From positions 124,001-188,000 of the forward strand of contig JACPUU010000001.1 in NCBI GenBank assembly GCA_016192075.1: 64,000 bases of DNA. The letters run 5' to 3'. Under the pieces are notes generated by a model that did not search any database, was not told where the DNA came from, and saw only the letters and a program-made list of their open reading frames with translations. Positions within the stretch are counted from its first letter, which is position 1. Each line of letters opens with the position of its first letter. The DNA is from Bacteroidota bacterium (lineage in GTDB: Bacteria; Bacteroidota; Bacteroidia; Flavobacteriales_D; Crocinitomicaceae). Positions 1-64,000 of the stretch are shown here, piece after piece. A program made the position numbers and the translations under genes.

Positions 1-1742
1 TCTTCAGAATATGGTTTCATGAATGCTGACTGACCTTGCGGATCGTAGTAACTGATGTTGCCTAGTTTATCACTCAACCCGTAAATGGAAACCATGGCGT
101 AAGCCTGCTTGGTTACTTTTTCAAGGTCACTTAAAGCACCGGTAGAAATTTTACCAAACATAATTTCTTCCGCGGCGCGTCCGCCCAGGGCATAGCACAT
201 TTCATCTTCCAGCTGTTCGGTGGTTGTGATCTGGCGCTCCTCAGGCAAATACCAGGCAGCACCCAATGAACGGCCGCGTGGTACAATGGTTACTTTAATC
301 AGCGGAGAAGCGTGCTCCAGCAACCACGATGTGGTAGCATGGCCAGCCTCGTGGTAAGCAATGGTTTTTTTCTCCTCGGGTGTAATGATTTTATTTTTCT
401 TTTCAAGTCCGCCAACAATACGGTCAACGGCATCCAAAAAGTCTTGTTTCCCAACGGCTTTTTTCTTTTTACGGGCAGCAATCAAGGCAGCTTCATTGCA
501 AATGTTGGCAATATCAGCACCTGAGAATCCGGGAGTTTGTCTGGCAAGGAAATCAATGTCCAGATCTGTATCCAGTTTCAATGGCTTTAAATGAACCAAA
601 AAGATTTCTTTCCGCTCATTCACATCCGGCATGTCTACATAAATCTGGCGGTCAAAACGTCCGGCACGCATCAGGGCAGAATCAAGTACATCAGCCCGGT
701 TGGTAGCGGCCAGAATAATAACACCGCTGTTAGTTCCAAAACCATCCATCTCTGTCAACAACTGGTTCAGGGTATTTTCACGCTCGTCGTTTGAACCCAT
801 GTTGAGGTTTTTACCGCGGGCACGGCCAATGGCATCAATCTCATCAATAAAAATAATAGACGGTGCTTTTTCTTTGGCTTGTCTGAACAAATCACGCACG
901 CGTGACGCGCCAACACCCACAAACATTTCTACAAAATCAGATCCTGAAAGCGAGAAGAACGGTACTTTGGCTTCACCCGCAACAGCTTTCGCCAGCAAGG
1001 TTTTTCCGGTACCCGGAGGGCCAACCAGCAAAGCTCCTTTTGGAATTTTAGCTCCCAGCTCCGTATATTTTTTAGGGTTTTTAAGAAAGTCAACAATCTC
1101 TTCAATTTCTTCTTTAGCACCTTGTAAACCGGCAACATCTTTGAAAGTGGTGTTGGTTCCCTTGCCTTTTTCAAATACTTTGGCGCGTGATTTTCCAATG
1201 CTGAAAATATTACCGGCACCGCCTTGTCCGCCACCGCCGCCTGACATCCGGCGCATGATAATAATCCAGAATACGATCAGTATAATTGGGAATAACAGCC
1301 AGCCGAGAATATCAGATACCCAGTCTGTACGGTTTTCATAATTGATGTTGAATTTGTAGTTTGGACCTTTGGCTTCCAGCTCTTTCTCCAGCTCTTTCAT
1401 GTCATCGTTAAACGATTCCATGTCTTTGGTTTCAAACCGGGCATCGGGTGTGCGTCCGCCAAAACCTTCTTTTTTCTGAATGTGCTGGTATTTTACAGTA
1501 TCCAGTAATTTGATTGAATCAAGCTTGTTTTGTTTGAAATAGATTTCTGCCGTTTCCTGGTTTTTGATCACCACCATTTTTTCAACGTACCCGTGCTCTG
1601 CCAATTCATAAAAATCACTTTCCTGAATTTCAAGGTCGCGCCCGCTGAACTGAAACAGGTTGAAACTGATCAGTAATACAGCAATGATAGCGTAAATCCA
1701 GTACGCGTTAAATCCTTGTTTCTTTTTTGGTTCTTCTGCCAT
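1..1742 (-). CDS. ftsH: ATP-dependent zinc metalloprotease FtsH (C-terminus cut by window edge)
   Basis: Membrane-anchored AAA+ protease that extracts and degrades membrane and unstable cytosolic proteins. About 580 residues are visible. There is an N-terminal membrane segment (residues 8-25), a periplasmic FtsH-extracellular domain and a second membrane segment near residue 165. A Gly-rich linker follows. The Walker A motif GPPGTGKT lies near residue 241 (bases 999-1025) and the Walker B stretch IIFIDEID about 60 residues later. The zinc motif HEAGH is at bases 339-353 (residues 464-468), and the third zinc-ligand region (LSDLEKV) is also present. The ATG at 1740-1742 gives the expected N-terminus [10 protein letters not shown]. 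The gene follows rsfS with a 12-nt gap, so the two are probably cotranscribed. Only the C-terminal tail is missing, because the window starts inside the gene. Confidence 0.98.
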
Positions 1743-1754
1743 ACATTTTGTTGT

Positions 1755-2138
1755 CTATTGAAGATTCGGAATATCGGTTCGTTTTGCATCTGCCCATAAA
1801 TCTTCCAGGTTGTAGAATTCCCGTGTTTCTCTGAAAAAAATGTGAACCACCACGTTGACATAATCGAGCAAAATCCATTCTGAATTTCCTACGCCCTCTT
1901 CATGCCACGGTTTTTCTTTCAGTTCTTTACGCGTTTTTCTGACAACTGAGCTTGCCATACCTTCTACCTGGGTGCTTGAATCTCCGGTTGCAATTACAAA
2001 GTAGTCAGTTACGGCATTTTTCAATCCTGTCAGATCGAGAACTGCAATGTCTTTTCCTTTGATATCCTGTAATCCATCTACTATTGTTTCTACTAGTTGA
2101 CGAATAGCTTTATCTTTTATTTTAAGTGCTTTTGGCAT
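1755..2138 (-). CDS. rsfS: Ribosome silencing factor RsfS (Iojap family)
   Basis: RsfS binds ribosomal protein L14 and blocks subunit joining when nutrients are scarce. The protein has about 127 residues and carries the family hallmarks: VLDLTGL followed by TDYFVIATGDSSTQV, and near the end GNSEWILLDYVNVVVHIF and YNLEDLWADA. I place the start at the ATG at 2138 (MPKALKIKDK). The upstream in-frame TTG at 2159 overlaps a likely promoter -7 box (2157-2164), so it is unlikely to be translated. The gene is divergent from birA and lies directly upstream of ftsH, a common arrangement in Flavobacteriales. Confidence 0.95.
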   Translation of the reverse strand: MPKALKIKDKAIRQLVETIVDGLQDIKGKDIAVLDLTGLKNAVTDYFVIATGDSSTQVEGMASSVVRKTRKELKEKPWHEEGVGNSEWILLDYVNVVVHIFFRETREFYNLEDLWADAKRTDIPNLQ

Positions 2139-2156
2139 TCTTTGAAAATTATCGCG

Positions 2157-2164
2157 CAAAACTA
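2157..2164 (-). promoter_or_regulatory. Promoter -7 box for rsfS-ftsH
   Basis: On the minus strand this reads TAGTTTTG, matching the Bacteroidota -7 consensus TAnnTTTG. It lies 18 nt upstream of the rsfS ATG. No clear -33 TTG is present at the usual distance, so the call is moderate. Confidence 0.5.
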
Positions 2165-2170
2165 CGGTTT

Positions 2171-2204
2171 TTGTTCAAGCTAACCGAAAAATTGCCCACA
2201 TTTG
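2171..2204 (+). promoter_or_regulatory. Promoter for birA, nearly abutting the start codon
   Basis: TTG at 2171-2173, then 23 nt, then CACATTTG at 2197-2204, one mismatch from TAnnTTTG. Only six bases separate the box from the birA ATG at 2211, so the transcript would begin at or next to the start codon. Confidence 0.45.
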
Positions 2205-2210
2205 TTCGTC

Positions 2211-2951
2211 ATGTACTACAAAAGGTTAGAGCCGTATTTCATTCATCTGGAAACTGTTGATTCAACCAACAACTATGCTGCCAATCTTTTAAAGGAGACA
2301 AAACCAGTAAACGGAACCACCGTTCTGACAAAAAGGCAGACATCCGGAAGGGGGCAGCGCGGCAATTCCTGGCAGGCCGGTGCCGGACTGAATCTTACTT
2401 TTTCGGTGATTGTATATCCGGACATTGCCGTTAAACAGGTTTTTTACCTGAACATGGTTGTTTCCCTGGCGGTTGCAAAAGCCCTGGATGCTTCTATTGG
2501 GGGAATTTCTATCAAATGGCCGAATGATATTTATGCAGGTGATACCAAAATTGCCGGTATACTGATCGAAAATCAGTTTCGCGGAGAGCGTATAGCATCA
2601 GCAATACTCGGGATTGGAATTAACGTAAACCAGGTACAGTTTGAAAACAACCTGCAGGCCGTTTCACTTAAATCACTCACCGGTATTGACTTTTCGTTAG
2701 ATGACGTGTTTCAGAATTGTTACAACCAGCTTGATTTTTATCTGAATTTATTGATGGAGCAGCATTTTCAACTGCTTTCAAAACAGTATCACACACGTCT
2801 TTTGGGAATTAACCGTCAATTAAAATTTCAGGATGACACCGGTGATTTTGAAGGAGTAATTCAAGGCGTTGATGAAAGTGGCAAACTTAAAATACTGCGC
2901 AATGACGGGGTTCGGAAATACGATCTGAAAGAAGTTCGTTTTCTGTTTTAG
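2211..2951 (+). CDS. birA: Biotin--[acetyl-CoA-carboxylase] ligase
   Basis: Attaches biotin to the carrier domain of acetyl-CoA carboxylase and related enzymes via biotinyl-AMP. The protein has about 246 residues with the catalytic BPL domain: DSTNNYA near the N-terminus, the adenylate-binding motif GRGQRG, then KWPNDI and a catalytic-lysine region (KIAGILIE), and a short C-terminal SH3-like domain. There is no N-terminal helix-turn-helix, so this is a monofunctional enzyme rather than an E. coli-type repressor. A TTG nine bases upstream (2202) is in frame, but it lies inside the promoter box; ATG 2211 is preferred. Its 3' end overlaps the convergent SRPBCC gene by 4 nt. Confidence 0.95.
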   Translation: MYYKRLEPYFIHLETVDSTNNYAANLLKETKPVNGTTVLTKRQTSGRGQRGNSWQAGAGLNLTFSVIVYPDIAVKQVFYLNMVVSLAVAKALDASIGGISIKWPNDIYAGDTKIAGILIENQFRGERIASAILGIGINVNQVQFENNLQAVSLKSLTGIDFSLDDVFQNCYNQLDFYLNLLMEQHFQLLSKQYHTRLLGINRQLKFQDDTGDFEGVIQGVDESGKLKILRNDGVRKYDLKEVRFLF

Positions 2952-3355
2952 TCGGTATGTACTTTCTGCAACCGGTCAGCCATGTAATTAAAAAGATTGG
3001 TCAGGGGTTTCATAACCATCATTTTCAAAAAGGCGTTGATTTCACCGTTAAAATGCAAATGACATTCACAGCCTGATTCCACTTCTTTGATATGTACAAT
3101 CAGTGTGAACGGAAAAGGAGCTTTTTCACCCGATACGATGTCTATCTTATGCTCCGGATGAACTTCTTTTTTCACCAGCGGAATAATGGCTGCATTCTGA
3201 ATTTTGAATGAGCATTGGTCGTTGTCTGAACGCCAATCAGAAATTTTATCCTGCGGCAGCAGGTGAACAATGTTATTAAAATCACACAGGTAATCAAAAA
3301 CCACTTTTGATGACTTGTTTATTTTTACTTTATCACTTTCAATGATGGTAGACAT
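2948..3355 (-). CDS. SRPBCC (START-like) family protein
   Basis: A 135-residue protein with the hydrophobic-cavity START/polyketide-cyclase fold typical of SRPBCC proteins. An N-terminal beta strand is followed by SSKVVFDYLCDFNN, then alternating strands and a long C-terminal helix (FLKMMVMKPLTNLFNYMADRLQKV). The ligand is unknown. Its ATG overlaps the pyrE stop as TAATG, so translation is probably coupled to pyrE. The pyrE-SRPBCC pairing recurs in Flavobacteriales, but I know of no established functional link. Confidence 0.85.
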   Translation of the reverse strand: MSTIIESDKVKINKSSKVVFDYLCDFNNIVHLLPQDKISDWRSDNDQCSFKIQNAAIIPLVKKEVHPEHKIDIVSGEKAPFPFTLIVHIKEVESGCECHLHFNGEINAFLKMMVMKPLTNLFNYMADRLQKVHTD

Positions 3356-3996
3356 TAGCGATTCCAGTTTTCAGGGTTACTTCTCCAGGCCCGCAGTGAC
3401 TCAAGGTCATTTTCAGTGATGTAATTGGTGGTGATGGCATGTTCAACCAAATGTGAATAATCTGAAAGAGTGAAAAACGGACACTCTGCTGCTTCAAAAC
3501 TTTTTGTTGCTTTTTCAAATCCGTACGAGAAAATAGCGCCCAGTCCAAGTACATTGCAACCTGCTTTACGTAAGGCTTCAACGGCTTTAAGACTGCTGCC
3601 CCCGGTTGAAATCAAATCTTCAATAACAACAACGCGCTGCCCAGCCTGAATTTCTCCTTCAATCTGGTTTTCAAGGCCGTGACCTTTTGATTCAGAACGT
3701 ACGTAAACAAACGGGAGTCCCATTTCTTCAGCTACCAGGGCGCCAATGGCAATGCCTCCGGTTGCTACGCCGGCAATAACATCAACAGCTCCAAAAGCCT
3801 CTGTAATCTGTTCTGAAAAAGTCTGGCGTATGGCGGTACGGATTTTTGGGTAGGACAATGTTTTCCGGTTGTCACAATAAATCGGAGCCTTCCATCCGCT
3901 GGCCCAGGTAAAGGGATTTGAGGGTTGTAGTTTAACGGCTTTAATCTGTAATAAAAAATCAGCTATTTTTAGAGCCTTATCCTTATCTAAAATCAT
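3355..3996 (-). CDS. pyrE: Orotate phosphoribosyltransferase
   Basis: Converts orotate and PRPP to orotidine 5'-phosphate in de novo pyrimidine synthesis. It has 213 residues, a normal length. Visible features are FTWASGWKAPIYCDNR near the N-terminus, a VIAGVATGGIAIG loop, and the PRPP-binding signature VVVIEDLISTGGSS. The frame stays open upstream to 4299, but that part overlaps the divergent Nudix gene and lacks similarity. ATG 3996 gives the usual N-terminus MILDKDKALKIADFL. A TACATTTG promoter box lies six bases before this ATG. Confidence 0.96.
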   Translation of the reverse strand: MILDKDKALKIADFLLQIKAVKLQPSNPFTWASGWKAPIYCDNRKTLSYPKIRTAIRQTFSEQITEAFGAVDVIAGVATGGIAIGALVAEEMGLPFVYVRSESKGHGLENQIEGEIQAGQRVVVIEDLISTGGSSLKAVEALRKAGCNVLGLGAIFSYGFEKATKSFEAAECPFFTLSDYSHLVEHAITTNYITENDLESLRAWRSNPENWNR

Positions 3997-4002
3997 AGGC
4001 GG

Positions 4003-4032
4003 CAAATGTACAAAGTATTTATTGATAACAAA
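4003..4032 (-). promoter_or_regulatory. pyrE promoter overlapping the Nudix start codon
   Basis: On the minus strand: TTTG (4032-4029), 18 nt, then TACATTTG (4010-4003), six bases before the pyrE ATG. The ATG of the divergent Nudix gene (4006-4008) is contained inside this -7 box. Confidence 0.6.
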
Positions 4033-4491
4033 TCGGTAATTTTTAATGTCACAGACGAGGATGCGCTTGTGCGTGAGTTTTCTGGTTTTAAGTTTGTAGA
4101 AGCCGCTGGCGGAATTGTGCAGCGGGGTAATGCGTATCTTTTTATAAAACGCCATGGCTGCTGGGACATTCCCAAAGGCAAGATTGAAAAAGGTGAACGG
4201 CCTGAAACAGCGGCCGTGCGGGAGATTGAAGAAGAGTGCGGGCTGGTAAAACCTGAAATTGAAAAGCACCTGGTGAATACCTGGCATACTTATGAACACA
4301 AGGGCCGGATGGTGTTGAAAAAAACTTACTGGTACCTGCTTCGGTCAACGGATAAAGAACTGAACCTGGTTCCGCAGCTTGAAGAAGGAATAACCGAGGT
4401 TAAATTGTTTGACAAAAATCAGTTCAGCCTGATCAAATCCAATACGTACCTTTCAATTCTGGAAGTGATTAACGCCCTTGAAAAAGATTAA
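4006..4491 (+). CDS. Nudix hydrolase
   Basis: Hydrolyses a nucleoside diphosphate linked to another moiety; the substrate cannot be predicted. It has 161 residues with a complete Nudix box (GX5EX7REUXEEXGU) at roughly residues 63-85, including the metal-binding REIEEECGL. The box is preceded by the strand AAGGIVQRGNAYLFIKR and the helix start WDIPKGKIEKGE. The first 30 residues are an N-terminal extension seen in many Bacteroidota homologues. The gene is divergent from pyrE with only 9 nt between start codons, and its start lies inside the pyrE -7 box. Confidence 0.93.
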   Translation: MYKVFIDNKSVIFNVTDEDALVREFSGFKFVEAAGGIVQRGNAYLFIKRHGCWDIPKGKIEKGERPETAAVREIEEECGLVKPEIEKHLVNTWHTYEHKGRMVLKKTYWYLLRSTDKELNLVPQLEEGITEVKLFDKNQFSLIKSNTYLSILEVINALEKD

Positions 4492-4512
4492 ATTACTGAA
4501 AACGTGTTGAGT

Positions 4513-4929
4513 ATGAATACTAAAAAAGCATCCGGATTTTTAAAAATTGTTGTGACGGTGTTGTTGCTTTATACGCTCTGGACTTTAATCATTTCAATAC
4601 GTGAACTGCTGCTACCTGTTGAACATCACGGTGAGTTTGATGCGCTGAAGAACTTTTCGCAGGGAATAATCCTTATAGTGATTTGCATTTTTACCGTGTT
4701 ACTCTTAGTCTGTGCATTCCTTTTACTAAGACTGAAAAAATGGGCATTCATTGTTTCAATACTTCTTCTTTTACTTTTAATCCCACTTGCTGACCTGGTT
4801 CCAACACCGGACTTACTCCTTCCTGTTTCAGACGGAAATACGCTGGCTGCGGTAAAGGAAATTATTCCGGTCATTCTTGTTGCGTTATTAATCAGCAGGT
4901 TAAGGGAGTTTTGGCCAAAGAAAAGCTGA
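4513..4929 (+). CDS. Small multi-pass membrane protein of unknown function
   Basis: A 138-residue protein with four predicted membrane segments: about residues 9-30, 50-73, 76-97 and 115-132. Short basic loops join them, and it ends in REFWPKKS. I do not recognise a family. It follows the Nudix gene by about 20 nt on the same strand and may share its transcript. The GTG at 4504 is in frame, but the ATG at 4513 (MNTKKASGF) looks better. Confidence 0.7.
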   Translation: MNTKKASGFLKIVVTVLLLYTLWTLIISIRELLLPVEHHGEFDALKNFSQGIILIVICIFTVLLLVCAFLLLRLKKWAFIVSILLLLLLIPLADLVPTPDLLLPVSDGNTLAAVKEIIPVILVALLISRLREFWPKKS

Positions 4930-5011
4930 GGTGAAAAATTATTTTCAGGATTCCTGTTACTTTTATCCAAGGCAGACATTTTAAAGAAAAACCCAACGAA
5001 TCCTGGCACAA

Positions 5012-5557
5012 ATTAAAGGTTCATATAAGAATGAAGACAGCGTACTTGTTAACGCTGCTAAAAAGGACAGAAATGCCTTTGCTGCCATTTATGATAAATA
5101 CTTCGAACGCATTTACCTGTTTATTTTCAGAAGGGTGGGAGACGAGGATCTGGCCGGGGACATTTGCCAGGAGACGATGCTGAAAGTGATGTTTAATATT
5201 GGGAAGTATGAAGACCGCGGAATTCCTTTTTCTGCCTGGCTTTATCGCATTGCCTCAAACGAGGTGAATTTGTTTTTCAGGCAAAAAAATAAAAATACCA
5301 CCGTTGAAATTCAGGAGAGACACCTGAAAGATCTGATGCATGAAGGCGAACTGGGTAAAATGGATAGTGAAGAAGATCAGGAAAAACTGGTACAGCTGAT
5401 GACCAAACTCAAGCCCGAACAGACAGAGATTATTGAGCTCCGTTTTTTTCTTGAATATTCTTTCAAAGAAATTGCCGACTTTTATAATATCACTGAAGCC
5501 AATGCTAAGATGAGACTGTACCGCATTCTTGAAAAAATGAAGCAGGACTGGAAATAA
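5012..5557 (+). CDS. RNA polymerase sigma factor (ECF-like), start codon unusual
   Basis: Sigma-70 family protein with region 2 and region 4. Region 2 begins at LVNAAKKDRNAFAAIYDKYF and continues through DICQETMLKVMFNIGKY and PFSAWLYRIASNEV. Region 4 is LKPEQTEIIELRFFLEYSFKEIADFY followed by a recognition helix. Coding similarity clearly extends upstream of the GTG at 5135, since region 2.1 is encoded from about 5039 and the frame is open back to 4985. No ATG, GTG or TTG occurs in frame there. I extend the gene to the ATT at 5012 as one possible start; ATC 5000 and CTG 5003 are alternatives. GTG 5135 would truncate region 2.1. A sequencing indel is possible. The downstream small membrane protein may be cotranscribed. 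Confidence 0.75.
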   Translation: MKGSYKNEDSVLVNAAKKDRNAFAAIYDKYFERIYLFIFRRVGDEDLAGDICQETMLKVMFNIGKYEDRGIPFSAWLYRIASNEVNLFFRQKNKNTTVEIQERHLKDLMHEGELGKMDSEEDQEKLVQLMTKLKPEQTEIIELRFFLEYSFKEIADFYNITEANAKMRLYRILEKMKQDWK

Positions 5558-5562
5558 ATTAA

Positions 5563-5817
5563 ATGAGAAAGTATAAAGTAAATAGAACCGCAACGCAAAA
5601 AGTTCCCTCACAGGAAACGATTGAAAAGTACAAAGACTTTTCGCGGCTTTCTCATGCTTATGATCACTATACCAAACGGCCTAAAAAGCCTATCTATAAA
5701 GACAAACGCATGTTTTTGTTCATTCTGCTGATTGCGCTGATGGCGTATTTGCTGTCTGAGTCGTTTGCCGATGAAAAAGAAGATACCGGTAAAGATTCGG
5801 TGGAGGAGTCGAGGTGA
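5563..5817 (+). CDS. Small single-pass membrane protein downstream of sigma factor
   Basis: An 84-residue protein starting 5 nt after the sigma-factor stop, so very likely in the same operon. It has a basic, soluble N-terminal half, one membrane segment at about residues 50-65 (MFLFILLIALMAYLL) and a short acidic tail (DEKEDTGKDSVEESR). The layout (cytosolic N-terminus, one membrane helix) and position resemble a regulator partner of the sigma factor, but no anti-sigma motif is visible and the role is inferred only. The purine-rich minisatellite begins at its stop codon. Confidence 0.75.
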   Translation: MRKYKVNRTATQKVPSQETIEKYKDFSRLSHAYDHYTKRPKKPIYKDKRMFLFILLIALMAYLLSESFADEKEDTGKDSVEESR

Positions 5818-5965
5818 GAGGTGAGAGGTAAGGAGTAAGAAATAAGGAGTAAGGGAGTAAGAAGTAAGGAAGTAAGGAGTAAGGGAGTAAGAAATAAGGA
5901 AGTAAGAAGTAAGGGGGTAAGAGATAAGGAGCAAGAAATAAGGAAGTAAGAAGTAAGGGGGGCCT
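5814..5965 (+). repeat. AGTAAG-type purine-rich minisatellite, copy 1
   Basis: About 150 bases made of imperfect 7-9 base units of the form GRRGTAAG (for example GGAGTAAG, GAAGTAAG, GAAATAAG). It starts at the stop codon of the small membrane protein and ends at the 3' end of the convergent aldehyde dehydrogenase. The opposite strand reads as a repetitive SLLPYFLLPY peptide that is not credible as protein. The same unit recurs at 7429-7500. Confidence 0.9.
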
Positions 5966-5971
5966 CATCCC

Positions 5972-7345
5972 TTACCGTTGCGTTACAATTAGTTTTTCCT
6001 GCAGCAGATCTTCAATGCTGTATTTGATACCGCCGGTTCCGAGGCCAGACTGATCTCTTCCCGCAAAAGGCATCCAGTCAACTCTGAAGGCTGTGTGATC
6101 ATTAATCATAACCGCTGAGGCATTCAGTTTGCCGGCAGCTTCGAGGGCCCGGTTTTCATTCTGACTGAACACAGATGCCTGAAAGTGAAAAGGTGTATCA
6201 TTTGCTTTTTGAATAGCTTCATCTGTTGATTTAAATGGATAGACGCAAACAACCGGCCCGAAAATTTCATGGGTTGACACGCTTGATTTTGCAGCCGGAT
6301 TCAGTAAAATAGTAGGCGCGTAGCAGGTTTCTGCAATTCGTTTGCCGCCGGTAACAAGGTGTGTACCTTCTGCAATAGCCTGGGTTACCCAGGTGTCAAT
6401 ACGATTCAGTTCATTCACTGTGATAAGAGGCCCCACTGCTGTTTCTGGTTTCAGCGGATCACCTACAAGCAGTTGGTCAGCCTGTTGTTTTAAGGCCGAA
6501 CATAGTTTTTCAGCAATGGATTCCTGTACAAAAATTCGCTGTGTTGATACGCATACCTGTCCGGCATGATAAAATGAACCTTTGATCAGTGCCGGAATCA
6601 TGGAGTTAAAATCAGCATCTTCAAAAACAAGTGAAGGTGCAATGCCGCCATGTTCCAGTGCGCAGCGGGTACCAGCCGCAAGTTTTGACCGCAGATACCA
6701 GCCAACTTTAGCTGAACCAATAAAGCTCATAAAATTAACGCGGCTGTCACAGGCCAGTTTTTCAGCCAGTTCATTTTCACAAAGTACTGCCTGGCACCAG
6801 CCATCGGGCATACCGGCCTCAGCCAGAATTTCAAGTAAACGCAAACAGGAGAGGGGGGTGCGCAAATCAGGTTTTACAATGACAGGGCAACCGGCCGCGA
6901 AAGCTGTTACCACCTGGTGAACAATTAAATTCAACGGGTGATTAAAAGCGCTGATGGCAACCACCAGTCCAATGGGTTCTTTAACGGTATAAGCTCTTTT
7001 AGTTTTAGACGCTGCATTTAACCCCATTGGAATTTCAGTGCCCGTAATTTCAGAAACATAATCACGTGAAAGCCGGACACCGTGTATGGCACGCAGTACT
7101 TCTACTTTTGAATCCAGATAGGGTTTGCCGCCTTCACTGGTTGCCAGCAGGGTAAGTTGTTCTACCTGAGATTCCATGATTTCTGCTGCGCGATTCAAAA
7201 TCCGGATGCGATCTTCTTTCAGAAGGCCGAGCGGAAAATTTTTGCTCAGGTTTTTTCCGCACTGAATTTTTTGTTCAATGTTAGTTTCGGTTTCAAGTGT
7301 TATTGAGCCAACTAATTGTTGATTGTAAGGTGAACGAATTTCCAT
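5972..7345 (-). CDS. NAD(P)-dependent aldehyde dehydrogenase family protein
   Basis: Oxidises an aldehyde to the acid or acyl group; the substrate is not clear. It has 457 residues, slightly short for the family. Visible are the cofactor-binding region PIGLVVAISAFNHPLNLI with VIVKPDLRTPLS, the general-base Glu region ALEHGGIAPSLV, and the catalytic cysteine in AGQVCVSTQRIFV. The C-terminal EIFGPVVCVYPF motif is also present. The Glu motif is EHGG rather than the common ELGG. It is the only gene between two copies of the AGTAAG minisatellite. It could belong to the lactaldehyde/glyceraldehyde-phosphate type group, but that is a guess. Confidence 0.93.
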   Translation of the reverse strand: MEIRSPYNQQLVGSITLETETNIEQKIQCGKNLSKNFPLGLLKEDRIRILNRAAEIMESQVEQLTLLATSEGGKPYLDSKVEVLRAIHGVRLSRDYVSEITGTEIPMGLNAASKTKRAYTVKEPIGLVVAISAFNHPLNLIVHQVVTAFAAGCPVIVKPDLRTPLSCLRLLEILAEAGMPDGWCQAVLCENELAEKLACDSRVNFMSFIGSAKVGWYLRSKLAAGTRCALEHGGIAPSLVFEDADFNSMIPALIKGSFYHAGQVCVSTQRIFVQESIAEKLCSALKQQADQLLVGDPLKPETAVGPLITVNELNRIDTWVTQAIAEGTHLVTGGKRIAETCYAPTILLNPAAKSSVSTHEIFGPVVCVYPFKSTDEAIQKANDTPFHFQASVFSQNENRALEAAGKLNASAVMINDHTAFRVDWMPFAGRDQSGLGTGGIKYSIEDLLQEKLIVTQR

Positions 7346-7428
7346 AACGGAATGATTGATTGCTATAAAATCAGAAATACACAGCTAATTTAAGATTTCC
7401 TGATGAGAATGGGAGTGGTGGTTTTTTA

Positions 7429-7500
7429 GGGGGAGGAGGTAAGGAGTAAGGGGTAAGGGGTAAGGAAGTAAGAGGTAAGGGATAAGGAAGGAAGTAATAA
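7429..7500 (+). repeat. AGTAAG-type purine-rich minisatellite, copy 2
   Basis: About 70 bases of the same unit as at 5814-5965 (GGAGTAAG, GGGTAAG, GAAGTAAG, GGATAAG). It lies upstream of the aldehyde dehydrogenase, so the gene is bracketed by the same low-complexity sequence in the same orientation. Confidence 0.85.
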
Positions 7501-7514
7501 GGATTCTCTCTTTC

Positions 7515-7640
7515 CTGCGCCAACGCTGACCTTGCTGTGCCGTGCACCTACGCTGAGCGCCTATGCTGAAGCTCCGGCGTAAGCATAAGCTTCTGCGCAA
7601 GCGGCTACGCGAAGGCAACGAGCTCCGGCGTAAGCGTTCA
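7515..7640. repeat. GC-rich intergenic repeat cluster
   Basis: Part of the 310-base gap 7346-7655. It contains two exact copies of AGCTCCGGCGTAAGC (7570-7584 and 7621-7635), with related inverted pieces between them (TATGCT/AGCATA, GAAGCT/AGCTTC) and ACGCTGA repeats on the left. It is clearly richer in G+C than its surroundings. Arginine/serine-rich open frames across it are by-products of the repeat. Confidence 0.75.
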
Positions 7641-7655
7641 TGGCTCTTCACTCAT

Positions 7656-7991
7656 TCAATAAACCATCACTTCTTTGGTCACAGAGTCAGCTACACCGTC
7701 GCTGTTTTTCACCCAAAGTGTGACATCGTAAAAACCAAAAGAGGTGTAATAGGCTGAGTCATTTTGGGTGGTTGAATTAAAGCCATTGCCAAAGTACCAT
7801 TCCCACTCCACGGCGTTTTGTGAATTGTCATAAAAATGCATCCAGCAGGGAGAGATACATCCATTATTATCGGATTGGAAATCAGCGAAAGGAAGAGGAG
7901 CCGGGTCTTCTTTTTTACATGAAAAAGTGACAACAGCAATCAATAGCAGTAACGGCGCAATGAATCTATATGCCTTGTGTTGATTTTTCAC
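7656..7991 (-). CDS. PKD-domain lipoprotein
   Basis: A 111-residue exported lipoprotein. The signal peptide ends in the lipobox region VVTFSC (Cys about residue 25), followed by a single PKD (polycystic kidney disease-like, Ig-fold) domain. Its typical core is seen in WEWYFGNG and GFYDVTLWVKN. It probably sits at the cell surface or in the periplasm as a binding or spacer domain. The start codon is GTG at 7991, five bases after the stop of the S46 peptidase, so the two are probably cotranscribed. It is small for a PKD lipoprotein: one domain and nothing else. Confidence 0.85.
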   Translation of the reverse strand: MKNQHKAYRFIAPLLLLIAVVTFSCKKEDPAPLPFADFQSDNNGCISPCWMHFYDNSQNAVEWEWYFGNGFNSTTQNDSAYYTSFGFYDVTLWVKNSDGVADSVTKEVMVY

Positions 7992-7996
7992 ACCGG

Positions 7997-10132
7997 TTAG
8001 CGCACAATGTTCATCTCTTCAATCAGGTGACCGGCTTCACCGTATTTGTCAATGACCCAAAGTACATAGCGGATATCAACCACAATGTTGCGGCAGCGTG
8101 ACTCATCAAACATAAAATCACTCATGGTACTTTCCCAGCTGCGGTCAAAATTAATTCCAATCAGGTTGCCTTCAGCATCAATAACCGGGCTGCCTGAATT
8201 GCCGCCGGTGGTATGGTTAGAGGCTGTAAAGCAAACCCACAATTCGCCATCCTGCGTATAGTCACCAAAGTCTTTTTTCTTATAAAGTTCCATGAACCGG
8301 TCTGTCAGCATAAAATCCGGATTTTCAGGATCGTATTTTTGCATAATACCATCAATGGTTGTAAAGTGCAGGTACTTCATTCCGTCATAAGGCTGTGAAC
8401 CATCAATTTTACCGTAGGCAATGCGCATGGTTGAATTGGCATCTGACCACATTTTACGATCAGGGAACATAACCAGCATACCTTCAACATAACGCTGCAT
8501 CAGTTCATCTTCTTTGGCCATAAACCATTTATATTTTTCCTGAACATTGTTATAATATGCCATGTAGATTGACCGCGCAAACAAAATGGTAGGGTCTTTC
8601 TGAATTTTTTTAGCAGTTTTAGCCGTGAATTTGTCCAGCATTTCTTCCAGTTCGTCCTGCTTTAAGAGAATGGATTTAGCGTAAATTTCTTCTTCCGTTT
8701 TTTCCCATGTTTCTGAAATGCCTTCGGGTAAAAGATCAGTACTGACATAAGCACAGTAAAGCGGAGTCAGATCATGAAAGATAGAGCGGTCCAGGTTTTT
8801 ATTAAAATCTTTAAAGAAACTGGTGGTATTGTTTTTTAAGCCGGTAATGGTCTCTTCCAGTTTTCCGGCTGATTCAAGTTCTTCGTAGCTGAACGCGAGT
8901 TCATAAAAATCAAAGGCAAAACTAATGCCTTCGGGTCCGTAATAGAAATATTCAATAAACAGGTTTCTGGCAAATTCATAACGTCCGTATTCCGCCTGCA
9001 ATTTATCAAGCTCATCAATTACGCTGCCGTATTTTTCTTTCCACTCAGTGCGTTCAGCAGCTTTTGCGCGGTACTCTTCTTCAAATGAGATTTTTTTTCC
9101 AACGGCATCCAGTTCACGCAAACCACCTAACTGGCCAATCCATTTTTTCCAGGCATTGGCAATGCTGGCTTGTTTGGCAGAATATTGAATACGAATGGTA
9201 TCATTGCCATTCATGGCTGGTTTCATCAGATCAAGCGTGTGCTGGCGCATGCTGATGCGGGCCGGCGCTTCTGTTTCAATGTAAAATTTCAGTTTGCTGG
9301 CGGTATAATGCTGATCTGTATAGCCTGGAAAACCATAGACCATGGTAAAGTCACCCACCTGTTTTGGTTTCAGGCTGACAGGCAGTGAATAGGCAGGCTT
9401 GTAAGGAACATTGTCGGGGCTGTATTTGGCAGGTTTATTGTCTTTATCAGCATAAATCCGGAAAATGGAAAAATCACCGGTATGTCTTGGCCAAACCCAG
9501 TTGTCGGTATCACCACCGAATTTTCCAATAGCATTGGGAGGAGTTCCAACCAGCCGGATATCATCGTAATTCTGCGTAATGAGCATGAAATATTCATTGC
9601 CCTGGTTAAACGGTTTGATTTTGGCTGCAAAGCCGCTTTTTTCTTTTTCAGCTTTTTCAAGCAAGGCAATATTCCGTGCAACGGCTTTTTGAATTTCGTC
9701 AGCACTGGCTGATTTATCAACGTCTTTAAAAACGGCATCTGTTACATCTCTGATCTCTTTAACAATGGTTACATTAAGCCAGGGGCATGGCAATTCTTCA
9801 CCAAAATTTTTTGACCAGAAACCATTGGCCAGGTAATCATTTTCGATGGTTGAATGTTTTTGAATGGCATCGTATCCGCAGTGATGATTGGTTAAAATCA
9901 GGCCCTGGTCTGATACAATTTCAGCTGTACACCCGCCGTTAAACTGAATAACTGCATCTTTCAGGCTTGAATTATTGGTTGAATAAATCTGTTCTTTGCT
10001 CAACTTAAGCCCATAGGTTTGCATGTCTGAATAAAACATGTCAATGAGCGACGGAATCCACATGCCTTCGACGGCACCAACCGGGCCTGAAACAGCCAGG
10101 CATAAAAGAACGGCAAGACTTAATCTTTTCAT
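7997..10132 (-). CDS. S46 family dipeptidyl-peptidase, DPP11-like
   Basis: Periplasmic serine exopeptidase that releases N-terminal dipeptides. It has 711 residues with a signal peptide ending about residue 20. The trypsin-like triad is visible as His in LILTNHHCGYD and Ser646 in TGGNSGSPV. Residue 664, 18 positions after the nucleophile (FDRSW), is Arg. In the P. gingivalis enzymes the equivalent position is Arg673 in the Asp/Glu-specific DPP11 and Gly in DPP7, so a preference for acidic P1 residues is inferred. With the POT transporters and other peptidases in this window it suggests peptide use. It is upstream of the PKD lipoprotein in one operon. Confidence 0.95.
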   Translation of the reverse strand: MKRLSLAVLLCLAVSGPVGAVEGMWIPSLIDMFYSDMQTYGLKLSKEQIYSTNNSSLKDAVIQFNGGCTAEIVSDQGLILTNHHCGYDAIQKHSTIENDYLANGFWSKNFGEELPCPWLNVTIVKEIRDVTDAVFKDVDKSASADEIQKAVARNIALLEKAEKEKSGFAAKIKPFNQGNEYFMLITQNYDDIRLVGTPPNAIGKFGGDTDNWVWPRHTGDFSIFRIYADKDNKPAKYSPDNVPYKPAYSLPVSLKPKQVGDFTMVYGFPGYTDQHYTASKLKFYIETEAPARISMRQHTLDLMKPAMNGNDTIRIQYSAKQASIANAWKKWIGQLGGLRELDAVGKKISFEEEYRAKAAERTEWKEKYGSVIDELDKLQAEYGRYEFARNLFIEYFYYGPEGISFAFDFYELAFSYEELESAGKLEETITGLKNNTTSFFKDFNKNLDRSIFHDLTPLYCAYVSTDLLPEGISETWEKTEEEIYAKSILLKQDELEEMLDKFTAKTAKKIQKDPTILFARSIYMAYYNNVQEKYKWFMAKEDELMQRYVEGMLVMFPDRKMWSDANSTMRIAYGKIDGSQPYDGMKYLHFTTIDGIMQKYDPENPDFMLTDRFMELYKKKDFGDYTQDGELWVCFTASNHTTGGNSGSPVIDAEGNLIGINFDRSWESTMSDFMFDESRCRNIVVDIRYVLWVIDKYGEAGHLIEEMNIVR

Positions 10133-10160
10133 AAGAACGCAATAGAATTTTGACTGACTG

Positions 10161-10168
10161 CAAATATA
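10161..10168 (-). promoter_or_regulatory. Promoter -7 box for the S46 peptidase operon
   Basis: TATATTTG on the minus strand, matching TAnnTTTG, 28 nt before the ATG at 10132. No TTG stands out at the -33 distance. Confidence 0.5.
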
Positions 10169-10270
10169 CTATTGTTTTGTGAAGCAGATTACCGAAATTT
10201 GACACGTGGCAGCTATTTGCCAGCGAGCCTTTTACAGGGTACACCGGTATAAAACCAACAGTGTGAAACT

Positions 10271-10777
10271 ATGAATTTTGAAAAATACATTAAGCAGGCC
10301 CGACAATCACGGTTTGGCCTGTTCAAATTAAACCTGGGACTTGGGTTTATCATTCCGTTCAACAAACCTCACCGCATTAAAATCAAAGAGATAGGTGACG
10401 ATTTTGTCAAAACAACCATTCCCTACAAACGAAAAAATTTCAATCACATTAAAGGTATTCATGCCTGTGGCCTGGCAACTGCAGCCGAGTTTGCATCCGG
10501 ATTTCATTTGCTGACAAAACTGGACAGTAAAAAGTACCGCCTGATTATGGAGTCGCTTGAAATGAAATACCACTACCAGGCCAAATCTACTGTCACAGCG
10601 CAGTTTGAGGCCAATAATGAATGGATCAGGAACCAGGTACTGGACCCGCTGCGCACCTCAGAAAAGGTATTTGTCAGGTGTGAAATTAAATTGATGGATG
10701 AGCAGGGAAACCATGTGGCTACCGGGTTTACAAAGTGGCAGATCAAGGAATGGTCAGCCGTTAAAACTAGAATTTAG
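10271..10777 (+). CDS. DUF4442 (hotdog-fold, thioesterase-like) protein
   Basis: A 168-residue cytosolic protein of the DUF4442 family, which has the hotdog fold of acyl-CoA thioesterases. Visible are the central HIKGIHACGLATAAEFASGF helix, where related thioesterases place the active-site region, and the strands SLEMKYHYQAKSTVTAQF. A thioesterase activity on a small acyl-CoA is a family-level guess. It is divergent from the S46 gene and upstream of a membrane-protein gene on the same strand. Confidence 0.85.
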   Translation: MNFEKYIKQARQSRFGLFKLNLGLGFIIPFNKPHRIKIKEIGDDFVKTTIPYKRKNFNHIKGIHACGLATAAEFASGFHLLTKLDSKKYRLIMESLEMKYHYQAKSTVTAQFEANNEWIRNQVLDPLRTSEKVFVRCEIKLMDEQGNHVATGFTKWQIKEWSAVKTRI

Positions 10778-10840
10778 GATGCGGTGCCTGATTTTTTGTC
10801 AGCAAATTTGCTTTAGCACAGAACTTGATCTCTCAGTGAC

Positions 10841-11551
10841 ATGGAAATTTTGAAATTTATTTTTGTCCTCGGTATTAACTTCTCCATTTTTGGATTTATC
10901 TGGGGACTGATGATGCTTGTTATCCGCATGTTTCGCACTCCCGGGCAGGCACCCAACCAGGCGCTTGACTATACGTTGCGCATTGTGAAGTACTTTTTGC
11001 TGGTTTCTGTTACCGCCAATTACATTGCCAAGTTCCAGGGAAGTGACCTGGATACGAATGTTGGTATCACCAACCTGATTGTGGGCACACTGGTGCTGGC
11101 ATTTTACCTTTTGGGCAAATTACAGAACCGGGCTGTGCTGAGTCAGCTTGGTCAGCATCCGCTTTTTTCAAGGTTTGCCAATTCGGTTGATCCGAAAGTT
11201 GAACGGTTTTTACTGTTGGGTTCAATTGCTTATTTTGTTGCCTGCCTGTTTTATCCGCAAATGGTAGACAACAAGCTGGTGAACTGGTTTACGGATTCTA
11301 TTCAGAACATTTATGATACACCAATCATCGGTTGGGTTTTTATGGTGATTGCCTTTTTCTTCCTGATCAATATTCTGCTTCGCGCGGCAAATGTTATTGG
11401 CCGGTTACTGAACGGTCAGCCTTTGACAAGTTCCTCAGCAAGTACTGAGTTTAAGTACAGTGAGCGTCGTTTTCCGTCGGACAATACGCCAAAAGACGAT
11501 GGCTTTTCAGATTATGAAGATATCACGGACGAAGAGGAGAAGAAAAATTGA
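10841..11551 (+). CDS. Multi-pass membrane protein of unknown function
   Basis: A 236-residue protein with five likely membrane segments, at about residues 5-28, 43-62, 74-95, 122-142 and 160-185, and a hydrophilic acidic tail of about 50 residues ending EDITDEEEKKN. I do not recognise a family. It follows the DUF4442 gene by 63 nt. Its stop codon lies in the first copy of a 107-bp tandem repeat, so the last residues and stop may have been shaped by repeat spread. Confidence 0.8.
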   Translation: MEILKFIFVLGINFSIFGFIWGLMMLVIRMFRTPGQAPNQALDYTLRIVKYFLLVSVTANYIAKFQGSDLDTNVGITNLIVGTLVLAFYLLGKLQNRAVLSQLGQHPLFSRFANSVDPKVERFLLLGSIAYFVACLFYPQMVDNKLVNWFTDSIQNIYDTPIIGWVFMVIAFFFLINILLRAANVIGRLLNGQPLTSSSASTEFKYSERRFPSDNTPKDDGFSDYEDITDEEEKKN

Positions 11552-11821
11552 GTTTTATTGAATATCGAATAAAGATTAACGAATGTCGGATTTCGAAGTG
11601 ATAAAAAAATTGACCACAAAGTACACCAAGGAGGCACAGAGTACTCAGAGAGAAATTGAGTTTTTTTTGAATTTCGAATAAAGATTGACGAATGTCGGAT
11701 TTCGAAGTAAAAAAATTAACCACAAAGTACACCAAGGAGGTACAGAGTACACAGAGAAAAATTGAGTTTTTTTTGAATATCGAATAATGATTAACGAATG
11801 TCGGATTTCGAAGTGATAAAA
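11547..11821. repeat. 107-bp tandem repeat, about 2.6 copies
   Basis: Three successive units begin at 11547, 11655 and 11761 (spacing 108 and 106). Each contains ATTGAGTTTT, then TCGAATAA, AACGAATGTCGGATTTCGAAGT, then ACCACAAAGTACACCAAGGAGG and CAGAGTAC. The third unit breaks off after GATTTCGAAGTGATAAAA. It occupies the gap after the membrane protein and overlaps its stop codon. The part starting ACCACAAAGTACACCAAGG resembles a widespread environmental intergenic repeat. Nothing coding is visible. Confidence 0.93.
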
Positions 11822-11925
11822 AAGAAAATTGCCGCGAATACGTGAATCAAAAGTTTGTTTGCAGAAAGGCGTAGCTAATACCCGAATAATTATTTCACTG
11901 TGATCTCTGTGCAAAACTCTGTGAC

Positions 11926-11964
11926 CTTTGTGGTTAAAAACGTTCATAAAAGTTAACCACAAAG
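11926..11964. repeat. Inverted repeat between convergent genes, possible bidirectional terminator
   Basis: CTTTGTGGTTAA (11926-11937) and TTAACCACAAAG (11953-11964) form a perfect 12-bp stem with a 15-nt loop. The arms are opposed copies of the ACCACAAAG motif found in the tandem repeat. It sits between the convergent membrane-protein gene and rimO and could end transcription, although there is no long U tract. Confidence 0.7.
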
Positions 11965-12004
11965 TACACCAATGAGGTGCAAAGTTTTCAAAGAAAAATA
12001 AGGA

Positions 12005-13315
12005 TTAAGAAATAATTGTTCCTGTCAGATCATAATGATCTGCTGAATCAATTTTAACGTTGCGGAACTGGCCTATCAGGCTTTTATCAGCTCCCTGAAT
12101 AATTACTTCGTTATCTACTTCAGGTGAATCAAATTCAGTGCGGCCAATGGTATATTCCCCTTCTGTTCGGTCAAAAAGGACATTGAATGTTTGTCCTACT
12201 TTTTGTTGATTCAGATCGTATGAAATGCCTGATTGTAATTCCATAATGGCATCAGCCCGTTCTTGTTTGACTTTTGCAGGCACATTGTCTTTCAACGCAT
12301 ACGCACTGGTATTTTCTTCATGTGAATACGTGAAGATTCCCAAGCGTTCAAATTTGCTGCGTTCAACCCAGTCATACATTTCCTGAAAATCTTCTTCCGT
12401 CTCGCCGGGAAATCCTGAAATCAACGTGGTCCGTATTCCGATATCCGGCATTTTTTCACGGATAGAATTAACCAGCTCTTCTGTTTTTTCACGTGTAATG
12501 CCGCGTTTCATGGCCTTCAGAATTTTACTGGACCCGTGTTGCAAAGGCATATCCAAGTAGTTACACACGTTTTTGCGGTCTTTCATTACATCCAGCACAT
12601 CCATTGGAAAACCTGAAGGAAATGCATAATGCAGCCTGATCCATTCAATTCCGTTAACGTCGGCTAATTTATCAACCAGTTCAGCCAGGTTGCGTTTTTT
12701 GTAAATATCCAGGCCGTAGTAAGTAAGATCCTGCGCAATTAAAATGAGTTCTTTAACACCTTGCTGCGCCAGTGAATTTGCGTTGGAAATTAACTGCTCC
12801 ATGGGTGTTGATACGTGTTTGCCACGCATCAGCGGAATGGCGCAAAAAGAGCAGGGACGGTCACATCCCTCTGCAATTTTGAAATACGCATAATGAGATG
12901 GAGTAGTGAGCAAACGTTCACCAACCAGTTCTTTTTTATAATCAGCTTTGAGGGTTTTTAACAAGCGCGGCAATTCGCGCGTTCCAAAATACCCGTCCAC
13001 ATCCGGAATTTCTTTTTCCAGTTCATCACGGTAGCGTTCGCTCAGGCATCCGGTCACATAGACTTTGTTTACCAGTCCCTGGCTTTTTGCTTCAGCGTAG
13101 CGAATGATGGTGTCAATGGATTCCTGCTTGGCATTTTCAATAAAGCCACAGGTGTTGATGATTACAATTTCAGAATCGTCCTGCTGTGCTTCATGCTCTA
13201 CACTGAATTTGTTGGCCTTTAGCTGGGCCATCATTACCTCAGAATCGAAAATGTTTTTGGAACATCCGAGTGTAACAACATTGACTTTATTTTTTTTGAG
13301 TGTTTTGGTTTTCAC
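12005..13315 (-). CDS. rimO: Ribosomal protein S12 methylthiotransferase RimO
   Basis: Radical-SAM enzyme that adds a methylthio group to the conserved Asp of ribosomal protein S12. It has 436 residues. The N-terminal UPF0004 domain includes LGCSKNIFDSE and an NTCGFIENAK cysteine. The radical-SAM CX3CX2C motif is in EGCDRPCSFCAIPLMRGKH, and a C-terminal TRAM domain is present. CDRPCSFCAIP is diagnostic of RimO rather than MiaB. The start is GTG at 13315; there is no better codon upstream. It is the last gene of the ftsY-hypothetical-rimO run, seven bases after the preceding stop. Confidence 0.97.
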   Translation of the reverse strand: MKTKTLKKNKVNVVTLGCSKNIFDSEVMMAQLKANKFSVEHEAQQDDSEIVIINTCGFIENAKQESIDTIIRYAEAKSQGLVNKVYVTGCLSERYRDELEKEIPDVDGYFGTRELPRLLKTLKADYKKELVGERLLTTPSHYAYFKIAEGCDRPCSFCAIPLMRGKHVSTPMEQLISNANSLAQQGVKELILIAQDLTYYGLDIYKKRNLAELVDKLADVNGIEWIRLHYAFPSGFPMDVLDVMKDRKNVCNYLDMPLQHGSSKILKAMKRGITREKTEELVNSIREKMPDIGIRTTLISGFPGETEEDFQEMYDWVERSKFERLGIFTYSHEENTSAYALKDNVPAKVKQERADAIMELQSGISYDLNQQKVGQTFNVLFDRTEGEYTIGRTEFDSPEVDNEVIIQGADKSLIGQFRNVKIDSADHYDLTGTIIS

Positions 13316-13322
13316 GGTAAAA

Positions 13323-13709
13323 TCAGTTGTTGACGTAAATTGTCATGGTAAGTTTTTTCTGGTGTGGTGCCCACGCCTGAACCACATAATAGCCATCACC
13401 TGTTTCAATAATTTTGACAATAACGTCTGAAGGGTGTCGCTTTTTTTTGGTCTTCAGATCTTTATCACGCAGTAGGTATTTGCAGGGAGACAGCCAGAAA
13501 ACTTCATTTTTTTTCTTGTAATCAGTACCTACTGTTTCTGTTTGTTCAGTCAAAGTCCGGTAGATGAAAAGTGTGTCTTTTGATCCATTGTCCGGGCCCA
13601 AAGTATAGAATGAACCAGTCATATAGCTCCGGCAATCACAAGTGGGTTTTTGACCCAAGGACCAGGTTGAAAAAAAAATAACAGCCGGAATAATTAGTAA
13701 TAAACGCAT
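13323..13709 (-). CDS. Secreted protein of unknown function between ftsY and rimO
   Basis: A 128-residue protein with a signal peptide (MRLLLIIPAVIFFSTWSLGQ, cleavage about residue 19), then CDCRSY and a mostly beta-strand body. It carries several lysine-rich stretches (DLKTKKKRHPS). I do not recognise a domain. It is packed between ftsY (4-nt gap) and rimO (7-nt gap) and so is surely cotranscribed with them. Confidence 0.8.
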   Translation of the reverse strand: MRLLLIIPAVIFFSTWSLGQKPTCDCRSYMTGSFYTLGPDNGSKDTLFIYRTLTEQTETVGTDYKKKNEVFWLSPCKYLLRDKDLKTKKKRHPSDVIVKIIETGDGYYVVQAWAPHQKKLTMTIYVNN

Positions 13710-13713
13710 AACC

Positions 13714-14667
13714 TTAATTAAAAAGAGAATCTACAAATTCATTTTTATTGAATACCTGCAAATCATCAATACCTTCACCCACGCCAATATATTTGACCGG
13801 AATTTTCATTTGATCTGAAATACCAATAACAACGCCGCCTTTAGCGGTACCGTCCAGTTTGGTAACGGCTAGTGCATTAATTTCAGTAGCCAGTGAAAAC
13901 TGTTTGGCCTGTTCGTAGGCATTCTGTCCGGTTGATCCGTCGAGCACCAATAAAATTTCGTGCGGTGCACCGGGGATTACTTTAGACATTACTTTTTTGA
14001 TCTTTGTCAATTCATTCATCAGGTTGATTTTGTTGTGCAACCTTCCTGCTGTATCCACAATCACTACATCAGCACCTTGTGATTTGCCGGATTGAACGGT
14101 ATCAAACGCTACTGATGCCGGATCAGCTCCCATACCTTGTTGTACAATTGGCACATCGACACGTTTTGACCAGATAATTAATTGTTCAACCGCTGCCGCC
14201 CTGAATGTATCTGCAGCACCCAGCACCACTTTTTTGCCTGATTTTTTAAATTGATTGGCCAGTTTTCCAATGGTGGTGGTTTTTCCAACACCGTTTACGC
14301 CCACCACCATAATCACATAGGGTGATTCATCTATTTTGGGAATGGTGATTTCGGTATAATCAGTGCTGTTGTTTTCTGCCAGCAGGCGTACAATTTCATC
14401 TTTGAGTATGGCATTGAGTTCAGATGTGGAAACATATTTGTCTTTTGCCACGCGCTGCTCAATGCGTTTGATAATTTTTAAGGTTGTTTCAACGCCAACA
14501 TCTGAGGTGATAAGAATCTCTTCCAGTTCATCCAGCACTTCATCGTCAATGGCTGATTTTCCGACAACAGAGCGGGTAAGTTTGGAAAGAAACGACTGTT
14601 TGGTTTTTTCCAAACCTTTATCCAGACTTTGCTTTTTATCTTTTGAAAAAAAACTGAAAATACCCAT
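13714..14667 (-). CDS. ftsY: Signal recognition particle receptor FtsY
   Basis: SRP-type GTPase that docks ribosome-SRP complexes at the membrane. It has 317 residues with a short N-terminal A domain, a four-helix N domain and the G domain. Visible motifs are G1 GVNGVGKTTTIGKLA, DTFRAAA, G3 DTAGR and G4 TKLDGTAKGG. The short acidic domain is usual for Bacteroidota. A terminator for the upstream ribosomal-protein genes lies just before its start (14679-14710), so ftsY probably has its own promoter or is read through. Confidence 0.97.
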   Translation of the reverse strand: MGIFSFFSKDKKQSLDKGLEKTKQSFLSKLTRSVVGKSAIDDEVLDELEEILITSDVGVETTLKIIKRIEQRVAKDKYVSTSELNAILKDEIVRLLAENNSTDYTEITIPKIDESPYVIMVVGVNGVGKTTTIGKLANQFKKSGKKVVLGAADTFRAAAVEQLIIWSKRVDVPIVQQGMGADPASVAFDTVQSGKSQGADVVIVDTAGRLHNKINLMNELTKIKKVMSKVIPGAPHEILLVLDGSTGQNAYEQAKQFSLATEINALAVTKLDGTAKGGVVIGISDQMKIPVKYIGVGEGIDDLQVFNKNEFVDSLFN

Positions 14668-14678
14668 ACTTAAAAAGT

Positions 14679-14710
14679 AAAAAAGCTCCTTCCGTTATTG
14701 GAAGAAGCTA
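14679..14710 (-). terminator. Rho-independent terminator after rpmB-rpmG-DUF4295
   Basis: On the minus strand AGCTTCTTCC, loop AATAAC, GGAAGGAGCT, followed by TTTTTTAC. The stem has ten pairs with one mismatch. It lies between the DUF4295 stop and the ftsY start. Confidence 0.85.
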
Positions 14711-14736
14711 TTTATCAAATTCTGAAGAATCAGGAA

Positions 14737-14892
14737 TTAGTTTTTAGCAAACCAGTCCTGAACTTTATCGTTGTGTACAACTTCTTCTTTAAAGCTGTAA
14801 GCCCCGGTTTTAGGATTTTTGATCATTTTAACACATTTAGTGTGTTCTTTTCCTCCTCCGGTTTGTAACGATGCAACTACTTTCTTTGCCAT
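14737..14892 (-). CDS. DUF4295 protein, small ribosome-associated protein of Bacteroidota
   Basis: A 51-residue basic protein (MAKKVVASLQTGGGKEHTK..., ending DKVQDWFAKN). It matches the Bacteroidota-specific DUF4295 family that always lies beside rpmG and rpmB. From memory, a Flavobacterium ribosome structure showed an extra large-subunit protein called bL38 that I believe is this family; that link needs checking. It sits 8 nt after rpmG, and a terminator follows its stop. Confidence 0.92.
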   Translation of the reverse strand: MAKKVVASLQTGGGKEHTKCVKMIKNPKTGAYSFKEEVVHNDKVQDWFAKN

Positions 14893-14900
14893 GGTGCAAC

Positions 14901-15086
14901 TTATTTAATCTCTTTGTGAATAGTATATTTTTTAAGAATCGGGTTGTATTTTTTCAACTCAATCCGGTCTGGTGTATTCTTACGGTTTTTGGTTGTGATA
15001 TAACGTGATGTACCAGCCATACCGCTTTGTTTGTGCTCTGTGCACTCAAGAATTACCTGAATTCTGTTTCCTTTTGCTTTTGCCAT
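14901..15086 (-). CDS. rpmG: 50S ribosomal protein L33
   Basis: A 61-residue bL33 protein of the large subunit near the E site. It shows [15 protein letters not shown], the [16 protein letters not shown] core and a lysine-rich tail ([15 protein letters not shown]). Only one cysteine remains, so this is the zinc-free (C-) form. It lies 18 nt after rpmB in the same operon. Confidence 0.97.
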
Positions 15087-15104
15087 TTCTCAATGAATTT
15101 TATG

Positions 15105-15338
15105 TTAAAGGAATCCTTTTGCTCTTGCTTCTTTAATACAAGCAGAAATACCTTTCTTAGTTACTGTTCTCAAAGCAGCAGTGCTCACTTTCAGAGTTAC
15201 ATACTGGTTTTCTTCCGGAATGAAAAAACGTTTTGTTACCAGGTTAGGGTAAAATTTACGTTTTGTTTTACGGTTTGAATGGGAAATGTTATGACCACTC
15301 ATAACTTTTTTACCCGTTAGCTGACAAACTTTTGACAT
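15105..15338 (-). CDS. rpmB: 50S ribosomal protein L28
   Basis: A 77-residue bL28 protein. The canonical N-terminus is MSKVCQLTGKKVMSGHNISHS, followed by NRKTKRKFYPNL and the C-terminal LKVSTAALRTVTKKGI. The reading frame is open for 23 more codons upstream, but ATG 15338 gives the family start. It is the first gene of the rpmB-rpmG-DUF4295 operon. Confidence 0.97.
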   Translation of the reverse strand: MSKVCQLTGKKVMSGHNISHSNRKTKRKFYPNLVTKRFFIPEENQYVTLKVSTAALRTVTKKGISACIKEARAKGFL

Positions 15339-15404
15339 GTTTCTTGTTTTTATTCTTCCCGATCTCAGACTGACTGCATAGAATCTTGCCCAAAATTCGG
15401 AGTG

Positions 15405-15436
15405 CAAAGTAACTAACTATTTTGCGGTTTTACAAA
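15405..15436 (-). promoter_or_regulatory. Probable rpmB operon promoter
   Basis: On the minus strand TTTG (15436-15433), 20 nt, then TTACTTTG (15412-15405), one mismatch from TAnnTTTG. The transcript would have a leader of about 60 nt before the rpmB ATG. Confidence 0.5.
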
Positions 15437-15477
15437 TAAAAAATGAAAAAATACTAAAATAACTGAGAATCGGGGAG

Positions 15478-16725
15478 TTAAACAGCCTTATTTTCGTGTT
15501 CCAGCATGGTTCTGCGCAAGAAGTTGAGGGCATAAACCACGGTTAGTTCAATGTTTCTCTCCCGGTTATGTTTGAACTGAAATTGTTTGGATACCACACC
15601 CCGGGCTGATGCAATACCAACCCATACCGTACCTACCGGTTTCAGGTCTGTACCACCATCAGGGCCGGCAATGCCTGACGTTGCAATGCAATAGTCTGTT
15701 TTTAGCTTTTGCCGCCCGTTTACGGCCATTTGTTCAATTACCTGCTGGCTCACCGCTCCAAACTCCACCAGTGTCTGGTGGTTGACATCAATCAGTTCTT
15801 CTTTTAACTCATACGAATAGGCAATAACAGCGCCTTTGAAATAAACGGATGAGCCCGGTATAGTCACAATACGTGCCGCAATGGCACCACCGGTGCAGCT
15901 TTCAACGGTACCAACAGAGGCTGAATTCTTTTTGAGCATTCCACCGATAACAGATTCCAGTGAGTCTTCTTCAAAACCAAAAACCTGTTCCGGAAAAAGG
16001 GCCTGCAGCTGATTGAGTGTTGAATCAATTTCAGTCTGCTGATCAAGTGTACCGGTAAGTCTCAGTCTCACAATACCGGGTGATGGGAGGTAGGCCACCG
16101 AAATTCCGTTGGAACGGCAAGCCGTTTCAATTGCAGCAATATCATGTGCCAGTTGTGATTCACCAATTCCCTGAAAATGGATGGTTTTGTGGTAAAATGC
16201 ATTCAGCGGGTAGTTTTTTTTCAGCAGCGGAATCAGTTTCAGCATTAATCCCTTCATCTCGAAAGGAACACCCGGCATTGAAATGACTGATTGCTTGTTT
16301 TTTCTGAACCACATGCCAGAAGCTGTTCCCAGGTCGTTTTCAATAATCTCAGCGGTTGACGGAAGCATGGCCTGCTGCCGGTTTACATCGAGCATAGGCC
16401 GGTTGATGGATTTAAACATGCCCTCTACTTTTTCAAGAATGCGGGCATTCATTTTAAGTTCATCGTTAAAGTATTCCGTCAGCGTTTTTTTGGTGATATC
16501 GTCTTGTGTGGGGCCAAGGCCGCCGGTGATAAATACAATGTCAGATTTGGATAGCTCACGGTCAACCGCTTCTTTAATCAAAACTGAATCGTCTGAAATA
16601 CTTATAATTTCTGCTACTTTGATGCCAATGAGTCGGAGTTGAGATGCTATCCAGGCTGAGTTTGTATCAACCGTTTGACCAACCAGAATTTCATCACCAA
16701 TGGTTATAATGGATGCCTTTATCAT
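15478..16725 (-). CDS. cinA: CinA family competence/damage-inducible protein, NMN deamidase-related
   Basis: A 415-residue two-domain protein. The N-terminal MoCF/COG1058 domain (about residues 4-170) shows IITIGDEILVGQTVDTNS and VFITGGLGPTQDD; this part is linked to ADP-ribose pyrophosphatase activity in relatives. The C-terminal CinA domain (about 255-410) shows VESCTGGAIAARIV and TSGIAGPDGGTDLKPVGTV, the NMN amidohydrolase signature. It takes part in pyridine-nucleotide salvage; a role in competence is not implied. It lies upstream of rpmB, a conserved Bacteroidota order, with about 140 nt between. Confidence 0.94.
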   Translation of the reverse strand: MIKASIITIGDEILVGQTVDTNSAWIASQLRLIGIKVAEIISISDDSVLIKEAVDRELSKSDIVFITGGLGPTQDDITKKTLTEYFNDELKMNARILEKVEGMFKSINRPMLDVNRQQAMLPSTAEIIENDLGTASGMWFRKNKQSVISMPGVPFEMKGLMLKLIPLLKKNYPLNAFYHKTIHFQGIGESQLAHDIAAIETACRSNGISVAYLPSPGIVRLRLTGTLDQQTEIDSTLNQLQALFPEQVFGFEEDSLESVIGGMLKKNSASVGTVESCTGGAIAARIVTIPGSSVYFKGAVIAYSYELKEELIDVNHQTLVEFGAVSQQVIEQMAVNGRQKLKTDYCIATSGIAGPDGGTDLKPVGTVWVGIASARGVVSKQFQFKHNRERNIELTVVYALNFLRRTMLEHENKAV

Positions 16726-16749
16726 GAATCTTGAATATTTGGTATTGTC

Positions 16750-16782
16750 TTTGTACTGTAAGCAAAGAAATTGCTAAGTTTG
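16750..16782 (+). promoter_or_regulatory. Promoter of the DUF4197 lipoprotein gene
   Basis: TTTG (16750-16753), 21 nt, TAAGTTTG (16775-16782): a full match to the Bacteroidota -33/-7 pattern. The start codon is 21 nt further on. Confidence 0.8.
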
Positions 16783-16803
16783 ACAAAATAAAACTGTTTA
16801 GAA

Positions 16804-17544
16804 ATGAAAACGAAATTATTTTTTTCACTGGGATTGGGATTGTTGCTAACCAGTTGTGTACTTGAAGAAATTGCCGGAGATGTATTGACTACAGGCACCG
16901 GTACCGGAACAACCACTGCCCCTGCGCTCACCAATGATGAGGTAATAGCCGGGTTGAAAGAGGCGTTAACCATTGGCATTAAGAAAGGTGCTGAAATGGC
17001 TTCTGTAACAGACGGTTTTTTCAAAAATGACATGATCAAAATTCCGTTTCCGCCAGAGGCTGAAGCTATGAAGGAAAAGGCCATTGAATGGGGATTGCAG
17101 AATAAGGTAGATGAAATCATTCTGACCCTGAACCGGGCCGCTGAAACGGCTTCACAAAAAGCATCGCCTATTTTTGTTGATGCTATCACCAACATGAGTA
17201 TCGGTGACGGGTTTGAAATTCTGCACGGCTCTGATTCTGCTGCAACCATGTATCTGATAAAAACAACAACATCGCCTTTAACAACTGCGTTTATGCCGGT
17301 TGTGAAAGAAGCCATAGAAGCCGTTGAGCTTACTAAATACTGGAACCCGTTGGCAACCAAATACAATCAGACAACCAAAATTACCGGAAAACCGGAGATT
17401 AATCCGGACCTGGACAAATATGTGACTGACCGTGCTATTACCGGTTTGTTTTACCTGGTTAAGCAGGAAGAACGTAAAATCCGCAAAGATCCTGTTGCGC
17501 AGGTAACCGACCTGTTGAAAAAGGTATTTGGCAGTTTGCTGTAA
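16804..17544 (+). CDS. DUF4197 domain lipoprotein
   Basis: A 246-residue exported lipoprotein. The signal peptide ends in the lipobox LLTSC (Cys about residue 18), followed by a Thr/Gly-rich spacer (TTGTGTGTTTAPAL). The DUF4197 domain (about residues 40-244) includes IGIKKGAEMASVTDGFFKND and SGDGF-like SIGDGFEILHG. The function of the family is unknown; it is common in Gram-negative bacteria. It is divergent from cinA and has its own strong promoter. Confidence 0.9.
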   Translation: MKTKLFFSLGLGLLLTSCVLEEIAGDVLTTGTGTGTTTAPALTNDEVIAGLKEALTIGIKKGAEMASVTDGFFKNDMIKIPFPPEAEAMKEKAIEWGLQNKVDEIILTLNRAAETASQKASPIFVDAITNMSIGDGFEILHGSDSAATMYLIKTTTSPLTTAFMPVVKEAIEAVELTKYWNPLATKYNQTTKITGKPEINPDLDKYVTDRAITGLFYLVKQEERKIRKDPVAQVTDLLKKVFGSLL

Positions 17545-17565
17545 GATTTTTAAACGCCTTTTTTT

Positions 17566-17594
17566 CAATGCAGACTTACAATTGGTCTGCATTG
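17566..17594 (+). terminator. Intergenic hairpin, weak terminator candidate
   Basis: CAATGCAGAC (17566-17575), 9-nt loop, GTCTGCATTG (17585-17594): a perfect 10-bp stem about 20 nt after the DUF4197 stop. The tail ATTATTTC is only weakly U-rich. Confidence 0.5.
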
Positions 17595-17628
17595 ATTATT
17601 TCAGGCCAATACTTAATCCGATTCTGAT

Positions 17629-18777
17629 TTGAAAATACTCTTTGTTACCGACGGCTTGTTTCCCTTTCAGATTGGAGGAATGCAGAAACATTCGTCTGTT
17701 CTGATTCGTGAACTGGCTGATTTGAATGTGCAGCTTACAGTAGTTCATCCCTCTGGCAGCGGCTGTTCAGAAGAAGAACTGGTGAAGCAGTTCCCAAACA
17801 ATTCCAACATCCGGTTTGTGCCTGTCTCTTTTACCGATGCCGGCCGCTTACCGGGGCATTACATCAGGGCCAACAAACACTATTCGGCACGTATTTTTGA
17901 AACCGTTAAAGGCCGGCTGTCTGAATTTGATTTGATTTATGCGCAGGGCTTTACCGGCAGAGCATTTATAGAAGCCCGAAAGAGAAAAGAACTGTCGGTT
18001 CCGGTTGTGGTTAACCTGCATGGGTTTGAGATGTATCAGTATGCTCCCGATCTGAAACATAAAATAGCTTATCACTGGTTGAAAAAAGAGGCTTCTTTTA
18101 GCCTGTTGAATGCAGATTATGTGTATTCTTTTGGTGCCTTGCTGACCAATCTTTTAACGAACCTGGGAGTTCAGAAAGAACGGATTCTGGAGCAGTCTAA
18201 CGGTATTGAGGTTTCGTGGTTAAGAGATGCGCCTGCTGCTGTTGACGACCGTCCCCGAACCTTTATTTTTATAGGTAGAAACGAACGCCGCAAGGGAATA
18301 AAAGAACTTGCAACCAGCATTGAGCATTTGATCCATGACGGGTTGCATTTCAACGTTCACTTTATTGGTGATATACCTGCACATGAAAAACTACCGTTTC
18401 CAAATCTCACCTATCACAATACCATTCGTGACAGTGGCCTCATCCGGTCTATTCTCGATCAATGTGATTGCCTGGTTGTGCCAAGTTATGCTGAAGGTAT
18501 GCCTACGGTTATTCTGGAGGCTATGTCCCGGGGGCTTGCAATTATAGGCACCAATGTAGGCGCCGTAAGCCGTATGATTGACCAAAATGGATTTTTACTG
18601 GAGAAACCCGATGTGGCTTTAATAACAGGAGCCATGAAGCAGGTTATTCAAATGTCACCCGTTGAACTGGGTGAAATGAAAAACCAATCGTTGCAACTGG
18701 TTCGTGAAAAATTTCTCTGGTCGGCTATAGCAGCATCCAAGCTGAATGATTTCAAAAAAATAACAGGCAAGGTATGA
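17629..18777 (+). CDS. GT4-type glycosyltransferase
   Basis: A 382-residue GT-B fold glycosyltransferase of group 1. It has an N-terminal Rossmann domain with FVTDGLFPFQIGGMQKHS and a glycine-rich loop. The C-terminal donor domain has FIGRNERRKGIKELA and the EX7E motif PSYAEGMPTVILEAMSRGLAIIG. It probably adds a sugar from a nucleotide donor to a cell-surface glycan or glycolipid at the inner membrane. The start is TTG at 17629, as no ATG or GTG is placed correctly. It stands alone, converging with pheT with one base between the stop codons. Confidence 0.92.
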   Translation: MKILFVTDGLFPFQIGGMQKHSSVLIRELADLNVQLTVVHPSGSGCSEEELVKQFPNNSNIRFVPVSFTDAGRLPGHYIRANKHYSARIFETVKGRLSEFDLIYAQGFTGRAFIEARKRKELSVPVVVNLHGFEMYQYAPDLKHKIAYHWLKKEASFSLLNADYVYSFGALLTNLLTNLGVQKERILEQSNGIEVSWLRDAPAAVDDRPRTFIFIGRNERRKGIKELATSIEHLIHDGLHFNVHFIGDIPAHEKLPFPNLTYHNTIRDSGLIRSILDQCDCLVVPSYAEGMPTVILEAMSRGLAIIGTNVGAVSRMIDQNGFLLEKPDVALITGAMKQVIQMSPVELGEMKNQSLQLVREKFLWSAIAASKLNDFKKITGKV

Positions 18778-18778
18778 G

Positions 18779-21205
18779 TTAGCGCAGTTCAGCGTTTAAC
18801 TCTGTTTCCAGTTTCTGCCGTATAGCTTGCATCATGCGGTCAACCTGTTCATCCTGCAGGGTTTTTTCATGGTCCTGAAAGGTAAACGAAACCGCATAGG
18901 ATTTTTTACCTGCCGGTAAATTTTTGCCTTCATACACATCAAATAAACCAACACTTTTAAGCAGTTTTTTGTCAACGCTGCGTGCCTGCATTTCAATGTC
19001 TTTAAAGGTAACATGCTCATTCAGCAGCAGTGAAAAATCACGGCGCACAAACTGCGTTTTTGGAATAGGGGTGAACTCCACTTTTTGACGTGCAGCCAGT
19101 TTAAGCAACTGGTCCCAATCAAGATCTGCATAATAGACCGGGTTTTTAATTCCCGACTCTTTAAGCAACTGTGGTTTGATCCAGCCGAATTCGCCAACAG
19201 TCATTTTATCAATTTCTATACTTACACCGTCTTCAAAGGCTTGCGATGTAACAGAATTTGTAGCAGAAATGGTTAGTCCGAGTTTTTCCAGAATTCGCTG
19301 AACGGCAGCTTTGATTGAAAAAAAGCTGGTGCGCGTTTTATCGCTGTTCCAGTTTTCAGCAAGGCGCTGGCCGGTAATGAACAAAACCAGTCTGCGTGAT
19401 TCACGGTATCCGTCTGCGGTTTTGAAATAGGTTTTTCCAAATTCATACAGTTTAAGATCCGGATGCTGGCGGTTCTGGTTAAACTCTATAACGCTTAGGC
19501 CACCAGGCAGTAATGACTGGCGCATTACATCCAATTCATTGCTCAGCGGATTCAATACCGTTACAAACTGGTCAGCGTTCAGATAATTTACTTTAGAGGC
19601 AGCATAAACAGATGAACTGAGGGAATTGTTCATGATCTCAAAAAATCCGTTATTGGATAAGGTATCCGCAATCAGGTTGTAGAATTTTTCCTGGTCGGGC
19701 TTGTTGCTGTAAGTGACTGAGGTATTTAATTTCTCAGGCAAAGCAACCTGGTTAAATCCATAAATGCGCAGCACTTCTTCACTGATATCGGCCTGCCGGG
19801 TAACATCATTGCGGTAAGTAGGCACGTGAACCAAAGCGCCTTTTTCATGCGGTGCAGAAATTTGAAAATCAAGGTATCCCAGAATTTTTAACAGCTGATC
19901 ATTTGAAAAATCGGCTCCGCACAGTTTCCGGCATTGCTGAAAATCAAATTCAACACGGGCTGGTTCAATAGGGGTGGGATAGTGGTCATACACCTGTTTC
20001 AATTCACCGCCGCAAATTTCAAGTATCAGATCAATAGCCCGGTTGCGTGCATAAATCACATTATTGGGGTCAGTGCCGCGCTCAAACCTGAATGAAGAGT
20101 CTGAATTCAGCACATGAAATTTAGATGTTTTACGAACAGAAGCGGGTAAAAAATAGGCCGCTTCCAGGAATATGGACGTTGTTCCGGCAGTTATGCCTGA
20201 TTCACTGCCGCCCATAACACCGGCAATACACATGGGAGCCTTTTGGTTGCAAATCACCAGGTCATTTACGCTCAATTCACGTTCAACACCATCGAGGGTA
20301 ATTAGTTTTTCACCGGCAGCAGCTTTGCGTATGTTTATCTCATTTCCTGCAATGGCAAGATCAAAAGCATGCAGCGGGTTGCCGCATTCGTGCATCACAA
20401 AATTGGTAATATCTACCAGGTTATTGATGGGTTTTAATCCAATTGACTTTAACCTGTTTTGAAGCCATGCGGGTGAATCGGTTACGTTCAGGTTGGTAAT
20501 AACAGCACCGCTATAACGCGGGCATGAAGGCAGATCGAGAACGTTTACGGTTAAATGGGCTGTACCTGTTGGTTGACTATAGTCTTTCACTGCCGGTACC
20601 TGAATGGTTGTTGCGGCATCTTTATGGAAACAGAGAAAAGCTTTCAGGTCACGCACAACGCCAATGTGTGACATAGCATCTGTGCGGTTAGGCGTTAACC
20701 CTATTTCAAGCAGGTAATCTGTTTCCAGCTGATAAATTGTGCTGGCAGGTGTTCCCGGAATTTTATCTGCCGGCAATATGATTATTCCGTCATGTGATTC
20801 ACCAATGCCCAACTCATCTTCAGCGCAGATCATACCTTCAGATTCCTGGCCCCTGATTTTTGACTTTTTGATTTTGATCGGATCTCCGGATACCGGGTAA
20901 AGTGTGCAGCCAACGGTAGCCACCAGAACTTTCTGTCCGGCAGCAACATTGGGTGCCCCGCAAACAATTTTCAGCGGTTCGGCTGCGCCAATGGCAACTG
21001 TTGTCAGACTTAGCCGGTCAGCCTCGGGGTGTTTTTCTTTGGTAAGCACTTCGCCTACCACAACACCTTCCAATCCACCCCGGATGGTCTCTGTTTTTTC
21101 AATGCTCTCTACCTCAAGACCGGTTGATGTCAGTATTTTTCCGATTTCTTCAGGTGCAAGGCTGGTGTTTATGTATTGTCTGAGCCAGTTGTAAGAGATT
21201 TTCAT
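18779..21205 (-). CDS. pheT: Phenylalanine--tRNA ligase beta subunit
   Basis: Beta chain of the alpha2-beta2 enzyme that charges tRNA-Phe. It has 808 residues from ATG 21205 (MKISYNWLRQYI), a full-length bacterial PheT. Domains in order: an N-terminal tRNA-binding OB domain (about 40-150, with HPEADRLSL and KIVCGAPNV), B3/B4 (about 205-375, ALDGVERELS), B5 (about 400-470), the catalytic-like core, and the C-terminal ferredoxin-fold anticodon-binding domain (about 710-806). pheS is not in this window. A TTG nine bases upstream is in frame but less likely. Confidence 0.97.
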   Translation of the reverse strand: MKISYNWLRQYINTSLAPEEIGKILTSTGLEVESIEKTETIRGGLEGVVVGEVLTKEKHPEADRLSLTTVAIGAAEPLKIVCGAPNVAAGQKVLVATVGCTLYPVSGDPIKIKKSKIRGQESEGMICAEDELGIGESHDGIIILPADKIPGTPASTIYQLETDYLLEIGLTPNRTDAMSHIGVVRDLKAFLCFHKDAATTIQVPAVKDYSQPTGTAHLTVNVLDLPSCPRYSGAVITNLNVTDSPAWLQNRLKSIGLKPINNLVDITNFVMHECGNPLHAFDLAIAGNEINIRKAAAGEKLITLDGVERELSVNDLVICNQKAPMCIAGVMGGSESGITAGTTSIFLEAAYFLPASVRKTSKFHVLNSDSSFRFERGTDPNNVIYARNRAIDLILEICGGELKQVYDHYPTPIEPARVEFDFQQCRKLCGADFSNDQLLKILGYLDFQISAPHEKGALVHVPTYRNDVTRQADISEEVLRIYGFNQVALPEKLNTSVTYSNKPDQEKFYNLIADTLSNNGFFEIMNNSLSSSVYAASKVNYLNADQFVTVLNPLSNELDVMRQSLLPGGLSVIEFNQNRQHPDLKLYEFGKTYFKTADGYRESRRLVLFITGQRLAENWNSDKTRTSFFSIKAAVQRILEKLGLTISATNSVTSQAFEDGVSIEIDKMTVGEFGWIKPQLLKESGIKNPVYYADLDWDQLLKLAARQKVEFTPIPKTQFVRRDFSLLLNEHVTFKDIEMQARSVDKKLLKSVGLFDVYEGKNLPAGKKSYAVSFTFQDHEKTLQDEQVDRMMQAIRQKLETELNAELR

Positions 21206-21227
21206 TGGAAGCAAAAATTAATTTAGT

Positions 21228-21235
21228 CAAAGGTA
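21228..21235 (-). promoter_or_regulatory. pheT promoter -7 box
   Basis: TACCTTTG on the minus strand, 22 nt before the pheT ATG. No TTG at the proper spacing is visible. Confidence 0.45.
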
Positions 21236-21281
21236 AGTATTCATGTCAAAAAAGCTGACGCGGTAAATGGTCCTGAATGTA

Positions 21282-21316
21282 TAAAAAAAAAACTGTCCGC
21301 CTCAGGCGGACAGTTT
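21282..21316 (-). terminator. Terminator of the T9SS propeller gene
   Basis: On the minus strand AACTGTCCGCC, loop TGA, GGCGGACAGTT followed by a run of T. It is a strong stem about 20 nt past the stop of the T9SS gene and before the pheT promoter. Confidence 0.9.
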
Positions 21317-21336
21317 TCGTATCTTAAAACAGTTGC

Positions 21337-24300
21337 TTAATGTTTAATGAACTTGGTCGTTTCAGTCATTGATCCGGCATTCAGACGCACGATATAAGTT
21401 CCGCGCGGAAGATCTGCCGTTTCAAAGGTGATAACATTGGTTCCTTTAGCCATATTAGCCTGGCTGATTTCTTTGATCAACTGTCCGTTGAGGTTGAATA
21501 TCTGAATGTATACATCTGCATTTTCAGTCAGATCAAACTGCAGGTTACCAACTTCGTTCAACGGGTTTGGATAAACATTGATGTCCGGAATAAATTTGTT
21601 CGGGTTCAGGTTATCCTGATCACCAGGCAGGCTCAGGTATGCGTCAGTACTCCAGATTCCGCGTCCGTGTGTACCAATGTAGATTTGTCCTGGTTTAATA
21701 CAACCTTCGTCGTATTGTCTCCAGTTTTGACCCATGTCATAAACCGGCGCGTTTCCGAAATCACCGGAGCAGTTAGTCCAGGTTGTACCGCCATTTTCAG
21801 TATAGTATGTTCCAAATTCACCTCCAACAACCATGGTGTTAGGGTCTTCGCGGTCAATAACGCAGCTGTAGTATGGCATAGAAGGCAGGTTTCCAAAAAT
21901 GTTTGACCAGGTAGGTGAGCCGCCTGTCGCGTTGTTGGTTTCCTGTACTTTATTAGAACCGCCAAAGTTACCAAGTGTTACAATAACGTGGTCAAGGTCT
22001 CCCTCTACACCAATTCCGGTAACCGGCGCGCCAAATGAACCAATGCTGGTTAATGTGGTTTCATAATGTGCAGTTGTCCAGTCAATCAGTGAATCCTGTG
22101 AACCTGGTGAGTAAACATCACCAAATCCGCTCAGGCGGTATAACTGACCTGTCCAGGTACCAATAAAGAGGTGATCACCATCTCTGGAGAATTCCATGGT
22201 TGAAACTTCACCAATACCATCCGCTACCAGGAACCATTCAGTTGCATCCGCTGCAAATCTCACAGCATTACGGGTCATCCATACGCCGCTTGGATCACCA
22301 GATCCTCCAATACCAATGGCAAACCATGATTGGAAACGATCCTGAACAAGTAATGTGTCCCAGGCTACGTTGTATACCTGATCGTCATTGTCCATGTCAA
22401 ATACTTTGCCTGGTCTCAGCGGGTTTGTACCGTAATAATGGTTGATGGTTTCCCAAGCATCTACTTCAATTGTAGTATCAAGGTCAACAATGTAAATAGA
22501 GTCATCCACATCAATTGGAGGAAGTCCGCCAACTGCATCATAAACCAGGTAGTGGTCCACAACGGCCAGATTGTATTCAGCAGTACCAGAGGTAATAACT
22601 GTATCCAGTGTAGTTAAGGCCGGGTTGAAATCAAGCGTGTCATCAAATACGACATCGGTTGGTGTGCTATAGTTAATGTTTTTTCCGGTAGTTCTGGATG
22701 GTATAACCACTATATCACCTGCAGAATATTCCTGCTGTGGAATATAGCTTACAGAGTCGTCAGAATTCACATCGTTTGGATTTTCCCACAATTTAAAGTT
22801 TGTGAAGAATTGTCCGCAACCAGATTCCAGTCCGCCTGGTTCACATGACCACTGGGTAGGTACATACTGGCTTGAGTTCACACCACGGTCAGATGAACGG
22901 GAGATAGAACCGTTATAAACAGAGTGGAAAATGATGTTACGGTTCATAAATGAGATTGCAGCAGAGAAACCATCACCACCGCCCACTTCATCGTGCGAAC
23001 GATAGGTTGCGTTGTCATGGTAATTTGCCTGTGAACCGTTATCCTGGGCACCACCAATTACATCACCGTGTGCTGAGTAACCAATAGCGTAGAACTGGGT
23101 AACATTATATCCGCGGTTGGCAGGTACAAAGTCCAGGCCACCGTTATCTGAATATCCGATACCACCGTCATTACCTATATAAAGACGTCCCCAAGAGTCC
23201 CAAACCATTTCGTGCTGATCGGCGTGTGCATACTGCGGGTTTGTAGGCGAATAGAACCATTGTGTAAGCTGGGTCCAGTTTCCATTATAGCTCCAGGAAT
23301 AAATGTCAATCCCTCCTAATAAAATACGATCGGGGTTGCCGCGTTGAACAGAAATAATGTTGTCGTAAGTTCCTTGTCCGGAAGTAGTGCTGTGCGAGAA
23401 TGGCGAGAATGTTCCGGGGCTACCGTTACCGGCAGGTGCAATTTCTTCCCAGGTGTTTCCGTTGTCAGCTGATCTCCATATACCAGCAAGGTGTGTGTTG
23501 GCGCAAGAAGCATAAATTCTGTAGAAACCATCGGTGTGTTTTTCGTATGAAATAGCATATTCAACACGTCCGGCACCGGCTTCAATTTCTCCGGCTCCTC
23601 CGCCTGATTTATCATCAAATGTTACACCACCGTCGTTTGAAACGTTGGTTTTTCCGCCAGCCATGTTTGCCACAATGATTTGTCCGTCAGTTGAAATTGC
23701 CAATGCATTGCAGGCACCTGAAGACAAGCCACCGCTAATGCTGGTTATTGTACCTGAAGAAGGATCGTATTTTCTTAAACCACTGTTTGTAGCCATCCAA
23801 ACAATATTATTGATGGTGTCGCAAACAATTTCATTGATGTATGAAAATGATTCGGTACCTGTAATTTGTGTAAATGTACCATCGGTGTTCTTTTTGAATA
23901 CACCGTCACCATTGTGTCCGGTATCGTAGGCATTTTGAGAACCGCCGGTTTGTTCCTGCTGGTGGCCGGTTGCTACGTATAATGTACCGTCAGCAGTCTG
24001 ACACATAGATGAAACGCCAACGTTATCCTGGAATTCATCTACTTTTTGCCATTCGTTGGCACGGTTGAATGATTCAAACAATCCGCCGGAAACAGATCCT
24101 GCGTAAATATGGTGAAGATTGGTGCGGTCAACCAAAATTGCGCGTGTCCGTCCACCAACATTGTCCGGGCCCTGGTCAAGCCAGTCAAAGGTGGTCCGGT
24201 CCTGCGGCATCATTTCAGACTCGTATTTTGCACGTAACCAGTCTTCTTTGGTAAAATCTCCTTTCAGACGGTAGTAAATGTCATTGGCTCCCTCAATGCC

Positions 24301-24441
24301 ATGCAACTCTTGCTGGTTTTGGTTTCTTGAAGAGTAAACACCTTCCGTGGCAGAGCTGTTAGCAACTGTTATTGCAGCAATCGCAGTAACAGAAAGCGAA
24401 CCGAGTAAGATTAATTTTTTATTCATAGTATTATTTTTCAT
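21337..24441 (-). CDS. Large secreted beta-propeller protein with T9SS sorting domain
   Basis: About 1034 residues. There is a signal peptide at residues 6-30, then a long region of sortilin/BNR-type propeller blades with Asp-box motifs (SADNGNTW, TENGGTTWTN, LFIGTWTGQLYRL). An acidic insert lies around 560-680. The C-terminal sorting domain runs from about residue 955 (INVYPNPLNEVG) to the end (GTYIVRLNAG...KFIKH). It is probably exported by the type IX system and anchored or released at the surface. The VGGRTRAILVD opening is typical of Bacteroidota glycosyl-hydrolase-like propellers, but no catalytic residues can be assigned. The start could also be ATG 24426. Confidence 0.93.
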   Translation of the reverse strand: MKNNTMNKKLILLGSLSVTAIAAITVANSSATEGVYSSRNQNQQELHGIEGANDIYYRLKGDFTKEDWLRAKYESEMMPQDRTTFDWLDQGPDNVGGRTRAILVDRTNLHHIYAGSVSGGLFESFNRANEWQKVDEFQDNVGVSSMCQTADGTLYVATGHQQEQTGGSQNAYDTGHNGDGVFKKNTDGTFTQITGTESFSYINEIVCDTINNIVWMATNSGLRKYDPSSGTITSISGGLSSGACNALAISTDGQIIVANMAGGKTNVSNDGGVTFDDKSGGGAGEIEAGAGRVEYAISYEKHTDGFYRIYASCANTHLAGIWRSADNGNTWEEIAPAGNGSPGTFSPFSHSTTSGQGTYDNIISVQRGNPDRILLGGIDIYSWSYNGNWTQLTQWFYSPTNPQYAHADQHEMVWDSWGRLYIGNDGGIGYSDNGGLDFVPANRGYNVTQFYAIGYSAHGDVIGGAQDNGSQANYHDNATYRSHDEVGGGDGFSAAISFMNRNIIFHSVYNGSISRSSDRGVNSSQYVPTQWSCEPGGLESGCGQFFTNFKLWENPNDVNSDDSVSYIPQQEYSAGDIVVIPSRTTGKNINYSTPTDVVFDDTLDFNPALTTLDTVITSGTAEYNLAVVDHYLVYDAVGGLPPIDVDDSIYIVDLDTTIEVDAWETINHYYGTNPLRPGKVFDMDNDDQVYNVAWDTLLVQDRFQSWFAIGIGGSGDPSGVWMTRNAVRFAADATEWFLVADGIGEVSTMEFSRDGDHLFIGTWTGQLYRLSGFGDVYSPGSQDSLIDWTTAHYETTLTSIGSFGAPVTGIGVEGDLDHVIVTLGNFGGSNKVQETNNATGGSPTWSNIFGNLPSMPYYSCVIDREDPNTMVVGGEFGTYYTENGGTTWTNCSGDFGNAPVYDMGQNWRQYDEGCIKPGQIYIGTHGRGIWSTDAYLSLPGDQDNLNPNKFIPDINVYPNPLNEVGNLQFDLTENADVYIQIFNLNGQLIKEISQANMAKGTNVITFETADLPRGTYIVRLNAGSMTETTKFIKH

Positions 24442-24471
24442 GAAGCGCTTTTTCAAGCGACTAATATAATA

Positions 24472-24504
24472 CAAAGATACAACCTGCAAGGGGGGCTTGT
24501 CAAA
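24472..24504 (-). promoter_or_regulatory. Promoter of the T9SS propeller gene
   Basis: On the minus strand TTTG (24504-24501), 21 nt, TATCTTTG (24479-24472): a full -33/-7 match. The leader is about 25-30 nt. Confidence 0.8.
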
Positions 24505-24543
24505 TTTTAGCCAACAGGAATTTTAATTTTTATACACATCTGT

Positions 24544-25410
24544 CTAAAAGACATGTTTTTCAGCATGATAGGAAGAGCGCACCAATGGGCCGCTTTCAAC
24601 GAAACGAAAGCCCTTGCCAAGTGCATAGGCACCGTATTCTTCAAATTTCTGAGGTGTAATAAAATTTTGAACCGGTAAATGTTTGTGTGTGGGTTGAAGG
24701 TATTGCCCCAGGGTCAGAATGTCTACTTTGACAGAAGCCAGGTCATCAATGGTTTCATACACTTCCGCTTCAGACTCGCCAAGCCCCAGCATCACACCTG
24801 ATTTTGTTTTCATTCCGCCTTTTTTCAGGCGAAACAGAACTTCCAGTGACCGGTCGTATTTGGCCTGAATGCGGACTTCTTTGGTAAGCCGGCGCACTGT
24901 TTCAAGATTATGTGACACCACTTCCGGTGCAACGTCAATTATTTTTTGAAGATTCTCCCATTTACCGGCAAAGTCAGGAATCAGCGTTTCCATGGTTGTT
25001 CCCGGACTTTTGCGGCGGATGGATTTAACCGTTGCAACCCAGGTATCTGCTCCGCCATCTGTTAAATCATCACGGTCTACCGAAGTAATAACGGCGTGTT
25101 TAATGTTCATGAGTTTAATAGACTGGGCAATTTTGGCGGGCTCAAAAGGATCCACCAATTCTGGTTTTCCGGTTGCTACTGCACAAAATCCACAGGAGCG
25201 GGTGCATACATTGCCCAGAATCATAAAGGTAGCCGTCCCTTCACCCCAGCATTCACCCATGTTGGGGCAGTTTCCGCTCTGGCAAATGGTATGCAGCTTA
25301 TGTTCATCCACAAGTGAGCGTACTTTTTTGTAATTCTCACCGGTTGGCAGTTTAACACGAAGCCATTTTGGTTTTTGAATGCTTATTTTTTCTTTATCTT
25401 TTAATTCCAT
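24544..25410 (-). CDS. lipA: Lipoyl synthase
   Basis: Radical-SAM enzyme that inserts two sulfurs into octanoyl groups on lipoyl domains. It has 288 residues. Both clusters are visible: the auxiliary CX4CX5C ([12 protein letters not shown]) and the radical-SAM CX3CX2C (CTRSCGFC). The conserved C-terminal RSSYHAE motif is present. It follows a predicted outer-membrane-type protein by 2 nt in the same operon. lipB is not nearby. Confidence 0.97.
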
Positions 25411-25412
25411 TG

Positions 25413-26141
25413 CTAATAGAGTCTTCTTCCAAAATTGAACTGCAAGTATAGGCCGGTGAAATAATTCATATCCGGATTGTTATACAGAATCTGGACGCTG
25501 TCTGTAAAAAAGTAATCGAAAATAACACCGAACTCGCCTCCGCTGATTACTTCACGAACCGGAGAAAAGTTAAAATCAACACCCGCTTTGACAAAAGCGC
25601 CCGGCATAAAACGGGCTTCTCCCAAGCCTTTAAACCACGATGAGCGGGAGTTTATATTGCCTGAATTATGAAGTGTTGGGTCATACCGTTCATCCACGGT
25701 AATATTTAATTTATCAATTTTCAGGTAAACCGGCTTAAGTAGTCCCAACGATGGACCAACTTCCCATTTCGCCGCAATTTCAATACCGTTTTCCCGTTTG
25801 GATTGAAACAATACCAGTTTACCACCATACGTGAGCCTCAAACTCACCAGGGAGTTGAGTTTACCGTAATAATACCCTTTGGTATTGGTTATAATATCGG
25901 GGTAAATTTTTTGCTCTTTTTCATGGCGGATATTTGAAAACGTAAAGCCAACGGTATTTTTGTATTTGTAGTTTTTTTGAAAGCCATACGACGCGGCAAT
26001 GCCCCATCCCCTGGTATTGAAGTGCAGCCCGCCAACAATATCGCCGCGCATGAGGGTTGTGGTTTCTTCCTGCGCATGCTCCTGCGCTCCAGCTAAAAAA
26101 GGAGTGATCAGGAATGCAAAAAATAGTGCACTTTTGTACAT
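25413..26141 (-). CDS. Outer-membrane-type protein of unknown function upstream of lipA
   Basis: A 242-residue protein with a signal peptide (cleavage after LAGAQ, about residue 20) and many alternating amphipathic strands. Examples are [38 protein letters not shown] and the final [16 protein letters not shown]. It probably forms a small beta-barrel in the outer membrane. I recognise it only as a conserved Bacteroidota protein found beside lipA. A TAATTTTG box ends five bases before its ATG. Confidence 0.82.
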
Positions 26142-26146
26142 TGAAA

Positions 26147-26154
26147 CAAAATTA
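26147..26154 (-). promoter_or_regulatory. Promoter -7 box for the barrel protein-lipA operon
   Basis: TAATTTTG on the minus strand, five bases before the ATG at 26141; the transcript would be leaderless. No clear -33 TTG. Confidence 0.45.
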
Positions 26155-26193
26155 CGGAAATCCTTTGTGTTTTCCGACTAAAACCAATACAAA

Positions 26194-26610
26194 ATGGAAT
26201 CACCCAACTTTACAGTTGATTTCGAAGGTGAAATCATCACAACAGCCGTTCATCTTTATTCCGGTACCCGCATTACAACTGATGCCCCGCTTGACAATCA
26301 TGGCAAGGCTTCTGCGTTTTCACCAACAGACCTGGTATCAGCCTCACTGGCATCATGCATGATTTCGATTATTGCCATTCATTACCGCAACCGTGGCCTG
26401 GTGCTGCACCCAATAAAATCTCAGGTAAAAAAAATAATGGCTGCAAACCCCCGCCGCATCAGTGAAATTCACATTGAGTTTGATTTTGGAAAAAACAATT
26501 TTTCAGTTGAAGAGCTGGAACACCTGGAGCGTCTGGCACATGCCTGCCCGGTAGCCAATAGTCTGAATCCGGAAATAAAAATTGTGACCAATTTCAGACC
26601 AGCCAATTAA
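26194..26610 (+). CDS. OsmC family protein
   Basis: A 138-residue OsmC/Ohr-fold protein, a family of Cys-based peroxidases acting on organic hydroperoxides. The two catalytic cysteines are visible in SASLASCMISII and RLAHACPVANSLNPE, with the expected spacing. Most resembles the OsmC-like (YhfA) branch. The start is ATG 26194. Its TAA and the convergent cvpA-type stop share the bases TTAA at 26607-26610. Confidence 0.92.
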   Translation: MESPNFTVDFEGEIITTAVHLYSGTRITTDAPLDNHGKASAFSPTDLVSASLASCMISIIAIHYRNRGLVLHPIKSQVKKIMAANPRRISEIHIEFDFGKNNFSVEELEHLERLAHACPVANSLNPEIKIVTNFRPAN

Positions 26611-27113
26611 TCAATTGCCTGTATAAAAAGATCACTGTGCCTGAGTGCCGGAATGGTAAGCAGGGAAACATTTTTAACCGGGTGATAGAGCAGTGATTTT
26701 GATTTTAACTCTTCGGGTAAAAACTCGCCTTTTTGATCATACGATTCCAGAATGACCAATGCTGCACTGGTAAAAAACAGCATTTTAATTGTACCAAAAA
26801 CAAGGCCGACGAATTTGTTTAATGGGGTCAGGGCAACCGCTGTTACAGCGCGTTCAAGCATTTTGCCTGCAAAATAAACCATGGCGCCAACGCCTAAAAA
26901 CACCAGCGTGAAGGCTATGATAGGGACATATTCAGAAGTCATTCCAAGGTACTCTCGCAACAGGCCGGATATAAAATCAGAAAAATGAATACCGGCATAA
27001 AGGCCCACCAACAGTGCCAGCAGGGTAAAAATTTCAATAATAAATCCTTTTTTGAAGCCCCGCCAGGCGCCAATGATTAAGGGTAAAACCAAGATAATAT
27101 CCAGGTAATTCAT
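26607..27113 (-). CDS. CvpA family membrane protein
   Basis: A 168-residue protein with four membrane helices, the CvpA (colicin V production) family pattern. It begins MNYLDIILVLPLIIGAWRGFKKGFIIE, whose Gly-Phe-Lys-Lys-Gly loop is characteristic. In other bacteria CvpA affects envelope integrity and bile tolerance; the exact role is unknown. ATG 27113 is chosen over an in-frame TTG at 27122. A TATTTTTG box lies six bases before the ATG. Confidence 0.9.
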   Translation of the reverse strand: MNYLDIILVLPLIIGAWRGFKKGFIIEIFTLLALLVGLYAGIHFSDFISGLLREYLGMTSEYVPIIAFTLVFLGVGAMVYFAGKMLERAVTAVALTPLNKFVGLVFGTIKMLFFTSAALVILESYDQKGEFLPEELKSKSLLYHPVKNVSLLTIPALRHSDLFIQAID

Positions 27114-27119
27114 GAAACA

Positions 27120-27127
27120 CAAAAATA
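27120..27127 (-). promoter_or_regulatory. cvpA promoter -7 box
   Basis: TATTTTTG on the minus strand, separated from the cvpA ATG by six bases. No TTG at the -33 distance was found. Confidence 0.45.
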
Positions 27128-27191
27128 ATGGTGAACTTTGCCACAGCCATGTAATTCAGGGCGGATTGTATCAACAAAAAAATGTTTACAG

Positions 27192-27551
27192 ATGGACCAC
27201 GCAATGGCAATGCAGTTTCACTCACTTTTAAAAAAGCTGGGAGAAAAATTTGGGGGAGACGGAGAAATGGATCTGAATTCGGTACTATTCATTATTGGTG
27301 TGCAGGAGGTGGGAAAAGGGTATCGGAAATATTCAAAAGATGAAAAAATGAACTTAATGCATGTGGCTATTTGTACCATTCTGGAGCCTTATGGGTTTTA
27401 TAAATTCAGAGAAAATGACCCGGACGGATGGCCGCATTTTGATAAGGTAAAAAATCTGCCGGCTATTGAATTGAAAGAGCAGGAAGATTTGCTGAAAGAA
27501 GCTGCGGTAAATTATTTTCTGGAAAATAAGCTGGTGGATTTGGAAGGTTGA
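27192..27551 (+). CDS. Conserved hypothetical cytosolic protein
   Basis: A 119-residue, mostly helical soluble protein (MDHAMAMQFHSLLKKLGEKF..., ending YFLENKLVDLEG). The middle contains LNSVLFIIGVQEVGKGYRKYSKDEKMNLMH. I recognise it only as a type of small protein common in Bacteroidota, with no assigned function. ATG 27192 is preferred over an upstream TTG that would add a non-similar stretch. It is divergent from cvpA. Confidence 0.75.
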   Translation: MDHAMAMQFHSLLKKLGEKFGGDGEMDLNSVLFIIGVQEVGKGYRKYSKDEKMNLMHVAICTILEPYGFYKFRENDPDGWPHFDKVKNLPAIELKEQEDLLKEAAVNYFLENKLVDLEG

Positions 27552-27673
27552 TTCAGGTATTGCTGCAAATTGTATGGTCGCGTAACCTGTTGGATAATTA
27601 TTGAACGTCGTTAAAAAATCCTATGAACGGCAACGCTTTTGTACCCTTCTCCTTTTAAAAGTATTATAAATAC

Positions 27674-27681
27674 TATCTTTG
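27674..27681 (+). promoter_or_regulatory. rseP promoter -7 box
   Basis: TATCTTTG, 18 nt before the rseP ATG at 27700. The -33 element is not obvious. Confidence 0.5.
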
Positions 27682-27699
27682 GCTCCAAATTTTTACGGA

Positions 27700-29025
27700 A
27701 TGGTTTTTCTAATTAAGGCAGGTCAGCTCATTTTAAGTTTATCAATTCTTATTGTGCTTCACGAATTTGGTCATTACCTGCCTGCCCGGTGGTTTAAAAC
27801 ACGCGTTGAAAAATTCTATCTTTTTTTCGACTATAAATTCGCGCTTTTCAAAAAGAAAATCAAGGATACGGAATGGGGTATTGGCTGGATTCCGCTAGGT
27901 GGTTATGTTAAAATTTCAGGGATGATTGATGAGTCCATGGACACCGAGCAGCTGAAAAAAGAACCGCAGCCGTATGAGTTCAGAACCAAAAAAACATGGC
28001 AGCGCCTCATCATCATGATTGGTGGTATTGTGGTGAATTTTATTGTAGGTATCCTGATCTACTGCATGGTGCTTTTTGTGTGGGGTGAGAAGTATTATAA
28101 AATGGAAGATCTGAAACATGGATTTGCAGTGCATGAATCATTCGAAGAATACGGTTTTAGAGACGGAGATAAAATACTGGATATTGACGGCCAGGTACCG
28201 CAGGATATTATGGATGTAAATGTAATACTGTTGCTACGTGGTGGTCAGTCTGTTCATGTGCAGCATGCTGATGGCACAGATGAGACCATTAAATTGCATG
28301 AAGATATTGAATGGGACATGTTTCAGAACGGTGCCATGAATGCTTTTGAGCCAAGGTTTTATCCAATCATAGATTCACTCAATGCTGAGATGAAACCATC
28401 CAAGGCCGGTTTTATGGAAGGAGATAGTATTGTTTCCATTAATGATCAGCCTGTAATTTTCTATGATGAATTCAGTGAAGAGCTAAAAAAGCATAAATCA
28501 CAAAATGTAACAATTGGATTTTATCGAAATAATGCTTTCATGTCATTGCCTATTGAACTTGATTCTGCGGGTAAGATGGGTTTTATACCGGAGTATATTA
28601 CTGATCAGGCCGCACTGCGTCAGAGAGACTATTCTTTCGGAGAATCCATTCCGGCAGGTTTCAGCATGGCCTTTACCACGCTGAATGATTATGTTACGCA
28701 AATGAAATTTTTGTTCACCAAAAAAGGAGCTTCGAGCATTGGTGGATTCGGAGCTTTTGGTGCATTATTTCCCTCTACCTGGGATTGGCACTCATTCTGG
28801 CTGATGACCGCATTTATTTCAATCGTTCTGGCATTTATGAACTTTTTACCAATTCCGGCCCTGGATGGCGGTCACATTATGTTTTTGCTGTATGAAATGA
28901 TCACGGGCCGCAAACCGGGTGATAAATTCATGGAATATGCGCAAATGGTTGGTATTATTTTATTGCTTGGGCTGTTGGTTTATGCCAACGGAAACGATTT
29001 GTATAAACTGTTTACCGGGCAGTAA
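27700..29025 (+). CDS. rseP: RIP metalloprotease RseP (site-2 protease)
   Basis: Intramembrane zinc protease that cuts membrane-bound anti-sigma factors and leftover signal peptides. It has 441 residues. The zinc motif HEFGH lies in the first membrane helix (about residues 21-25), followed by IGWIPLGGYVKISGM. Two PDZ-like domains span about residues 115-275. The second metal motif NFLPIPALDGGH lies near residue 380, and a final membrane helix follows. ATG 27700 is used; an in-frame TTG at 27679 lies inside the promoter box. dxr, often next to rseP, is not here. Confidence 0.95.
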   Translation: MVFLIKAGQLILSLSILIVLHEFGHYLPARWFKTRVEKFYLFFDYKFALFKKKIKDTEWGIGWIPLGGYVKISGMIDESMDTEQLKKEPQPYEFRTKKTWQRLIIMIGGIVVNFIVGILIYCMVLFVWGEKYYKMEDLKHGFAVHESFEEYGFRDGDKILDIDGQVPQDIMDVNVILLLRGGQSVHVQHADGTDETIKLHEDIEWDMFQNGAMNAFEPRFYPIIDSLNAEMKPSKAGFMEGDSIVSINDQPVIFYDEFSEELKKHKSQNVTIGFYRNNAFMSLPIELDSAGKMGFIPEYITDQAALRQRDYSFGESIPAGFSMAFTTLNDYVTQMKFLFTKKGASSIGGFGAFGALFPSTWDWHSFWLMTAFISIVLAFMNFLPIPALDGGHIMFLLYEMITGRKPGDKFMEYAQMVGIILLLGLLVYANGNDLYKLFTGQ

Positions 29026-29267
29026 TCAATAACTCCAGCTAATTGGTAAATTTATTGTCACCATGAATACTTCGCATAGCTTATGAATTTTATGGTTTCT
29101 TAATTGAATCCTATTGCATAAGCTTCAATGCCTTGTTCTCAGACTTACTCGCCTTGCCTCTTGCAGAATCTGGGTCAGTTAAGGACAAGTTTTATTTTGT
29201 TGACAGGACAAACTAAAGGTTTTACACACAAAAATTATCGCTCTGGCTCTGTTTCTCGTTCTGTATT
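29026..29267. other. Intergenic region with a decayed copy of the DUF5686 gene end
   Basis: A 242-base gap between convergent rseP and the DUF5686 gene. Bases about 29027-29055 (ataactccagctaattggtaaat) closely resemble the last codons of the DUF5686 gene at 29269-29292, in the same orientation, with one inserted base. The rest shows no gene, tRNA or clear terminator. Confidence 0.55.
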
Positions 29268-31775
29268 TTAGTAACTCCAGCTATTGGTAAATGAGTTGTA
29301 AAAATCAAGTCCCAGTTTAAAATTCAGCTGAACAGACGGTGCATTGTTTTCCCTGACAACATAAAAAGCAGATATTTTAAAAATCTGTTTTTTGATTTTG
29401 AATTTACGTTCAAGACCGGCATAAAATTCAAGATGACGGTAGTTGATGTCATCAATCAACAGTAAGCCTCCACCGGCTACCAGTTCTATTTTTGTTTTGT
29501 TGATCAGCGGAATTTTATCGGTAATGGCACCGTTGAAGTGATGAATCACAAAGGCTTGTAAATAGGGCCTTGCCGTATGCAGGGTGCTGTCTAATAACTG
29601 CAAAGATTTTAACGGGTTAGAGAAAAAGAAAAGGTCTGATCCCCTGAAAAATTTGTGTTCTATAAAACGGATATCGTCAATGTTACTGCCCATAAAACTG
29701 CCCGCTACCAGGTTCCATTTCATGTTTCCAAAGGTTCCAAAAGTGATTTCATCAGAGGCACCCAGTTCCAGAAAACTAAAATTGACATCACTGCCAAAAA
29801 GGCCCGGCACACCAATTTTATAATTCAGTTTCAATTCAGGATAGGCGGTTCCAATAATAATCTTTTTTCCTTTTTTGTAAATGTAGGATTGTTTGAAACG
29901 GTACAGCAGCTCCAGCTCAAAAATAGACACTGTATACGTTTCAAAAGGCTTGGCCTGAATGTCGGACCCAACATTGTTCATCAATGAATCAAGCCAGGGT
30001 GCACGTTTTAATTCAGGCACTGCAATGCGGGTTGAATAGTCATAGCTTACCCGGCCATACAGCCCGTTAACAAGTTCATACCGCTGGGCAATACCAAAGA
30101 ATTTTTTGCGCACAAAGTTGCTGCTGGCACCTGTATTTACAATTGACTCGTAATTGTTAACCAGGTCGTAAACATCTCCGCCGCTGACCTTGAGTGAACC
30201 AAAATGTTTGGGAAGATAGGTGTATTCAACTCCTAGCATACCCTTCAGATCTTTGTATTTAAAACCGTAATCAATTTCACCGTTCAACGCTATTTTTTGT
30301 CCGTTTTCAAATTCTTTGGAATAGGTTCCGGCCAGTTTATGACGGTAAGGACCAAAGCCAAAAAACTGGGGTTGGCTGATTAACGGAGCAATGTAAATTT
30401 CCTGTCCTTTTTCACGGTTTCGAAAGCCTACCCCGTTCAATAGAAAGTCCCATACGGTAAGCCTGTTGTATTCAGCGTTCAGACTGTCAATGTGGGCAAA
30501 GCTGTTTAATTCACGGTCAATACTGTCTTGTTCATGAATATAGGTCAGTTCTTCAGGTTTTAACTGAATGGGCCTGGCAGCAGCCCAGTAAAGTGAATCT
30601 TTATCAAAAGCGTCGTCGTTGTATGACATCACCGAGTTTTTGTATTCTTTTTCATCAAATCCCTGGTTAAAAACATAGTCTGAATGCTGTACGCGTGTGT
30701 TGGCCATTACAAGGTCCGTTCCGTCATTCATTGAATAAATAAATTCACGGCGTACTGCCACCCAGTTACCATCAATGTTTTCAAAATCATGAATAATTCT
30801 GAATTCTTTGAAATAATCCATGGCGGCTGAATTGATAGAAAGGTCCATCGATTTGATCACCCATAAACTGTCAATGATAAAAAGTGTGCCTGAAAAAAGC
30901 GGGCCTTCTTTAAACCGCGGCTCTACTTTAATTTCATAAATTTTCTGACCATTTTCGCAAAATACGCCTGCCAGATCATATTTATAATTGATAAATGCAT
31001 TGACCGCTACAGGTGAAACAAGTTGCTTGGATGAAATTTTAGGCAGATCAATCAGGTTCTGATAGGGATCTACATCACCGTCCTGCACTTTTTCAAAAAA
31101 GATATACGGGTTGTATTCAATAACCTGGGTTGGTATCAGGTTGTCAGGATTGCTGAAATCAACTGAAACGGTAACCGTACTGTTTGATTTTTCAGCATAA
31201 TCATGGTGCGCAATAATTTGCTCATGATAGGTGGCATTTTGTTCAAAGCTGGTAATGGAATACGATTCAATGAGGTTCATACGCTGCTTGCCCAGCGTAT
31301 CAGCTTTGGTGATAAATGGCATCCGGTTCTCTTTTTCAAGAGAGGTCTTGATGTAGGTATTACACTGGTAGGTATCAAAACGTTTACCCAGGTTTTTTTT
31401 GTTGTCAATAACGTGACCGATTACTTCTTTGGCAATGTCTCTTTTATCGGCATAAACTTCAACCGTTCCCAGTTCGGTTGATTTTTCAAGCAACACTGTT
31501 TTATGGTAAGTCAGTTTTTCAGTAACAACCAGGGTGTCTGATTTTTTTTCAAAACCAATCATTGAAAATGTCAGCACATACGTGCCTTCTCCCGGAACCT
31601 CGAGAAAATAATTGCCCTGTACATTGGCCGGTACACCGTAAGTGGTGTTTTCAAGTGCAACCCTGACACCCGGAATTCCATTACCTGCTTCGTCCAGTAC
31701 CACACCTTTTATGGCATACTGTGAAACAGCAGGTAGTGTAAAAAAGAAAAGGAATACAGGTAGAATCAGTTTCAT
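29268..31775 (-). CDS. DUF5686 outer-membrane protein with carboxypeptidase-regulatory domain
   Basis: An 835-residue exported protein. There is a signal peptide ending at about residue 18, then a CarboxypepD_reg-like domain (about 20-95; KGVVLDEAGNGIPGVRVALENTTYG). The large DUF5686 region follows and ends in an outer-membrane barrel of alternating strands (..VQLNFKLGLDFYN). The family is common in Bacteroidota and its function is unknown; the N-terminal domain is shared with TonB-dependent receptors. It is transcribed alone, downstream of a TACATTTG box. Confidence 0.92.
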   Translation of the reverse strand: MKLILPVFLFFFTLPAVSQYAIKGVVLDEAGNGIPGVRVALENTTYGVPANVQGNYFLEVPGEGTYVLTFSMIGFEKKSDTLVVTEKLTYHKTVLLEKSTELGTVEVYADKRDIAKEVIGHVIDNKKNLGKRFDTYQCNTYIKTSLEKENRMPFITKADTLGKQRMNLIESYSITSFEQNATYHEQIIAHHDYAEKSNSTVTVSVDFSNPDNLIPTQVIEYNPYIFFEKVQDGDVDPYQNLIDLPKISSKQLVSPVAVNAFINYKYDLAGVFCENGQKIYEIKVEPRFKEGPLFSGTLFIIDSLWVIKSMDLSINSAAMDYFKEFRIIHDFENIDGNWVAVRREFIYSMNDGTDLVMANTRVQHSDYVFNQGFDEKEYKNSVMSYNDDAFDKDSLYWAAARPIQLKPEELTYIHEQDSIDRELNSFAHIDSLNAEYNRLTVWDFLLNGVGFRNREKGQEIYIAPLISQPQFFGFGPYRHKLAGTYSKEFENGQKIALNGEIDYGFKYKDLKGMLGVEYTYLPKHFGSLKVSGGDVYDLVNNYESIVNTGASSNFVRKKFFGIAQRYELVNGLYGRVSYDYSTRIAVPELKRAPWLDSLMNNVGSDIQAKPFETYTVSIFELELLYRFKQSYIYKKGKKIIIGTAYPELKLNYKIGVPGLFGSDVNFSFLELGASDEITFGTFGNMKWNLVAGSFMGSNIDDIRFIEHKFFRGSDLFFFSNPLKSLQLLDSTLHTARPYLQAFVIHHFNGAITDKIPLINKTKIELVAGGGLLLIDDINYRHLEFYAGLERKFKIKKQIFKISAFYVVRENNAPSVQLNFKLGLDFYNSFTNSWSY

Positions 31776-31803
31776 GGAGCTGCAGATTTCCTTGTGAGAC
31801 GAT

Positions 31804-31811
31804 CAAATGTA
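31804..31811 (-). promoter_or_regulatory. Promoter -7 box of the DUF5686 gene
   Basis: TACATTTG on the minus strand, 28 nt before the ATG at 31775. The -33 element is unclear. Confidence 0.5.
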
Positions 31812-31855
31812 GTGAAAGTTACAGATCGCTGAAAATTCCTTGCCTCTCTTTGAAA

Positions 31856-33760
31856 TTACTCTTCCCAGCTCAGAATTTCGTCAATTGTACCAGTTGAAAC
31901 AGAGTGATAATTTGGTCTGGCTTTGGTATAGATTTTTTTGGCCAGGGCCATGCCGCTTTCAGTTTTGGCAAGCTCTTCATACAACGGCTGTAGAAATTTA
32001 CGACGCCCTACAGTTACCAGAAAGTCTTCCATGGGTTTGTTGATTTTGTCGTATCCTTTTTGAATTGATACCAGGTACCATTCAGACATGATTTCAGCAT
32101 TTCCACAGGTAGAAAAATTAAATTCGTTGTCCAGCATTTCCATTTTGGTGACGTCGGCTTCTGCCGGTATCTGGCGAATGAAGTGCATCCACTCCTGGGT
32201 TGACCAGTCTGTCTTTTTTACATTCAATTCCGCCCCTGAATTCACAGAGGTAATCAGCGCTGCTTTTTCTGATACTTTGTCAAACCGGTCTGATTCTACT
32301 GCTACACAGTTTTCAGGAATTCCTTCACCATAAATCCATTCATCGGTATTGAATTCAATGTTGTTTGGTTCAAGCAGGTTTTTGTTCAGGAATTCAACAA
32401 ACATTTCAGTGGTTACCGGCTGAAATTCATGCAGGTCAAAATAACTTTTTAAGAACGGATCAAATTTATCACGTCCTGCTGCAGCCTCCAGCGTTTTCAG
32501 AAACAGTGCTCCTTTAACATAGGCAATTGAAGTCATTCCTTCATCCGGGTCACGGCCGTCCAGGTTTAATTTCAGGTGGGTGTCCTCAGGGTGGCTTCCG
32601 GCCAGTATGTCTTCATTTTCATTTTCCAGTTCCTGGTACTCAATAGACAACAGCATGTCTGAATATTCTTTGCCGTATACTTTTTCCATAATGCGGTTTT
32701 CAATGTAAACGGTAAAGCCTTCATTCAGCCAGAAATCATCCCAGGTAGCATTGGTAACCAGGTTGCCTGACCACGAGTGGGCAAGTTCATGTGCAATCAG
32801 AGAAACCAGGGAGCGGTCACCTGAAATAATGGTTGGTGTGGCAAACGTCAGTTTCGGGTTTTCCATGCCGCCAAAAGGGAATGAAGGGGGCAACACAATA
32901 ATATCATACCGGCCCCATTTGTATTCACCATACAATTCTTCAGCGGCAATAACCATTTTTTCAACGTCAACAAATTCATACACGCATTTTGAAAGCATTA
33001 CAGGTTCTGTATAAACGCCGGTTCTTTCACCCAGGGTGGCAAATGAAAGATCACCCACCGCCAGGGCAATCAGGTAGGTTGGAATAGGCTGCGGCATGTC
33101 AAAGCTGTAGTTTCCGTCTTTGCTTTTTTCTGTCGGGTTGTCGGCACTCATAACAGCCATCAGGTTTGCAGGCGTTTTAATGTGGGCCGAATAGGTAATT
33201 CGTTTCAGGGGTGTATCTTGGCAGGGAATCCAGGTACGTGTTAATACAGCCTGCCCCTGGGTATAGAGGTATGGATGTTTTTTACCCGCAGTTTGTTGTG
33301 GGGTAAGCCATTGCAGCGAATTTGATCCCGGATCAGACTCGTAATAAATGGTTACTTTTTTGGTTTCAGGTTTAATCTGAACAGTAAGTGCTGAGCCCAG
33401 CAGCTCATCATCTTCGCCAATGGTATAGGCAGTAGCGGCCGTGTCATCATCCAGGGTAATTTTCTGAATAGCTTCATCATTCATGTCAAATACCATTTCG
33501 GTTACCCCGTTTACGTTTTCAATGGTGTGAACTACGCTGCCTGACAATACTTTACGCTCAAAATCAACAGCGAGGTCCAGGTGCAGGTGTTTGGAATAAA
33601 CGTCATGTACGTTGGAATACGAGTGATCATCTTCCAGCACAGGGGCCGAATCAGTCTGTACGGTGTCAATTGGTAATACGGCTGATTCAGAGGCGTTTCC
33701 CGAGCACGAAACCAACCCGAAAAGGCCTGAAATGCTGATAAAGAAGCTAAATTTGTTCAT
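31856..33760 (-). CDS. M1 family zinc aminopeptidase, LTA4-hydrolase-like lipoprotein
   Basis: A 634-residue exported lipoprotein whose lipobox LVSC (Cys about residue 19) is followed by SGNASES. The N-terminal M1 beta domain is followed by the substrate motif PFGGMENP and the zinc motif HELAHSWSGN with the third ligand in WLNEGF. The C-terminal helical domain matches leukotriene-A4-hydrolase-type aminopeptidases. It probably trims peptides in the periplasm or at the outer membrane. Together with the S46, M16 and second M1 genes it fits peptide use. It has a good promoter upstream. Confidence 0.96.
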   Translation of the reverse strand: MNKFSFFISISGLFGLVSCSGNASESAVLPIDTVQTDSAPVLEDDHSYSNVHDVYSKHLHLDLAVDFERKVLSGSVVHTIENVNGVTEMVFDMNDEAIQKITLDDDTAATAYTIGEDDELLGSALTVQIKPETKKVTIYYESDPGSNSLQWLTPQQTAGKKHPYLYTQGQAVLTRTWIPCQDTPLKRITYSAHIKTPANLMAVMSADNPTEKSKDGNYSFDMPQPIPTYLIALAVGDLSFATLGERTGVYTEPVMLSKCVYEFVDVEKMVIAAEELYGEYKWGRYDIIVLPPSFPFGGMENPKLTFATPTIISGDRSLVSLIAHELAHSWSGNLVTNATWDDFWLNEGFTVYIENRIMEKVYGKEYSDMLLSIEYQELENENEDILAGSHPEDTHLKLNLDGRDPDEGMTSIAYVKGALFLKTLEAAAGRDKFDPFLKSYFDLHEFQPVTTEMFVEFLNKNLLEPNNIEFNTDEWIYGEGIPENCVAVESDRFDKVSEKAALITSVNSGAELNVKKTDWSTQEWMHFIRQIPAEADVTKMEMLDNEFNFSTCGNAEIMSEWYLVSIQKGYDKINKPMEDFLVTVGRRKFLQPLYEELAKTESGMALAKKIYTKARPNYHSVSTGTIDEILSWEE

Positions 33761-33792
33761 AGTAATTGAAAATACGTTTTCCTTTCGGGCGT

Positions 33793-33828
33793 CAAAGATA
33801 TACTTTAAAAAATGGTTGTTCTGTCAAA
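33793..33828 (-). promoter_or_regulatory. Promoter of the M1 lipoprotein gene
   Basis: On the minus strand TTTG (33828-33825), 24 nt, TATCTTTG (33800-33793). The spacer is at the long end of the usual range. The leader is about 25-30 nt. Confidence 0.65.
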
Positions 33829-33851
33829 ATTATATCAATGGCTTATTCCTG

Positions 33852-33875
33852 CCGTTAAATATTCATATTTAACGG
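33852..33875. promoter_or_regulatory. 24-bp inverted repeat upstream of a POT transporter
   Basis: CCGTTAAATA (33852-33861), TTCA, TATTTAACGG (33866-33875): perfect 10-bp arms with a 4-nt centre. It lies between the divergent M1 peptidase and POT transporter genes, upstream of the M1 -33 element. It could be an operator or a hairpin. The rest of the 336-base gap (33876-34096) holds no gene I can support. Confidence 0.6.
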
Positions 33876-34096
33876 ATTAACTATCCGGACGCAATATAAA
33901 TTGGCTGCAAGCGTTGATTTTAATAGATTTTGATTAATTTCACGGCCTTAAACTTTTCAGGTAGTAGCAAGGAAATTAACCCCGGAAAAGCTGAGACTAA
34001 ACGGATTTTGCTGTTATTCAGCCTTCAGGAGTTATGGGATGTCGGGGAGAAAAGGAATACAATGATCAACTACTCAAAAAACGACCTTAGCAGATT

Positions 34097-36202
34097 ATGC
34101 AAGTTGACCCGAATACCGATAAGTTTTTTCAGTCCAAAGTATTAGGACATCCGGCCGGACTTTTTGTTTTGTTTTTTACTGAAATGTGGGAGCGGTTCTC
34201 ATTCTACGGAATGCGGGTACTGCTGGTCAACTTTCTGACCATGGCTTTTATTGGAACAAACCCGGGGTGGGAATGGTCTTCTGAAAATGCACTTTCGCTA
34301 TTTGGTACGTACGCCGGTTTACTTTATCTGACACCCATTTTAGGCGGAATTCTGGCCGATAAATTTCTGGGGTATCGCTGGGCTGTGGTTTTGGGGGCTT
34401 TGATTATGACCCTGGGGCATTTCTGCATGGCGCTTGAAACGGAATTGTCACTCTACGTTGGTTTGGGATTGCTGGTGATTGGAACCGGGTTCTTCAAACC
34501 AAATATTACGTCCATCATTTCTGAAATGTACAAAGACCTTCCTAAAAAGAAGGATGGGGCTTATACCATTTTCTACATGGGTGTAAATGCAGGTGCCTTT
34601 TTTGGTATGATGCTGTGCGGTTACCTGGCAGAAAAAGTTGGATGGATCTATGGTTTTGGACTGGCAGGTGTTTTTATGCTGTTTGGTGCTTTCCAGTTTT
34701 GGCTGGCCAAACCGCTTTTTGGAACCATTGGAGATAAACCTAAAAAAGAAACCCGGGCAGAAAAAGCGGCAAAAGTTCTGGACTACAAACCCAATACGTT
34801 TACTACCGTCGACAAAATTTTAATTGCGCTTACATCAACCGTAGGATTCCTTTTTCTGATGAATGATCCTATTTCAAAAATTGCAAAGATCAATATTCTG
34901 CCTCCGTCAATAAACCTGGGTGAAGCAGTCTATGACGGGCCTTTATTTATTCTGGTAGTTTTGGGTCTAATTCCGTTTTTATTCCTCACCATAAGCCGTA
35001 TTTTGCGGTATGAACAAGTGGTAAAATATCGCATGTTTGCGGTCATTATTTTTGCTTTTTTCACCGTTTTCTTCTGGTTGTCATTTGAACAGGGGGCCGG
35101 CTCGCTGGTGTTATTTGCCCGTGATCATACTGATCGTATTCTGGACGGATCTGCGGCGCTTATATTTAATATTGTAAACATCATTCTGACGCTTGGACCG
35201 CTGGTGATTATTACCTGGGTATTGTTCCGTTTATTCAGCCAGACATGGTTAGAAATCAAGTGGTCAAATATTGTTCTTGGGCTTAGTTTTGTGGGAGTCT
35301 GGATCATTGCTATCTGGATGATAAACCGTGATTTGAATACAACGGCTTATGAATTTAAAACCCAATGGGTAGATTATCCGACAAGGGATGCGGAGACACA
35401 GGAGCTGCTTAAAGATGAAAAAACCGGTGCACAGTTATATACCTCAGAACCATACATGGAATCAACTGTTGTTACGGAAGAGACCAAGGTAAAAGATACG
35501 GTTTTGGTGTTCAATGACCTGACCGAAATGAAGGCTGGTGCAGCGGTAAATGTGATTGCTGAAAATGGTGCTTATGTGAGCATGGACGAGGAAAAAGAAA
35601 AAGTGATCAGGCAGCAGCTTGATTTGCATAAAAGACCATCTCCGGTCATAAAAGGAACCGTAATCGGACCAAAATCCGGAGCAGTAGAAATAACCACATC
35701 CTGGTTCAGTATTCTCAACTCATTCTTCATTATTGCTTTTGCGTCGTTCTTTTCAAAATGGTGGGAGAGTAAGTATAACCCAAGTGCGGCTATGAAGTAT
35801 GCGTTGGGACTCATTATTATGGGAGGCGGATTTGGTATTCTGGCTTACGGTTCACTGGGTATTGGAGGTGAGGGAAGTATTGAGCGGGTAAGCATGGTTT
35901 GGCTGATTATGGCTTATTTCTTTCACACACTGGGTGAGTTATGCGTGTCTCCGGTTGGTCTTTCCATGGTTAGTAAACTGGTCCCAGCCCGCATGATTGG
36001 GTTTATGTTTGGTATGTGGTATCTGGCTATTGCAATTGGAAACAAACTGGCTGCATCGTTGGGTGGTATGATTGAATCGGTAGTTGCTGATTATTCCATG
36101 TCTGTATTCTTCCTGATCTTTACAATTGTTCCGGTAATTGCAGGTATTTTAATTATGTTCCTGAACCCGGTTATGAAAAAATTAATGAAGGGGGCCGAAT
36201 AG
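34097..36202 (+). CDS. POT-family proton-dependent peptide transporter with central soluble insertion
   Basis: A 701-residue MFS transporter of the POT/PTR family, which imports di- and tripeptides with protons. The family motif ExxERFxFYG is seen in FTEMWERFSFYGMR near residue 28, and the second signature in GTGFFKPNITSIISEMY. Twelve or more membrane helices are predicted. Between about residues 410 and 530 there is a hydrophilic insert (including DAETQELLKDEKTGAQLY and MDEEKEKVIRQQLDLHKR) that the paralogue at 50347 lacks. A rho-independent terminator follows. Confidence 0.95.
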   Translation: MQVDPNTDKFFQSKVLGHPAGLFVLFFTEMWERFSFYGMRVLLVNFLTMAFIGTNPGWEWSSENALSLFGTYAGLLYLTPILGGILADKFLGYRWAVVLGALIMTLGHFCMALETELSLYVGLGLLVIGTGFFKPNITSIISEMYKDLPKKKDGAYTIFYMGVNAGAFFGMMLCGYLAEKVGWIYGFGLAGVFMLFGAFQFWLAKPLFGTIGDKPKKETRAEKAAKVLDYKPNTFTTVDKILIALTSTVGFLFLMNDPISKIAKINILPPSINLGEAVYDGPLFILVVLGLIPFLFLTISRILRYEQVVKYRMFAVIIFAFFTVFFWLSFEQGAGSLVLFARDHTDRILDGSAALIFNIVNIILTLGPLVIITWVLFRLFSQTWLEIKWSNIVLGLSFVGVWIIAIWMINRDLNTTAYEFKTQWVDYPTRDAETQELLKDEKTGAQLYTSEPYMESTVVTEETKVKDTVLVFNDLTEMKAGAAVNVIAENGAYVSMDEEKEKVIRQQLDLHKRPSPVIKGTVIGPKSGAVEITTSWFSILNSFFIIAFASFFSKWWESKYNPSAAMKYALGLIIMGGGFGILAYGSLGIGGEGSIERVSMVWLIMAYFFHTLGELCVSPVGLSMVSKLVPARMIGFMFGMWYLAIAIGNKLAASLGGMIESVVADYSMSVFFLIFTIVPVIAGILIMFLNPVMKKLMKGAE

Positions 36203-36223
36203 CATTTCTCTACTAAAAAAATT

Positions 36224-36257
36224 AAAAAGGTGTTGCAGAATTGTGACACCTTTTTTG
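36224..36257 (+). terminator. Terminator of the first POT transporter gene
   Basis: AAAAAGGTGT, 12-nt loop, ACACCTTTTTT ending in a T run; it starts 22 nt after the stop. Confidence 0.88.
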
Positions 36258-36567
36258 TTGCGTGTATATTGTCTTTCTAAGCGAAGTGTAACGGAGCAAA
36301 GAAACCCTCCTAAGTCAGCGCCCGGTAAGTTCCGTTTTATCTCTCCCTAACTGCAAACAGGCTGTCGTTGCATCAGTGTCATCGGTGTTCCGCTTTCAGA
36401 TTTTTTTTGAACACGGATAACGCGGATCGGACAGATTTTCGCGGATTTTAAAAAGGAAACATGAATCCGTTTTTCCCAGTCCAAAAACAGGCAGATGTTG
36501 CGTACATGCTCTAAAAAAATCAGCGACAGGAATTTTTCAAATAGCCCCACAACAAATTGGCATGATC
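36258..36567. repeat. Intergenic region with degenerate CGCGGAT-type repeats
   Basis: Non-coding. It contains CTAAGCGAAGTGTAACGGAG near 36280 and a run of short imperfect repeats (ACGGATAACGCGGATC, ATTTTCGCGGATT) around 36414-36448. These look like eroded copies of a common Bacteroidota intergenic element. Related pieces occur on the other side of the neighbouring M1 gene (38690-38850). Confidence 0.6.
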
Positions 36568-36599
36568 AAAAAAAAACGTCGCACCTTTTGGGTGCAACG
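36568..36599 (-). terminator. Terminator of the T9SS M1 aminopeptidase gene
   Basis: On the minus strand GTTGCACCC, AAAA, GGTGCGAC followed by nine T. It is about 30 nt past the stop codon. Confidence 0.88.
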
Positions 36600-36627
36600 C
36601 CTTTAAGAAATATTCCTGTGTGTGAAA

Positions 36628-38577
36628 TTATTCTTTCACAAAACTTACTTGTGACGTTTCTGTTTTAACCAGGTAAATGCCGTTTGAAAGTGTGCTTATG
36701 TCCAGCGTGTTTTTACCCGCGGCAAAATTACCGGTTGATACAATTTGCCCCATGGCATTAATCAATTGGTAAGGTGTATTTTCAGCAGATTCAATGATCA
36801 GTTTCTCGGATGCCGGATTTGGGTATACATTCATGGCCTGGTATTCTTCCGTAAGACTAACGAGACTGGTATTTTCAGTTACTGTGCCGGCCTGGTTAAT
36901 GATGTAATTGTGCGGATCAATTTCAATGCTGGCAATGGTGCCCGGAAAACCGAGGTAGTGTAAGCTGTTTGCACTGCTGATATCGCCCAGGCGGAAATAG
37001 CTGGTGTTCCCCAGGTCATCTGTAATACCAATTTCCAGGTCATTGGTGAAAAAAGGTGTAACGCCCGGCATGGAAACGGCCTGGTTCAATTCAATAAAAA
37101 CGGAACTGTTGATCTGGTTCCATTCAAGGCTGTAAGTTGGATAGCCTTCACCATAATACCACTCATTAAAGAAGTTTGTGAAATTCATGCCGGTTACAGT
37201 TTCCAATATGGCTTTGAAATCAGACGCATGTGCGGTGCTGTCAGTAAAGGTTTGCTGATAGGTTTGCAGTACGTCAAAAAATACGGCATCGTCACCAATT
37301 AAAAAACGCAGGGTGTGAATGATGGCTGCCCCTTTATTGTATACCAGGCGTCCGCTGAAAACACTTGCTTCATCCAACGAATCCAATACCCAAACACTTC
37401 CGCCGGGTTGTGACATAATATCATCATGGCGGTTTTGCATATCGGTCAGCTCATCACCGGGATAATAATACTCCCACATCAGGTGTTCGGTATATGAAGC
37501 AAATCCTTCATTCAGCCAGATATCAGACCAGCTTGCGCAGGTGACATTGTCTCCAAACCACTGGTGTCCCATTTCATGAACGGTCAGGCCATCTTCAAAC
37601 CAGCCCAGGGTGGTCATGGTTGAATGCTCCATACCTCCGCTGATGGGAGCCATGCAGTGTCCGTACTTTTCACCGTGAAACGGATAGAGGCCATACAGGG
37701 TCGAAAAATATTCAATAAAATCAGCCACGTTGTCAATCTCATCCTGAAAATAAGGCAATGTTGCCGGGTTGTTATAGACAAAATTTTGAAGCATGATTGG
37801 GGCCGGTGCGCCAACCGGGTTTGCATAGATGGTGTACTCTACATATTCAGCCACCGCAATGGAAATGAGGTAATAATCGATAGGGTACGTGGTTTTCCAT
37901 TCATAGCGTGACAAGCCGCCGCCCATATCGGTAACATTGGTCAAAACACCATTTGATCCGGCCATGTTGGTTGATGATGTGGTAACAAATGTGTACGATG
38001 AGTCGGCTTTATCCGTCAGTGATTGTTTACATGGGAACCATTCGTAAGCACTGTATGGTTCACTCAAGGTCCAGGTTACCTGGTTTCCCCAGCTGGGTGA
38101 ATTGTCATTGGTCATGCCAGAGCCGCCGAGCGGATTAGTGATAGGGGTTGGCGGGGTGCCGCCGTAAAGAATTTTCATAAAAAAAGCATCGCCGCTGGTA
38201 AAATTTACCGGAACAAAAACGGCTGATCCGACTCGTGTAAAGGGCATGGATGTAATGCCGTCCAGCAGAATATCTGTGATCACAAGGTCTTCATGTAATT
38301 CAAACAAAAAGGTGTCGAGTACGGCTGCTTTGCTGGTAGCATGAATTTCAACAGAACCGTTGATGTCTGTTGAGGTATTTTCAAGTGCAACATCCAGAAA
38401 ATAAAAATGAACGTCATACGCTTCAGTCAGCGCAATGTATTCAACACTGAGTGTATTGGACCGTTCATTTGAATGCTTTGCTGATTTCATGTGTGAGCAG
38501 CTGAGTCCGCTTTGCGCAAGTGAACCGGGAGCTGACACGAACATACAGCCCGCCAAAAAGAGTAAATGTTTTTTCAT
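36628..38577 (-). CDS. Secreted M1 aminopeptidase with T9SS sorting domain
   Basis: A 649-residue exported peptidase. A signal peptide (MKKHLLFLAGCMFVSAPGSLAQ) is followed by the M1 beta domain. The substrate motif GGMEHS precedes the zinc motif HEMGHQWFGDNVTC with the third ligand in WLNEGFASY. The C-terminal sorting domain starts at about residue 570 (MNVYPNPASEKL) and ends SQVSFVKE. It probably works at the cell surface on extracellular peptides. ATG 38577 is chosen because the 12 upstream in-frame codons precede a perfect signal peptide. Confidence 0.95.
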   Translation of the reverse strand: MKKHLLFLAGCMFVSAPGSLAQSGLSCSHMKSAKHSNERSNTLSVEYIALTEAYDVHFYFLDVALENTSTDINGSVEIHATSKAAVLDTFLFELHEDLVITDILLDGITSMPFTRVGSAVFVPVNFTSGDAFFMKILYGGTPPTPITNPLGGSGMTNDNSPSWGNQVTWTLSEPYSAYEWFPCKQSLTDKADSSYTFVTTSSTNMAGSNGVLTNVTDMGGGLSRYEWKTTYPIDYYLISIAVAEYVEYTIYANPVGAPAPIMLQNFVYNNPATLPYFQDEIDNVADFIEYFSTLYGLYPFHGEKYGHCMAPISGGMEHSTMTTLGWFEDGLTVHEMGHQWFGDNVTCASWSDIWLNEGFASYTEHLMWEYYYPGDELTDMQNRHDDIMSQPGGSVWVLDSLDEASVFSGRLVYNKGAAIIHTLRFLIGDDAVFFDVLQTYQQTFTDSTAHASDFKAILETVTGMNFTNFFNEWYYGEGYPTYSLEWNQINSSVFIELNQAVSMPGVTPFFTNDLEIGITDDLGNTSYFRLGDISSANSLHYLGFPGTIASIEIDPHNYIINQAGTVTENTSLVSLTEEYQAMNVYPNPASEKLIIESAENTPYQLINAMGQIVSTGNFAAGKNTLDISTLSNGIYLVKTETSQVSFVKE

Positions 38578-38689
38578 GCGTAGTTTTTGATGGTATGAAG
38601 ATAGCAATTTCATTTAACCACCTGGCCGTTATTCTGGTAAATGCGTCGGGTGATTGATTGAACGGTATGATCTTAAGAAAGTCTGTGAA

Positions 38690-38850
38690 AGGGTTTCCCG
38701 CTGATCAGATTTATTTTCGCTGATTTTTTTGTTTTAATTCAGAATCTGCGACAATCCGCGGGAAATTCGATTTTGAACCCCGGCTAAATCTGGATTATCT
38801 GCGGCTTTTTCAGCGTCGCGATACCTCGCGATCTGCTGGAAAAATTTGAA
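38690..38850. repeat. Degenerate CGCGGAT-type repeats, second flank of the M1 gene
   Basis: Non-coding. It contains GCTGATCAGATTTATTTTCG, AATCTGCGACAATCCGCGG, TGGATTATCTGCGG and TCGCGATACCTCGCGA. The short CGC(G)GAT/ATC(T)GCG words match those at 36414-36448 in style, in mixed orientation. No gene is visible in 38578-38863. Confidence 0.55.
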
Positions 38851-38863
38851 AATAAACGGCTTC

Positions 38864-39877
38864 TTATATAAATTGTGTTTTATCAAGTTTGAGCCAATCT
38901 ACAATTGAGTTGCAGAAAATATCTTCAATAACTTCTTTTGGTAAATCACTTTCTTCAATAAATTTTCCAATTTCAAGATCACCCAATGGAAAAGGATAAT
39001 CTGAACCCAGGCATACTTTGCGCGATCCCTGAACTTTTAAAATGTATTTCAGCAGGTCAAGATCATGCGTAATACAATCAACCCAAAATTTTCCCAGGTA
39101 TTCACGCGGATTTCGTTTGTTGTCAACCGCCACCAGGTCAGGCCGGCAATTGAAACCATGTTCAAGCCTGCCCATGGTAGGAATGAGCGAACCACCGGCA
39201 TGTGATAACAAAACGCGCAAATCAGGAAGCCGTTCCAGCACCCCTCCAAAAATCAGGGACGCCATGGCCCTGGCTGTTTCTGCGGGCATGCCCACTAACC
39301 AGGGCAGCCAGTATTTTTCCATACTTTTCTGCCCCATCATTTCCCAGGGGTGAATCATAATAGCCATGCCTAGTTTTTCGGCCTCTTCAAAAACAGGGAA
39401 CAACTGCGGATCACTCAGGTTCATGTCGTTGATGTTTGAACCAATCTGAATGCCGGGCATGTGCAGTTCATTTTTCAACCGGCGCAATTCCTGAATGGCA
39501 AGGTCTGTATCCTGCATGGGAATTGTTCCAAGTCCAATATAATTCTTCGGGTATTTTACAGTGAGTTCAGCAATGTGATCATTCAGAAATCTGCTCAGAT
39601 CAAGCGTGTCCTGCGGTTTAGCCCAGTATGAGAACATGACCGGAATTGTGCAGACAACCTGCACCTGTGTATTAAACTGAGCATAATCTGCGATACGCAT
39701 TTTTTCATCCCAGCAATTTTCTTCAATGCGTCTGAAAAAATTATTTCCCTTCATCATGTCTGCAAAACCCGGCTGATCAGTCTGCTTTAGCCAGATAAAG
39801 TCACCGTAACCAAATTTGTTGGTCCAGTTTGGCATTTCATGCGGCAATATGTGGGTATGCATGTCAATCTTCAGCAT
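38864..39877 (-). CDS. ACMSD-type amidohydrolase (aminocarboxymuconate-semialdehyde decarboxylase)
   Basis: A 337-residue zinc decarboxylase of the amidohydrolase superfamily. It removes CO2 from 2-amino-3-carboxymuconate 6-semialdehyde in kynurenine-type tryptophan breakdown. Metal ligands are visible: H7 and H9 (IDMHTHILP), a His in IMIHPWEMMG near residue 174, a His in LLSHAGG near 225, and an Asp in LGSDYPFPLG near 291. The stretches YWLPWLVGMPAET and EHGFNCRPDLVAVDN match ACMSD closely. It follows an NTF2-like gene by 3 nt. Other kynurenine-pathway genes are not in the window. Confidence 0.93.
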   Translation of the reverse strand: MLKIDMHTHILPHEMPNWTNKFGYGDFIWLKQTDQPGFADMMKGNNFFRRIEENCWDEKMRIADYAQFNTQVQVVCTIPVMFSYWAKPQDTLDLSRFLNDHIAELTVKYPKNYIGLGTIPMQDTDLAIQELRRLKNELHMPGIQIGSNINDMNLSDPQLFPVFEEAEKLGMAIMIHPWEMMGQKSMEKYWLPWLVGMPAETARAMASLIFGGVLERLPDLRVLLSHAGGSLIPTMGRLEHGFNCRPDLVAVDNKRNPREYLGKFWVDCITHDLDLLKYILKVQGSRKVCLGSDYPFPLGDLEIGKFIEESDLPKEVIEDIFCNSIVDWLKLDKTQFI

Positions 39878-39880
39878 CGT

Positions 39881-40756
39881 CTATTTTTTTCTAAGTTTAA
39901 TGAACTTGTCTACTTTTTCATTTTCAATCAGCACTGATAAATTGTAGTGAGCAATTTTCCAGGTCCCGTTTTCGTTGATCAGCACGCCTGATCCGCGGCA
40001 CTCATCCATCCAGGTTGCCAGCGATTCTTCAAACCAGGCAACATCGCCGTTTTCACTGAGATACCAGTTGCGCCAGTTGGTTTTGAAGTCCCAGGTTGAT
40101 TTTTTTTCAAAATAGGGCTGGCAAAATTCGCTGAACTGATCTTTGGTCCACCGTTCAGATGGATCTGTTCCTAAAAAGATGAAGCCGCTGGTCATAAAAT
40201 TGAAATAGTCATCGAATGCAAAGGTGGCTACATCGTTGTGCCATTTATTCATCAGGCTGTCCAGGTGTATGGTGGTTGATGCCTGGCCTGTTGCTGATGC
40301 AAATTTAGGTTTTAAAACGCCTGTGTACAAATTTGCAATGCGGTATCCGGCATTTTCTTTGACCCAGATAACATGGTCAATACCGGCAAAAGCAAAGGTT
40401 TCGTTGATATAAAAACTAAAATGCACATCTACGTGCGTCAAACCGGTTTCCAGTTCACGTACCTCAATTTTGGTGAAATCTTCACGGTATTCTTTATTTC
40501 TGAACTTTTTCAGAACAGGTACAAAATCAGCGAGTTCTATCATTTCCAGTCCTTCGTCACCCAGGTGATAAAGCCGGGCATCGGGCAGAAAATGAGCAAA
40601 AAAGGACGCTGAATCGCCCCTGTTTAAATCGTTTTGCATTTGCGCCGTTGCTTCACTGAAATCAAATCCAAGGGCCGAACCGCTTAAAATCAGGCAACCG
40701 ATTAAAACGAATTGCTTTTTAACACCATTCAACTTAAAAATTAGCCAATTATCCAT
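39881..40756 (-). CDS. Exported protein with two NTF2/SnoaL-like domains
   Basis: About 291 residues. There is a basic N-terminus with a hydrophobic stretch (QFVLIGCLILSGSALG) that looks like a signal peptide. Two cone-fold NTF2-like domains follow: about residues 25-145 (AQMQNDLNRGDSASFFAHF...) and about 160-285 (WHNDVATFAFDDYFNFM... ENGTWKIAHYNLSVLI). The second matches the SnoaL-like ketosteroid-isomerase-type family. The ligand is unknown. It is in an operon with the ACMSD-type gene. The start is uncertain: ATG 40780 is also in frame, and the signal peptide starts late from either. Confidence 0.78.
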   Translation of the reverse strand: MDNWLIFKLNGVKKQFVLIGCLILSGSALGFDFSEATAQMQNDLNRGDSASFFAHFLPDARLYHLGDEGLEMIELADFVPVLKKFRNKEYREDFTKIEVRELETGLTHVDVHFSFYINETFAFAGIDHVIWVKENAGYRIANLYTGVLKPKFASATGQASTTIHLDSLMNKWHNDVATFAFDDYFNFMTSGFIFLGTDPSERWTKDQFSEFCQPYFEKKSTWDFKTNWRNWYLSENGDVAWFEESLATWMDECRGSGVLINENGTWKIAHYNLSVLIENEKVDKFIKLRKK

Positions 40757-40784
40757 GCGGCTAAAATAATTAAGAAACATCTGC

Positions 40785-40792
40785 TATTTTTG
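40785..40792 (+). promoter_or_regulatory. Promoter -7 box of the M16 pair
   Basis: TATTTTTG, 22 nt before the ATG at 40815; no TTG at the -33 distance. Confidence 0.45.
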
Positions 40793-40814
40793 CCTCTCAT
40801 CAAAAAAAGACGGA

Positions 40815-42308
40815 ATGAAATTAAAATCTTGGATTTCAGGCGTACTGGTTTTAGCTTCGGCACTGGTATTTGCTCAGGACAGAAAAAAGATCGACTTTGT
40901 TGAATACGACCTGCCCAACGGTCTGCACGTAATTCTGCATGAAGATCATTCAACACCTATTGTGGCAGTAACCATTATGTACCACGTGGGTTCAAAAAAC
41001 GAGCACGAAGGAAGAACCGGGTTTGCACACTTTTTTGAGCACCTGATGTTTGAAGGTACTGAAAACATTGACCGTCACCAGTATGATAAATATGTTGAAG
41101 GTGCCGGTGGAACGCTCAATGCAAATACCTCGCAGGACCGTACATTTTATTACGAACTGCTTCCGTCTAACCAGTTGGAGCTGGGGATCTGGCTTGAGTC
41201 AGAACGGCTGCTGCATGCCAAAGTTGAAAACATTGGTATTGAAACACAGCGTGAAGTAGTAAAGGAAGAAAAACGTCAACGGGTAGACAACCAGCCTTAC
41301 GGTTCACTGATGTATGAAATTTTCAGAAGAGCTTACAAAGATCACCCGTATAAATGGCAGCCAATTGGCAGTATGGAAGACCTGGATGCCGCGCAGGAAG
41401 ATGACTATGTGAATTTCTACCGCACATTCTACGTGCCTCACAATGCAACCCTGTCTATTGCCGGTGATTTAAATGTGGAGCAGGCTAAAAAATGGATTGC
41501 ATCGTATTTTGGTACCATTCCAAACGGTGAAAAGCTGGATATTTACCGTGACAAAGAATTTCTGACGCTTGAAAAATTTCAGGCCAAATATGCTGCACAG
41601 TTAAAAGGCCGTGAAACATCCAAAGATTTTATCGGTGACTTTGAAAGAGACATGACCACCGAGGAATTCATTAAAGAGTATTTCCCAAATGCGTCAGAAG
41701 CCAAAAAAACAATTCCGTCACCAACTGTTAAAGAAGGTTTACTGACTGCTGAGGTGCGTGATACCGTTTATGATAACATTCAGTTACCGGCCATTGCCAT
41801 TGCTTTCAGAACACCGGAATTAAATCACGCAGACCACTATGCGGTTGAAATGCTCTCCATGATTCTTTCACAGGGTAACAGTTCACGGTTAAATAAAAAC
41901 CTGGTAGAGCAGCAGAAAGCACTTTTTGCTGTTTCATTCCCGTTCCCGCTCGAAGATCCGGGACTGGCCATTATGCTGGCTATTCCAAATATGGGAGGTG
42001 ATTTGAAAGACCTTGAAGCTTCTATTGATGAAGAGGTTGCCAAACTTCAGAACGAGCTGATCTCTGATGAAGAATTTGGAAAACTGCGCAACATGATTGA
42101 AAGTGATTTTATTACTTCAAACTCAACCATGGCTGGTATTGCAGAAACACTGGCTGATTATTACACCTACAAACACAGCACGAATCTGATCAACACAGAG
42201 CTTGATAAATTTATGGCTGTCACCAAAGCAGATATTCAGCGTGTAGCCAAAACATATTTTACAAAAACAAACCGGGTGGTACTTTACTATTTACCGAAAG
42301 AAGGTTAA
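40815..42308 (+). CDS. M16 zinc peptidase, active subunit
   Basis: A 497-residue exported pitrilysin-family peptidase with a signal peptide ending at about residue 20. The inverted zinc motif HXXEH is present as HFFEHLMFEGT near residue 75, with the downstream Glu ligand region (NIGIETQREVVKEEKRQR). A C-terminal M16 domain follows. It is immediately upstream of a second M16 protein that lacks the zinc motif, so the two probably form a catalytic/structural heterodimer in the periplasm. They would break down short peptides. Confidence 0.95.
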   Translation: MKLKSWISGVLVLASALVFAQDRKKIDFVEYDLPNGLHVILHEDHSTPIVAVTIMYHVGSKNEHEGRTGFAHFFEHLMFEGTENIDRHQYDKYVEGAGGTLNANTSQDRTFYYELLPSNQLELGIWLESERLLHAKVENIGIETQREVVKEEKRQRVDNQPYGSLMYEIFRRAYKDHPYKWQPIGSMEDLDAAQEDDYVNFYRTFYVPHNATLSIAGDLNVEQAKKWIASYFGTIPNGEKLDIYRDKEFLTLEKFQAKYAAQLKGRETSKDFIGDFERDMTTEEFIKEYFPNASEAKKTIPSPTVKEGLLTAEVRDTVYDNIQLPAIAIAFRTPELNHADHYAVEMLSMILSQGNSSRLNKNLVEQQKALFAVSFPFPLEDPGLAIMLAIPNMGGDLKDLEASIDEEVAKLQNELISDEEFGKLRNMIESDFITSNSTMAGIAETLADYYTYKHSTNLINTELDKFMAVTKADIQRVAKTYFTKTNRVVLYYLPKEG

Positions 42309-42336
42309 TCATTAAATCGTAAAAAAAATTGTGCAT

Positions 42337-44469
42337 ATGAAAAAGATAGTAGTAGTATTGACCATTCTGTTTGCAGCCGTTTGCGGTTTTGCCCAGGTTG
42401 ACAGAACAAAGGCACCGCAGCCACAGCCAAACCCTGAAATAAAAATTGCCATTCCTGATGCCCTGACACTTCCAAATGGGATGAAAGTTATTGTGGTTGA
42501 AAATCACAAATTACCCAAAGTGTCTTTTCAGTTATTTATTGATTACCCAATTGCAGCAGAAGGTGACAAAGCCGGTTTGAGCGCTATTTTTGGTGAATTA
42601 CTGGCGTGCGGAACGACAAGTATGTCGAAAGATGCATTTGATCAGAAAATTGATTACATCGGTGCTAGCCTGAATACCAGTTCACGTGGATTTTTTGCTT
42701 CATCACTTAAAAAACACACACCACAATTGCTGACGTTGCTGAGTGATCTGATCATGCACCCGGCTTTTCCGCAGGAAGATTTTGACCGTATTAAATCACA
42801 AAACCTGACCAACCTGGCTTCTATTGCAACCGATGCAGATGCCATTTCAGGTATTGTAGGCGGTGTGGTGAATTATGGTACGACACACCCTTACGGTGAG
42901 GTAACCAATGAAACAACCATCAACAACATTACCCTGGATGATATTAAAACCTATTACTCCACCTATTTTACACCCAACTATGCCTACCTGGTAATTGTGG
43001 GTGATGTAACACAAGATGAAGCCAAAGGATATGTGGACACCTATTTTGCATCGTGGCAAAAAGGAAATGACCTGAAAAAACCGGTTTATAGTTTGCCGCA
43101 AACCAAAGGCAACAATGTGTATTTTGTAGATAAGCCGGGCGCAGTTCAGAGTGTTATAGACATAACGCATACCGTAAACCTGAAACCCGGACATCCGGAT
43201 GAAATTGCACTGAGTGTACTGAACGGTATATTAGGCGGCGGCAGTTTCTCTGCCCGCTTAATGGCAAATCTTCGTGAAGACAAAGCATATACCTACGGGT
43301 GTTATTCATCTATTTACAGTGATGAAATGGTAGGTGGCTTTTCAGCTGGCGGAAGCTTCAGAAATGAAGTTACAGACAGTGCCATTGTGCAGATACTTTT
43401 TGAAATTGACCGTATCTCTAAAAACATGGTAACCGATGAAGAACTTACCCTGGTGAAAAGTTCAATGACCGGTGCCTTTGCCCGCTCCCTTGAACGGCCT
43501 GAGACAGTAGCCCGTTTTGCACTCAACACCATTCGTTATAATTTGCCAAAAGACTATTATTCAAGCTACCTTAAAAACCTGGAGAAAGTCACCAAAGAAG
43601 ATTTGCTGCGCGTTGCCGGTCTTTACCTGCAGCCAAATCACCTGAACATTGTGGTGGTAGGTAACCAGGAGATTGCTGAGAAGCTGAAAGTGTTTGATGC
43701 CAGCAATGCGGTACATTACAAAGATTATTTTGGAAATGACAAGGCACAGTTAAAAGCGGTTCCTTCCGGCGTTACATTGCAGACTATTCTTGATAATTAC
43801 ATGTTTGGGGCATTTATGGTTTCAGACAAAGCGGCGTTTGAAGCAAAACTTGCAAAAGTTGGGTTGATTCAAACATCGTATGTTGCCGATGTACCTGAAA
43901 TGGGAGGTAAACTTTTAATGACTACCTACGAAGGAAAACCAAATAAATCTGCAACCCTTATGAAAGTGAGCAGTCCTGATATGAATGCGGTTGTACAGAA
44001 AGAATGGTTTAACGGAACTGCCGGCGGAACTTTTGCGATGGGTGCAGGCTCAACCAAATATGAGGGAGATGAACTGGCAGCTAAAATGAAACCCTCGTTT
44101 CCGTTTAGTCAGTACTATTATCTGACAGATGAATCGCTGAATGTTGAATTGCTTGGAATTGATGTAGTAGATGGCAAAGAATACTATAAAGTAAAAGTGG
44201 CTGAAAAAGACAACAAGGATGAATTTTCGTACGAGTTTTACAGCGTTGAAACCGGCATGCTTGAGAAAAAAGAAACCTTTACAAAAGGTGAGGGAGAAGA
44301 AGTGGTGAGCGTACTGGTAACTTTTGGTGATTACAAAGACATGGGCAAAGGGTTTTACCTGCCGCATACCATGTTAATTAACACCCAGGGGCAGGCCCTT
44401 AATTTTGTGGTATCAGAAATTATCATCAAGAAAAAAGCCAAATCAAAAGCATTTGAAGGAACTTTTTAA
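42337..44469 (+). CDS. M16 family protein, non-catalytic subunit with C-terminal extension
   Basis: A 710-residue exported protein with a signal peptide of about 20 residues. The two M16 domains keep the overall fold, but the zinc motif is lost: AIFGELLACGT stands where HXXEH should be. The second half keeps LMANLREDKAYTYG, the Arg/Tyr substrate-binding region used in M16 pairs. From about residue 475 to the end there is an extra domain (LLMTTYEGKPNKSATLMKV... GKGFYLPHTML) resembling outer-membrane lipoprotein-sorting folds. It follows the active subunit by 28 nt. A strong terminator is downstream. The in-frame GTG at 42331 is less likely. Confidence 0.93.
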   Translation: MKKIVVVLTILFAAVCGFAQVDRTKAPQPQPNPEIKIAIPDALTLPNGMKVIVVENHKLPKVSFQLFIDYPIAAEGDKAGLSAIFGELLACGTTSMSKDAFDQKIDYIGASLNTSSRGFFASSLKKHTPQLLTLLSDLIMHPAFPQEDFDRIKSQNLTNLASIATDADAISGIVGGVVNYGTTHPYGEVTNETTINNITLDDIKTYYSTYFTPNYAYLVIVGDVTQDEAKGYVDTYFASWQKGNDLKKPVYSLPQTKGNNVYFVDKPGAVQSVIDITHTVNLKPGHPDEIALSVLNGILGGGSFSARLMANLREDKAYTYGCYSSIYSDEMVGGFSAGGSFRNEVTDSAIVQILFEIDRISKNMVTDEELTLVKSSMTGAFARSLERPETVARFALNTIRYNLPKDYYSSYLKNLEKVTKEDLLRVAGLYLQPNHLNIVVVGNQEIAEKLKVFDASNAVHYKDYFGNDKAQLKAVPSGVTLQTILDNYMFGAFMVSDKAAFEAKLAKVGLIQTSYVADVPEMGGKLLMTTYEGKPNKSATLMKVSSPDMNAVVQKEWFNGTAGGTFAMGAGSTKYEGDELAAKMKPSFPFSQYYYLTDESLNVELLGIDVVDGKEYYKVKVAEKDNKDEFSYEFYSVETGMLEKKETFTKGEGEEVVSVLVTFGDYKDMGKGFYLPHTMLINTQGQALNFVVSEIIIKKKAKSKAFEGTF

Positions 44470-44490
44470 CCCGTTCGGATAATGACGAAC

Positions 44491-44530
44491 AAAAAGCCGT
44501 CCTGACACTTTGGTCAGGACGGCTTTTTTT
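44491..44530 (+). terminator. Strong terminator after the M16 pair
   Basis: AAAAAGCCGTCCTGAC, loop ACTTTG, GTCAGGACGGCTTTTTTT: a 16-bp perfect stem with a T run. Confidence 0.95.
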
Positions 44531-44543
44531 GTATCTTTCCTGT

Positions 44544-44960
44544 ATGAAAAATCTGATCGTAGCTTCATTTGGCCTTGTTTTTTTTGCATGTGCAGCTGCG
44601 CGTGATAAAAAAGCCCTGGAAGAGGATACGCTTTCATTTGAATCGCAAGAAGATTCCGCACTCTTTTCTGAAATCGATGCTATGTTTAAAACAGTTGAAG
44701 CCAAAGTCATTTACGAACCCTTTGTCAATAAAGCCGGTAAACTCATTGAAGGTGTTGGCGATTACTTTTTGGTGTATGACAATCAAAACTGGTTTATCAA
44801 ATTCTCAGCAGGATCTGTATTGCGTGAGGATATTGCAAAACTCAAAGATCAAACCGCTACATTCAGCCTTGCAGAAATGGAGGGCTTGTGGGATACCGAT
44901 GATCCAAACGTTCAAAGCCGCATTGGCAAATATGTGATCATTTATGAAATTGTAAAGTAA
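44544..44960 (+). CDS. Small lipoprotein of unknown function
   Basis: A 138-residue protein with a short signal peptide and the lipobox VFFAC (Cys about residue 16). An acidic spacer (KKALEEDTLSFESQEDSA) and a small beta-rich domain (YFLVYDNQNWFIKF) follow. I do not recognise the family. ATG 44544 starts only 13 bases after the terminator of the M16 pair, so its promoter must overlap that terminator. Confidence 0.78.
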   Translation: MKNLIVASFGLVFFACAAARDKKALEEDTLSFESQEDSALFSEIDAMFKTVEAKVIYEPFVNKAGKLIEGVGDYFLVYDNQNWFIKFSAGSVLREDIAKLKDQTATFSLAEMEGLWDTDDPNVQSRIGKYVIIYEIVK

Positions 44961-45024
44961 TAGCTTTAGCGGCTCGTTCATTCTTTGTTAACATTCTCCT
45001 AATCTAACGCATAATTATTTTACT

Positions 45025-45032
45025 TAATTTTG
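45025..45032 (+). promoter_or_regulatory. Promoter -7 box before a structured leader
   Basis: TAATTTTG. Transcription from here would give a leader of about 120 nt before the ATG at 45158, containing the nested hairpin at 45081-45140. Confidence 0.4.
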
Positions 45033-45080
45033 ATTGTCTTGTTTGATAACCTGTTGTTTAGGGTTGTCTGCCAGACATTC

Positions 45081-45140
45081 AATTAAGTGATCACCCTACA
45101 AGAATCCGCCGCCGGGCGGAGATTCCGAAACCACTTAATT
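45081..45140 (+). promoter_or_regulatory. Nested inverted repeats in the 5' leader of a secreted-protein gene
   Basis: Outer arms AATTAAGTG (45081-45089) and CACTTAATT (45132-45140) enclose an inner hairpin with GAATCCGCC and GGCGGAGATTC arms (45102-45125; the last contains a two-base bulge). The element ends 17 nt before the ATG. It could be a folded leader controlling translation; no known riboswitch is recognised. Confidence 0.6.
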
Positions 45141-45157
45141 CATTGAGTTTTTTTGCC

Positions 45158-47182
45158 ATGAAAAAAATGAATGAATTAGTAAGGGGATTTGTCGTTGCAG
45201 TGCTTGCGATGTTCTTTACCGGTACATATTCTTTTTCACAATCCATCTGGACAAATCCGATTACCGGAACGGATCCCGGTTTATCCAATCCATATACGAC
45301 GGGCAATGTGTTTGATGCAAATATTTCGGTAGCGGGCATTAGCCATGGAACCGGGGTAAATGGTAATGCCGGTTCAAACCGGTATAATACAAATGGGTGG
45401 AATACCGGGGCAATTGATCTGAACGCTTATTTTCAGTTTACACTCACACCAAATTCGGGTTGTGAAATTGATTTTACCAGTTTTGTTTACACCGGACAAT
45501 TATCTACCGGAACAATGAGTTTTGCTTTTCGCAGCAGCGTGGATGGTTTTACTGCAGATATTGGTACACCCGTGACAGCAGGTACAACAATTAGTCTGGC
45601 TGGTGCAGCGTATCAAAACATTACAACTGCAATCACTTTTCGCCTTTATGGCTGGGGATCGGCAGCTTCGGGAACAACTTACAGTATCAATGATTTTACG
45701 TTTAACGGAACCGTTACCTGTGGCGGATGTCCGGGACCTGTTGCAGAACCAACAACAGAAACGACAGCAGATACGGCAACACCCGGCTGCACATCGGTTA
45801 TTTTAGACTGGACCGCAAGCACCACCGCTGATAATGTTTTAGTTGTCATGTCCACAGCTGCTATTTCAGATACCCCGACAGATGGTACCGCCTATACGGC
45901 CAGCACAACTTTTGGCAGCGGTGAAGAATTAGTGCTCGCAGACGGGCAGTATGTTGTTTACAACGGAACCGGAACAACCGTAACGGTTACCGGCCTTACC
46001 GCCGGAACAACTTACAATTATGCCATTTTCGGATACGATGGGGTTACTGCAGATTGTGAAGAAAATTACCTCACGGGTGGAAATTTTGGTTCGTTCACAA
46101 CTCCCGCCAGTTGTGGAACCGCAGAAATAACATCACTCATGGTAAATTCCTGCAACGGAACAAATGAAGGTACCGATGAACTGATTATTATTGAAAACGG
46201 TGATGAACTCATCAATGTAGATGACATGATTATCAGTCTGCCCAATACCACCTGGTGTAACAATGGCTGCGCCGGAGTTGACGGTGCAATTGTCAATAAC
46301 CCTACCTATGTTTCCAACCTCAATGCCATGGCGGGCTGCTCGCCTGATTTATTTGTTTATGCAGACCCTATTCCGGCGGGTGCAACCATTATCATTTTTA
46401 CCGGGAATCCACCTTCTGCAGTACTGGATTATTCAGCCAACTGTGGTGCGCCGGGTGCTCCTATGTATGTCCTTTTTTTAGATAACAGCAGCATTACCGG
46501 TAATTTTGCCAATTCAGGTTCAACGGTTAAAGTCATTGACATTGATTTTGGAAACGGCCAGTCCGATGCGGTTTCTTACCTGCCGGACAATGTTGCAAAT
46601 GTAGATGGTGGTTCAGTAAACTATGACGCAGCCGGCAATGCCACGTATTACACATCCACCGATTGTGTTTATCCGCTTGCGATACGGCTAGCCTATTTTG
46701 AAGCAGAAAAAACAGGCAGCCGCGTTGCGTTGACCTGGGGCTCTTATTCTGAAGTAGATGCTGCCGGGTATGACATTCAGCGCTCAGCTGATGGTTTGAT
46801 GTTTGAAACAATTGGTACCGTTGCCATTCAGGGTAATTCAGATTTTCTAAGGAACTACACCTGGTATGATGAAAGCCCGTTAAAAAATCCGGTGACGTAT
46901 TACCGGCTGGCTATGTCAGATATCTACCAGGCAGCAACCTATTCACACCTGGTTTCTGTGGCCGGAACGGGCGTGTACCTGTTTTACAAGAACAATCAAA
47001 TCGTTTTTCAGTTTGATCAGGCTCCGTTACTGACCGGTGATTTAATTATTTACGCAGCTGACGGGTCTGTTGTTTATGAAGGCTCATTGCTGAATCAAAA
47101 CACCATTCCGTTCTATCACCGGGGTATTTTCTTTGTAGAAATTCCTGAACTTCATTACCGGGTAAAGATTGCTTGTTTTTGA
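45158..47182 (+). CDS. Secreted Fn3-type surface protein
   Basis: About 674 residues. There is a signal peptide (ending near SQS, residue 29), an N-terminal beta domain rich in Thr/Gly, and a fibronectin-III-like domain (about 190-320; VTVTGLTAGTTYNYAIFGYDG). A cysteine-containing lamin-tail-like domain follows (SLMVNSCNGTNEGTDELIIIENG). The C-terminal part (SRVALTWGSYSEVDAAGYDIQRSADG... TYYRLAMSD) is typical of Bacteroidota secreted proteins. The last 60 residues resemble a short T9SS-like sorting end but lack a clear motif. It probably sits on the cell surface. It is preceded by a structured leader. Confidence 0.88.
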   Translation: MKKMNELVRGFVVAVLAMFFTGTYSFSQSIWTNPITGTDPGLSNPYTTGNVFDANISVAGISHGTGVNGNAGSNRYNTNGWNTGAIDLNAYFQFTLTPNSGCEIDFTSFVYTGQLSTGTMSFAFRSSVDGFTADIGTPVTAGTTISLAGAAYQNITTAITFRLYGWGSAASGTTYSINDFTFNGTVTCGGCPGPVAEPTTETTADTATPGCTSVILDWTASTTADNVLVVMSTAAISDTPTDGTAYTASTTFGSGEELVLADGQYVVYNGTGTTVTVTGLTAGTTYNYAIFGYDGVTADCEENYLTGGNFGSFTTPASCGTAEITSLMVNSCNGTNEGTDELIIIENGDELINVDDMIISLPNTTWCNNGCAGVDGAIVNNPTYVSNLNAMAGCSPDLFVYADPIPAGATIIIFTGNPPSAVLDYSANCGAPGAPMYVLFLDNSSITGNFANSGSTVKVIDIDFGNGQSDAVSYLPDNVANVDGGSVNYDAAGNATYYTSTDCVYPLAIRLAYFEAEKTGSRVALTWGSYSEVDAAGYDIQRSADGLMFETIGTVAIQGNSDFLRNYTWYDESPLKNPVTYYRLAMSDIYQAATYSHLVSVAGTGVYLFYKNNQIVFQFDQAPLLTGDLIIYAADGSVVYEGSLLNQNTIPFYHRGIFFVEIPELHYRVKIACF

Positions 47183-47320
47183 GCTTGTTAACAAGTTTTC
47201 CACTGTGTCATTTTATCTTGTTAATAAGGTCCTGTTTACTGTTCATTAATTTTTGAAATTTGAAAAGCTGTTCAAAAAATTAAAAAACCTGAAAAGCTGG
47301 CTTAACCCTTACCAAAAGGC

Positions 47321-47328
47321 TATCTTTG
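47321..47328 (+). promoter_or_regulatory. dnaB promoter -7 box
   Basis: TATCTTTG, five bases before the dnaB ATG at 47334. It indicates that the 27 in-frame codons further upstream are not translated. The -33 element is not obvious. Confidence 0.5.
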
Positions 47329-47333
47329 CAGAA

Positions 47334-48875
47334 ATGGATGAAAACAAACCCGTAAAACCGGTAATCAAACGATCTCTCATTTCACAGAGTGTTCAAAACA
47401 TCTCTGAACTTGGGAAACTGCCACCGCAAGCTGTAGATATTGAAGAAGCGGTGCTGGGTGCTATGCTGCTTGAAAAAAACGCGGTGAATGATGCTATTGA
47501 CATTCTTCAGCCGGAAAGTTTTTATAAAATTGAACATCAGAAAATTTTTGCAGTCATTCTTGAATTATTTGCCAATTCAGAAAACATTGATATTCTCAGT
47601 GTAACAGAAAGGCTTCGCAAAAAAGGAGAATTGCAGCTCATCGGCGGTCCGGGTTACATTGCACGACTCACCAATAAAATTGCTTCTGCAGCGCACGTAG
47701 AATATCATGCGCGTATCATCTCTGAAAAATTCATTTTGCGTTCGTTGATTGAAGTTTCGTCAGAGGTTATTAAAAATTCGTACGACGAAACACAGGATGT
47801 TTTTAATGTGCTTTCAGAAGCTGAAGGCGGCTTGTTCCGCATTGCAGAGGGCAACCTGAAAAAAAGTTATCAGAACGTAAAAGACCTGGTAAGTCAGGCC
47901 GTTCATGAAATTGAAAAAGCCAGTGAAAATAAAGACGGGGTGAGTGGTGTTCCGTCTGGTTTTACGGATTTGGATCGCTTAACATCGGGCTGGCAAAAGT
48001 CTGATATGATTGTTCTGGCGGCCCGTCCCGGAATGGGAAAAACAGCATTTGTACTTTCCATGGCGCGCAATTCAGCCGTGCAGTTTGGCCAGGGAGTTGC
48101 TATCTTTTCACTTGAGATGTCCAGCGTTCAGCTGGTGAAACGTTTCATGGCTATGGAAACCGGAATCTCTTCTGAAAAACTGCGAAAAGGTTTTTCTGGT
48201 AAAGAAGACTGGGAACAGTTGCATGCACGTATTGGCGGCCTGACAGAAGCGCCTATTTATATTGACGACACACCGGCACTTTCTATTTTTGAGCTGCGCG
48301 CTAAATGCCGCCGTATGAAAATGCAGCATGACATTCAGCTGGTCATTATTGATTATTTGCAGCTGATGTCTGCCGGAACAAAAGGCGGCAACCGTGAGCA
48401 GGAAATTTCAACCATTTCACGTTCCATCAAAGAAATTGCAAAAGAGCTGAACGTGCCAATTATTGCCCTTTCCCAGCTAAGCCGTTCGGTTGAAACCAGG
48501 GGAGGTGATAAACGTCCGTTGCTGTCCGATTTACGTGAGTCCGGTGCCATTGAGCAGGATGCCGATATGGTGTGTTTTATCTACCGTCCGGAGTATTACG
48601 GACTCATTGAAGACGAGAACGGAATGCCGACAGAAGGAATTGGCGAGATTATTGTAGCAAAGCACCGGAATGGATCACTTGACACCGTGCGTCTGAAGTT
48701 TATAAAAGAATTGACTAAATTTGATAACCTTGATTCATTTGACACCGGTGGTTACGGTGGATTTAAAGCCAACAAGAGTTTCGAAAGCGGTAACTCGGCT
48801 ACCATTACTGTAAGCAGTAAAATGAATGAAGACGATGATTTTTTGAACAATTCAAATGAAGAAGTTCCTTTCTAA
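47334..48875 (+). CDS. dnaB: Replicative DNA helicase DnaB
   Basis: Hexameric 5'-3' helicase of the replication fork. It has 513 residues from ATG 47334. The N-terminal primase-interaction domain (about 30-140, PPQAVDIEEAVLGAML) is followed by a RecA-like domain with Walker A ARPGMGKTAF and Walker B IQLVIIDYLQLM. The helicase motif SQLSRSVETRGGDKRPLLSDLRESGAIEQDAD is seen in three adjoining stretches. There is no intein. The frame is open 81 bases upstream, but the -7 box marks the true start. The last 20 bases overlap the next gene. Confidence 0.97.
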   Translation: MDENKPVKPVIKRSLISQSVQNISELGKLPPQAVDIEEAVLGAMLLEKNAVNDAIDILQPESFYKIEHQKIFAVILELFANSENIDILSVTERLRKKGELQLIGGPGYIARLTNKIASAAHVEYHARIISEKFILRSLIEVSSEVIKNSYDETQDVFNVLSEAEGGLFRIAEGNLKKSYQNVKDLVSQAVHEIEKASENKDGVSGVPSGFTDLDRLTSGWQKSDMIVLAARPGMGKTAFVLSMARNSAVQFGQGVAIFSLEMSSVQLVKRFMAMETGISSEKLRKGFSGKEDWEQLHARIGGLTEAPIYIDDTPALSIFELRAKCRRMKMQHDIQLVIIDYLQLMSAGTKGGNREQEISTISRSIKEIAKELNVPIIALSQLSRSVETRGGDKRPLLSDLRESGAIEQDADMVCFIYRPEYYGLIEDENGMPTEGIGEIIVAKHRNGSLDTVRLKFIKELTKFDNLDSFDTGGYGGFKANKSFESGNSATITVSSKMNEDDDFLNNSNEEVPF

Positions 48876-50124
48876 AATAACACTCCTTTTCTTGTTTCTG
48901 ACGGCGTTCAGGTCACAGGCTGCCACCATTCTGGTACCTATGGATGAAACGCAAACCGAGCATTTGAAAGCATACGGTGTAGCTTACCGCGTTTTGGAAA
49001 GAGGTTTTATTATGGAGTGGCTGCTCAATTACCGCGGCGGAAGTTTTTTATTTCCGCAGGAAGCCGGTATTGAAGAAGATCTCATTCTGTCACGTGTGTC
49101 ATACAAAATACTTCCCGATGTAAAAGTGCAGCAGATTAAATCAGAAATTGCGCAGCCTGAAGCTAACATGGAAGTAGTGCAGTTAGAAACCGCACCCAAA
49201 ATTGCTGTTTATACGCCTGGCGGCAAACAACCCTGGGATGATGCCGTGACCATGGTATTAACCTATGCTGATATTCCCTACACTGAAATTTACGATTCGG
49301 CCGTGGTGAATGGTGTTTTGCCTGATTACGACTGGTTACACCTGCATCACGAAGATTTCACCGGCCAGTACGGTAAGTTTTATCAGAATTATCACAATGC
49401 TGCCTGGTACCAGAAACAGGTGAGAGACACCGAAGCATCAGCCGCTATGTTGGGCTTTGCAAAAGTGTCAGCCATGAAACTGAGTGTTGCCATTAAGATC
49501 AAAGAATTTGTTGCGGGCGGTGGCTTTTTGTTTACCATGTGCTCTGGAACCGACAGTTATGACATTGCCCTTGCAGCCTACAATACCGATATCTGTGATG
49601 TGATTTACGATCACGATCCGCCGGAACCGAATTTTCAAAGCAAGCTGGACTATTTACAGGGATTCGCATTTCAAAATTATACGCTTGAAAAAGATCCGGT
49701 CAAATATGAATATTCAGACATTGACGGGTCTGATGATCACAAACAGATTCCCGAAGATCAGGACAAATTTTTCTTGTTTGAATTCTCAGCCAAATGGGAT
49801 ATTGTGCCCACCATGCTGTGCCAGAACCATACCCGTGAAATCAACGGATTTATGGGCCAGACAACCGATTTCAGAACTGAATTTATCCGGCCGGAGGTTT
49901 TGATTATGGGTGATAACAAAGCGCTTGGAACAGCCCGTTACATTCACGGTGAATTTGGTGAAGGAACCTGGACTTATTACGGCGGACATGATCCGGAAGA
50001 TTATCAGCATTACGTTAATGATTTGCCAACAGATTTAAGTTTGCACCCAAGTTCTCCGGGGTACCGGTTAATTCTCAACAACATTCTTTTTCCGGCAGCT
50101 AAAAAGAAAAAGCGTAAAACATAA
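48856..50124 (+). CDS. Conserved exported Bacteroidota protein, often labelled 'asparagine synthetase B'
   Basis: A 422-residue protein with a signal peptide (MKKFLSKITLLFLFLTAFRSQA), so it acts outside the cytosol. Conserved parts are ILVPMDETQTEHLKAYGVAY, KQPWDDAVTMVLTYADIPY, DYDWLHLHHEDFTGQYGKF and the glutamine-amidotransferase-like FVAGGGFLFTMCSGTDS. The last two suggest a class-I GAT-like fold, with Cys in a nucleophile-like position. Close relatives are often named asparagine synthetase B, but no AsnB domains are visible; the function is unknown. The gene overlaps dnaB by 20 nt. Confidence 0.85.
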   Translation: MKKFLSKITLLFLFLTAFRSQAATILVPMDETQTEHLKAYGVAYRVLERGFIMEWLLNYRGGSFLFPQEAGIEEDLILSRVSYKILPDVKVQQIKSEIAQPEANMEVVQLETAPKIAVYTPGGKQPWDDAVTMVLTYADIPYTEIYDSAVVNGVLPDYDWLHLHHEDFTGQYGKFYQNYHNAAWYQKQVRDTEASAAMLGFAKVSAMKLSVAIKIKEFVAGGGFLFTMCSGTDSYDIALAAYNTDICDVIYDHDPPEPNFQSKLDYLQGFAFQNYTLEKDPVKYEYSDIDGSDDHKQIPEDQDKFFLFEFSAKWDIVPTMLCQNHTREINGFMGQTTDFRTEFIRPEVLIMGDNKALGTARYIHGEFGEGTWTYYGGHDPEDYQHYVNDLPTDLSLHPSSPGYRLILNNILFPAAKKKKRKT

Positions 50125-50210
50125 TTGAAGTCAGAGACAACCCTGTCATTTTCCGGTTGTATATAAATCAGATCTTTGCAGATCATTTTCAACACATGGT
50201 TAGTACCTGA

Positions 50211-50242
50211 AACGGGAGCTTATTGAGTTCCCGTTTTTGTTT
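50211..50242 (+). terminator. Terminator after the dnaB-linked gene
   Basis: AACGGGAGCT, TATTG, AGTTCCCGTTTTTG: ten pairs with one G-T wobble, then a T-rich tail. It lies about 90 nt past the preceding stop. Confidence 0.8.
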
Positions 50243-50346
50243 AATTCGTTTGAATACAACCTGTTTATTGCCGTTCACCCAAAAAATACCCCGTGCCTGA
50301 CCTGATAAACGGATTAAGTGCTATCTTTCAAAAAAAATTATAAAAC

Positions 50347-51828
50347 ATGTCTGACTATTCAATTGAAAAAATTCAGGGTTTTCAGGGTAAGTACCCTAAA
50401 CAGATCTGGTATTTGTTCTTGACTGAAATGTGGGAGCGTTTTTCATTCTACGGAATGAGAGGGATGCTTGCTGTTTTTATGACAGAGCAATTATTCTTTA
50501 CAGATAAAGAGGCGAATTTAAAATATGGCGCAATTCAGGCCTTTGTATACGCCTTTACGTTTATTGGTGGTTTGTTTGCTGATAAGATACTGGGTTTTAA
50601 AAAATCGCTTTTCTGGGGCGGCTTTCTGATGATTATTGGAAGTTTTATACTTGCCTTCAATCCGCAGGATTTGTTTTTTCTGGGTATTGCTTTTACTGTA
50701 ATTGGAACCGGTTTCTTTAAACCAAATATTTCAACAATGGTTGGTGCCCTGTACAAAGAAGGTGATTACCGCCGTGATGCTGGTTTTGGTTTGTTTTATA
50801 CCGGTATTAACCTGGGAGCCCTGGTGGGCGGTGTGGCTTGCGTTGCAGTTGGTATGGCTTATTCCTGGAATATTGCTTTTTCATTAGCTGGTTTTGGAAT
50901 GATCATCGGTCTTGGTTTGTTTTTCTTTACCAAAAAAACCATGGGAGCAATTGGAGACAGCCCGCTGACAAATGTTGAAGCCGGTAAAAGAACCCGCATG
51001 GAACTGGTGGTTTACATTCTTTCCCTGGCATGTATTCCGGCAATTATTCTGATGGTTAAGAATACGGATTATACAGATATTTTTATGTATACAATCGGAC
51101 CATTGACATTGATTTACCTGATTTATGAAATGAGACAGTTCAATGCAGCTGAAAACAAAAAAATCGTTGCAGCGCTGGTGTTCATTTTCTTCTCCATTAT
51201 TTTCTGGGCATTTTTTGAGCAAAGCGGTGGATCACTGAGTTTGTTTGCACTCAATAACCTGCATGATAACCTGCTGGGCATAGAAGGGGTGAATCCCAAT
51301 ACCATTAACAACGGTGCTAACTCTGTATTTGTAATTGCCTTCAGTGCGTTGTTAGGTTTATTATGGATCTGGATGGCCAAGAAAAAAATTGAACCCAATA
51401 CACTGATCAAATTCGGTCTTGGATTTCTCTTTCTGTCGCTTGCATTCTATATTTTTTACTCCTCCCGTTTTTTTGCTGATTCAACCGGAAAAACATCACT
51501 GAATATTTTCACGTTTGCATACCTGGTTATCACATTTGGTGAATTGTGTTTGTCACCAATCGGGTTGTCTATTATGACCAAACTGGCACCTCGCAAGCTT
51601 TGGGGAGTTATGATGGGAATGTGGTTCCTGGGCAGTGCATACGGACAATACGTTGCCGGCCTTTTGGGTGCGGGAATGGCTTCTCCAAAAGACGATGCAA
51701 CGGCTATGGAAAAATTAACGAGTTATACAGATGGCTACATGCAATTATCAATCTATGCATTGATTGCCGGTGTTGTTTTGATTGTTATTTCTCCACTTGT
51801 CCGAAAACTAATGGGCGAGGTAAAATAG
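50347..51828 (+). CDS. POT-family proton-dependent peptide transporter
   Basis: A 493-residue MFS transporter of the POT family for di/tripeptides. The proton-coupling motif lies in LTEMWERFSFYGMRGM (about residue 28) and the PTR2 signature in GTGFFKPNISTMVGALY. Twelve to fourteen membrane helices are predicted, with no large soluble insert. It is a paralogue of the transporter at 34097. A strong bidirectional terminator separates it from the convergent hydrolase gene. Confidence 0.95.
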   Translation: MSDYSIEKIQGFQGKYPKQIWYLFLTEMWERFSFYGMRGMLAVFMTEQLFFTDKEANLKYGAIQAFVYAFTFIGGLFADKILGFKKSLFWGGFLMIIGSFILAFNPQDLFFLGIAFTVIGTGFFKPNISTMVGALYKEGDYRRDAGFGLFYTGINLGALVGGVACVAVGMAYSWNIAFSLAGFGMIIGLGLFFFTKKTMGAIGDSPLTNVEAGKRTRMELVVYILSLACIPAIILMVKNTDYTDIFMYTIGPLTLIYLIYEMRQFNAAENKKIVAALVFIFFSIIFWAFFEQSGGSLSLFALNNLHDNLLGIEGVNPNTINNGANSVFVIAFSALLGLLWIWMAKKKIEPNTLIKFGLGFLFLSLAFYIFYSSRFFADSTGKTSLNIFTFAYLVITFGELCLSPIGLSIMTKLAPRKLWGVMMGMWFLGSAYGQYVAGLLGAGMASPKDDATAMEKLTSYTDGYMQLSIYALIAGVVLIVISPLVRKLMGEVK

Positions 51829-51849
51829 TTCAGCCATTAAACCGATACT

Positions 51850-51879
51850 AAAAAAGGATCCCGGCAGGGATCCTTTTTT
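51850..51879. terminator. Bidirectional terminator between convergent genes
   Basis: AAAAAAGGATCCC, GGCA, GGGATCCTTTTTT: a symmetric stem with an A run on the left and a T run on the right, so it can serve both the POT gene and the hydrolase gene. Confidence 0.92.
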
Positions 51880-51883
51880 GTTT

Positions 51884-52714
51884 TTACTGAACCGGTTCTT
51901 CAGCCGGTGGTGGTGATTTTAATTTCTCCAGAAATTTTTCAAGCGCGGTCCAGTACTCTTCGCCATCTTGTTGTGTTGGCCAAAGTACGCGTGCGCCATG
52001 CATTCCTTCGCCTTCAGGTGAAAACACAACCTGCTGATCGTTGCGTTGTCTGCCCAAAACCAGTTCCCGCACAAAAGGCATTTCTTCATTGGCAGCGGTT
52101 AAAAAGAATGGTTTTTCAAATGAGATCATTTTTTCAATCAGGTCGCCGCGTTCTGGCGCAAAATAATTACCAGGACTGAAAGCTACTACAGCACTCACGT
52201 TTTCATTTTCAATGGCCTGGTAAATACAAAGTGTAGACGAGTAAGAGCTGCCGAGCAGAATGACGGGGCGGTTGTATTTAGTATATCCATAGTTTATGGC
52301 TGCAACAATATCCTGTTCAGCATCCAGATAATCCGTTGGTTTTTGAGCTTCAACAGCGCGCAGCCATGTTTCGTTCCGCTGGTCGGCAATTGGACCACCG
52401 GAGCGTTGGTCAATAGCGAGGCAGTTAAAACCTAAATCATTAAAACGTTCTGCAATGCCGGCATATTCATATTTGCAGAATTTGGCCTGGTGGCATAATA
52501 CAATCAGTGGAAACGACGGATCTTTCTCATACAGGTTGGCTGTGATTAACAGCGAATCCAGCGATTCAAATTCAACGGTCTGTATTTTTTGCTCAGTTCC
52601 AACGAATGTGGTTGAATCTGTTTCAGTTTGGTTTGACACCGTTTCTGTGCCACTTCCGTTGCAGGAAATCAGCATGAATGGCGCAATTGTCATTGACAGG
52701 ATTATTTTTTTCAT
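51884..52714 (-). CDS. Alpha/beta-hydrolase lipoprotein
   Basis: A 276-residue exported lipoprotein with the lipobox FMLISC (Cys about residue 18) followed by a Thr/Ser-rich spacer. The alpha/beta-hydrolase core shows LIVLCHQAKF after the first strand (oxyanion region). The nucleophile elbow is GSSYSST near residue 155, and a late His lies in GEGMHGARVLW. Substrate unknown; resembles dienelactone-hydrolase-type or small esterases. ATG 52714 is used because it gives a clean signal peptide. Confidence 0.88.
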   Translation of the reverse strand: MKKIILSMTIAPFMLISCNGSGTETVSNQTETDSTTFVGTEQKIQTVEFESLDSLLITANLYEKDPSFPLIVLCHQAKFCKYEYAGIAERFNDLGFNCLAIDQRSGGPIADQRNETWLRAVEAQKPTDYLDAEQDIVAAINYGYTKYNRPVILLGSSYSSTLCIYQAIENENVSAVVAFSPGNYFAPERGDLIEKMISFEKPFFLTAANEEMPFVRELVLGRQRNDQQVVFSPEGEGMHGARVLWPTQQDGEEYWTALEKFLEKLKSPPPAEEPVQ

Positions 52715-52753
52715 AGGTTTAAAATTCAAGGTGAATATTTGTAGTGGAGTTAG

Positions 52754-52942
52754 TCATCGAATTTGTGAACGACTTTCATAAATCAGGGGTAATGCTTTTT
52801 GCCTTTCAAGAATGAGGCCTGCTTTTTCAATTTCGTATGCAAGGCATGCTTCATATGCAGACTCTAACAAACCTGGTCCAAGAGCCTTATGTACCCTGAT
52901 TGCACAACCAATTATGATTTCAGTTAACTCATTCTCCGTCAT
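52754..52942 (-). pseudogene. Truncated GxxExxY family gene
   Basis: About 62 residues (MTENELTEIIIGCAIRVHKALGPG...) matching the N-terminal half of the GxxExxY family, including the name-giving GLLESAY. Full-length members have about 125 residues and a PDDEXK-like C-terminal half. Here the frame stops soon after LERQKALPLIYE with an unrelated SRSQIR. The C-terminal half is missing and the downstream hydrolase gene follows. Probably a deletion remnant; a promoter box remains at 52955-52962. Confidence 0.75.
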
Positions 52943-52954
52943 CACTTTTTTAAG

Positions 52955-52962
52955 CAAATATA
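52955..52962 (-). promoter_or_regulatory. Promoter -7 box of the truncated GxxExxY gene
   Basis: TATATTTG on the minus strand, 12 nt before the ATG at 52942. No -33 TTG at proper distance. Confidence 0.4.
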
Positions 52963-53000
52963 GTACACGTTCTAACTTATTTATAATCCTTGATACCTGG

Positions 53001-53250
53001 TTTTTTTACTGAAGCGTTTGTATGTATCAGGATGATCTTTGCGCAACCTTTAGCTACCACTTGGTCCTTCAGCGATTGAGATTTTTTTTTACCGCAGAGA
53101 TTTACGAGGAGGTTGCGCAGAGGTCCGCTGAGTTGTTTGATTCAAAACGCTATCTGCGTAGCTCAGCGCCTTCTCAGCGCCCCCTCCGCGGTTAAGAATT
53201 TTTTTTACTGTAGGGTCCGCCTGGCTATATGTATCAAGATGATCTCTGGG
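53001..53250. repeat. Direct repeats enclosing an imperfect inverted-repeat element
   Basis: Two roughly 45-50 base direct repeats lie at 53001-53042 and 53199-53247. Both contain TTTTTTTACTG and (G/A)TATGTATCA(G/A)GATGATCT. Between them, an element starts with CCGCAGAGATTTACGAGG (about 53091) and ends with CGCCCCCTCCGCGG (about 53191). Its ends are imperfect inverses and inner parts repeat GCGCAGAGG / CTCAGCGCC. It fills the gap 52958-53297 together with short AT-rich flanks. No gene is visible. Confidence 0.75.
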
Positions 53251-53297
53251 AACCGCGATTAAGAAATAGAATCATTTTTGAATAAAAGTTAAGGAGA

Positions 53298-54098
53298 TTA
53301 GGCTTCCAGAGACTTGTATAGCTCCTTAAACTTAAACCCCAATGTCATTTTCACTTTTTTATTTGATATGATTTTGAAAGAATCTTCTGTCACGTTTTCA
53401 AAGACAGGTGTTTCAATACCAGCCATTCCGGCCAGTTTGGAATAGAACTCTTTTTTGGTGGGATGTTCATCTGAGCAGCAGTTAAATGTTTCGTTCTGAA
53501 TGCCTGATTCGATAATTTGAACAAGTATATCTACAGCATCATCCCGGTGAATGAAATTGATTCTTCCGTTTGGATTCTCCCTTACTTTGGATGACCCGGC
53601 AAAATTAACCGGTTGCCGGTCATACCCAACCAGGCCGCCCATTCTGAGAATAACAGGATGGAGCTGGTCAAAGGATTTCACTACCTGTTCAACCGCAAAC
53701 AAGTTGCTGTTGGTATCCACTGCTGCTGTATCAGATTCTGAAATTTCTGAACGGGTGTTTCTGTAAATGCCTGTAGAACTGACCAGGATTACCTGCTTCA
53801 CCGAACCGGTTTCGGCTGCTTGTTTTAAAAGAGATTCCAGGGGGGGCAGGTGTATGCGTGAAGCAGGAACAGCAATGATCAGCACAGCAGAGGTTAAAAA
53901 TACCTCAAGCGCCTTGGTTTCGGGATTATCCAAATGAATCAGCACGGGCGCAATGCCATATTCACGCAGGGTATTTATTTTGGCCTGATTTGTGATAGAT
54001 CCCATCACTGAAAATCCTTCATGCTGCAATTTTTTGCCAAGCGGAAAGCCCAGCCAGCCGCAGCCAAGAATACTGATTGAATTTAAGTTGGTGGTCAT
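53298..54098 (-). CDS. NAD(P)-binding SDR-type oxidoreductase (YeeZ-like)
   Basis: A 266-residue Rossmann-fold protein. The nucleotide-binding loop is ILGCGWLGFPLG near residue 10, the YeeZ/extended-SDR variant. Further conserved parts are VLIIAVPASR, VILVSSTGIY with the catalytic Ser/Tyr region, and ILRMGGLVGYDR. The substrate is unknown. It stands alone, divergent from the MuiA-like gene, with a TAACTTTG box 14 nt upstream. Confidence 0.88.
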   Translation of the reverse strand: MTTNLNSISILGCGWLGFPLGKKLQHEGFSVMGSITNQAKINTLREYGIAPVLIHLDNPETKALEVFLTSAVLIIAVPASRIHLPPLESLLKQAAETGSVKQVILVSSTGIYRNTRSEISESDTAAVDTNSNLFAVEQVVKSFDQLHPVILRMGGLVGYDRQPVNFAGSSKVRENPNGRINFIHRDDAVDILVQIIESGIQNETFNCCSDEHPTKKEFYSKLAGMAGIETPVFENVTEDSFKIISNKKVKMTLGFKFKELYKSLEA

Positions 54099-54112
54099 AA
54101 CATCAGATCATC

Positions 54113-54120
54113 CAAAGTTA
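54113..54120 (-). promoter_or_regulatory. Promoter -7 box of the YeeZ-like gene
   Basis: TAACTTTG on the minus strand, 14 nt before the ATG at 54098. A CAA (TTG on minus) occurs at a short 15-nt spacing. Confidence 0.45.
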
Positions 54121-54185
54121 CGTATTCTGCCCCTGCAAAAAAAAAGTAAAATTGAACGTATGGAATTTTCAGTTGTATCTCATCC

Positions 54186-56201
54186 ATGAAAAAAACAAGT
54201 GCTATGTCCAGACTATTTCTACTGCTGCTTTCATTTGCAGCAACAACCGTTTCTTTTAGTAATGAAATTAAAGTGGTTTCCCAGATTGATGACGTAACTG
54301 TCTTTTTACAGGGAGCACAGGTAAACCGCAGTGGTTCGGTTACTATACCAGCCGGAACCAGTGATGTTATTTTCACCGGTATTTCGCCCTTACTGAAACG
54401 GGAAAGTTTGCAGGCCGGTACCAAAGCAAATATTTCTATTCTGGCCGTTCACTACGAAACAAAAACGGTTGAAAAGGCTCAGAATAAAGAAGAGTTGGCT
54501 GAACTTGAAAAAGCGCAGCTTGAAAAGCAGGAGGCGCTGAGTAAACTTTATGCAAAGCTGGAAGTTATTCGTACGCGTGAGGCGCTGATTGCCAACCTGG
54601 CTTATTACCAGTCTCAAAACATGTCTGCTACTATTGATGATATTGTTAAAGCAGAGCAGGTAATTGCAAGCAAGCTGGAGGCCATTAAACTGGAAGCATT
54701 ACAGGTTGAGAAACAGATTGAAGAAATGAACCGCGATGTAAATCAGCTCAGCCAGAAGATTGCAGCAATGGGTGTTATTTATGAAAGCATTGAACCGCGG
54801 GTGGTTATTAAAGTGAAAGCAGCAGCTGAGGTAAAAGCAAAATTCACACTGTCTTATTTTGTATCAAATGCGCGTTGGTATCCAAGCTACAATCTGAATG
54901 TAAAAAGTCTGGATGAACCGCTGCTGATTGATTACCAGGCAAACATATCACAGCAAACCGGGGAGGACTGGAAGGATGTGAAATTAACCCTGTCTACGGT
55001 TGATCCAAACCTGTCAGGCCAAAAACCCATTTTAACACCCTGGTACCTGGTTTTAAACCAAATGAATCAACGGCCCGATGAAACCAATTACAACCGGTAT
55101 ACCCCTAACCAGGTAAACACCGTTTCAGGCAGAATTACAGATCAGTATGGCGAACCCTTGCCTTATGCAACTGTTTTAGTGGTGGGGTCTACGGTGGGTA
55201 CTTATACAGATGCTGACGGATTTTATACATTGAACATTCCGCAGGGCAAAAACCAGATTTCAGTCTCGTTTATCGGGTACAATCCGGTGACAATTTATGT
55301 AACGGCCAATACGCATAACATTGTGCTGGCAGAGAAACCGCTGATGCTTGAAGAGATTATTGTGGTGGATGCGCTTGAAGCTGAAAATTATAATTATTCA
55401 TACGCATACGCCGATGAGGTGGTGGTGCTTGATGCCTATGAAAGCCAGAATATCAGTTATGATTACAGCGCTGTGGAAGTTGTTACCTCATCCTCAATCC
55501 GTGAAAAAAAATCAAATCAGCCAAGACTCAACAAACAGGCCATTTATTCACCCACTTATTCTGCCCCGGTTGAAATGGAAAGACAGGTGAATGTGGTTTC
55601 CGCTGAATTTGAAATTGAAGAAAAATATTCCATTCCGTCTGATGAAAAAAACTACAATGTCAAAATTGATGAAATAGAAAAGAAAGTATTTTACCAGTAT
55701 TACTGTGCACCACGATTTAATACAGATGTGTTTTTAACTGCACAGATGACGGATTGGGAAAGCCTGAGTTTGCTGGAAGGGCAGGCCAACATTTTCTTTG
55801 AAGGAACCTTTGTAGGCTCCAGTTTGCTGGATGCCAAATTTGTGGGTGATACACTTGATATTTCACTGGGCCGTGATAAACGTATTGTGGTTGACCGTGT
55901 AAAAGAAAAAGAATTCAGCAAATACAAAATTGTGGGTGATGAGGCATCCAAATCTGTCAAATGGGTGATTTCAGTTAAAAACAATAAAGATGTTCCAATT
56001 AACCTGATTGTAGAAGATCAGTTTCCGCTTACCAGTGATTCACGTATTCAAATTGAAACCGACGAAGTGCAGGATGCAAAAGTGGATGAAACAACCGGCA
56101 TCATTACCTGGGATATTAAACTTGCAGGGAGCAAAATGACGGAAGTCTCCTTTAAGTACAAGGTAACCTACCCAATTGGCAATGATGTTTACCTTGATTA
56201 A
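54186..56201 (+). CDS. DUF4139/MuiA family protein with inserted carboxypeptidase-regulatory domain
   Basis: A 671-residue exported protein with a signal peptide ending at about residue 25. An N-terminal DUF4140 domain (VTVFLQGAQVNRSGSV) is followed by a coiled coil at about residues 90-195. DUF4139 starts with LSYFVSNARWYPSYNL, is interrupted at about residues 311-385 by a CarboxypepD_reg-like domain (VSGRITDQYGEPLPYATVLV...), then a low-complexity Tyr-rich linker (YNYSYAYADEVV). It resumes from about 465 to the end. The family is named after a mucoidy inhibitor; the mechanism is unknown. Probably periplasmic or outer-membrane associated. Confidence 0.92.
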   Translation: MKKTSAMSRLFLLLLSFAATTVSFSNEIKVVSQIDDVTVFLQGAQVNRSGSVTIPAGTSDVIFTGISPLLKRESLQAGTKANISILAVHYETKTVEKAQNKEELAELEKAQLEKQEALSKLYAKLEVIRTREALIANLAYYQSQNMSATIDDIVKAEQVIASKLEAIKLEALQVEKQIEEMNRDVNQLSQKIAAMGVIYESIEPRVVIKVKAAAEVKAKFTLSYFVSNARWYPSYNLNVKSLDEPLLIDYQANISQQTGEDWKDVKLTLSTVDPNLSGQKPILTPWYLVLNQMNQRPDETNYNRYTPNQVNTVSGRITDQYGEPLPYATVLVVGSTVGTYTDADGFYTLNIPQGKNQISVSFIGYNPVTIYVTANTHNIVLAEKPLMLEEIIVVDALEAENYNYSYAYADEVVVLDAYESQNISYDYSAVEVVTSSSIREKKSNQPRLNKQAIYSPTYSAPVEMERQVNVVSAEFEIEEKYSIPSDEKNYNVKIDEIEKKVFYQYYCAPRFNTDVFLTAQMTDWESLSLLEGQANIFFEGTFVGSSLLDAKFVGDTLDISLGRDKRIVVDRVKEKEFSKYKIVGDEASKSVKWVISVKNNKDVPINLIVEDQFPLTSDSRIQIETDEVQDAKVDETTGIITWDIKLAGSKMTEVSFKYKVTYPIGNDVYLD

Positions 56202-56203
56202 AA

Positions 56204-57070
56204 TCAGGCCAGCATTATTGCCAGAATAGAACCAACGGAGAGTAGAATTCCAAACCAGTTTGAGCGGGTTAGTCTTTCCCTGAAAAACAAAAATCCGGTA
56301 AGTGCTGAAATTACTACTACGCCAATGTTATATACCGGGTTAACCTGTGAAACCTCCAGCTGGCCGCTGTCAAGCGACCGGAAGAAGAACCAGAGTGTCA
56401 GAAAATTGGGAACACCTACTGCAATGCCCCAGAGTATATTTTTAAGGGCAAGGGTAGAAGCACCGCTCATTAATCTTGGAATCAGCATAACCAGTCCTAC
56501 AGTTGCTGCGGAAAGAAAAATAACGACAAAAAATAATCCGTTGAGCGATGCATCAACATACCATTCTTTGGCGCAGTTGAAAAGCACGTCAGCCAGTCCC
56601 TGTCCAAAAAAAATCACCAGGATGAGCCAGAGGTATTTGAAATCAAAACTGAGTTTAGCCCCATTTGTGCAGGTGAAGTAAACACCGCCCAGCGCGAGTA
56701 TAATGCCAAGTACTTTTAGAAACGAAAGTGTTTCACCTTCAAATAAGAGAATGGCCGCCAGAATAGGAATAACCAGCGACATTTTATTAGCCACGGTTGC
56801 AACAGCCATTCCTATTTTTTGCGATGCCAGTGCAAGCAGGTTAAAAGCAACCATAAACAAAACACCAACACCGGCAGCATACAATAGCCAGGCCGATGAT
56901 GCGATCGCAGCTACGCCTGGTATTTCAGGCACCAGTGTAAAACTGAGTAAACCTGCGGTGATATAATTTATGGTAATGGCCTGCAGGTTATCAACCTGGT
57001 ATTTTGCCATAAGTTTGAAGCAGATCAGAATAAGATTGAAACAAAGTATACCGGGAATTATATCAGCCAT
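56204..57070 (-). CDS. EamA/DMT-family transporter
   Basis: A 288-residue inner-membrane protein with ten predicted helices arranged as two EamA repeats of five. The repeats end in VLGIILALGGVYFTC and NWFGILLSVGSILAIML. It probably exports a small metabolite; the substrate is unknown. It overlaps the end of ribD by 8 nt, so the two are cotranscribed. Convergent with the MuiA-like gene, with two bases between stop codons. Confidence 0.92.
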   Translation of the reverse strand: MADIIPGILCFNLILICFKLMAKYQVDNLQAITINYITAGLLSFTLVPEIPGVAAIASSAWLLYAAGVGVLFMVAFNLLALASQKIGMAVATVANKMSLVIPILAAILLFEGETLSFLKVLGIILALGGVYFTCTNGAKLSFDFKYLWLILVIFFGQGLADVLFNCAKEWYVDASLNGLFFVVIFLSAATVGLVMLIPRLMSGASTLALKNILWGIAVGVPNFLTLWFFFRSLDSGQLEVSQVNPVYNIGVVVISALTGFLFFRERLTRSNWFGILLSVGSILAIMLA

Positions 57071-58109
57071 TTTTCAGAATGTGAACATGGTCGTTTCCAA
57101 AATAGTAAGACGCCGTTGTCAGGCCTTCTATGTTTGGTGCGGTACTTCCGTCGGTTAGTTTTTTTTGCCCGGTGAGAATGCGTGCTTCATTCCAGGTTTT
57201 GCTGTCCATAAAATGCTGAAGAGTAGTGCGCCCGCCTTCAACAATAACAGATTGAAGATTGAGCTGCCACAGTTTGCTGAGAATACTGTTTACGCTGAAA
57301 TCTGCCGGAGAAATAAACTGCAGGTTTTCATCGCCGGTAACGTTTTTAGCTGTCAGCACAATGGTTTTTGCCTTGCGGTCACCCAGGTGAAAGGCATTGT
57401 AGTCAAGCCGTAAATCAGCATCAATCACAATGCGTACCGGATTTTTTCCCACAATTTCACGGCAGGTCAGGTTAGGATTATCATTTGCAACGGTTTTCCA
57501 GCCAACCATAATTGCGGCCTCTTCATGCCGCCACTGATGTACCAGGGTTTTGGTTGTTGGTTCAGTAATCCACACAATACCTTTGCTGTGCGGTTGATTT
57601 TTTTGCCGTGTGATATCTATAAAACCGTCGGAAGATTGTGCCCATTTTAAAATAACATACGGGCGTTTTTTTTCATGAAAGGTAAAAAAACGGGCATTGA
57701 GTTCACGGCTTTCTTTTTCCAGTACTCCAACCGTTACATCAATTCCGGCGGCGCGCAGCTTTGCAATTCCCTTGCCGGCAACTTCAGAAAAACTATCGAC
57801 ACAGCCAATAACCACCCGCGGAATTTTGTTTGCCACAATAAGGTCAGCACAGGGTGGTGTTTTTCCATGGTGTGCACAAGGCTCCAGGTTTACATAGAGG
57901 GTAGAGGCCTGCAAAAGTGATTGATCAGCTACACTTTTTACAGCATTCACCTCAGCATGTGCCTCACCGTATTTCATGTGATAGCCTTCCCCAATGATTT
58001 TGTGATCATGTACAATGACAGAACCTACCAGCGGATTTGGTGCAACAAATCCCTTTCCCTGCAAGGCAAGCTGAAAGCAGCGGCGCATGTATAATTCGTG
58101 GTCTGACAT
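57063..58109 (-). CDS. ribD: Bifunctional riboflavin biosynthesis protein RibD
   Basis: Carries out two steps of riboflavin synthesis: deamination of the pyrimidine intermediate and reduction of its ribosyl side chain. It has 348 residues. The deaminase domain has the zinc motifs HAEVNAV and PCAHHGKTPPC (about residues 48-82). The reductase domain (about 145-345) has ILKWAQSSDGFI and SVIVEGGRTTLQHFM. ATG 58109 (MSDHELYMRRC) is chosen; an upstream in-frame GTG at 58115 lies in the promoter box. Other rib genes are not nearby. Confidence 0.96.
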   Translation of the reverse strand: MSDHELYMRRCFQLALQGKGFVAPNPLVGSVIVHDHKIIGEGYHMKYGEAHAEVNAVKSVADQSLLQASTLYVNLEPCAHHGKTPPCADLIVANKIPRVVIGCVDSFSEVAGKGIAKLRAAGIDVTVGVLEKESRELNARFFTFHEKKRPYVILKWAQSSDGFIDITRQKNQPHSKGIVWITEPTTKTLVHQWRHEEAAIMVGWKTVANDNPNLTCREIVGKNPVRIVIDADLRLDYNAFHLGDRKAKTIVLTAKNVTGDENLQFISPADFSVNSILSKLWQLNLQSVIVEGGRTTLQHFMDSKTWNEARILTGQKKLTDGSTAPNIEGLTTASYYFGNDHVHILKNG

Positions 58110-58114
58110 TGGCA

Positions 58115-58122
58115 CAAAGGTA
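58115..58122 (-). promoter_or_regulatory. ribD promoter -7 box
   Basis: TACCTTTG on the minus strand, five bases before the ribD ATG; predicts a leaderless transcript. No -33 TTG found. Confidence 0.5.
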
Positions 58123-58148
58123 AATAAATTAACAGGTGCAGATTGCTG

Positions 58149-59060
58149 TTATTTTTGATTTCGCGGATGGTAGGAGATTATGGCTTCTTTGAGTAAATCA
58201 TCACTCAGGTGGGTATAAATTTCAGTGGTACTGATTGATTCATGGCCAAGCATTTCCTGAACTGCGCGCAGGTTTGCGCCACCCTCTACCAGGTGTGTTG
58301 CAAACGAGTGCCGGAAGGTATGCGGTGATATGCTTTTTCGAAGCCGGATAGCCTGTGCCAATTGCTGAATGATGGTGAAAATCATAACACGCGTCAGCTT
58401 GCCGCCGCGGCGGTTCAGAAACAAAATATCTTCATCGCCCGGTTTCACATCCTGGTGAACGCGGGTAAAATTCCGATACAAACTGATTTCTTTTTCAACG
58501 GTTGAACTCACCGGAACCAGCCGCTCTTTATTGCCTTTCCCGATAACACGAATAAACCCTTCTTCAAAATACAGGTTGGTTATTTTCAGGTTCACCAGTT
58601 CGCTTACCCTGAGTCCGCAGCTGTATAGTGTTTCAATAATGGCGCGGTTTCGGTGTCCTTCATTTTTGGAAAGATCAATGGCATTCAGCAGCGCATCAAT
58701 TTCTTCTTTTTCGAGTACCTCGGGTAATTTTCGCCCGATTTTGGGTAATTCAAGCAATTCTGTCGGGTCCTGTTTGATCTCATCTTCCAGCACCAGGTAT
58801 TCAAAAAAATTCCGCATTCCTGAAATAATGCGTGCCTGTGAGCGGGCTGCAATTCCCATTTCACTAATCCACCTGATCATTTCCTGCAAATCACGGAGCA
58901 CAATTTCTGCCGGTTTTTTTTCAGAACCTGAATACTCCATAAATTGCATCAGTTTCTCGTAATCACGCATGTATGCAAGAACACTGTTCTCAGAAAGAGA
59001 TTTTTCAATTTTGAGATAACTCTGATAATCCTTTTTATATTTGATCCAGTATGGGTGCAA
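58149..59060 (-). CDS. xerD: Site-specific tyrosine recombinase XerD
   Basis: Resolves chromosome dimers at the dif site with XerC. It has 303 residues: an N-terminal SAM-like core-binding domain (LKIEKSLSENSVLAYMRDYEKL) and a C-terminal catalytic domain. Catalytic residues are visible: Arg in YSCGLRVSEL, Lys in GKGNKERLVP, HxxR in SPHTFRHSFATH, His in LGHESISTT, and nucleophile Tyr in EIYTHLS. The start is TTG at 59060; the next Met is too far inside. This makes the 5' ends of xerD and the divergent aroQ overlap by 10 bases. Chromosomal Xer rather than a mobile integrase, since no attachment site or phage gene is near. Confidence 0.93.
   Translation of the reverse strand: MHPYWIKYKKDYQSYLKIEKSLSENSVLAYMRDYEKLMQFMEYSGSEKKPAEIVLRDLQEMIRWISEMGIAARSQARIISGMRNFFEYLVLEDEIKQDPTELLELPKIGRKLPEVLEKEEIDALLNAIDLSKNEGHRNRAIIETLYSCGLRVSELVNLKITNLYFEEGFIRVIGKGNKERLVPVSSTVEKEISLYRNFTRVHQDVKPGDEDILFLNRRGGKLTRVMIFTIIQQLAQAIRLRKSISPHTFRHSFATHLVEGGANLRAVQEMLGHESISTTEIYTHLSDDLLKEAIISYHPRNQK
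59011..59043 (+). promoter_or_regulatory. aroQ promoter inside the 5' end of xerD
   Basis: TTG (59011-59013), 22 nt, TATATTTG (59036-59043), then seven bases to the aroQ ATG. The whole promoter lies in the first 17 codons of xerD on the other strand. Confidence 0.75.
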
Positions 59061-59470
59061 AACGAATATTGATTCTGAATGGTCCGAATCTAAATTTACT
59101 CGGAAAAAGAGAGACTGCTGTCTATGGAGACAAAAGTTTTGAAGATTACCTTGTGGAATTGAAGAAACAGTTTGCCCACGTCCATGTAGATTATTTTCAA
59201 ACCAATGTTGAAGGAGAGCTCATCAATTACCTGCAGCAAAGTACACACGACGGTATTATTCTGAATGCCGGCGGATACACGCATACCTCTGTTGCCCTCA
59301 GAGATGCGGTTGCGGCCATTAAAATACCGGTTGTGGAAGTACACCTTTCAAATATTGCGGCGCGTGAGTCTTTTCGGCATGAATCATTGCTGTCACCCGT
59401 TTGTGCGGGATGCGTTTTTGGTTTTGGTTTGCGCTCGTATGAACTGGCACTGACGTATTTTATTCAGTGA
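59051..59470 (+). CDS. aroQ: Type II 3-dehydroquinate dehydratase
   Basis: Third enzyme of the shikimate pathway. It has 139 residues and forms dodecamers in relatives. The motifs are clear: NGPNLNLLGKRE at the N-terminus with the active-site Tyr in VYGDKSF, then ILNAGGYTHTSVALRDA and VEVHLSNIAARESFRHESLLSP. It is transcribed alone and divergently from xerD, with start codons overlapping. Confidence 0.97.
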   Translation: MGAKRILILNGPNLNLLGKRETAVYGDKSFEDYLVELKKQFAHVHVDYFQTNVEGELINYLQQSTHDGIILNAGGYTHTSVALRDAVAAIKIPVVEVHLSNIAARESFRHESLLSPVCAGCVFGFGLRSYELALTYFIQ

Positions 59471-59550
59471 TAAAAAACAGATTGATTTAACAGCGCGTAT
59501 AGCCGGCAATTTTACCGGTACTGATTTGAAATTAACGGGAAGAGGCAGGG

Positions 59551-59838
59551 TTACCGGCTGCTGATTTTTTTCAATATTTTGTGATCAGCCACAAAGGTTC
59601 CAAAGGGTAACAAAGAAGCCAGCAACACCCAAAATAAGGTTCCAAAATTCCACTTTATCTGAATGTGAACAGCAAAAGCTAACACCATGTAAAGCAGAAA
59701 TAAAACGCCGTGTATCATGCCCACATAAAAAGTGGGTTCAGCTATTTGCCAGATGTATTTGAGCGGCATGGTAACTGCTAAAATTACCAGGAATGAAGTG
59801 CCCTCGAGCAGGGCAATGAGTCTGAAAAATGGAACCAT
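59551..59838 (-). CDS. DUF3817 small membrane protein
   Basis: A 95-residue protein with three predicted membrane helices (FFRLIALLEGTSFLVILAV, FYVGMIHGVLFLLYMVLAFAV and FGTLFWVLLASLLPFGTFV), matching DUF3817. Function unknown. Its ATG overlaps the MarR stop (TAATG), so translation is coupled. Last gene of the DoxX-YceI-OB-MarR-DUF3817 operon. Confidence 0.9.
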   Translation of the reverse strand: MVPFFRLIALLEGTSFLVILAVTMPLKYIWQIAEPTFYVGMIHGVLFLLYMVLAFAVHIQIKWNFGTLFWVLLASLLPFGTFVADHKILKKISSR

Positions 59839-60290
59839 TAAAAACCGGTTCTTAATTTATCCAGCATGTCATTCATTTTCTTTGCTTCTGCTTCAGAAAT
59901 ATGATTCAGCCGTTTGTCCATTTCTTTTTCCCAGCCATCAATTTCTTTCAATAAATCAAGACCTTCTTTAGCGATTTTAACATCTTTCTGTCGTCTGTCT
60001 TCGCTGTTTTCAGAACGCTCAACCAGTTTTTTCTGAACCAGGCGTTCCAAAATACGGCTGACATCTGAATTGCGGTCAATCATTCGTTCTTTAATCAGTC
60101 CAATGCTGACAGATTTTTGATTTTGTCCGCGTAAAATGCGCAGCACATTGTATTGAGTAGGGGTAATGTCGTATTTTTTGATGGTGTGCTGAAAACATTC
60201 ACCAAGGCGGGATGTCGTGAGCATCATATTGACCATGAGTTTATGATATTCGTTCCGGAATCTGGATTTTAATTCATCTTCAATTTTCAT
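59838..60290 (-). CDS. MarR family transcriptional regulator
   Basis: A 150-residue winged helix-turn-helix regulator. There is an N-terminal dimerisation helix, then ITPTQYNVLRILRGQ, then a recognition helix region (IGLIKERMIDRNSDVSRILERLV) and a wing (KKLVERSENSEDRRQKDVKIAKEG). The DRRQKDV wing is typical of MarR proteins. It is the fourth gene of a five-gene operon whose promoter contains a perfect 16-bp palindrome. It probably represses its own operon in response to a small ligand or oxidant. There are few cysteines, so a ligand sensor is more likely than a thiol switch. Confidence 0.93.
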   Translation of the reverse strand: MKIEDELKSRFRNEYHKLMVNMMLTTSRLGECFQHTIKKYDITPTQYNVLRILRGQNQKSVSIGLIKERMIDRNSDVSRILERLVQKKLVERSENSEDRRQKDVKIAKEGLDLLKEIDGWEKEMDKRLNHISEAEAKKMNDMLDKLRTGF

Positions 60291-60330
60291 AAACTCGGTT
60301 GAATGGTTGCGCGAAATTAGTGATTAAATC

Positions 60331-60789
60331 TTAAAAGTAGGCTTGTTCAAGTATGGCATCCAGGTAGCGGCCAAAGTCCTCGTCATAGACCGGACCTGCG
60401 CTGACAACGCCCGTAATACTTGTTTTTTCACCAATTTTAAGTGCCGCTGCTTTTTCATTTTCTTCTTCAAGCAGCGTGAACCGCACACCGGCATCGTGCT
60501 GATCACTTTTCATTTCAATAACTAGCTGCTGATTCAGATTGGTGTCAATGGCTGTAATTTTGCCAGACATGGTTACAATTTTGGAGTCACCGTCTTCAGC
60601 CAGGTATTTTTCATTGGCTGCATCCGGGTTTTTAATAAATTCAGTAACAAAATCAGTCACCTCAAATTCATCAAAAACTTCGGCAGTTTTTACATCACGA
60701 TGCGGTTCAAACCAAAGGTTCAATCCAAAACCAACGGTCAGCAGCGTAAAACAGCCTGCTGCCAAAGAGGGATATCTGAATTTATTCAT
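60331..60789 (-). CDS. OB-fold (tRNA_anti-like) membrane-anchored protein
   Basis: A 152-residue protein with an uncleaved or signal-type N-terminal helix (AAGCFTLLTVGFGLNLWF). A domain of the tRNA_anti-like OB-fold family follows: VTDFVTEFIKNPDAANEKYL, then VTMSGKITAID and the final ITGVVSAG, at about residues 50-150. In this family the domain is an exported OB fold, not a tRNA enzyme. The start overlaps the YceI stop by 8 nt, so both are in the same operon. Confidence 0.82.
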   Translation of the reverse strand: MNKFRYPSLAAGCFTLLTVGFGLNLWFEPHRDVKTAEVFDEFEVTDFVTEFIKNPDAANEKYLAEDGDSKIVTMSGKITAIDTNLNQQLVIEMKSDQHDAGVRFTLLEEENEKAAALKIGEKTSITGVVSAGPVYDEDFGRYLDAILEQAYF

Positions 60790-61309
60790 ACTCAGCTTTT
60801 ACAGTTAAGTCCAGCATTTGTGAAATGGAACCGTCTTTTCCGTCAATACCGTATAAAAAGCGGTCAAGCGTAAATGTTGCGCTGGCATAAATTTTACCAT
60901 TTTCAATTCTGATCATGGCTTTTGTTTCAATGGGCAGCGTTGTTTCTTTGATTGTCAGGGAACCTTTTACGGTTATTTTATAATCACCGTTTTTTTGATA
61001 ATTGACAGATGCGTTATTGGTAATTTCCCCAACAAATTTAGCCCGCGGAAACGTTCTTGAATGCATCACATCTTCCTCGTTAAAATGCTTTTGCATGGTT
61101 GCATTTTCAAACATAAAACTTTGAATGGCAAAACTAAAAATCAGCTGACCGGTTTCTGTATTCAGGTCGCTGATGCCGGAGTAGTTTTCAGCCAAAACGT
61201 CTTCGAGCTCTGAATAAAAACTAACAAAAGCTGTTTCGGTTGTTCGCACCTGCGAAAAAACAGAAAACGAAGCGGATGAAAAAAGCAGCAAAAAAAATAC
61301 GCGTTTCAT
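60782..61309 (-). CDS. YceI family protein
   Basis: A 175-residue exported lipocalin-like protein with a signal peptide (ending about residue 19). YceI proteins bind isoprenoid or other lipid-like molecules such as quinones. Conserved parts are FVSFYSELEDVLAENY, SFMFENATMQKHFNEEDVM and the strands ITVKGSLTIKETTLP. Its start overlaps the DoxX stop by 4 nt. With DoxX upstream it may take part in quinone or redox handling at the membrane. Confidence 0.9.
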   Translation of the reverse strand: MKRVFFLLLFSSASFSVFSQVRTTETAFVSFYSELEDVLAENYSGISDLNTETGQLIFSFAIQSFMFENATMQKHFNEEDVMHSRTFPRAKFVGEITNNASVNYQKNGDYKITVKGSLTIKETTLPIETKAMIRIENGKIYASATFTLDRFLYGIDGKDGSISQMLDLTVKAEYE

Positions 61310-61683
61310 ACCTTGATTTTTTTTAGTTTGAGATACAGGTAACAGATCCAGATGACGAGCAATATGGCCAGCGGAAAATAGAACGGTTCGTGGTGTTTGA
61401 TATGGGTAAAAATGGCGCCTGCCAGAACCCCGCTCAGCAATGCACTGGCGCTGAAGTTTGTTTTGGGAATAAGCAGTAAAACAGCACCGGTAATTTCAAC
61501 CCAGGCAATGGTGTTTTTCCAGGCGGTCAGGTTCCATTTTGAAAAGTTGTTGACGACAGTTTCAGCATCTGTGAGTTTCATGTAAGCGCTTGCCATAAAA
61601 ACAAGTGAAACCGCTACCAGTACACTGTAATAACTGATTTTCTGAAAGGGCCGGGTTTGGTTTTGTGTCGAAAGTGGTTCCAT
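61306..61683 (-). CDS. DoxX family membrane protein
   Basis: A 125-residue inner-membrane protein with four helices and DoxX features (FMASAYMKLTDAETV, WVEITGAVLLLIP, GAIFTHIKHHEPF). Relatives are subunits of quinol oxidases or thiosulfate:quinone oxidoreductase, or components of redox-stress complexes. It is the first gene of the operon and is preceded by a good promoter and the palindrome at 61719-61734. Confidence 0.88.
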   Translation of the reverse strand: MEPLSTQNQTRPFQKISYYSVLVAVSLVFMASAYMKLTDAETVVNNFSKWNLTAWKNTIAWVEITGAVLLLIPKTNFSASALLSGVLAGAIFTHIKHHEPFYFPLAILLVIWICYLYLKLKKIKV

Positions 61684-61698
61684 AATTAATCAGAGATA

Positions 61699-61729
61699 CA
61701 AATATACGTCTGAACATAATATGTTGCAA
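61699..61729 (-). promoter_or_regulatory. Promoter of the DoxX-YceI-OB-MarR-DUF3817 operon
   Basis: On the minus strand TTG (61729-61727), 20 nt, TATATTTG (61706-61699), then 15 nt to the DoxX ATG. A complete -33/-7 match. The -33 TTG falls in the middle of the palindrome at 61719-61734. Confidence 0.85.
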
Positions 61730-61734
61730 CATAT
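61719..61734. promoter_or_regulatory. Palindromic operator, probable MarR binding site
   Basis: ATATGTTGCAACATAT, a perfect 16-bp palindrome with TTG/CAA in the centre, overlapping the -33 element of the operon promoter. Size and position fit a MarR repressor site, and a MarR gene is in this operon. Confidence 0.8.
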
Positions 61735-61793
61735 AAAAGTTATTTTTCCGTTAAAATTTCCGGGAAAGGGGTTTTAACAGTCAGCAGAAAGGT

Positions 61794-62279
61794 TTAATTG
61801 CCAAGCGATTTGGCAGATTCCATCACCTGTTTTTTCAAGTCGTCTTTGTACGCCTCAATTTTTTTACGGATGATTTCATTGGAAGCCCCAATAATACTGG
61901 CAGCCAGTATTCCGGCATTTTTAGCGCCATTGAGTGCAACTGTAGCAACCGGAATGCCGCCTGGCATTTGCAGAATGGAAAGAATAGAGTCCCACCCGTC
62001 AATTGAATTGGATGATTTGATGGGTACACCAATAACCGGCAGGGCTGTTAGTGAGGCGGTCATACCGGGTAAATGAGCTGCTCCGCCGGCGCCGGCAATA
62101 ATAACTTTCAGGCCCCGTGATGCAGCTGACTTTGCATATTCAACCATGTGTTCCGGTGTCCGGTGAGCTGATACCACGTTAATTTCGTAGGAAATTCCAA
62201 ACAGTTTAAGCATTTCGGCAGCTTCCTGCATAACAGGTAAGTCTGATTTGCTCCCCATAATAATTCCAACTTCCGGCAT
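61794..62279 (-). CDS. purE: N5-carboxyaminoimidazole ribonucleotide mutase PurE
   Basis: Moves the carboxyl group of N5-CAIR to form CAIR in purine synthesis. It has 161 residues of the class I type. Conserved motifs are [13 protein letters not shown], the SAHRTPEHM loop and [15 protein letters not shown]. It follows purK by 41 nt, and the two steps are linked. Confidence 0.97.
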
Positions 62280-62320
62280 AGGATCTTTTTTACAAAATTA
62301 ATGAATTGTTTGACGCAACA

Positions 62321-63472
62321 CTAGCTTTGACTTTGAACCCGAATCAGTTCTTTGACGCGCTGCGCTGTTTTTTTAGCCTCGTCCAGGGATGGGTTCATTA
62401 CGGTAACATGCCCCATTTTACGAAACGGTTTGGTGGTTGATTTGCCATAGATATGCGGATAAACACCAGCTATTTCCAGACTTTCGGTAAGTCCGTTGTA
62501 AGTAACCGGCCCGGCATAACCGTTTTCACCCAGCAGGTTAAGCATAACAGATGGCATAATGATAGCGGTAGCACCAAGCGGAAGTCCCAAAATGGCTCTC
62601 AGGTGCTGCTCGTATTGAGATGTAAAACTGGCTTCAATGGTCTGATGTCCGCTGTTGTGAGGCCGGGGTGCAATTTCATTAACCAGCACGGTGCCATCTT
62701 TGGTGAGAAAAAGTTCTACCGCAAGTACCCCAACCAGTTGCATTCTTTCAATAATATCCCGCGCAATTTTCTGAGCTTTTTCTTCTGTTTCGGCTGAAAT
62801 ATTTGCAGGTGAAAAAAGAAATTCCACCAGGTTTGCTTCCGGGTTAAATTCCAGTTCTACCGCCGGGAATGATTTTACTTCGCCGGTTGAACTGCGTGCT
62901 ACAATAACCGCCAGCTCTTTTTCAAAATCAACAAATTTTTCAAGGACACTGGGTGCATCAAATCCTTTTTCAAAATCAGTTTCTGTTTTGATAACCTGAA
63001 CGCCTTTGCCATCATAACCACCTTTGCGCAGTTTTTGAACAAAGGGCATAAAAGTCTGGTTTTCGTTCAACCCGTCTTTTGATTCAATTAACCTGAACGG
63101 AGAGGTTGGAATGCCGTGTTTGGCGTAAAATTCTTTTTGAAGCCCCTTGTCTTGCACCATGCGTATCAGCCGCGGCTGAGGATAAACGTGTACGCCAATT
63201 TCCTCCAGTTTTTCAAGAGCATCAACGTTTACGTGTTCAATTTCAATGGTCAGTACATCCATGTCTTTTCCAAAGAACCAGACCGTGTCAAAATCAGTAA
63301 TATCACCCTGCTGAAAATGATGGGCTACTTTAGCTGAGGGGGCATTTGCATCGGGGTCAAGTATGTGAACAGAAACATCCAGGTTAATGGCCTCCTGAAT
63401 AAACATGCGTCCCAACTGGCCGCCTCCCAGGATGCCCAGTTTGAAATCAGCCGAATAAAAGGATTTTGTCAT
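62321..63472 (-). CDS. purK: 5-(carboxyamino)imidazole ribonucleotide synthase PurK
   Basis: ATP-grasp enzyme that carboxylates aminoimidazole ribonucleotide to N5-CAIR. It has 383 residues. The N-terminal domain has GILGGGQLGRMFIQEA, the ATP-grasp core has LRKGGYDGKGVQVI with VLEKFVDFEKELAVI, and the metal-binding region is NEIAPRPHNSGHQTIEA. It is upstream of purE in one operon. The promoter is not clear; TAACTTTG (minus) at 63563-63570 is a distant candidate. Confidence 0.97.
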   Translation of the reverse strand: MTKSFYSADFKLGILGGGQLGRMFIQEAINLDVSVHILDPDANAPSAKVAHHFQQGDITDFDTVWFFGKDMDVLTIEIEHVNVDALEKLEEIGVHVYPQPRLIRMVQDKGLQKEFYAKHGIPTSPFRLIESKDGLNENQTFMPFVQKLRKGGYDGKGVQVIKTETDFEKGFDAPSVLEKFVDFEKELAVIVARSSTGEVKSFPAVELEFNPEANLVEFLFSPANISAETEEKAQKIARDIIERMQLVGVLAVELFLTKDGTVLVNEIAPRPHNSGHQTIEASFTSQYEQHLRAILGLPLGATAIIMPSVMLNLLGENGYAGPVTYNGLTESLEIAGVYPHIYGKSTTKPFRKMGHVTVMNPSLDEAKKTAQRVKELIRVQSQS

Positions 63473-63807
63473 GAACCGTTTTTTAATGAAAATCAGGTTA
63501 ACCGGGTTTTAACAGGAAAACACCTTGAATTCCCGGTTTGCTGATCTGGTGATACAGGGGACCAAAGTTAAATTCTCCCTGCTGAATGTTTGCCTGTGGT
63601 CTAAAATAAATTTTTTGCCCGGGGTTGTGGATAAGCTGAGACAAGCGGGTTTGTGTCTTATTCTGCAGCTCAAAAGCTACCTTTGATTGATTTTAAACGT
63701 ATTAATAGCAAACTGTTGGTTCCGTATAATCCAGATCATGAAATGGTGTTGTATTTCTGGCTAATTAGCTTATATTTGTAAAGTAACTTCTTAACCCTAA
63801 AATTACG
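63473..63807. other. Intergenic region between purK and a secreted-protein gene
   Basis: A 335-base non-coding gap between divergent genes. It holds the promoter at 63749-63778, another TACCTTTG box (about 63681-63688, plus strand) and a weak inverted repeat (AACCGGG at 63500, CCCGGTT at 63532). No RNA gene is recognised. Confidence 0.6.
63749..63778 (+). promoter_or_regulatory. Promoter of the last, secreted-protein gene
   Basis: TTG (63749-63751), 19 nt, TATATTTG (63771-63778), then 29 nt to the GTG start codon. Confidence 0.78.
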
Positions 63808-64000
63808 GTGAAAAAAATACTAAGTGGATTTTTGGTCGGGTGCCTGCCGCTGCTTGCGTCAGCGCAGTTTGATCTTACAATTAGTCCTGCCCTGGTTGCG
63901 CCAGCTGACGGGTGCCAGTTGTCTACTACAGAAACAATAACCATCGTTGTGGTGAATGCACAATCTTCACCCTATGCCGGTACATTTGATATCAGTTATA
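63808..64000 (+). CDS. Secreted protein, N-terminal part only (Ig-like repeats likely)
   Basis: Sixty-four residues are visible before the window ends. The GTG start gives a clean signal peptide (MKKILSGFLVGCLPLLASAQ). After it comes FDLTISPALVAPADGCQLSTTETIT and a strand pattern (ITIVVVNAQ...YAGTFDISY) typical of Ig-like modules in very large Bacteroidota adhesins. The rest is outside the window, so size and sorting signal cannot be judged. Confidence 0.82.
   Translation, partial: MKKILSGFLVGCLPLLASAQFDLTISPALVAPADGCQLSTTETITIVVVNAQSSPYAGTFDISY

Follow-up and report, generated by a model that had tools for sequence, protein, structure and literature searches.

The window, the whole stretch of 64,000 nucleotides analysed here, contains five minus-strand genes at positions 59551-61683, preceded by a promoter that is covered by a putative operator. 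These features are as follows, with coordinates given as positions of the window.

61794-62279, minus strand: upstream neighbour ORF, presumably purE-like; a locus marker outside the module
61722-61731, minus strand: site 1 of the putative operator, TGTTGCAACA; core of a 16-bp palindrome, including the -33 TTG
61707-61716, minus strand: site 2 of the putative operator, TGTTCAGACG; follows site 1 at a spacing of 15 bp and abuts the -7 box
61699-61706, minus strand: -7 promoter box, TATATTTG; follows site 2 directly
61306-61683, minus strand: DoxX_2 membrane protein of 125 aa (Pfam DoxX_2, 51.1 bits, over the curated cut-off)
60782-61309, minus strand: YceI lipocalin-like protein of 175 aa (Pfam PF04264, 50.9 bits against a cut-off of 23.7)
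60331-60789, minus strand: OB-fold protein of 152 aa (Pfam tRNA_anti-like, 39.6 bits, over the curated cut-off)
59838-60290, minus strand: MarR-family regulator of 150 aa (Pfam PF01047, 38.5 bits against a cut-off of 24.6)
59551-59838, minus strand: DUF3817 protein of 95 aa (Pfam DUF3817, 93.5 bits, over the curated cut-off)

The five open reading frames lie where the sequence-only reading had placed them, and all of them exceed the curated Pfam cut-offs. The junctions of -4, -8, +40 and -1 nt given in that reading follow exactly from the ORF coordinates: the DoxX and YceI genes overlap by 4 nt, the YceI and OB-fold genes overlap by 8 nt, a gap of 40 nt separates the OB-fold gene from the MarR gene, and the MarR and DUF3817 genes overlap by 1 nt. 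Judged by its sequence, the regulator is a MarR-family protein. It also matches MarR_2 (38.2 bits against a cut-off of 27), and crystal structures of MarR proteins match a profile of 14 relatives, the best being 3u2r_A with an E value of 3e-24. None of the NCBIfam models reaches its cut-off with this protein, the best being HpaR with 45.3 bits against 121.2. The OB-fold protein has a hydrophobic stretch at its N-terminus. The N-terminus of YceI, which belongs to an OB-linked clade, is also hydrophobic by eye, and a search of this protein against the PDB by sequence gave no match at an E value of 0.01.

A TTG-N20-TATATTTG promoter with its -33 element inside a perfect palindrome had been proposed for this operon, and both are confirmed in the leader. 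The perfect 16-bp palindrome ATATGTTGCAACATAT is located at 61719-61734 and includes the -33 TTG, so that the putative operator overlaps the promoter of the operon of MarR itself. In the sequence searched of its own 4.65-Mb genome, the exact 16-mer occurs only once, and the 12-mer core ATGTTGCAACAT also has one mismatch-free copy. A second, weaker palindrome, TGTTCAGACG, was overlooked in the first reading. A TTTG/TAnnTTTG promoter type is known from Bacteroidota. When the second site and the -7 box were scored in 19 leaders that had been selected by site 1 alone, with the window and L035, a near-copy of L033, left out of the alignment, the match of the second site to TGTTNNAACA peaked at +15 (mean 5.74 of 8 against 2.44 +/- 0.70 over offsets). 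The TAnnTTTG box, counted from where site 1 starts, peaked at +25 (4.74 of 6 against 1.97 +/- 0.64), and in the leaders of relatives 20 nt separate the peak of the box match from the site 1 centre. A clear second site is absent in five of the 19 leaders (L055, L056, L075, L076 and L110). The alignment supports a double structure of the putative MarR operator, in which two palindromes are placed 15 bp apart.

The recurrence of the operator near MarR operons was assessed in 155 MarR-chain leaders drawn from 95 loci, with 251 other leaders of the same loci as a control; enrichment in such leaders is by itself compatible with a factor other than MarR binding. The window (L002) and two loci whose genomes are shared with L012 and L013 (L072 and L107) were excluded, and 95 of the 107 remaining loci were usable. 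At one mismatch or less, TGTTGCAACA was found in 20 of the 155 MarR-chain leaders and in 2 of the 251 controls (Fisher p 2e-7), although two of these 20 leaders, L075 and L110, lack both the second site and the box and could have matched by chance. Exact TGTTNNAACA is present in 28 of the MarR-chain leaders against 6 of the controls, and it is found in 15 of the 18 YceI-headed leaders, of which L033 and L035 are near-copies. In one genome (G022), the MarR gene and a remote YceI gene have one site each. The nine best MarR matches in related genomes (L003-L011), which are 54-68% identical to the window protein, carry exact TGTTNNAACA in five leaders; it is missing from those of L004, L005, L007 and L010. 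Furthermore, when one mismatch is allowed, TGTTGCAACA is still missing from the leader at 75 of the 95 usable MarR loci. The operator proposed from the window is thus enriched in MarR-chain leaders, but it is not universal, even among the closest regulators.

A composite pattern, TGTTNNAACANNNNNTGTTNNNACNTANNTTTG, which has no mismatch in the window, was searched at one mismatch or less in 395 Bacteroidota genomes of 171 genera, with the reversed sequence as a control. This search gave 25 rows corresponding to 23 distinct places in 23 genomes and 19 genera, whereas the reversed composite gave 2 rows in one genome. The two central bases, left free in the pattern, are GC in 20 of the 25 rows. 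The sequence-only reading had made its operator depend on the palindrome being present upstream of orthologous operons, and this check came out in favour of the operator: 21 of the 23 composite places lie directly upstream of module genes, namely YceI (18), MarR (2) or the DoxX gene of the window, and without the window 20 of 22 lie upstream of YceI or MarR. MarR follows YceI at 15 of the 18 composite-YceI places; in L142, L144 and L157 the 1.5 kb fetched shows no MarR. At two places, L143/L162 and L161, both YceI and MarR are missing. What the sequence itself shows is the set of genes and a tandem operator that recurs and stands at operon heads.

The long palindrome is a poor marker, and the composite works better. 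The exact 16-mer was rejected as a phylum marker, being present in one of 395 class genomes, that of the window; beyond these genomes it was found at the loci L011, L033, L035, L036, L049, L116 and L118. A 14-mer palindrome was found in 10 of 299 order genomes against one in the reversed control. In G000, G022, G060 and G082 it stands before the window operon, before a YceI gene or before a CDGSH-MarR unit, and in G046 before a MoeA gene; the other five places are not tied to the module. The ORF caller was a simple longest-ORF script, and the YceI genes of L156 and L239 and the OB-fold gene of L240 were recovered by rescans. The called start of YceI overlaps the site in L159 and lies upstream of the sites in L049.

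Irrespective of whether an operator is visible there, the genes that neighbour MarR relatives encode pirin, LigB (DOPA-type) dioxygenase, NmrA and other NAD(P)-binding proteins, as well as nitroreductase, AhpC/TSA, CDGSH, thioredoxin-like proteins and a glyoxalase-type dioxygenase with a carboxylesterase. A curcumin-reductase-like neighbour scores below its cut-off. In a tally of 59 neighbour proteins, pirin is the most frequent (6), and LigB, NmrA, nitroreductase and glyoxalase occur three times each. Unrelated neighbours such as aconitase, PhoH and SAICAR synthetase are also present, and many MarR loci that have no site, for example those of Mucilaginibacter, also differ in their neighbours. 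The window operon itself carries none of the soluble redox enzymes. Because the operons of relatives carry pirin, dioxygenase, nitroreductase, NmrA, CDGSH and peroxiredoxin, a response to quinones or electrophiles appears to be the best reading, and a role of the window operon in quinone or redox stress is plausible.

A second, weaker site in the own genome, at C2:4282-4314, has three mismatches to the composite, a level at which the control search of this genome also gave 2+2 rows. It precedes a gene for a 4,5-DOPA-extradiol-dioxygenase at C2:3376-4257 (276 bits against a cut-off of 233), behind which lie a YCII gene, an ORF that matches nothing and a MOSC gene. The odds of this site are raised because homologues of the dioxygenase are present in seven MarR loci (L036, L038, L045, L089 and L158-L160), and in L158-L160, which belong to one genus, the dioxygenase gene directly follows the operator-YceI-MarR unit. 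Therefore, the DOPA-type extradiol dioxygenase is probably a further target of the regulon in the own genome only. As a conserved target across the family it was rejected: its homologues occupy 21 places in 20 of 59 genomes with few sites, the composite at three mismatches being found at one of them (own genome) and exact TGTTNNAACA within -350/+60 of the dioxygenase match at three (own genome, G004 and G024). A search for extra sites in the own genome by the 12-mer at two mismatches or less is uninformative because it gave 237 matches per strand against 242 in the control.

MhqP of Bacillus subtilis is a DoxX-type protein. According to the available part of PMC6798810, MhqR of B. subtilis and Staphylococcus aureus is an autoregulated MarR-type quinone repressor with an inverted repeat in the promoter region; its targets are ring-cleaving dioxygenases, nitroreductases and phospholipase/carboxylesterase, and it is inactivated by methylhydroquinone with no thiol mechanism. 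As with MhqR, a palindrome lies in the own promoter of the window regulator, and the operons of its relatives share the MhqR enzyme families in addition to DoxX. However, the window has tandem TGTTNNAACA at -33/-7, whereas the S. aureus operator is described there as one 9-9 bp TATCTCGAA-type repeat from -6 to +12, and such a TATCTCGAA-type operator is not seen in the window. YceI is frequent here but absent from what that part of the MhqR account covers. Target enzymes of the dioxygenase, nitroreductase or carboxylesterase type occur beside MarR relatives and may also be controlled in trans in the own genome, but are absent from the window operon. The quinone regulators YodB, CatR and QsrR have similar target enzymes, as far as the same part of PMC6798810 goes. 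The window MarR probably works like an MhqR.

The reading that we prefer, with a probability of roughly two in three, is that the operon would be one local version of a MarR regulon that extends across Bacteroidota and is autorepressed through tandem palindromes and released by a quinone- or catechol-type electrophile. MarR dimers would occupy both palindromes, which together span the promoter (61699-61731) from its -33 element down to its -7 box, thereby blocking transcription of their own operon. MarR would then be released by an electrophile of hydrophobic character, a quinone or a catechol-derived compound being the most likely. The released operon would supply the DoxX membrane protein, YceI as a binder of hydrophobic ligands together with its OB-fold partner, and DUF3817, and the second site in the own genome would probably add the DOPA-type extradiol dioxygenase. 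That this MarR is the binding protein is inferred, as are the repression, the class of inducer and the roles of the cargo.

The same autoregulated operon could instead respond to envelope or lipid damage, signalled by fatty acids, isoprenoids or detergents, with a cargo that repairs the envelope and with the redox genes of the relatives being incidental. Within four genes of MarR in 102 loci, YceI was found in at least 36, DoxX in at least 8 and DUF3817 in at least 7, these counts being lower bounds because the flanks of L003-L031 span 1.5 kb per side. That YceI is the most constant of the four partners looked for agrees with an envelope signal, as does the appearance of DoxX, YceI, the OB-fold protein and DUF3817, by eye or by family, as membrane, anchored or secreted proteins. 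However, nitroreductase, AhpC, LigB, NmrA and pirin recur beside MarR relatives, which makes a signal of envelope damage unlikely.

Somewhat less likely still is a thiol redox sensor, in which oxidation or alkylation of a cysteine releases MarR. Such a sensor is suggested by Cys95, which is located three residues ahead of the DRR motif in 34 of 46 operator-linked MarR proteins, a group assembled by hand. However, Cys95 also occurs in 34 of the 71 relatives for which no operator was seen, and therefore does not distinguish the regulon. The window MarR has Asn95, and its sole cysteine, Cys32, is outside the columns that have cysteine in at least 5% of 117 relatives. QsrR senses through a conserved Cys5, whereas MhqR of S. 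aureus operates without a thiol mechanism (both from the available part of PMC6798810); in the window MarR, the sole Cys32 is not conserved and Cys95 is missing. Thiol oxidants and hypochlorite, which had been put forward as inducers, are not favoured because the window MarR has Asn95, and ligand binding in a pocket appears to be the likelier mode of sensing.

It is quite improbable that the palindromes are the sites of another regulator, or simply a conserved promoter with MarR nearby. Because site 1 overlaps the -33 element, promoter function alone could explain why the site is conserved to some degree and keeps a constant distance from the -7 box, and many MarR relatives have no site. However, the site shows symmetry, is tandem in most cases, and stands ahead of whichever gene heads the operon, be it YceI, DoxX, CDGSH or MarR. 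Moreover, nine other palindromes built from the same half-site letters match 0-2 leaders, against 20 for TGTTGCAACA.

The five-gene system, which the sequence-only reading had regarded as a unit, is seen solely in the window, and although its overlapping genes and single promoter would suit evolution and inheritance as one coherent system, this is very improbable. The set is absent from all 102 of the other MarR loci, although the flanks of many are short; an OB-fold homologue is found in no MarR locus except that of the window; and where OB-YceI pairs occur elsewhere, the stretches read contain no MarR gene of this family. Of the eight loci from the same taxonomic family with the closest MarR (L003-L010), seven have DUF3817 after MarR, and seven have, upstream of the MarR operon, an ORF (159-163 aa) similar in size and location to the purE-like neighbour of the window. 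YceI is added ahead of MarR in L003 and L004, and DoxX is added in L008. The OB-fold gene adjoins YceI in all nine OB loci read, the strongest nine of 23 places outside the window operon, including a paralogue in the own genome at C9. The window YceI groups with those of L003 and L004 and with eight OB-linked YceI proteins (11 rows, support 100/100), and it lies outside a 40-row group that holds most YceI proteins of operator-bearing operons. By this grouping, it is not orthologous to the YceI of a typical YceI-MarR operon. The operon therefore looks like a local build, in which MarR-DUF3817, arranged as in close relatives, is joined to a separate, recurrent YceI-OB pair.

Because the window YceI belongs to the OB-linked clade, the regulator would have acquired a different YceI lineage, and the OB partner apparently came with it. 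Such an acquisition suggests that the YceI protein as such is required in the circuit. A possible but tentative extension is that YceI carries the ligand sensed by MarR, an envelope lipid quinone or a quinone-derived electrophile. Non-orthologous YceI lineages, one of them with an OB partner, would then have been recruited because the circuit needs a carrier of this compound.

The available part of PMC5350466 describes the YceI family as broadly conserved and its physiological function as unclear. The YceI-family protein BcnA of Burkholderia cenocepacia is, according to the same part, a secreted ligand binder made under chemical stress; it is tied there to antibiotic capture, whereas the window YceI lies behind a putative MarR operator and belongs to an OB-linked clade. 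The gene of MgxR in Burkholderia xenovorans is numbered next to a YceI gene, and MgxR responds to the electrophile methylglyoxal; its host is a different organism, and the comparison here covers the YceI neighbour and the electrophile response (available part of PMC4349456). In the open-licence PMC literature, judged mostly by title and the start of the abstract, no description of this operator or regulon was found. In the same literature, there was no match for YceI with MarR and DoxX, or for YceI with MarR in Bacteroidetes or Flavobacterium, and TGTTGCAACA did not appear as a bacterial operator by title among the matches listed.

A regulator with a putative operator and candidate co-regulated enzymes makes the role of YceI testable, because it can be asked whether the inducer of MarR is the same compound as the ligand of YceI. 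To our knowledge, few stress regulators of Bacteroidota have known sites. The composite, with 23 places in 395 genomes and 21 of them at module genes, is specific enough to annotate part of the regulon in Bacteroidota. If YceI does carry the ligand sensed by MarR, the tandem operator would mark an undescribed, phylum-wide quinone-homeostasis regulon of Bacteroidota.

The genome that contains the window carries a second operator-like site and further copies of operon components, and related sites lie at other loci.

L164:4282-4314 (own genome, contig C2, outside the window): second operator-like site, with 3 mismatches
L232:4947-8322 (own genome, contig C9): paralogous OB-YceI pair, preceded by a 773-aa ORF
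L040:4153-4292: two operator-like sites between a pirin-like ORF (assigned by eye) and divergent CDGSH-DoxX-MarR genes
L113:1501-1514 and L166:3012 (C1 of genome G046): exact TATGTTGCAACATA upstream of a MoeA gene

The C2 site is followed after 24 nt by the start of a 4,5-DOPA-extradiol-dioxygenase gene and then by genes for a YCII protein, a 186-aa ORF without a match and a MOSC protein. The own genome has six YceI matches, and the ORF ahead of the C9 pair looks RND-like by eye. The layout of L040 is as if a single MarR controlled both directions. The palindrome in G046, which begins 54 nt ahead of the MoeA gene start, is either an extra target or a chance occurrence.

MarR relatives of Mucilaginibacter and kin (41–47% identity; L066, L075, L077, L081, L090, L096, L099, L111 and similar loci) are preceded by a recurrent trio of ORFs of about 315, 198 and 312 aa, the last of which is a metallo-beta-lactamase-fold protein in L066. 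The tandem operator site is absent at these trio-linked loci, which probably represent a different regulon.

Alignment position 95 of MarR is Cys in 34 of the 46 relatives whose operons bear an operator-like site and in 34 of the 71 other relatives, and Asn in the window MarR (59838-60290). The clade to which the window MarR belongs may have lost sensing through a thiol.
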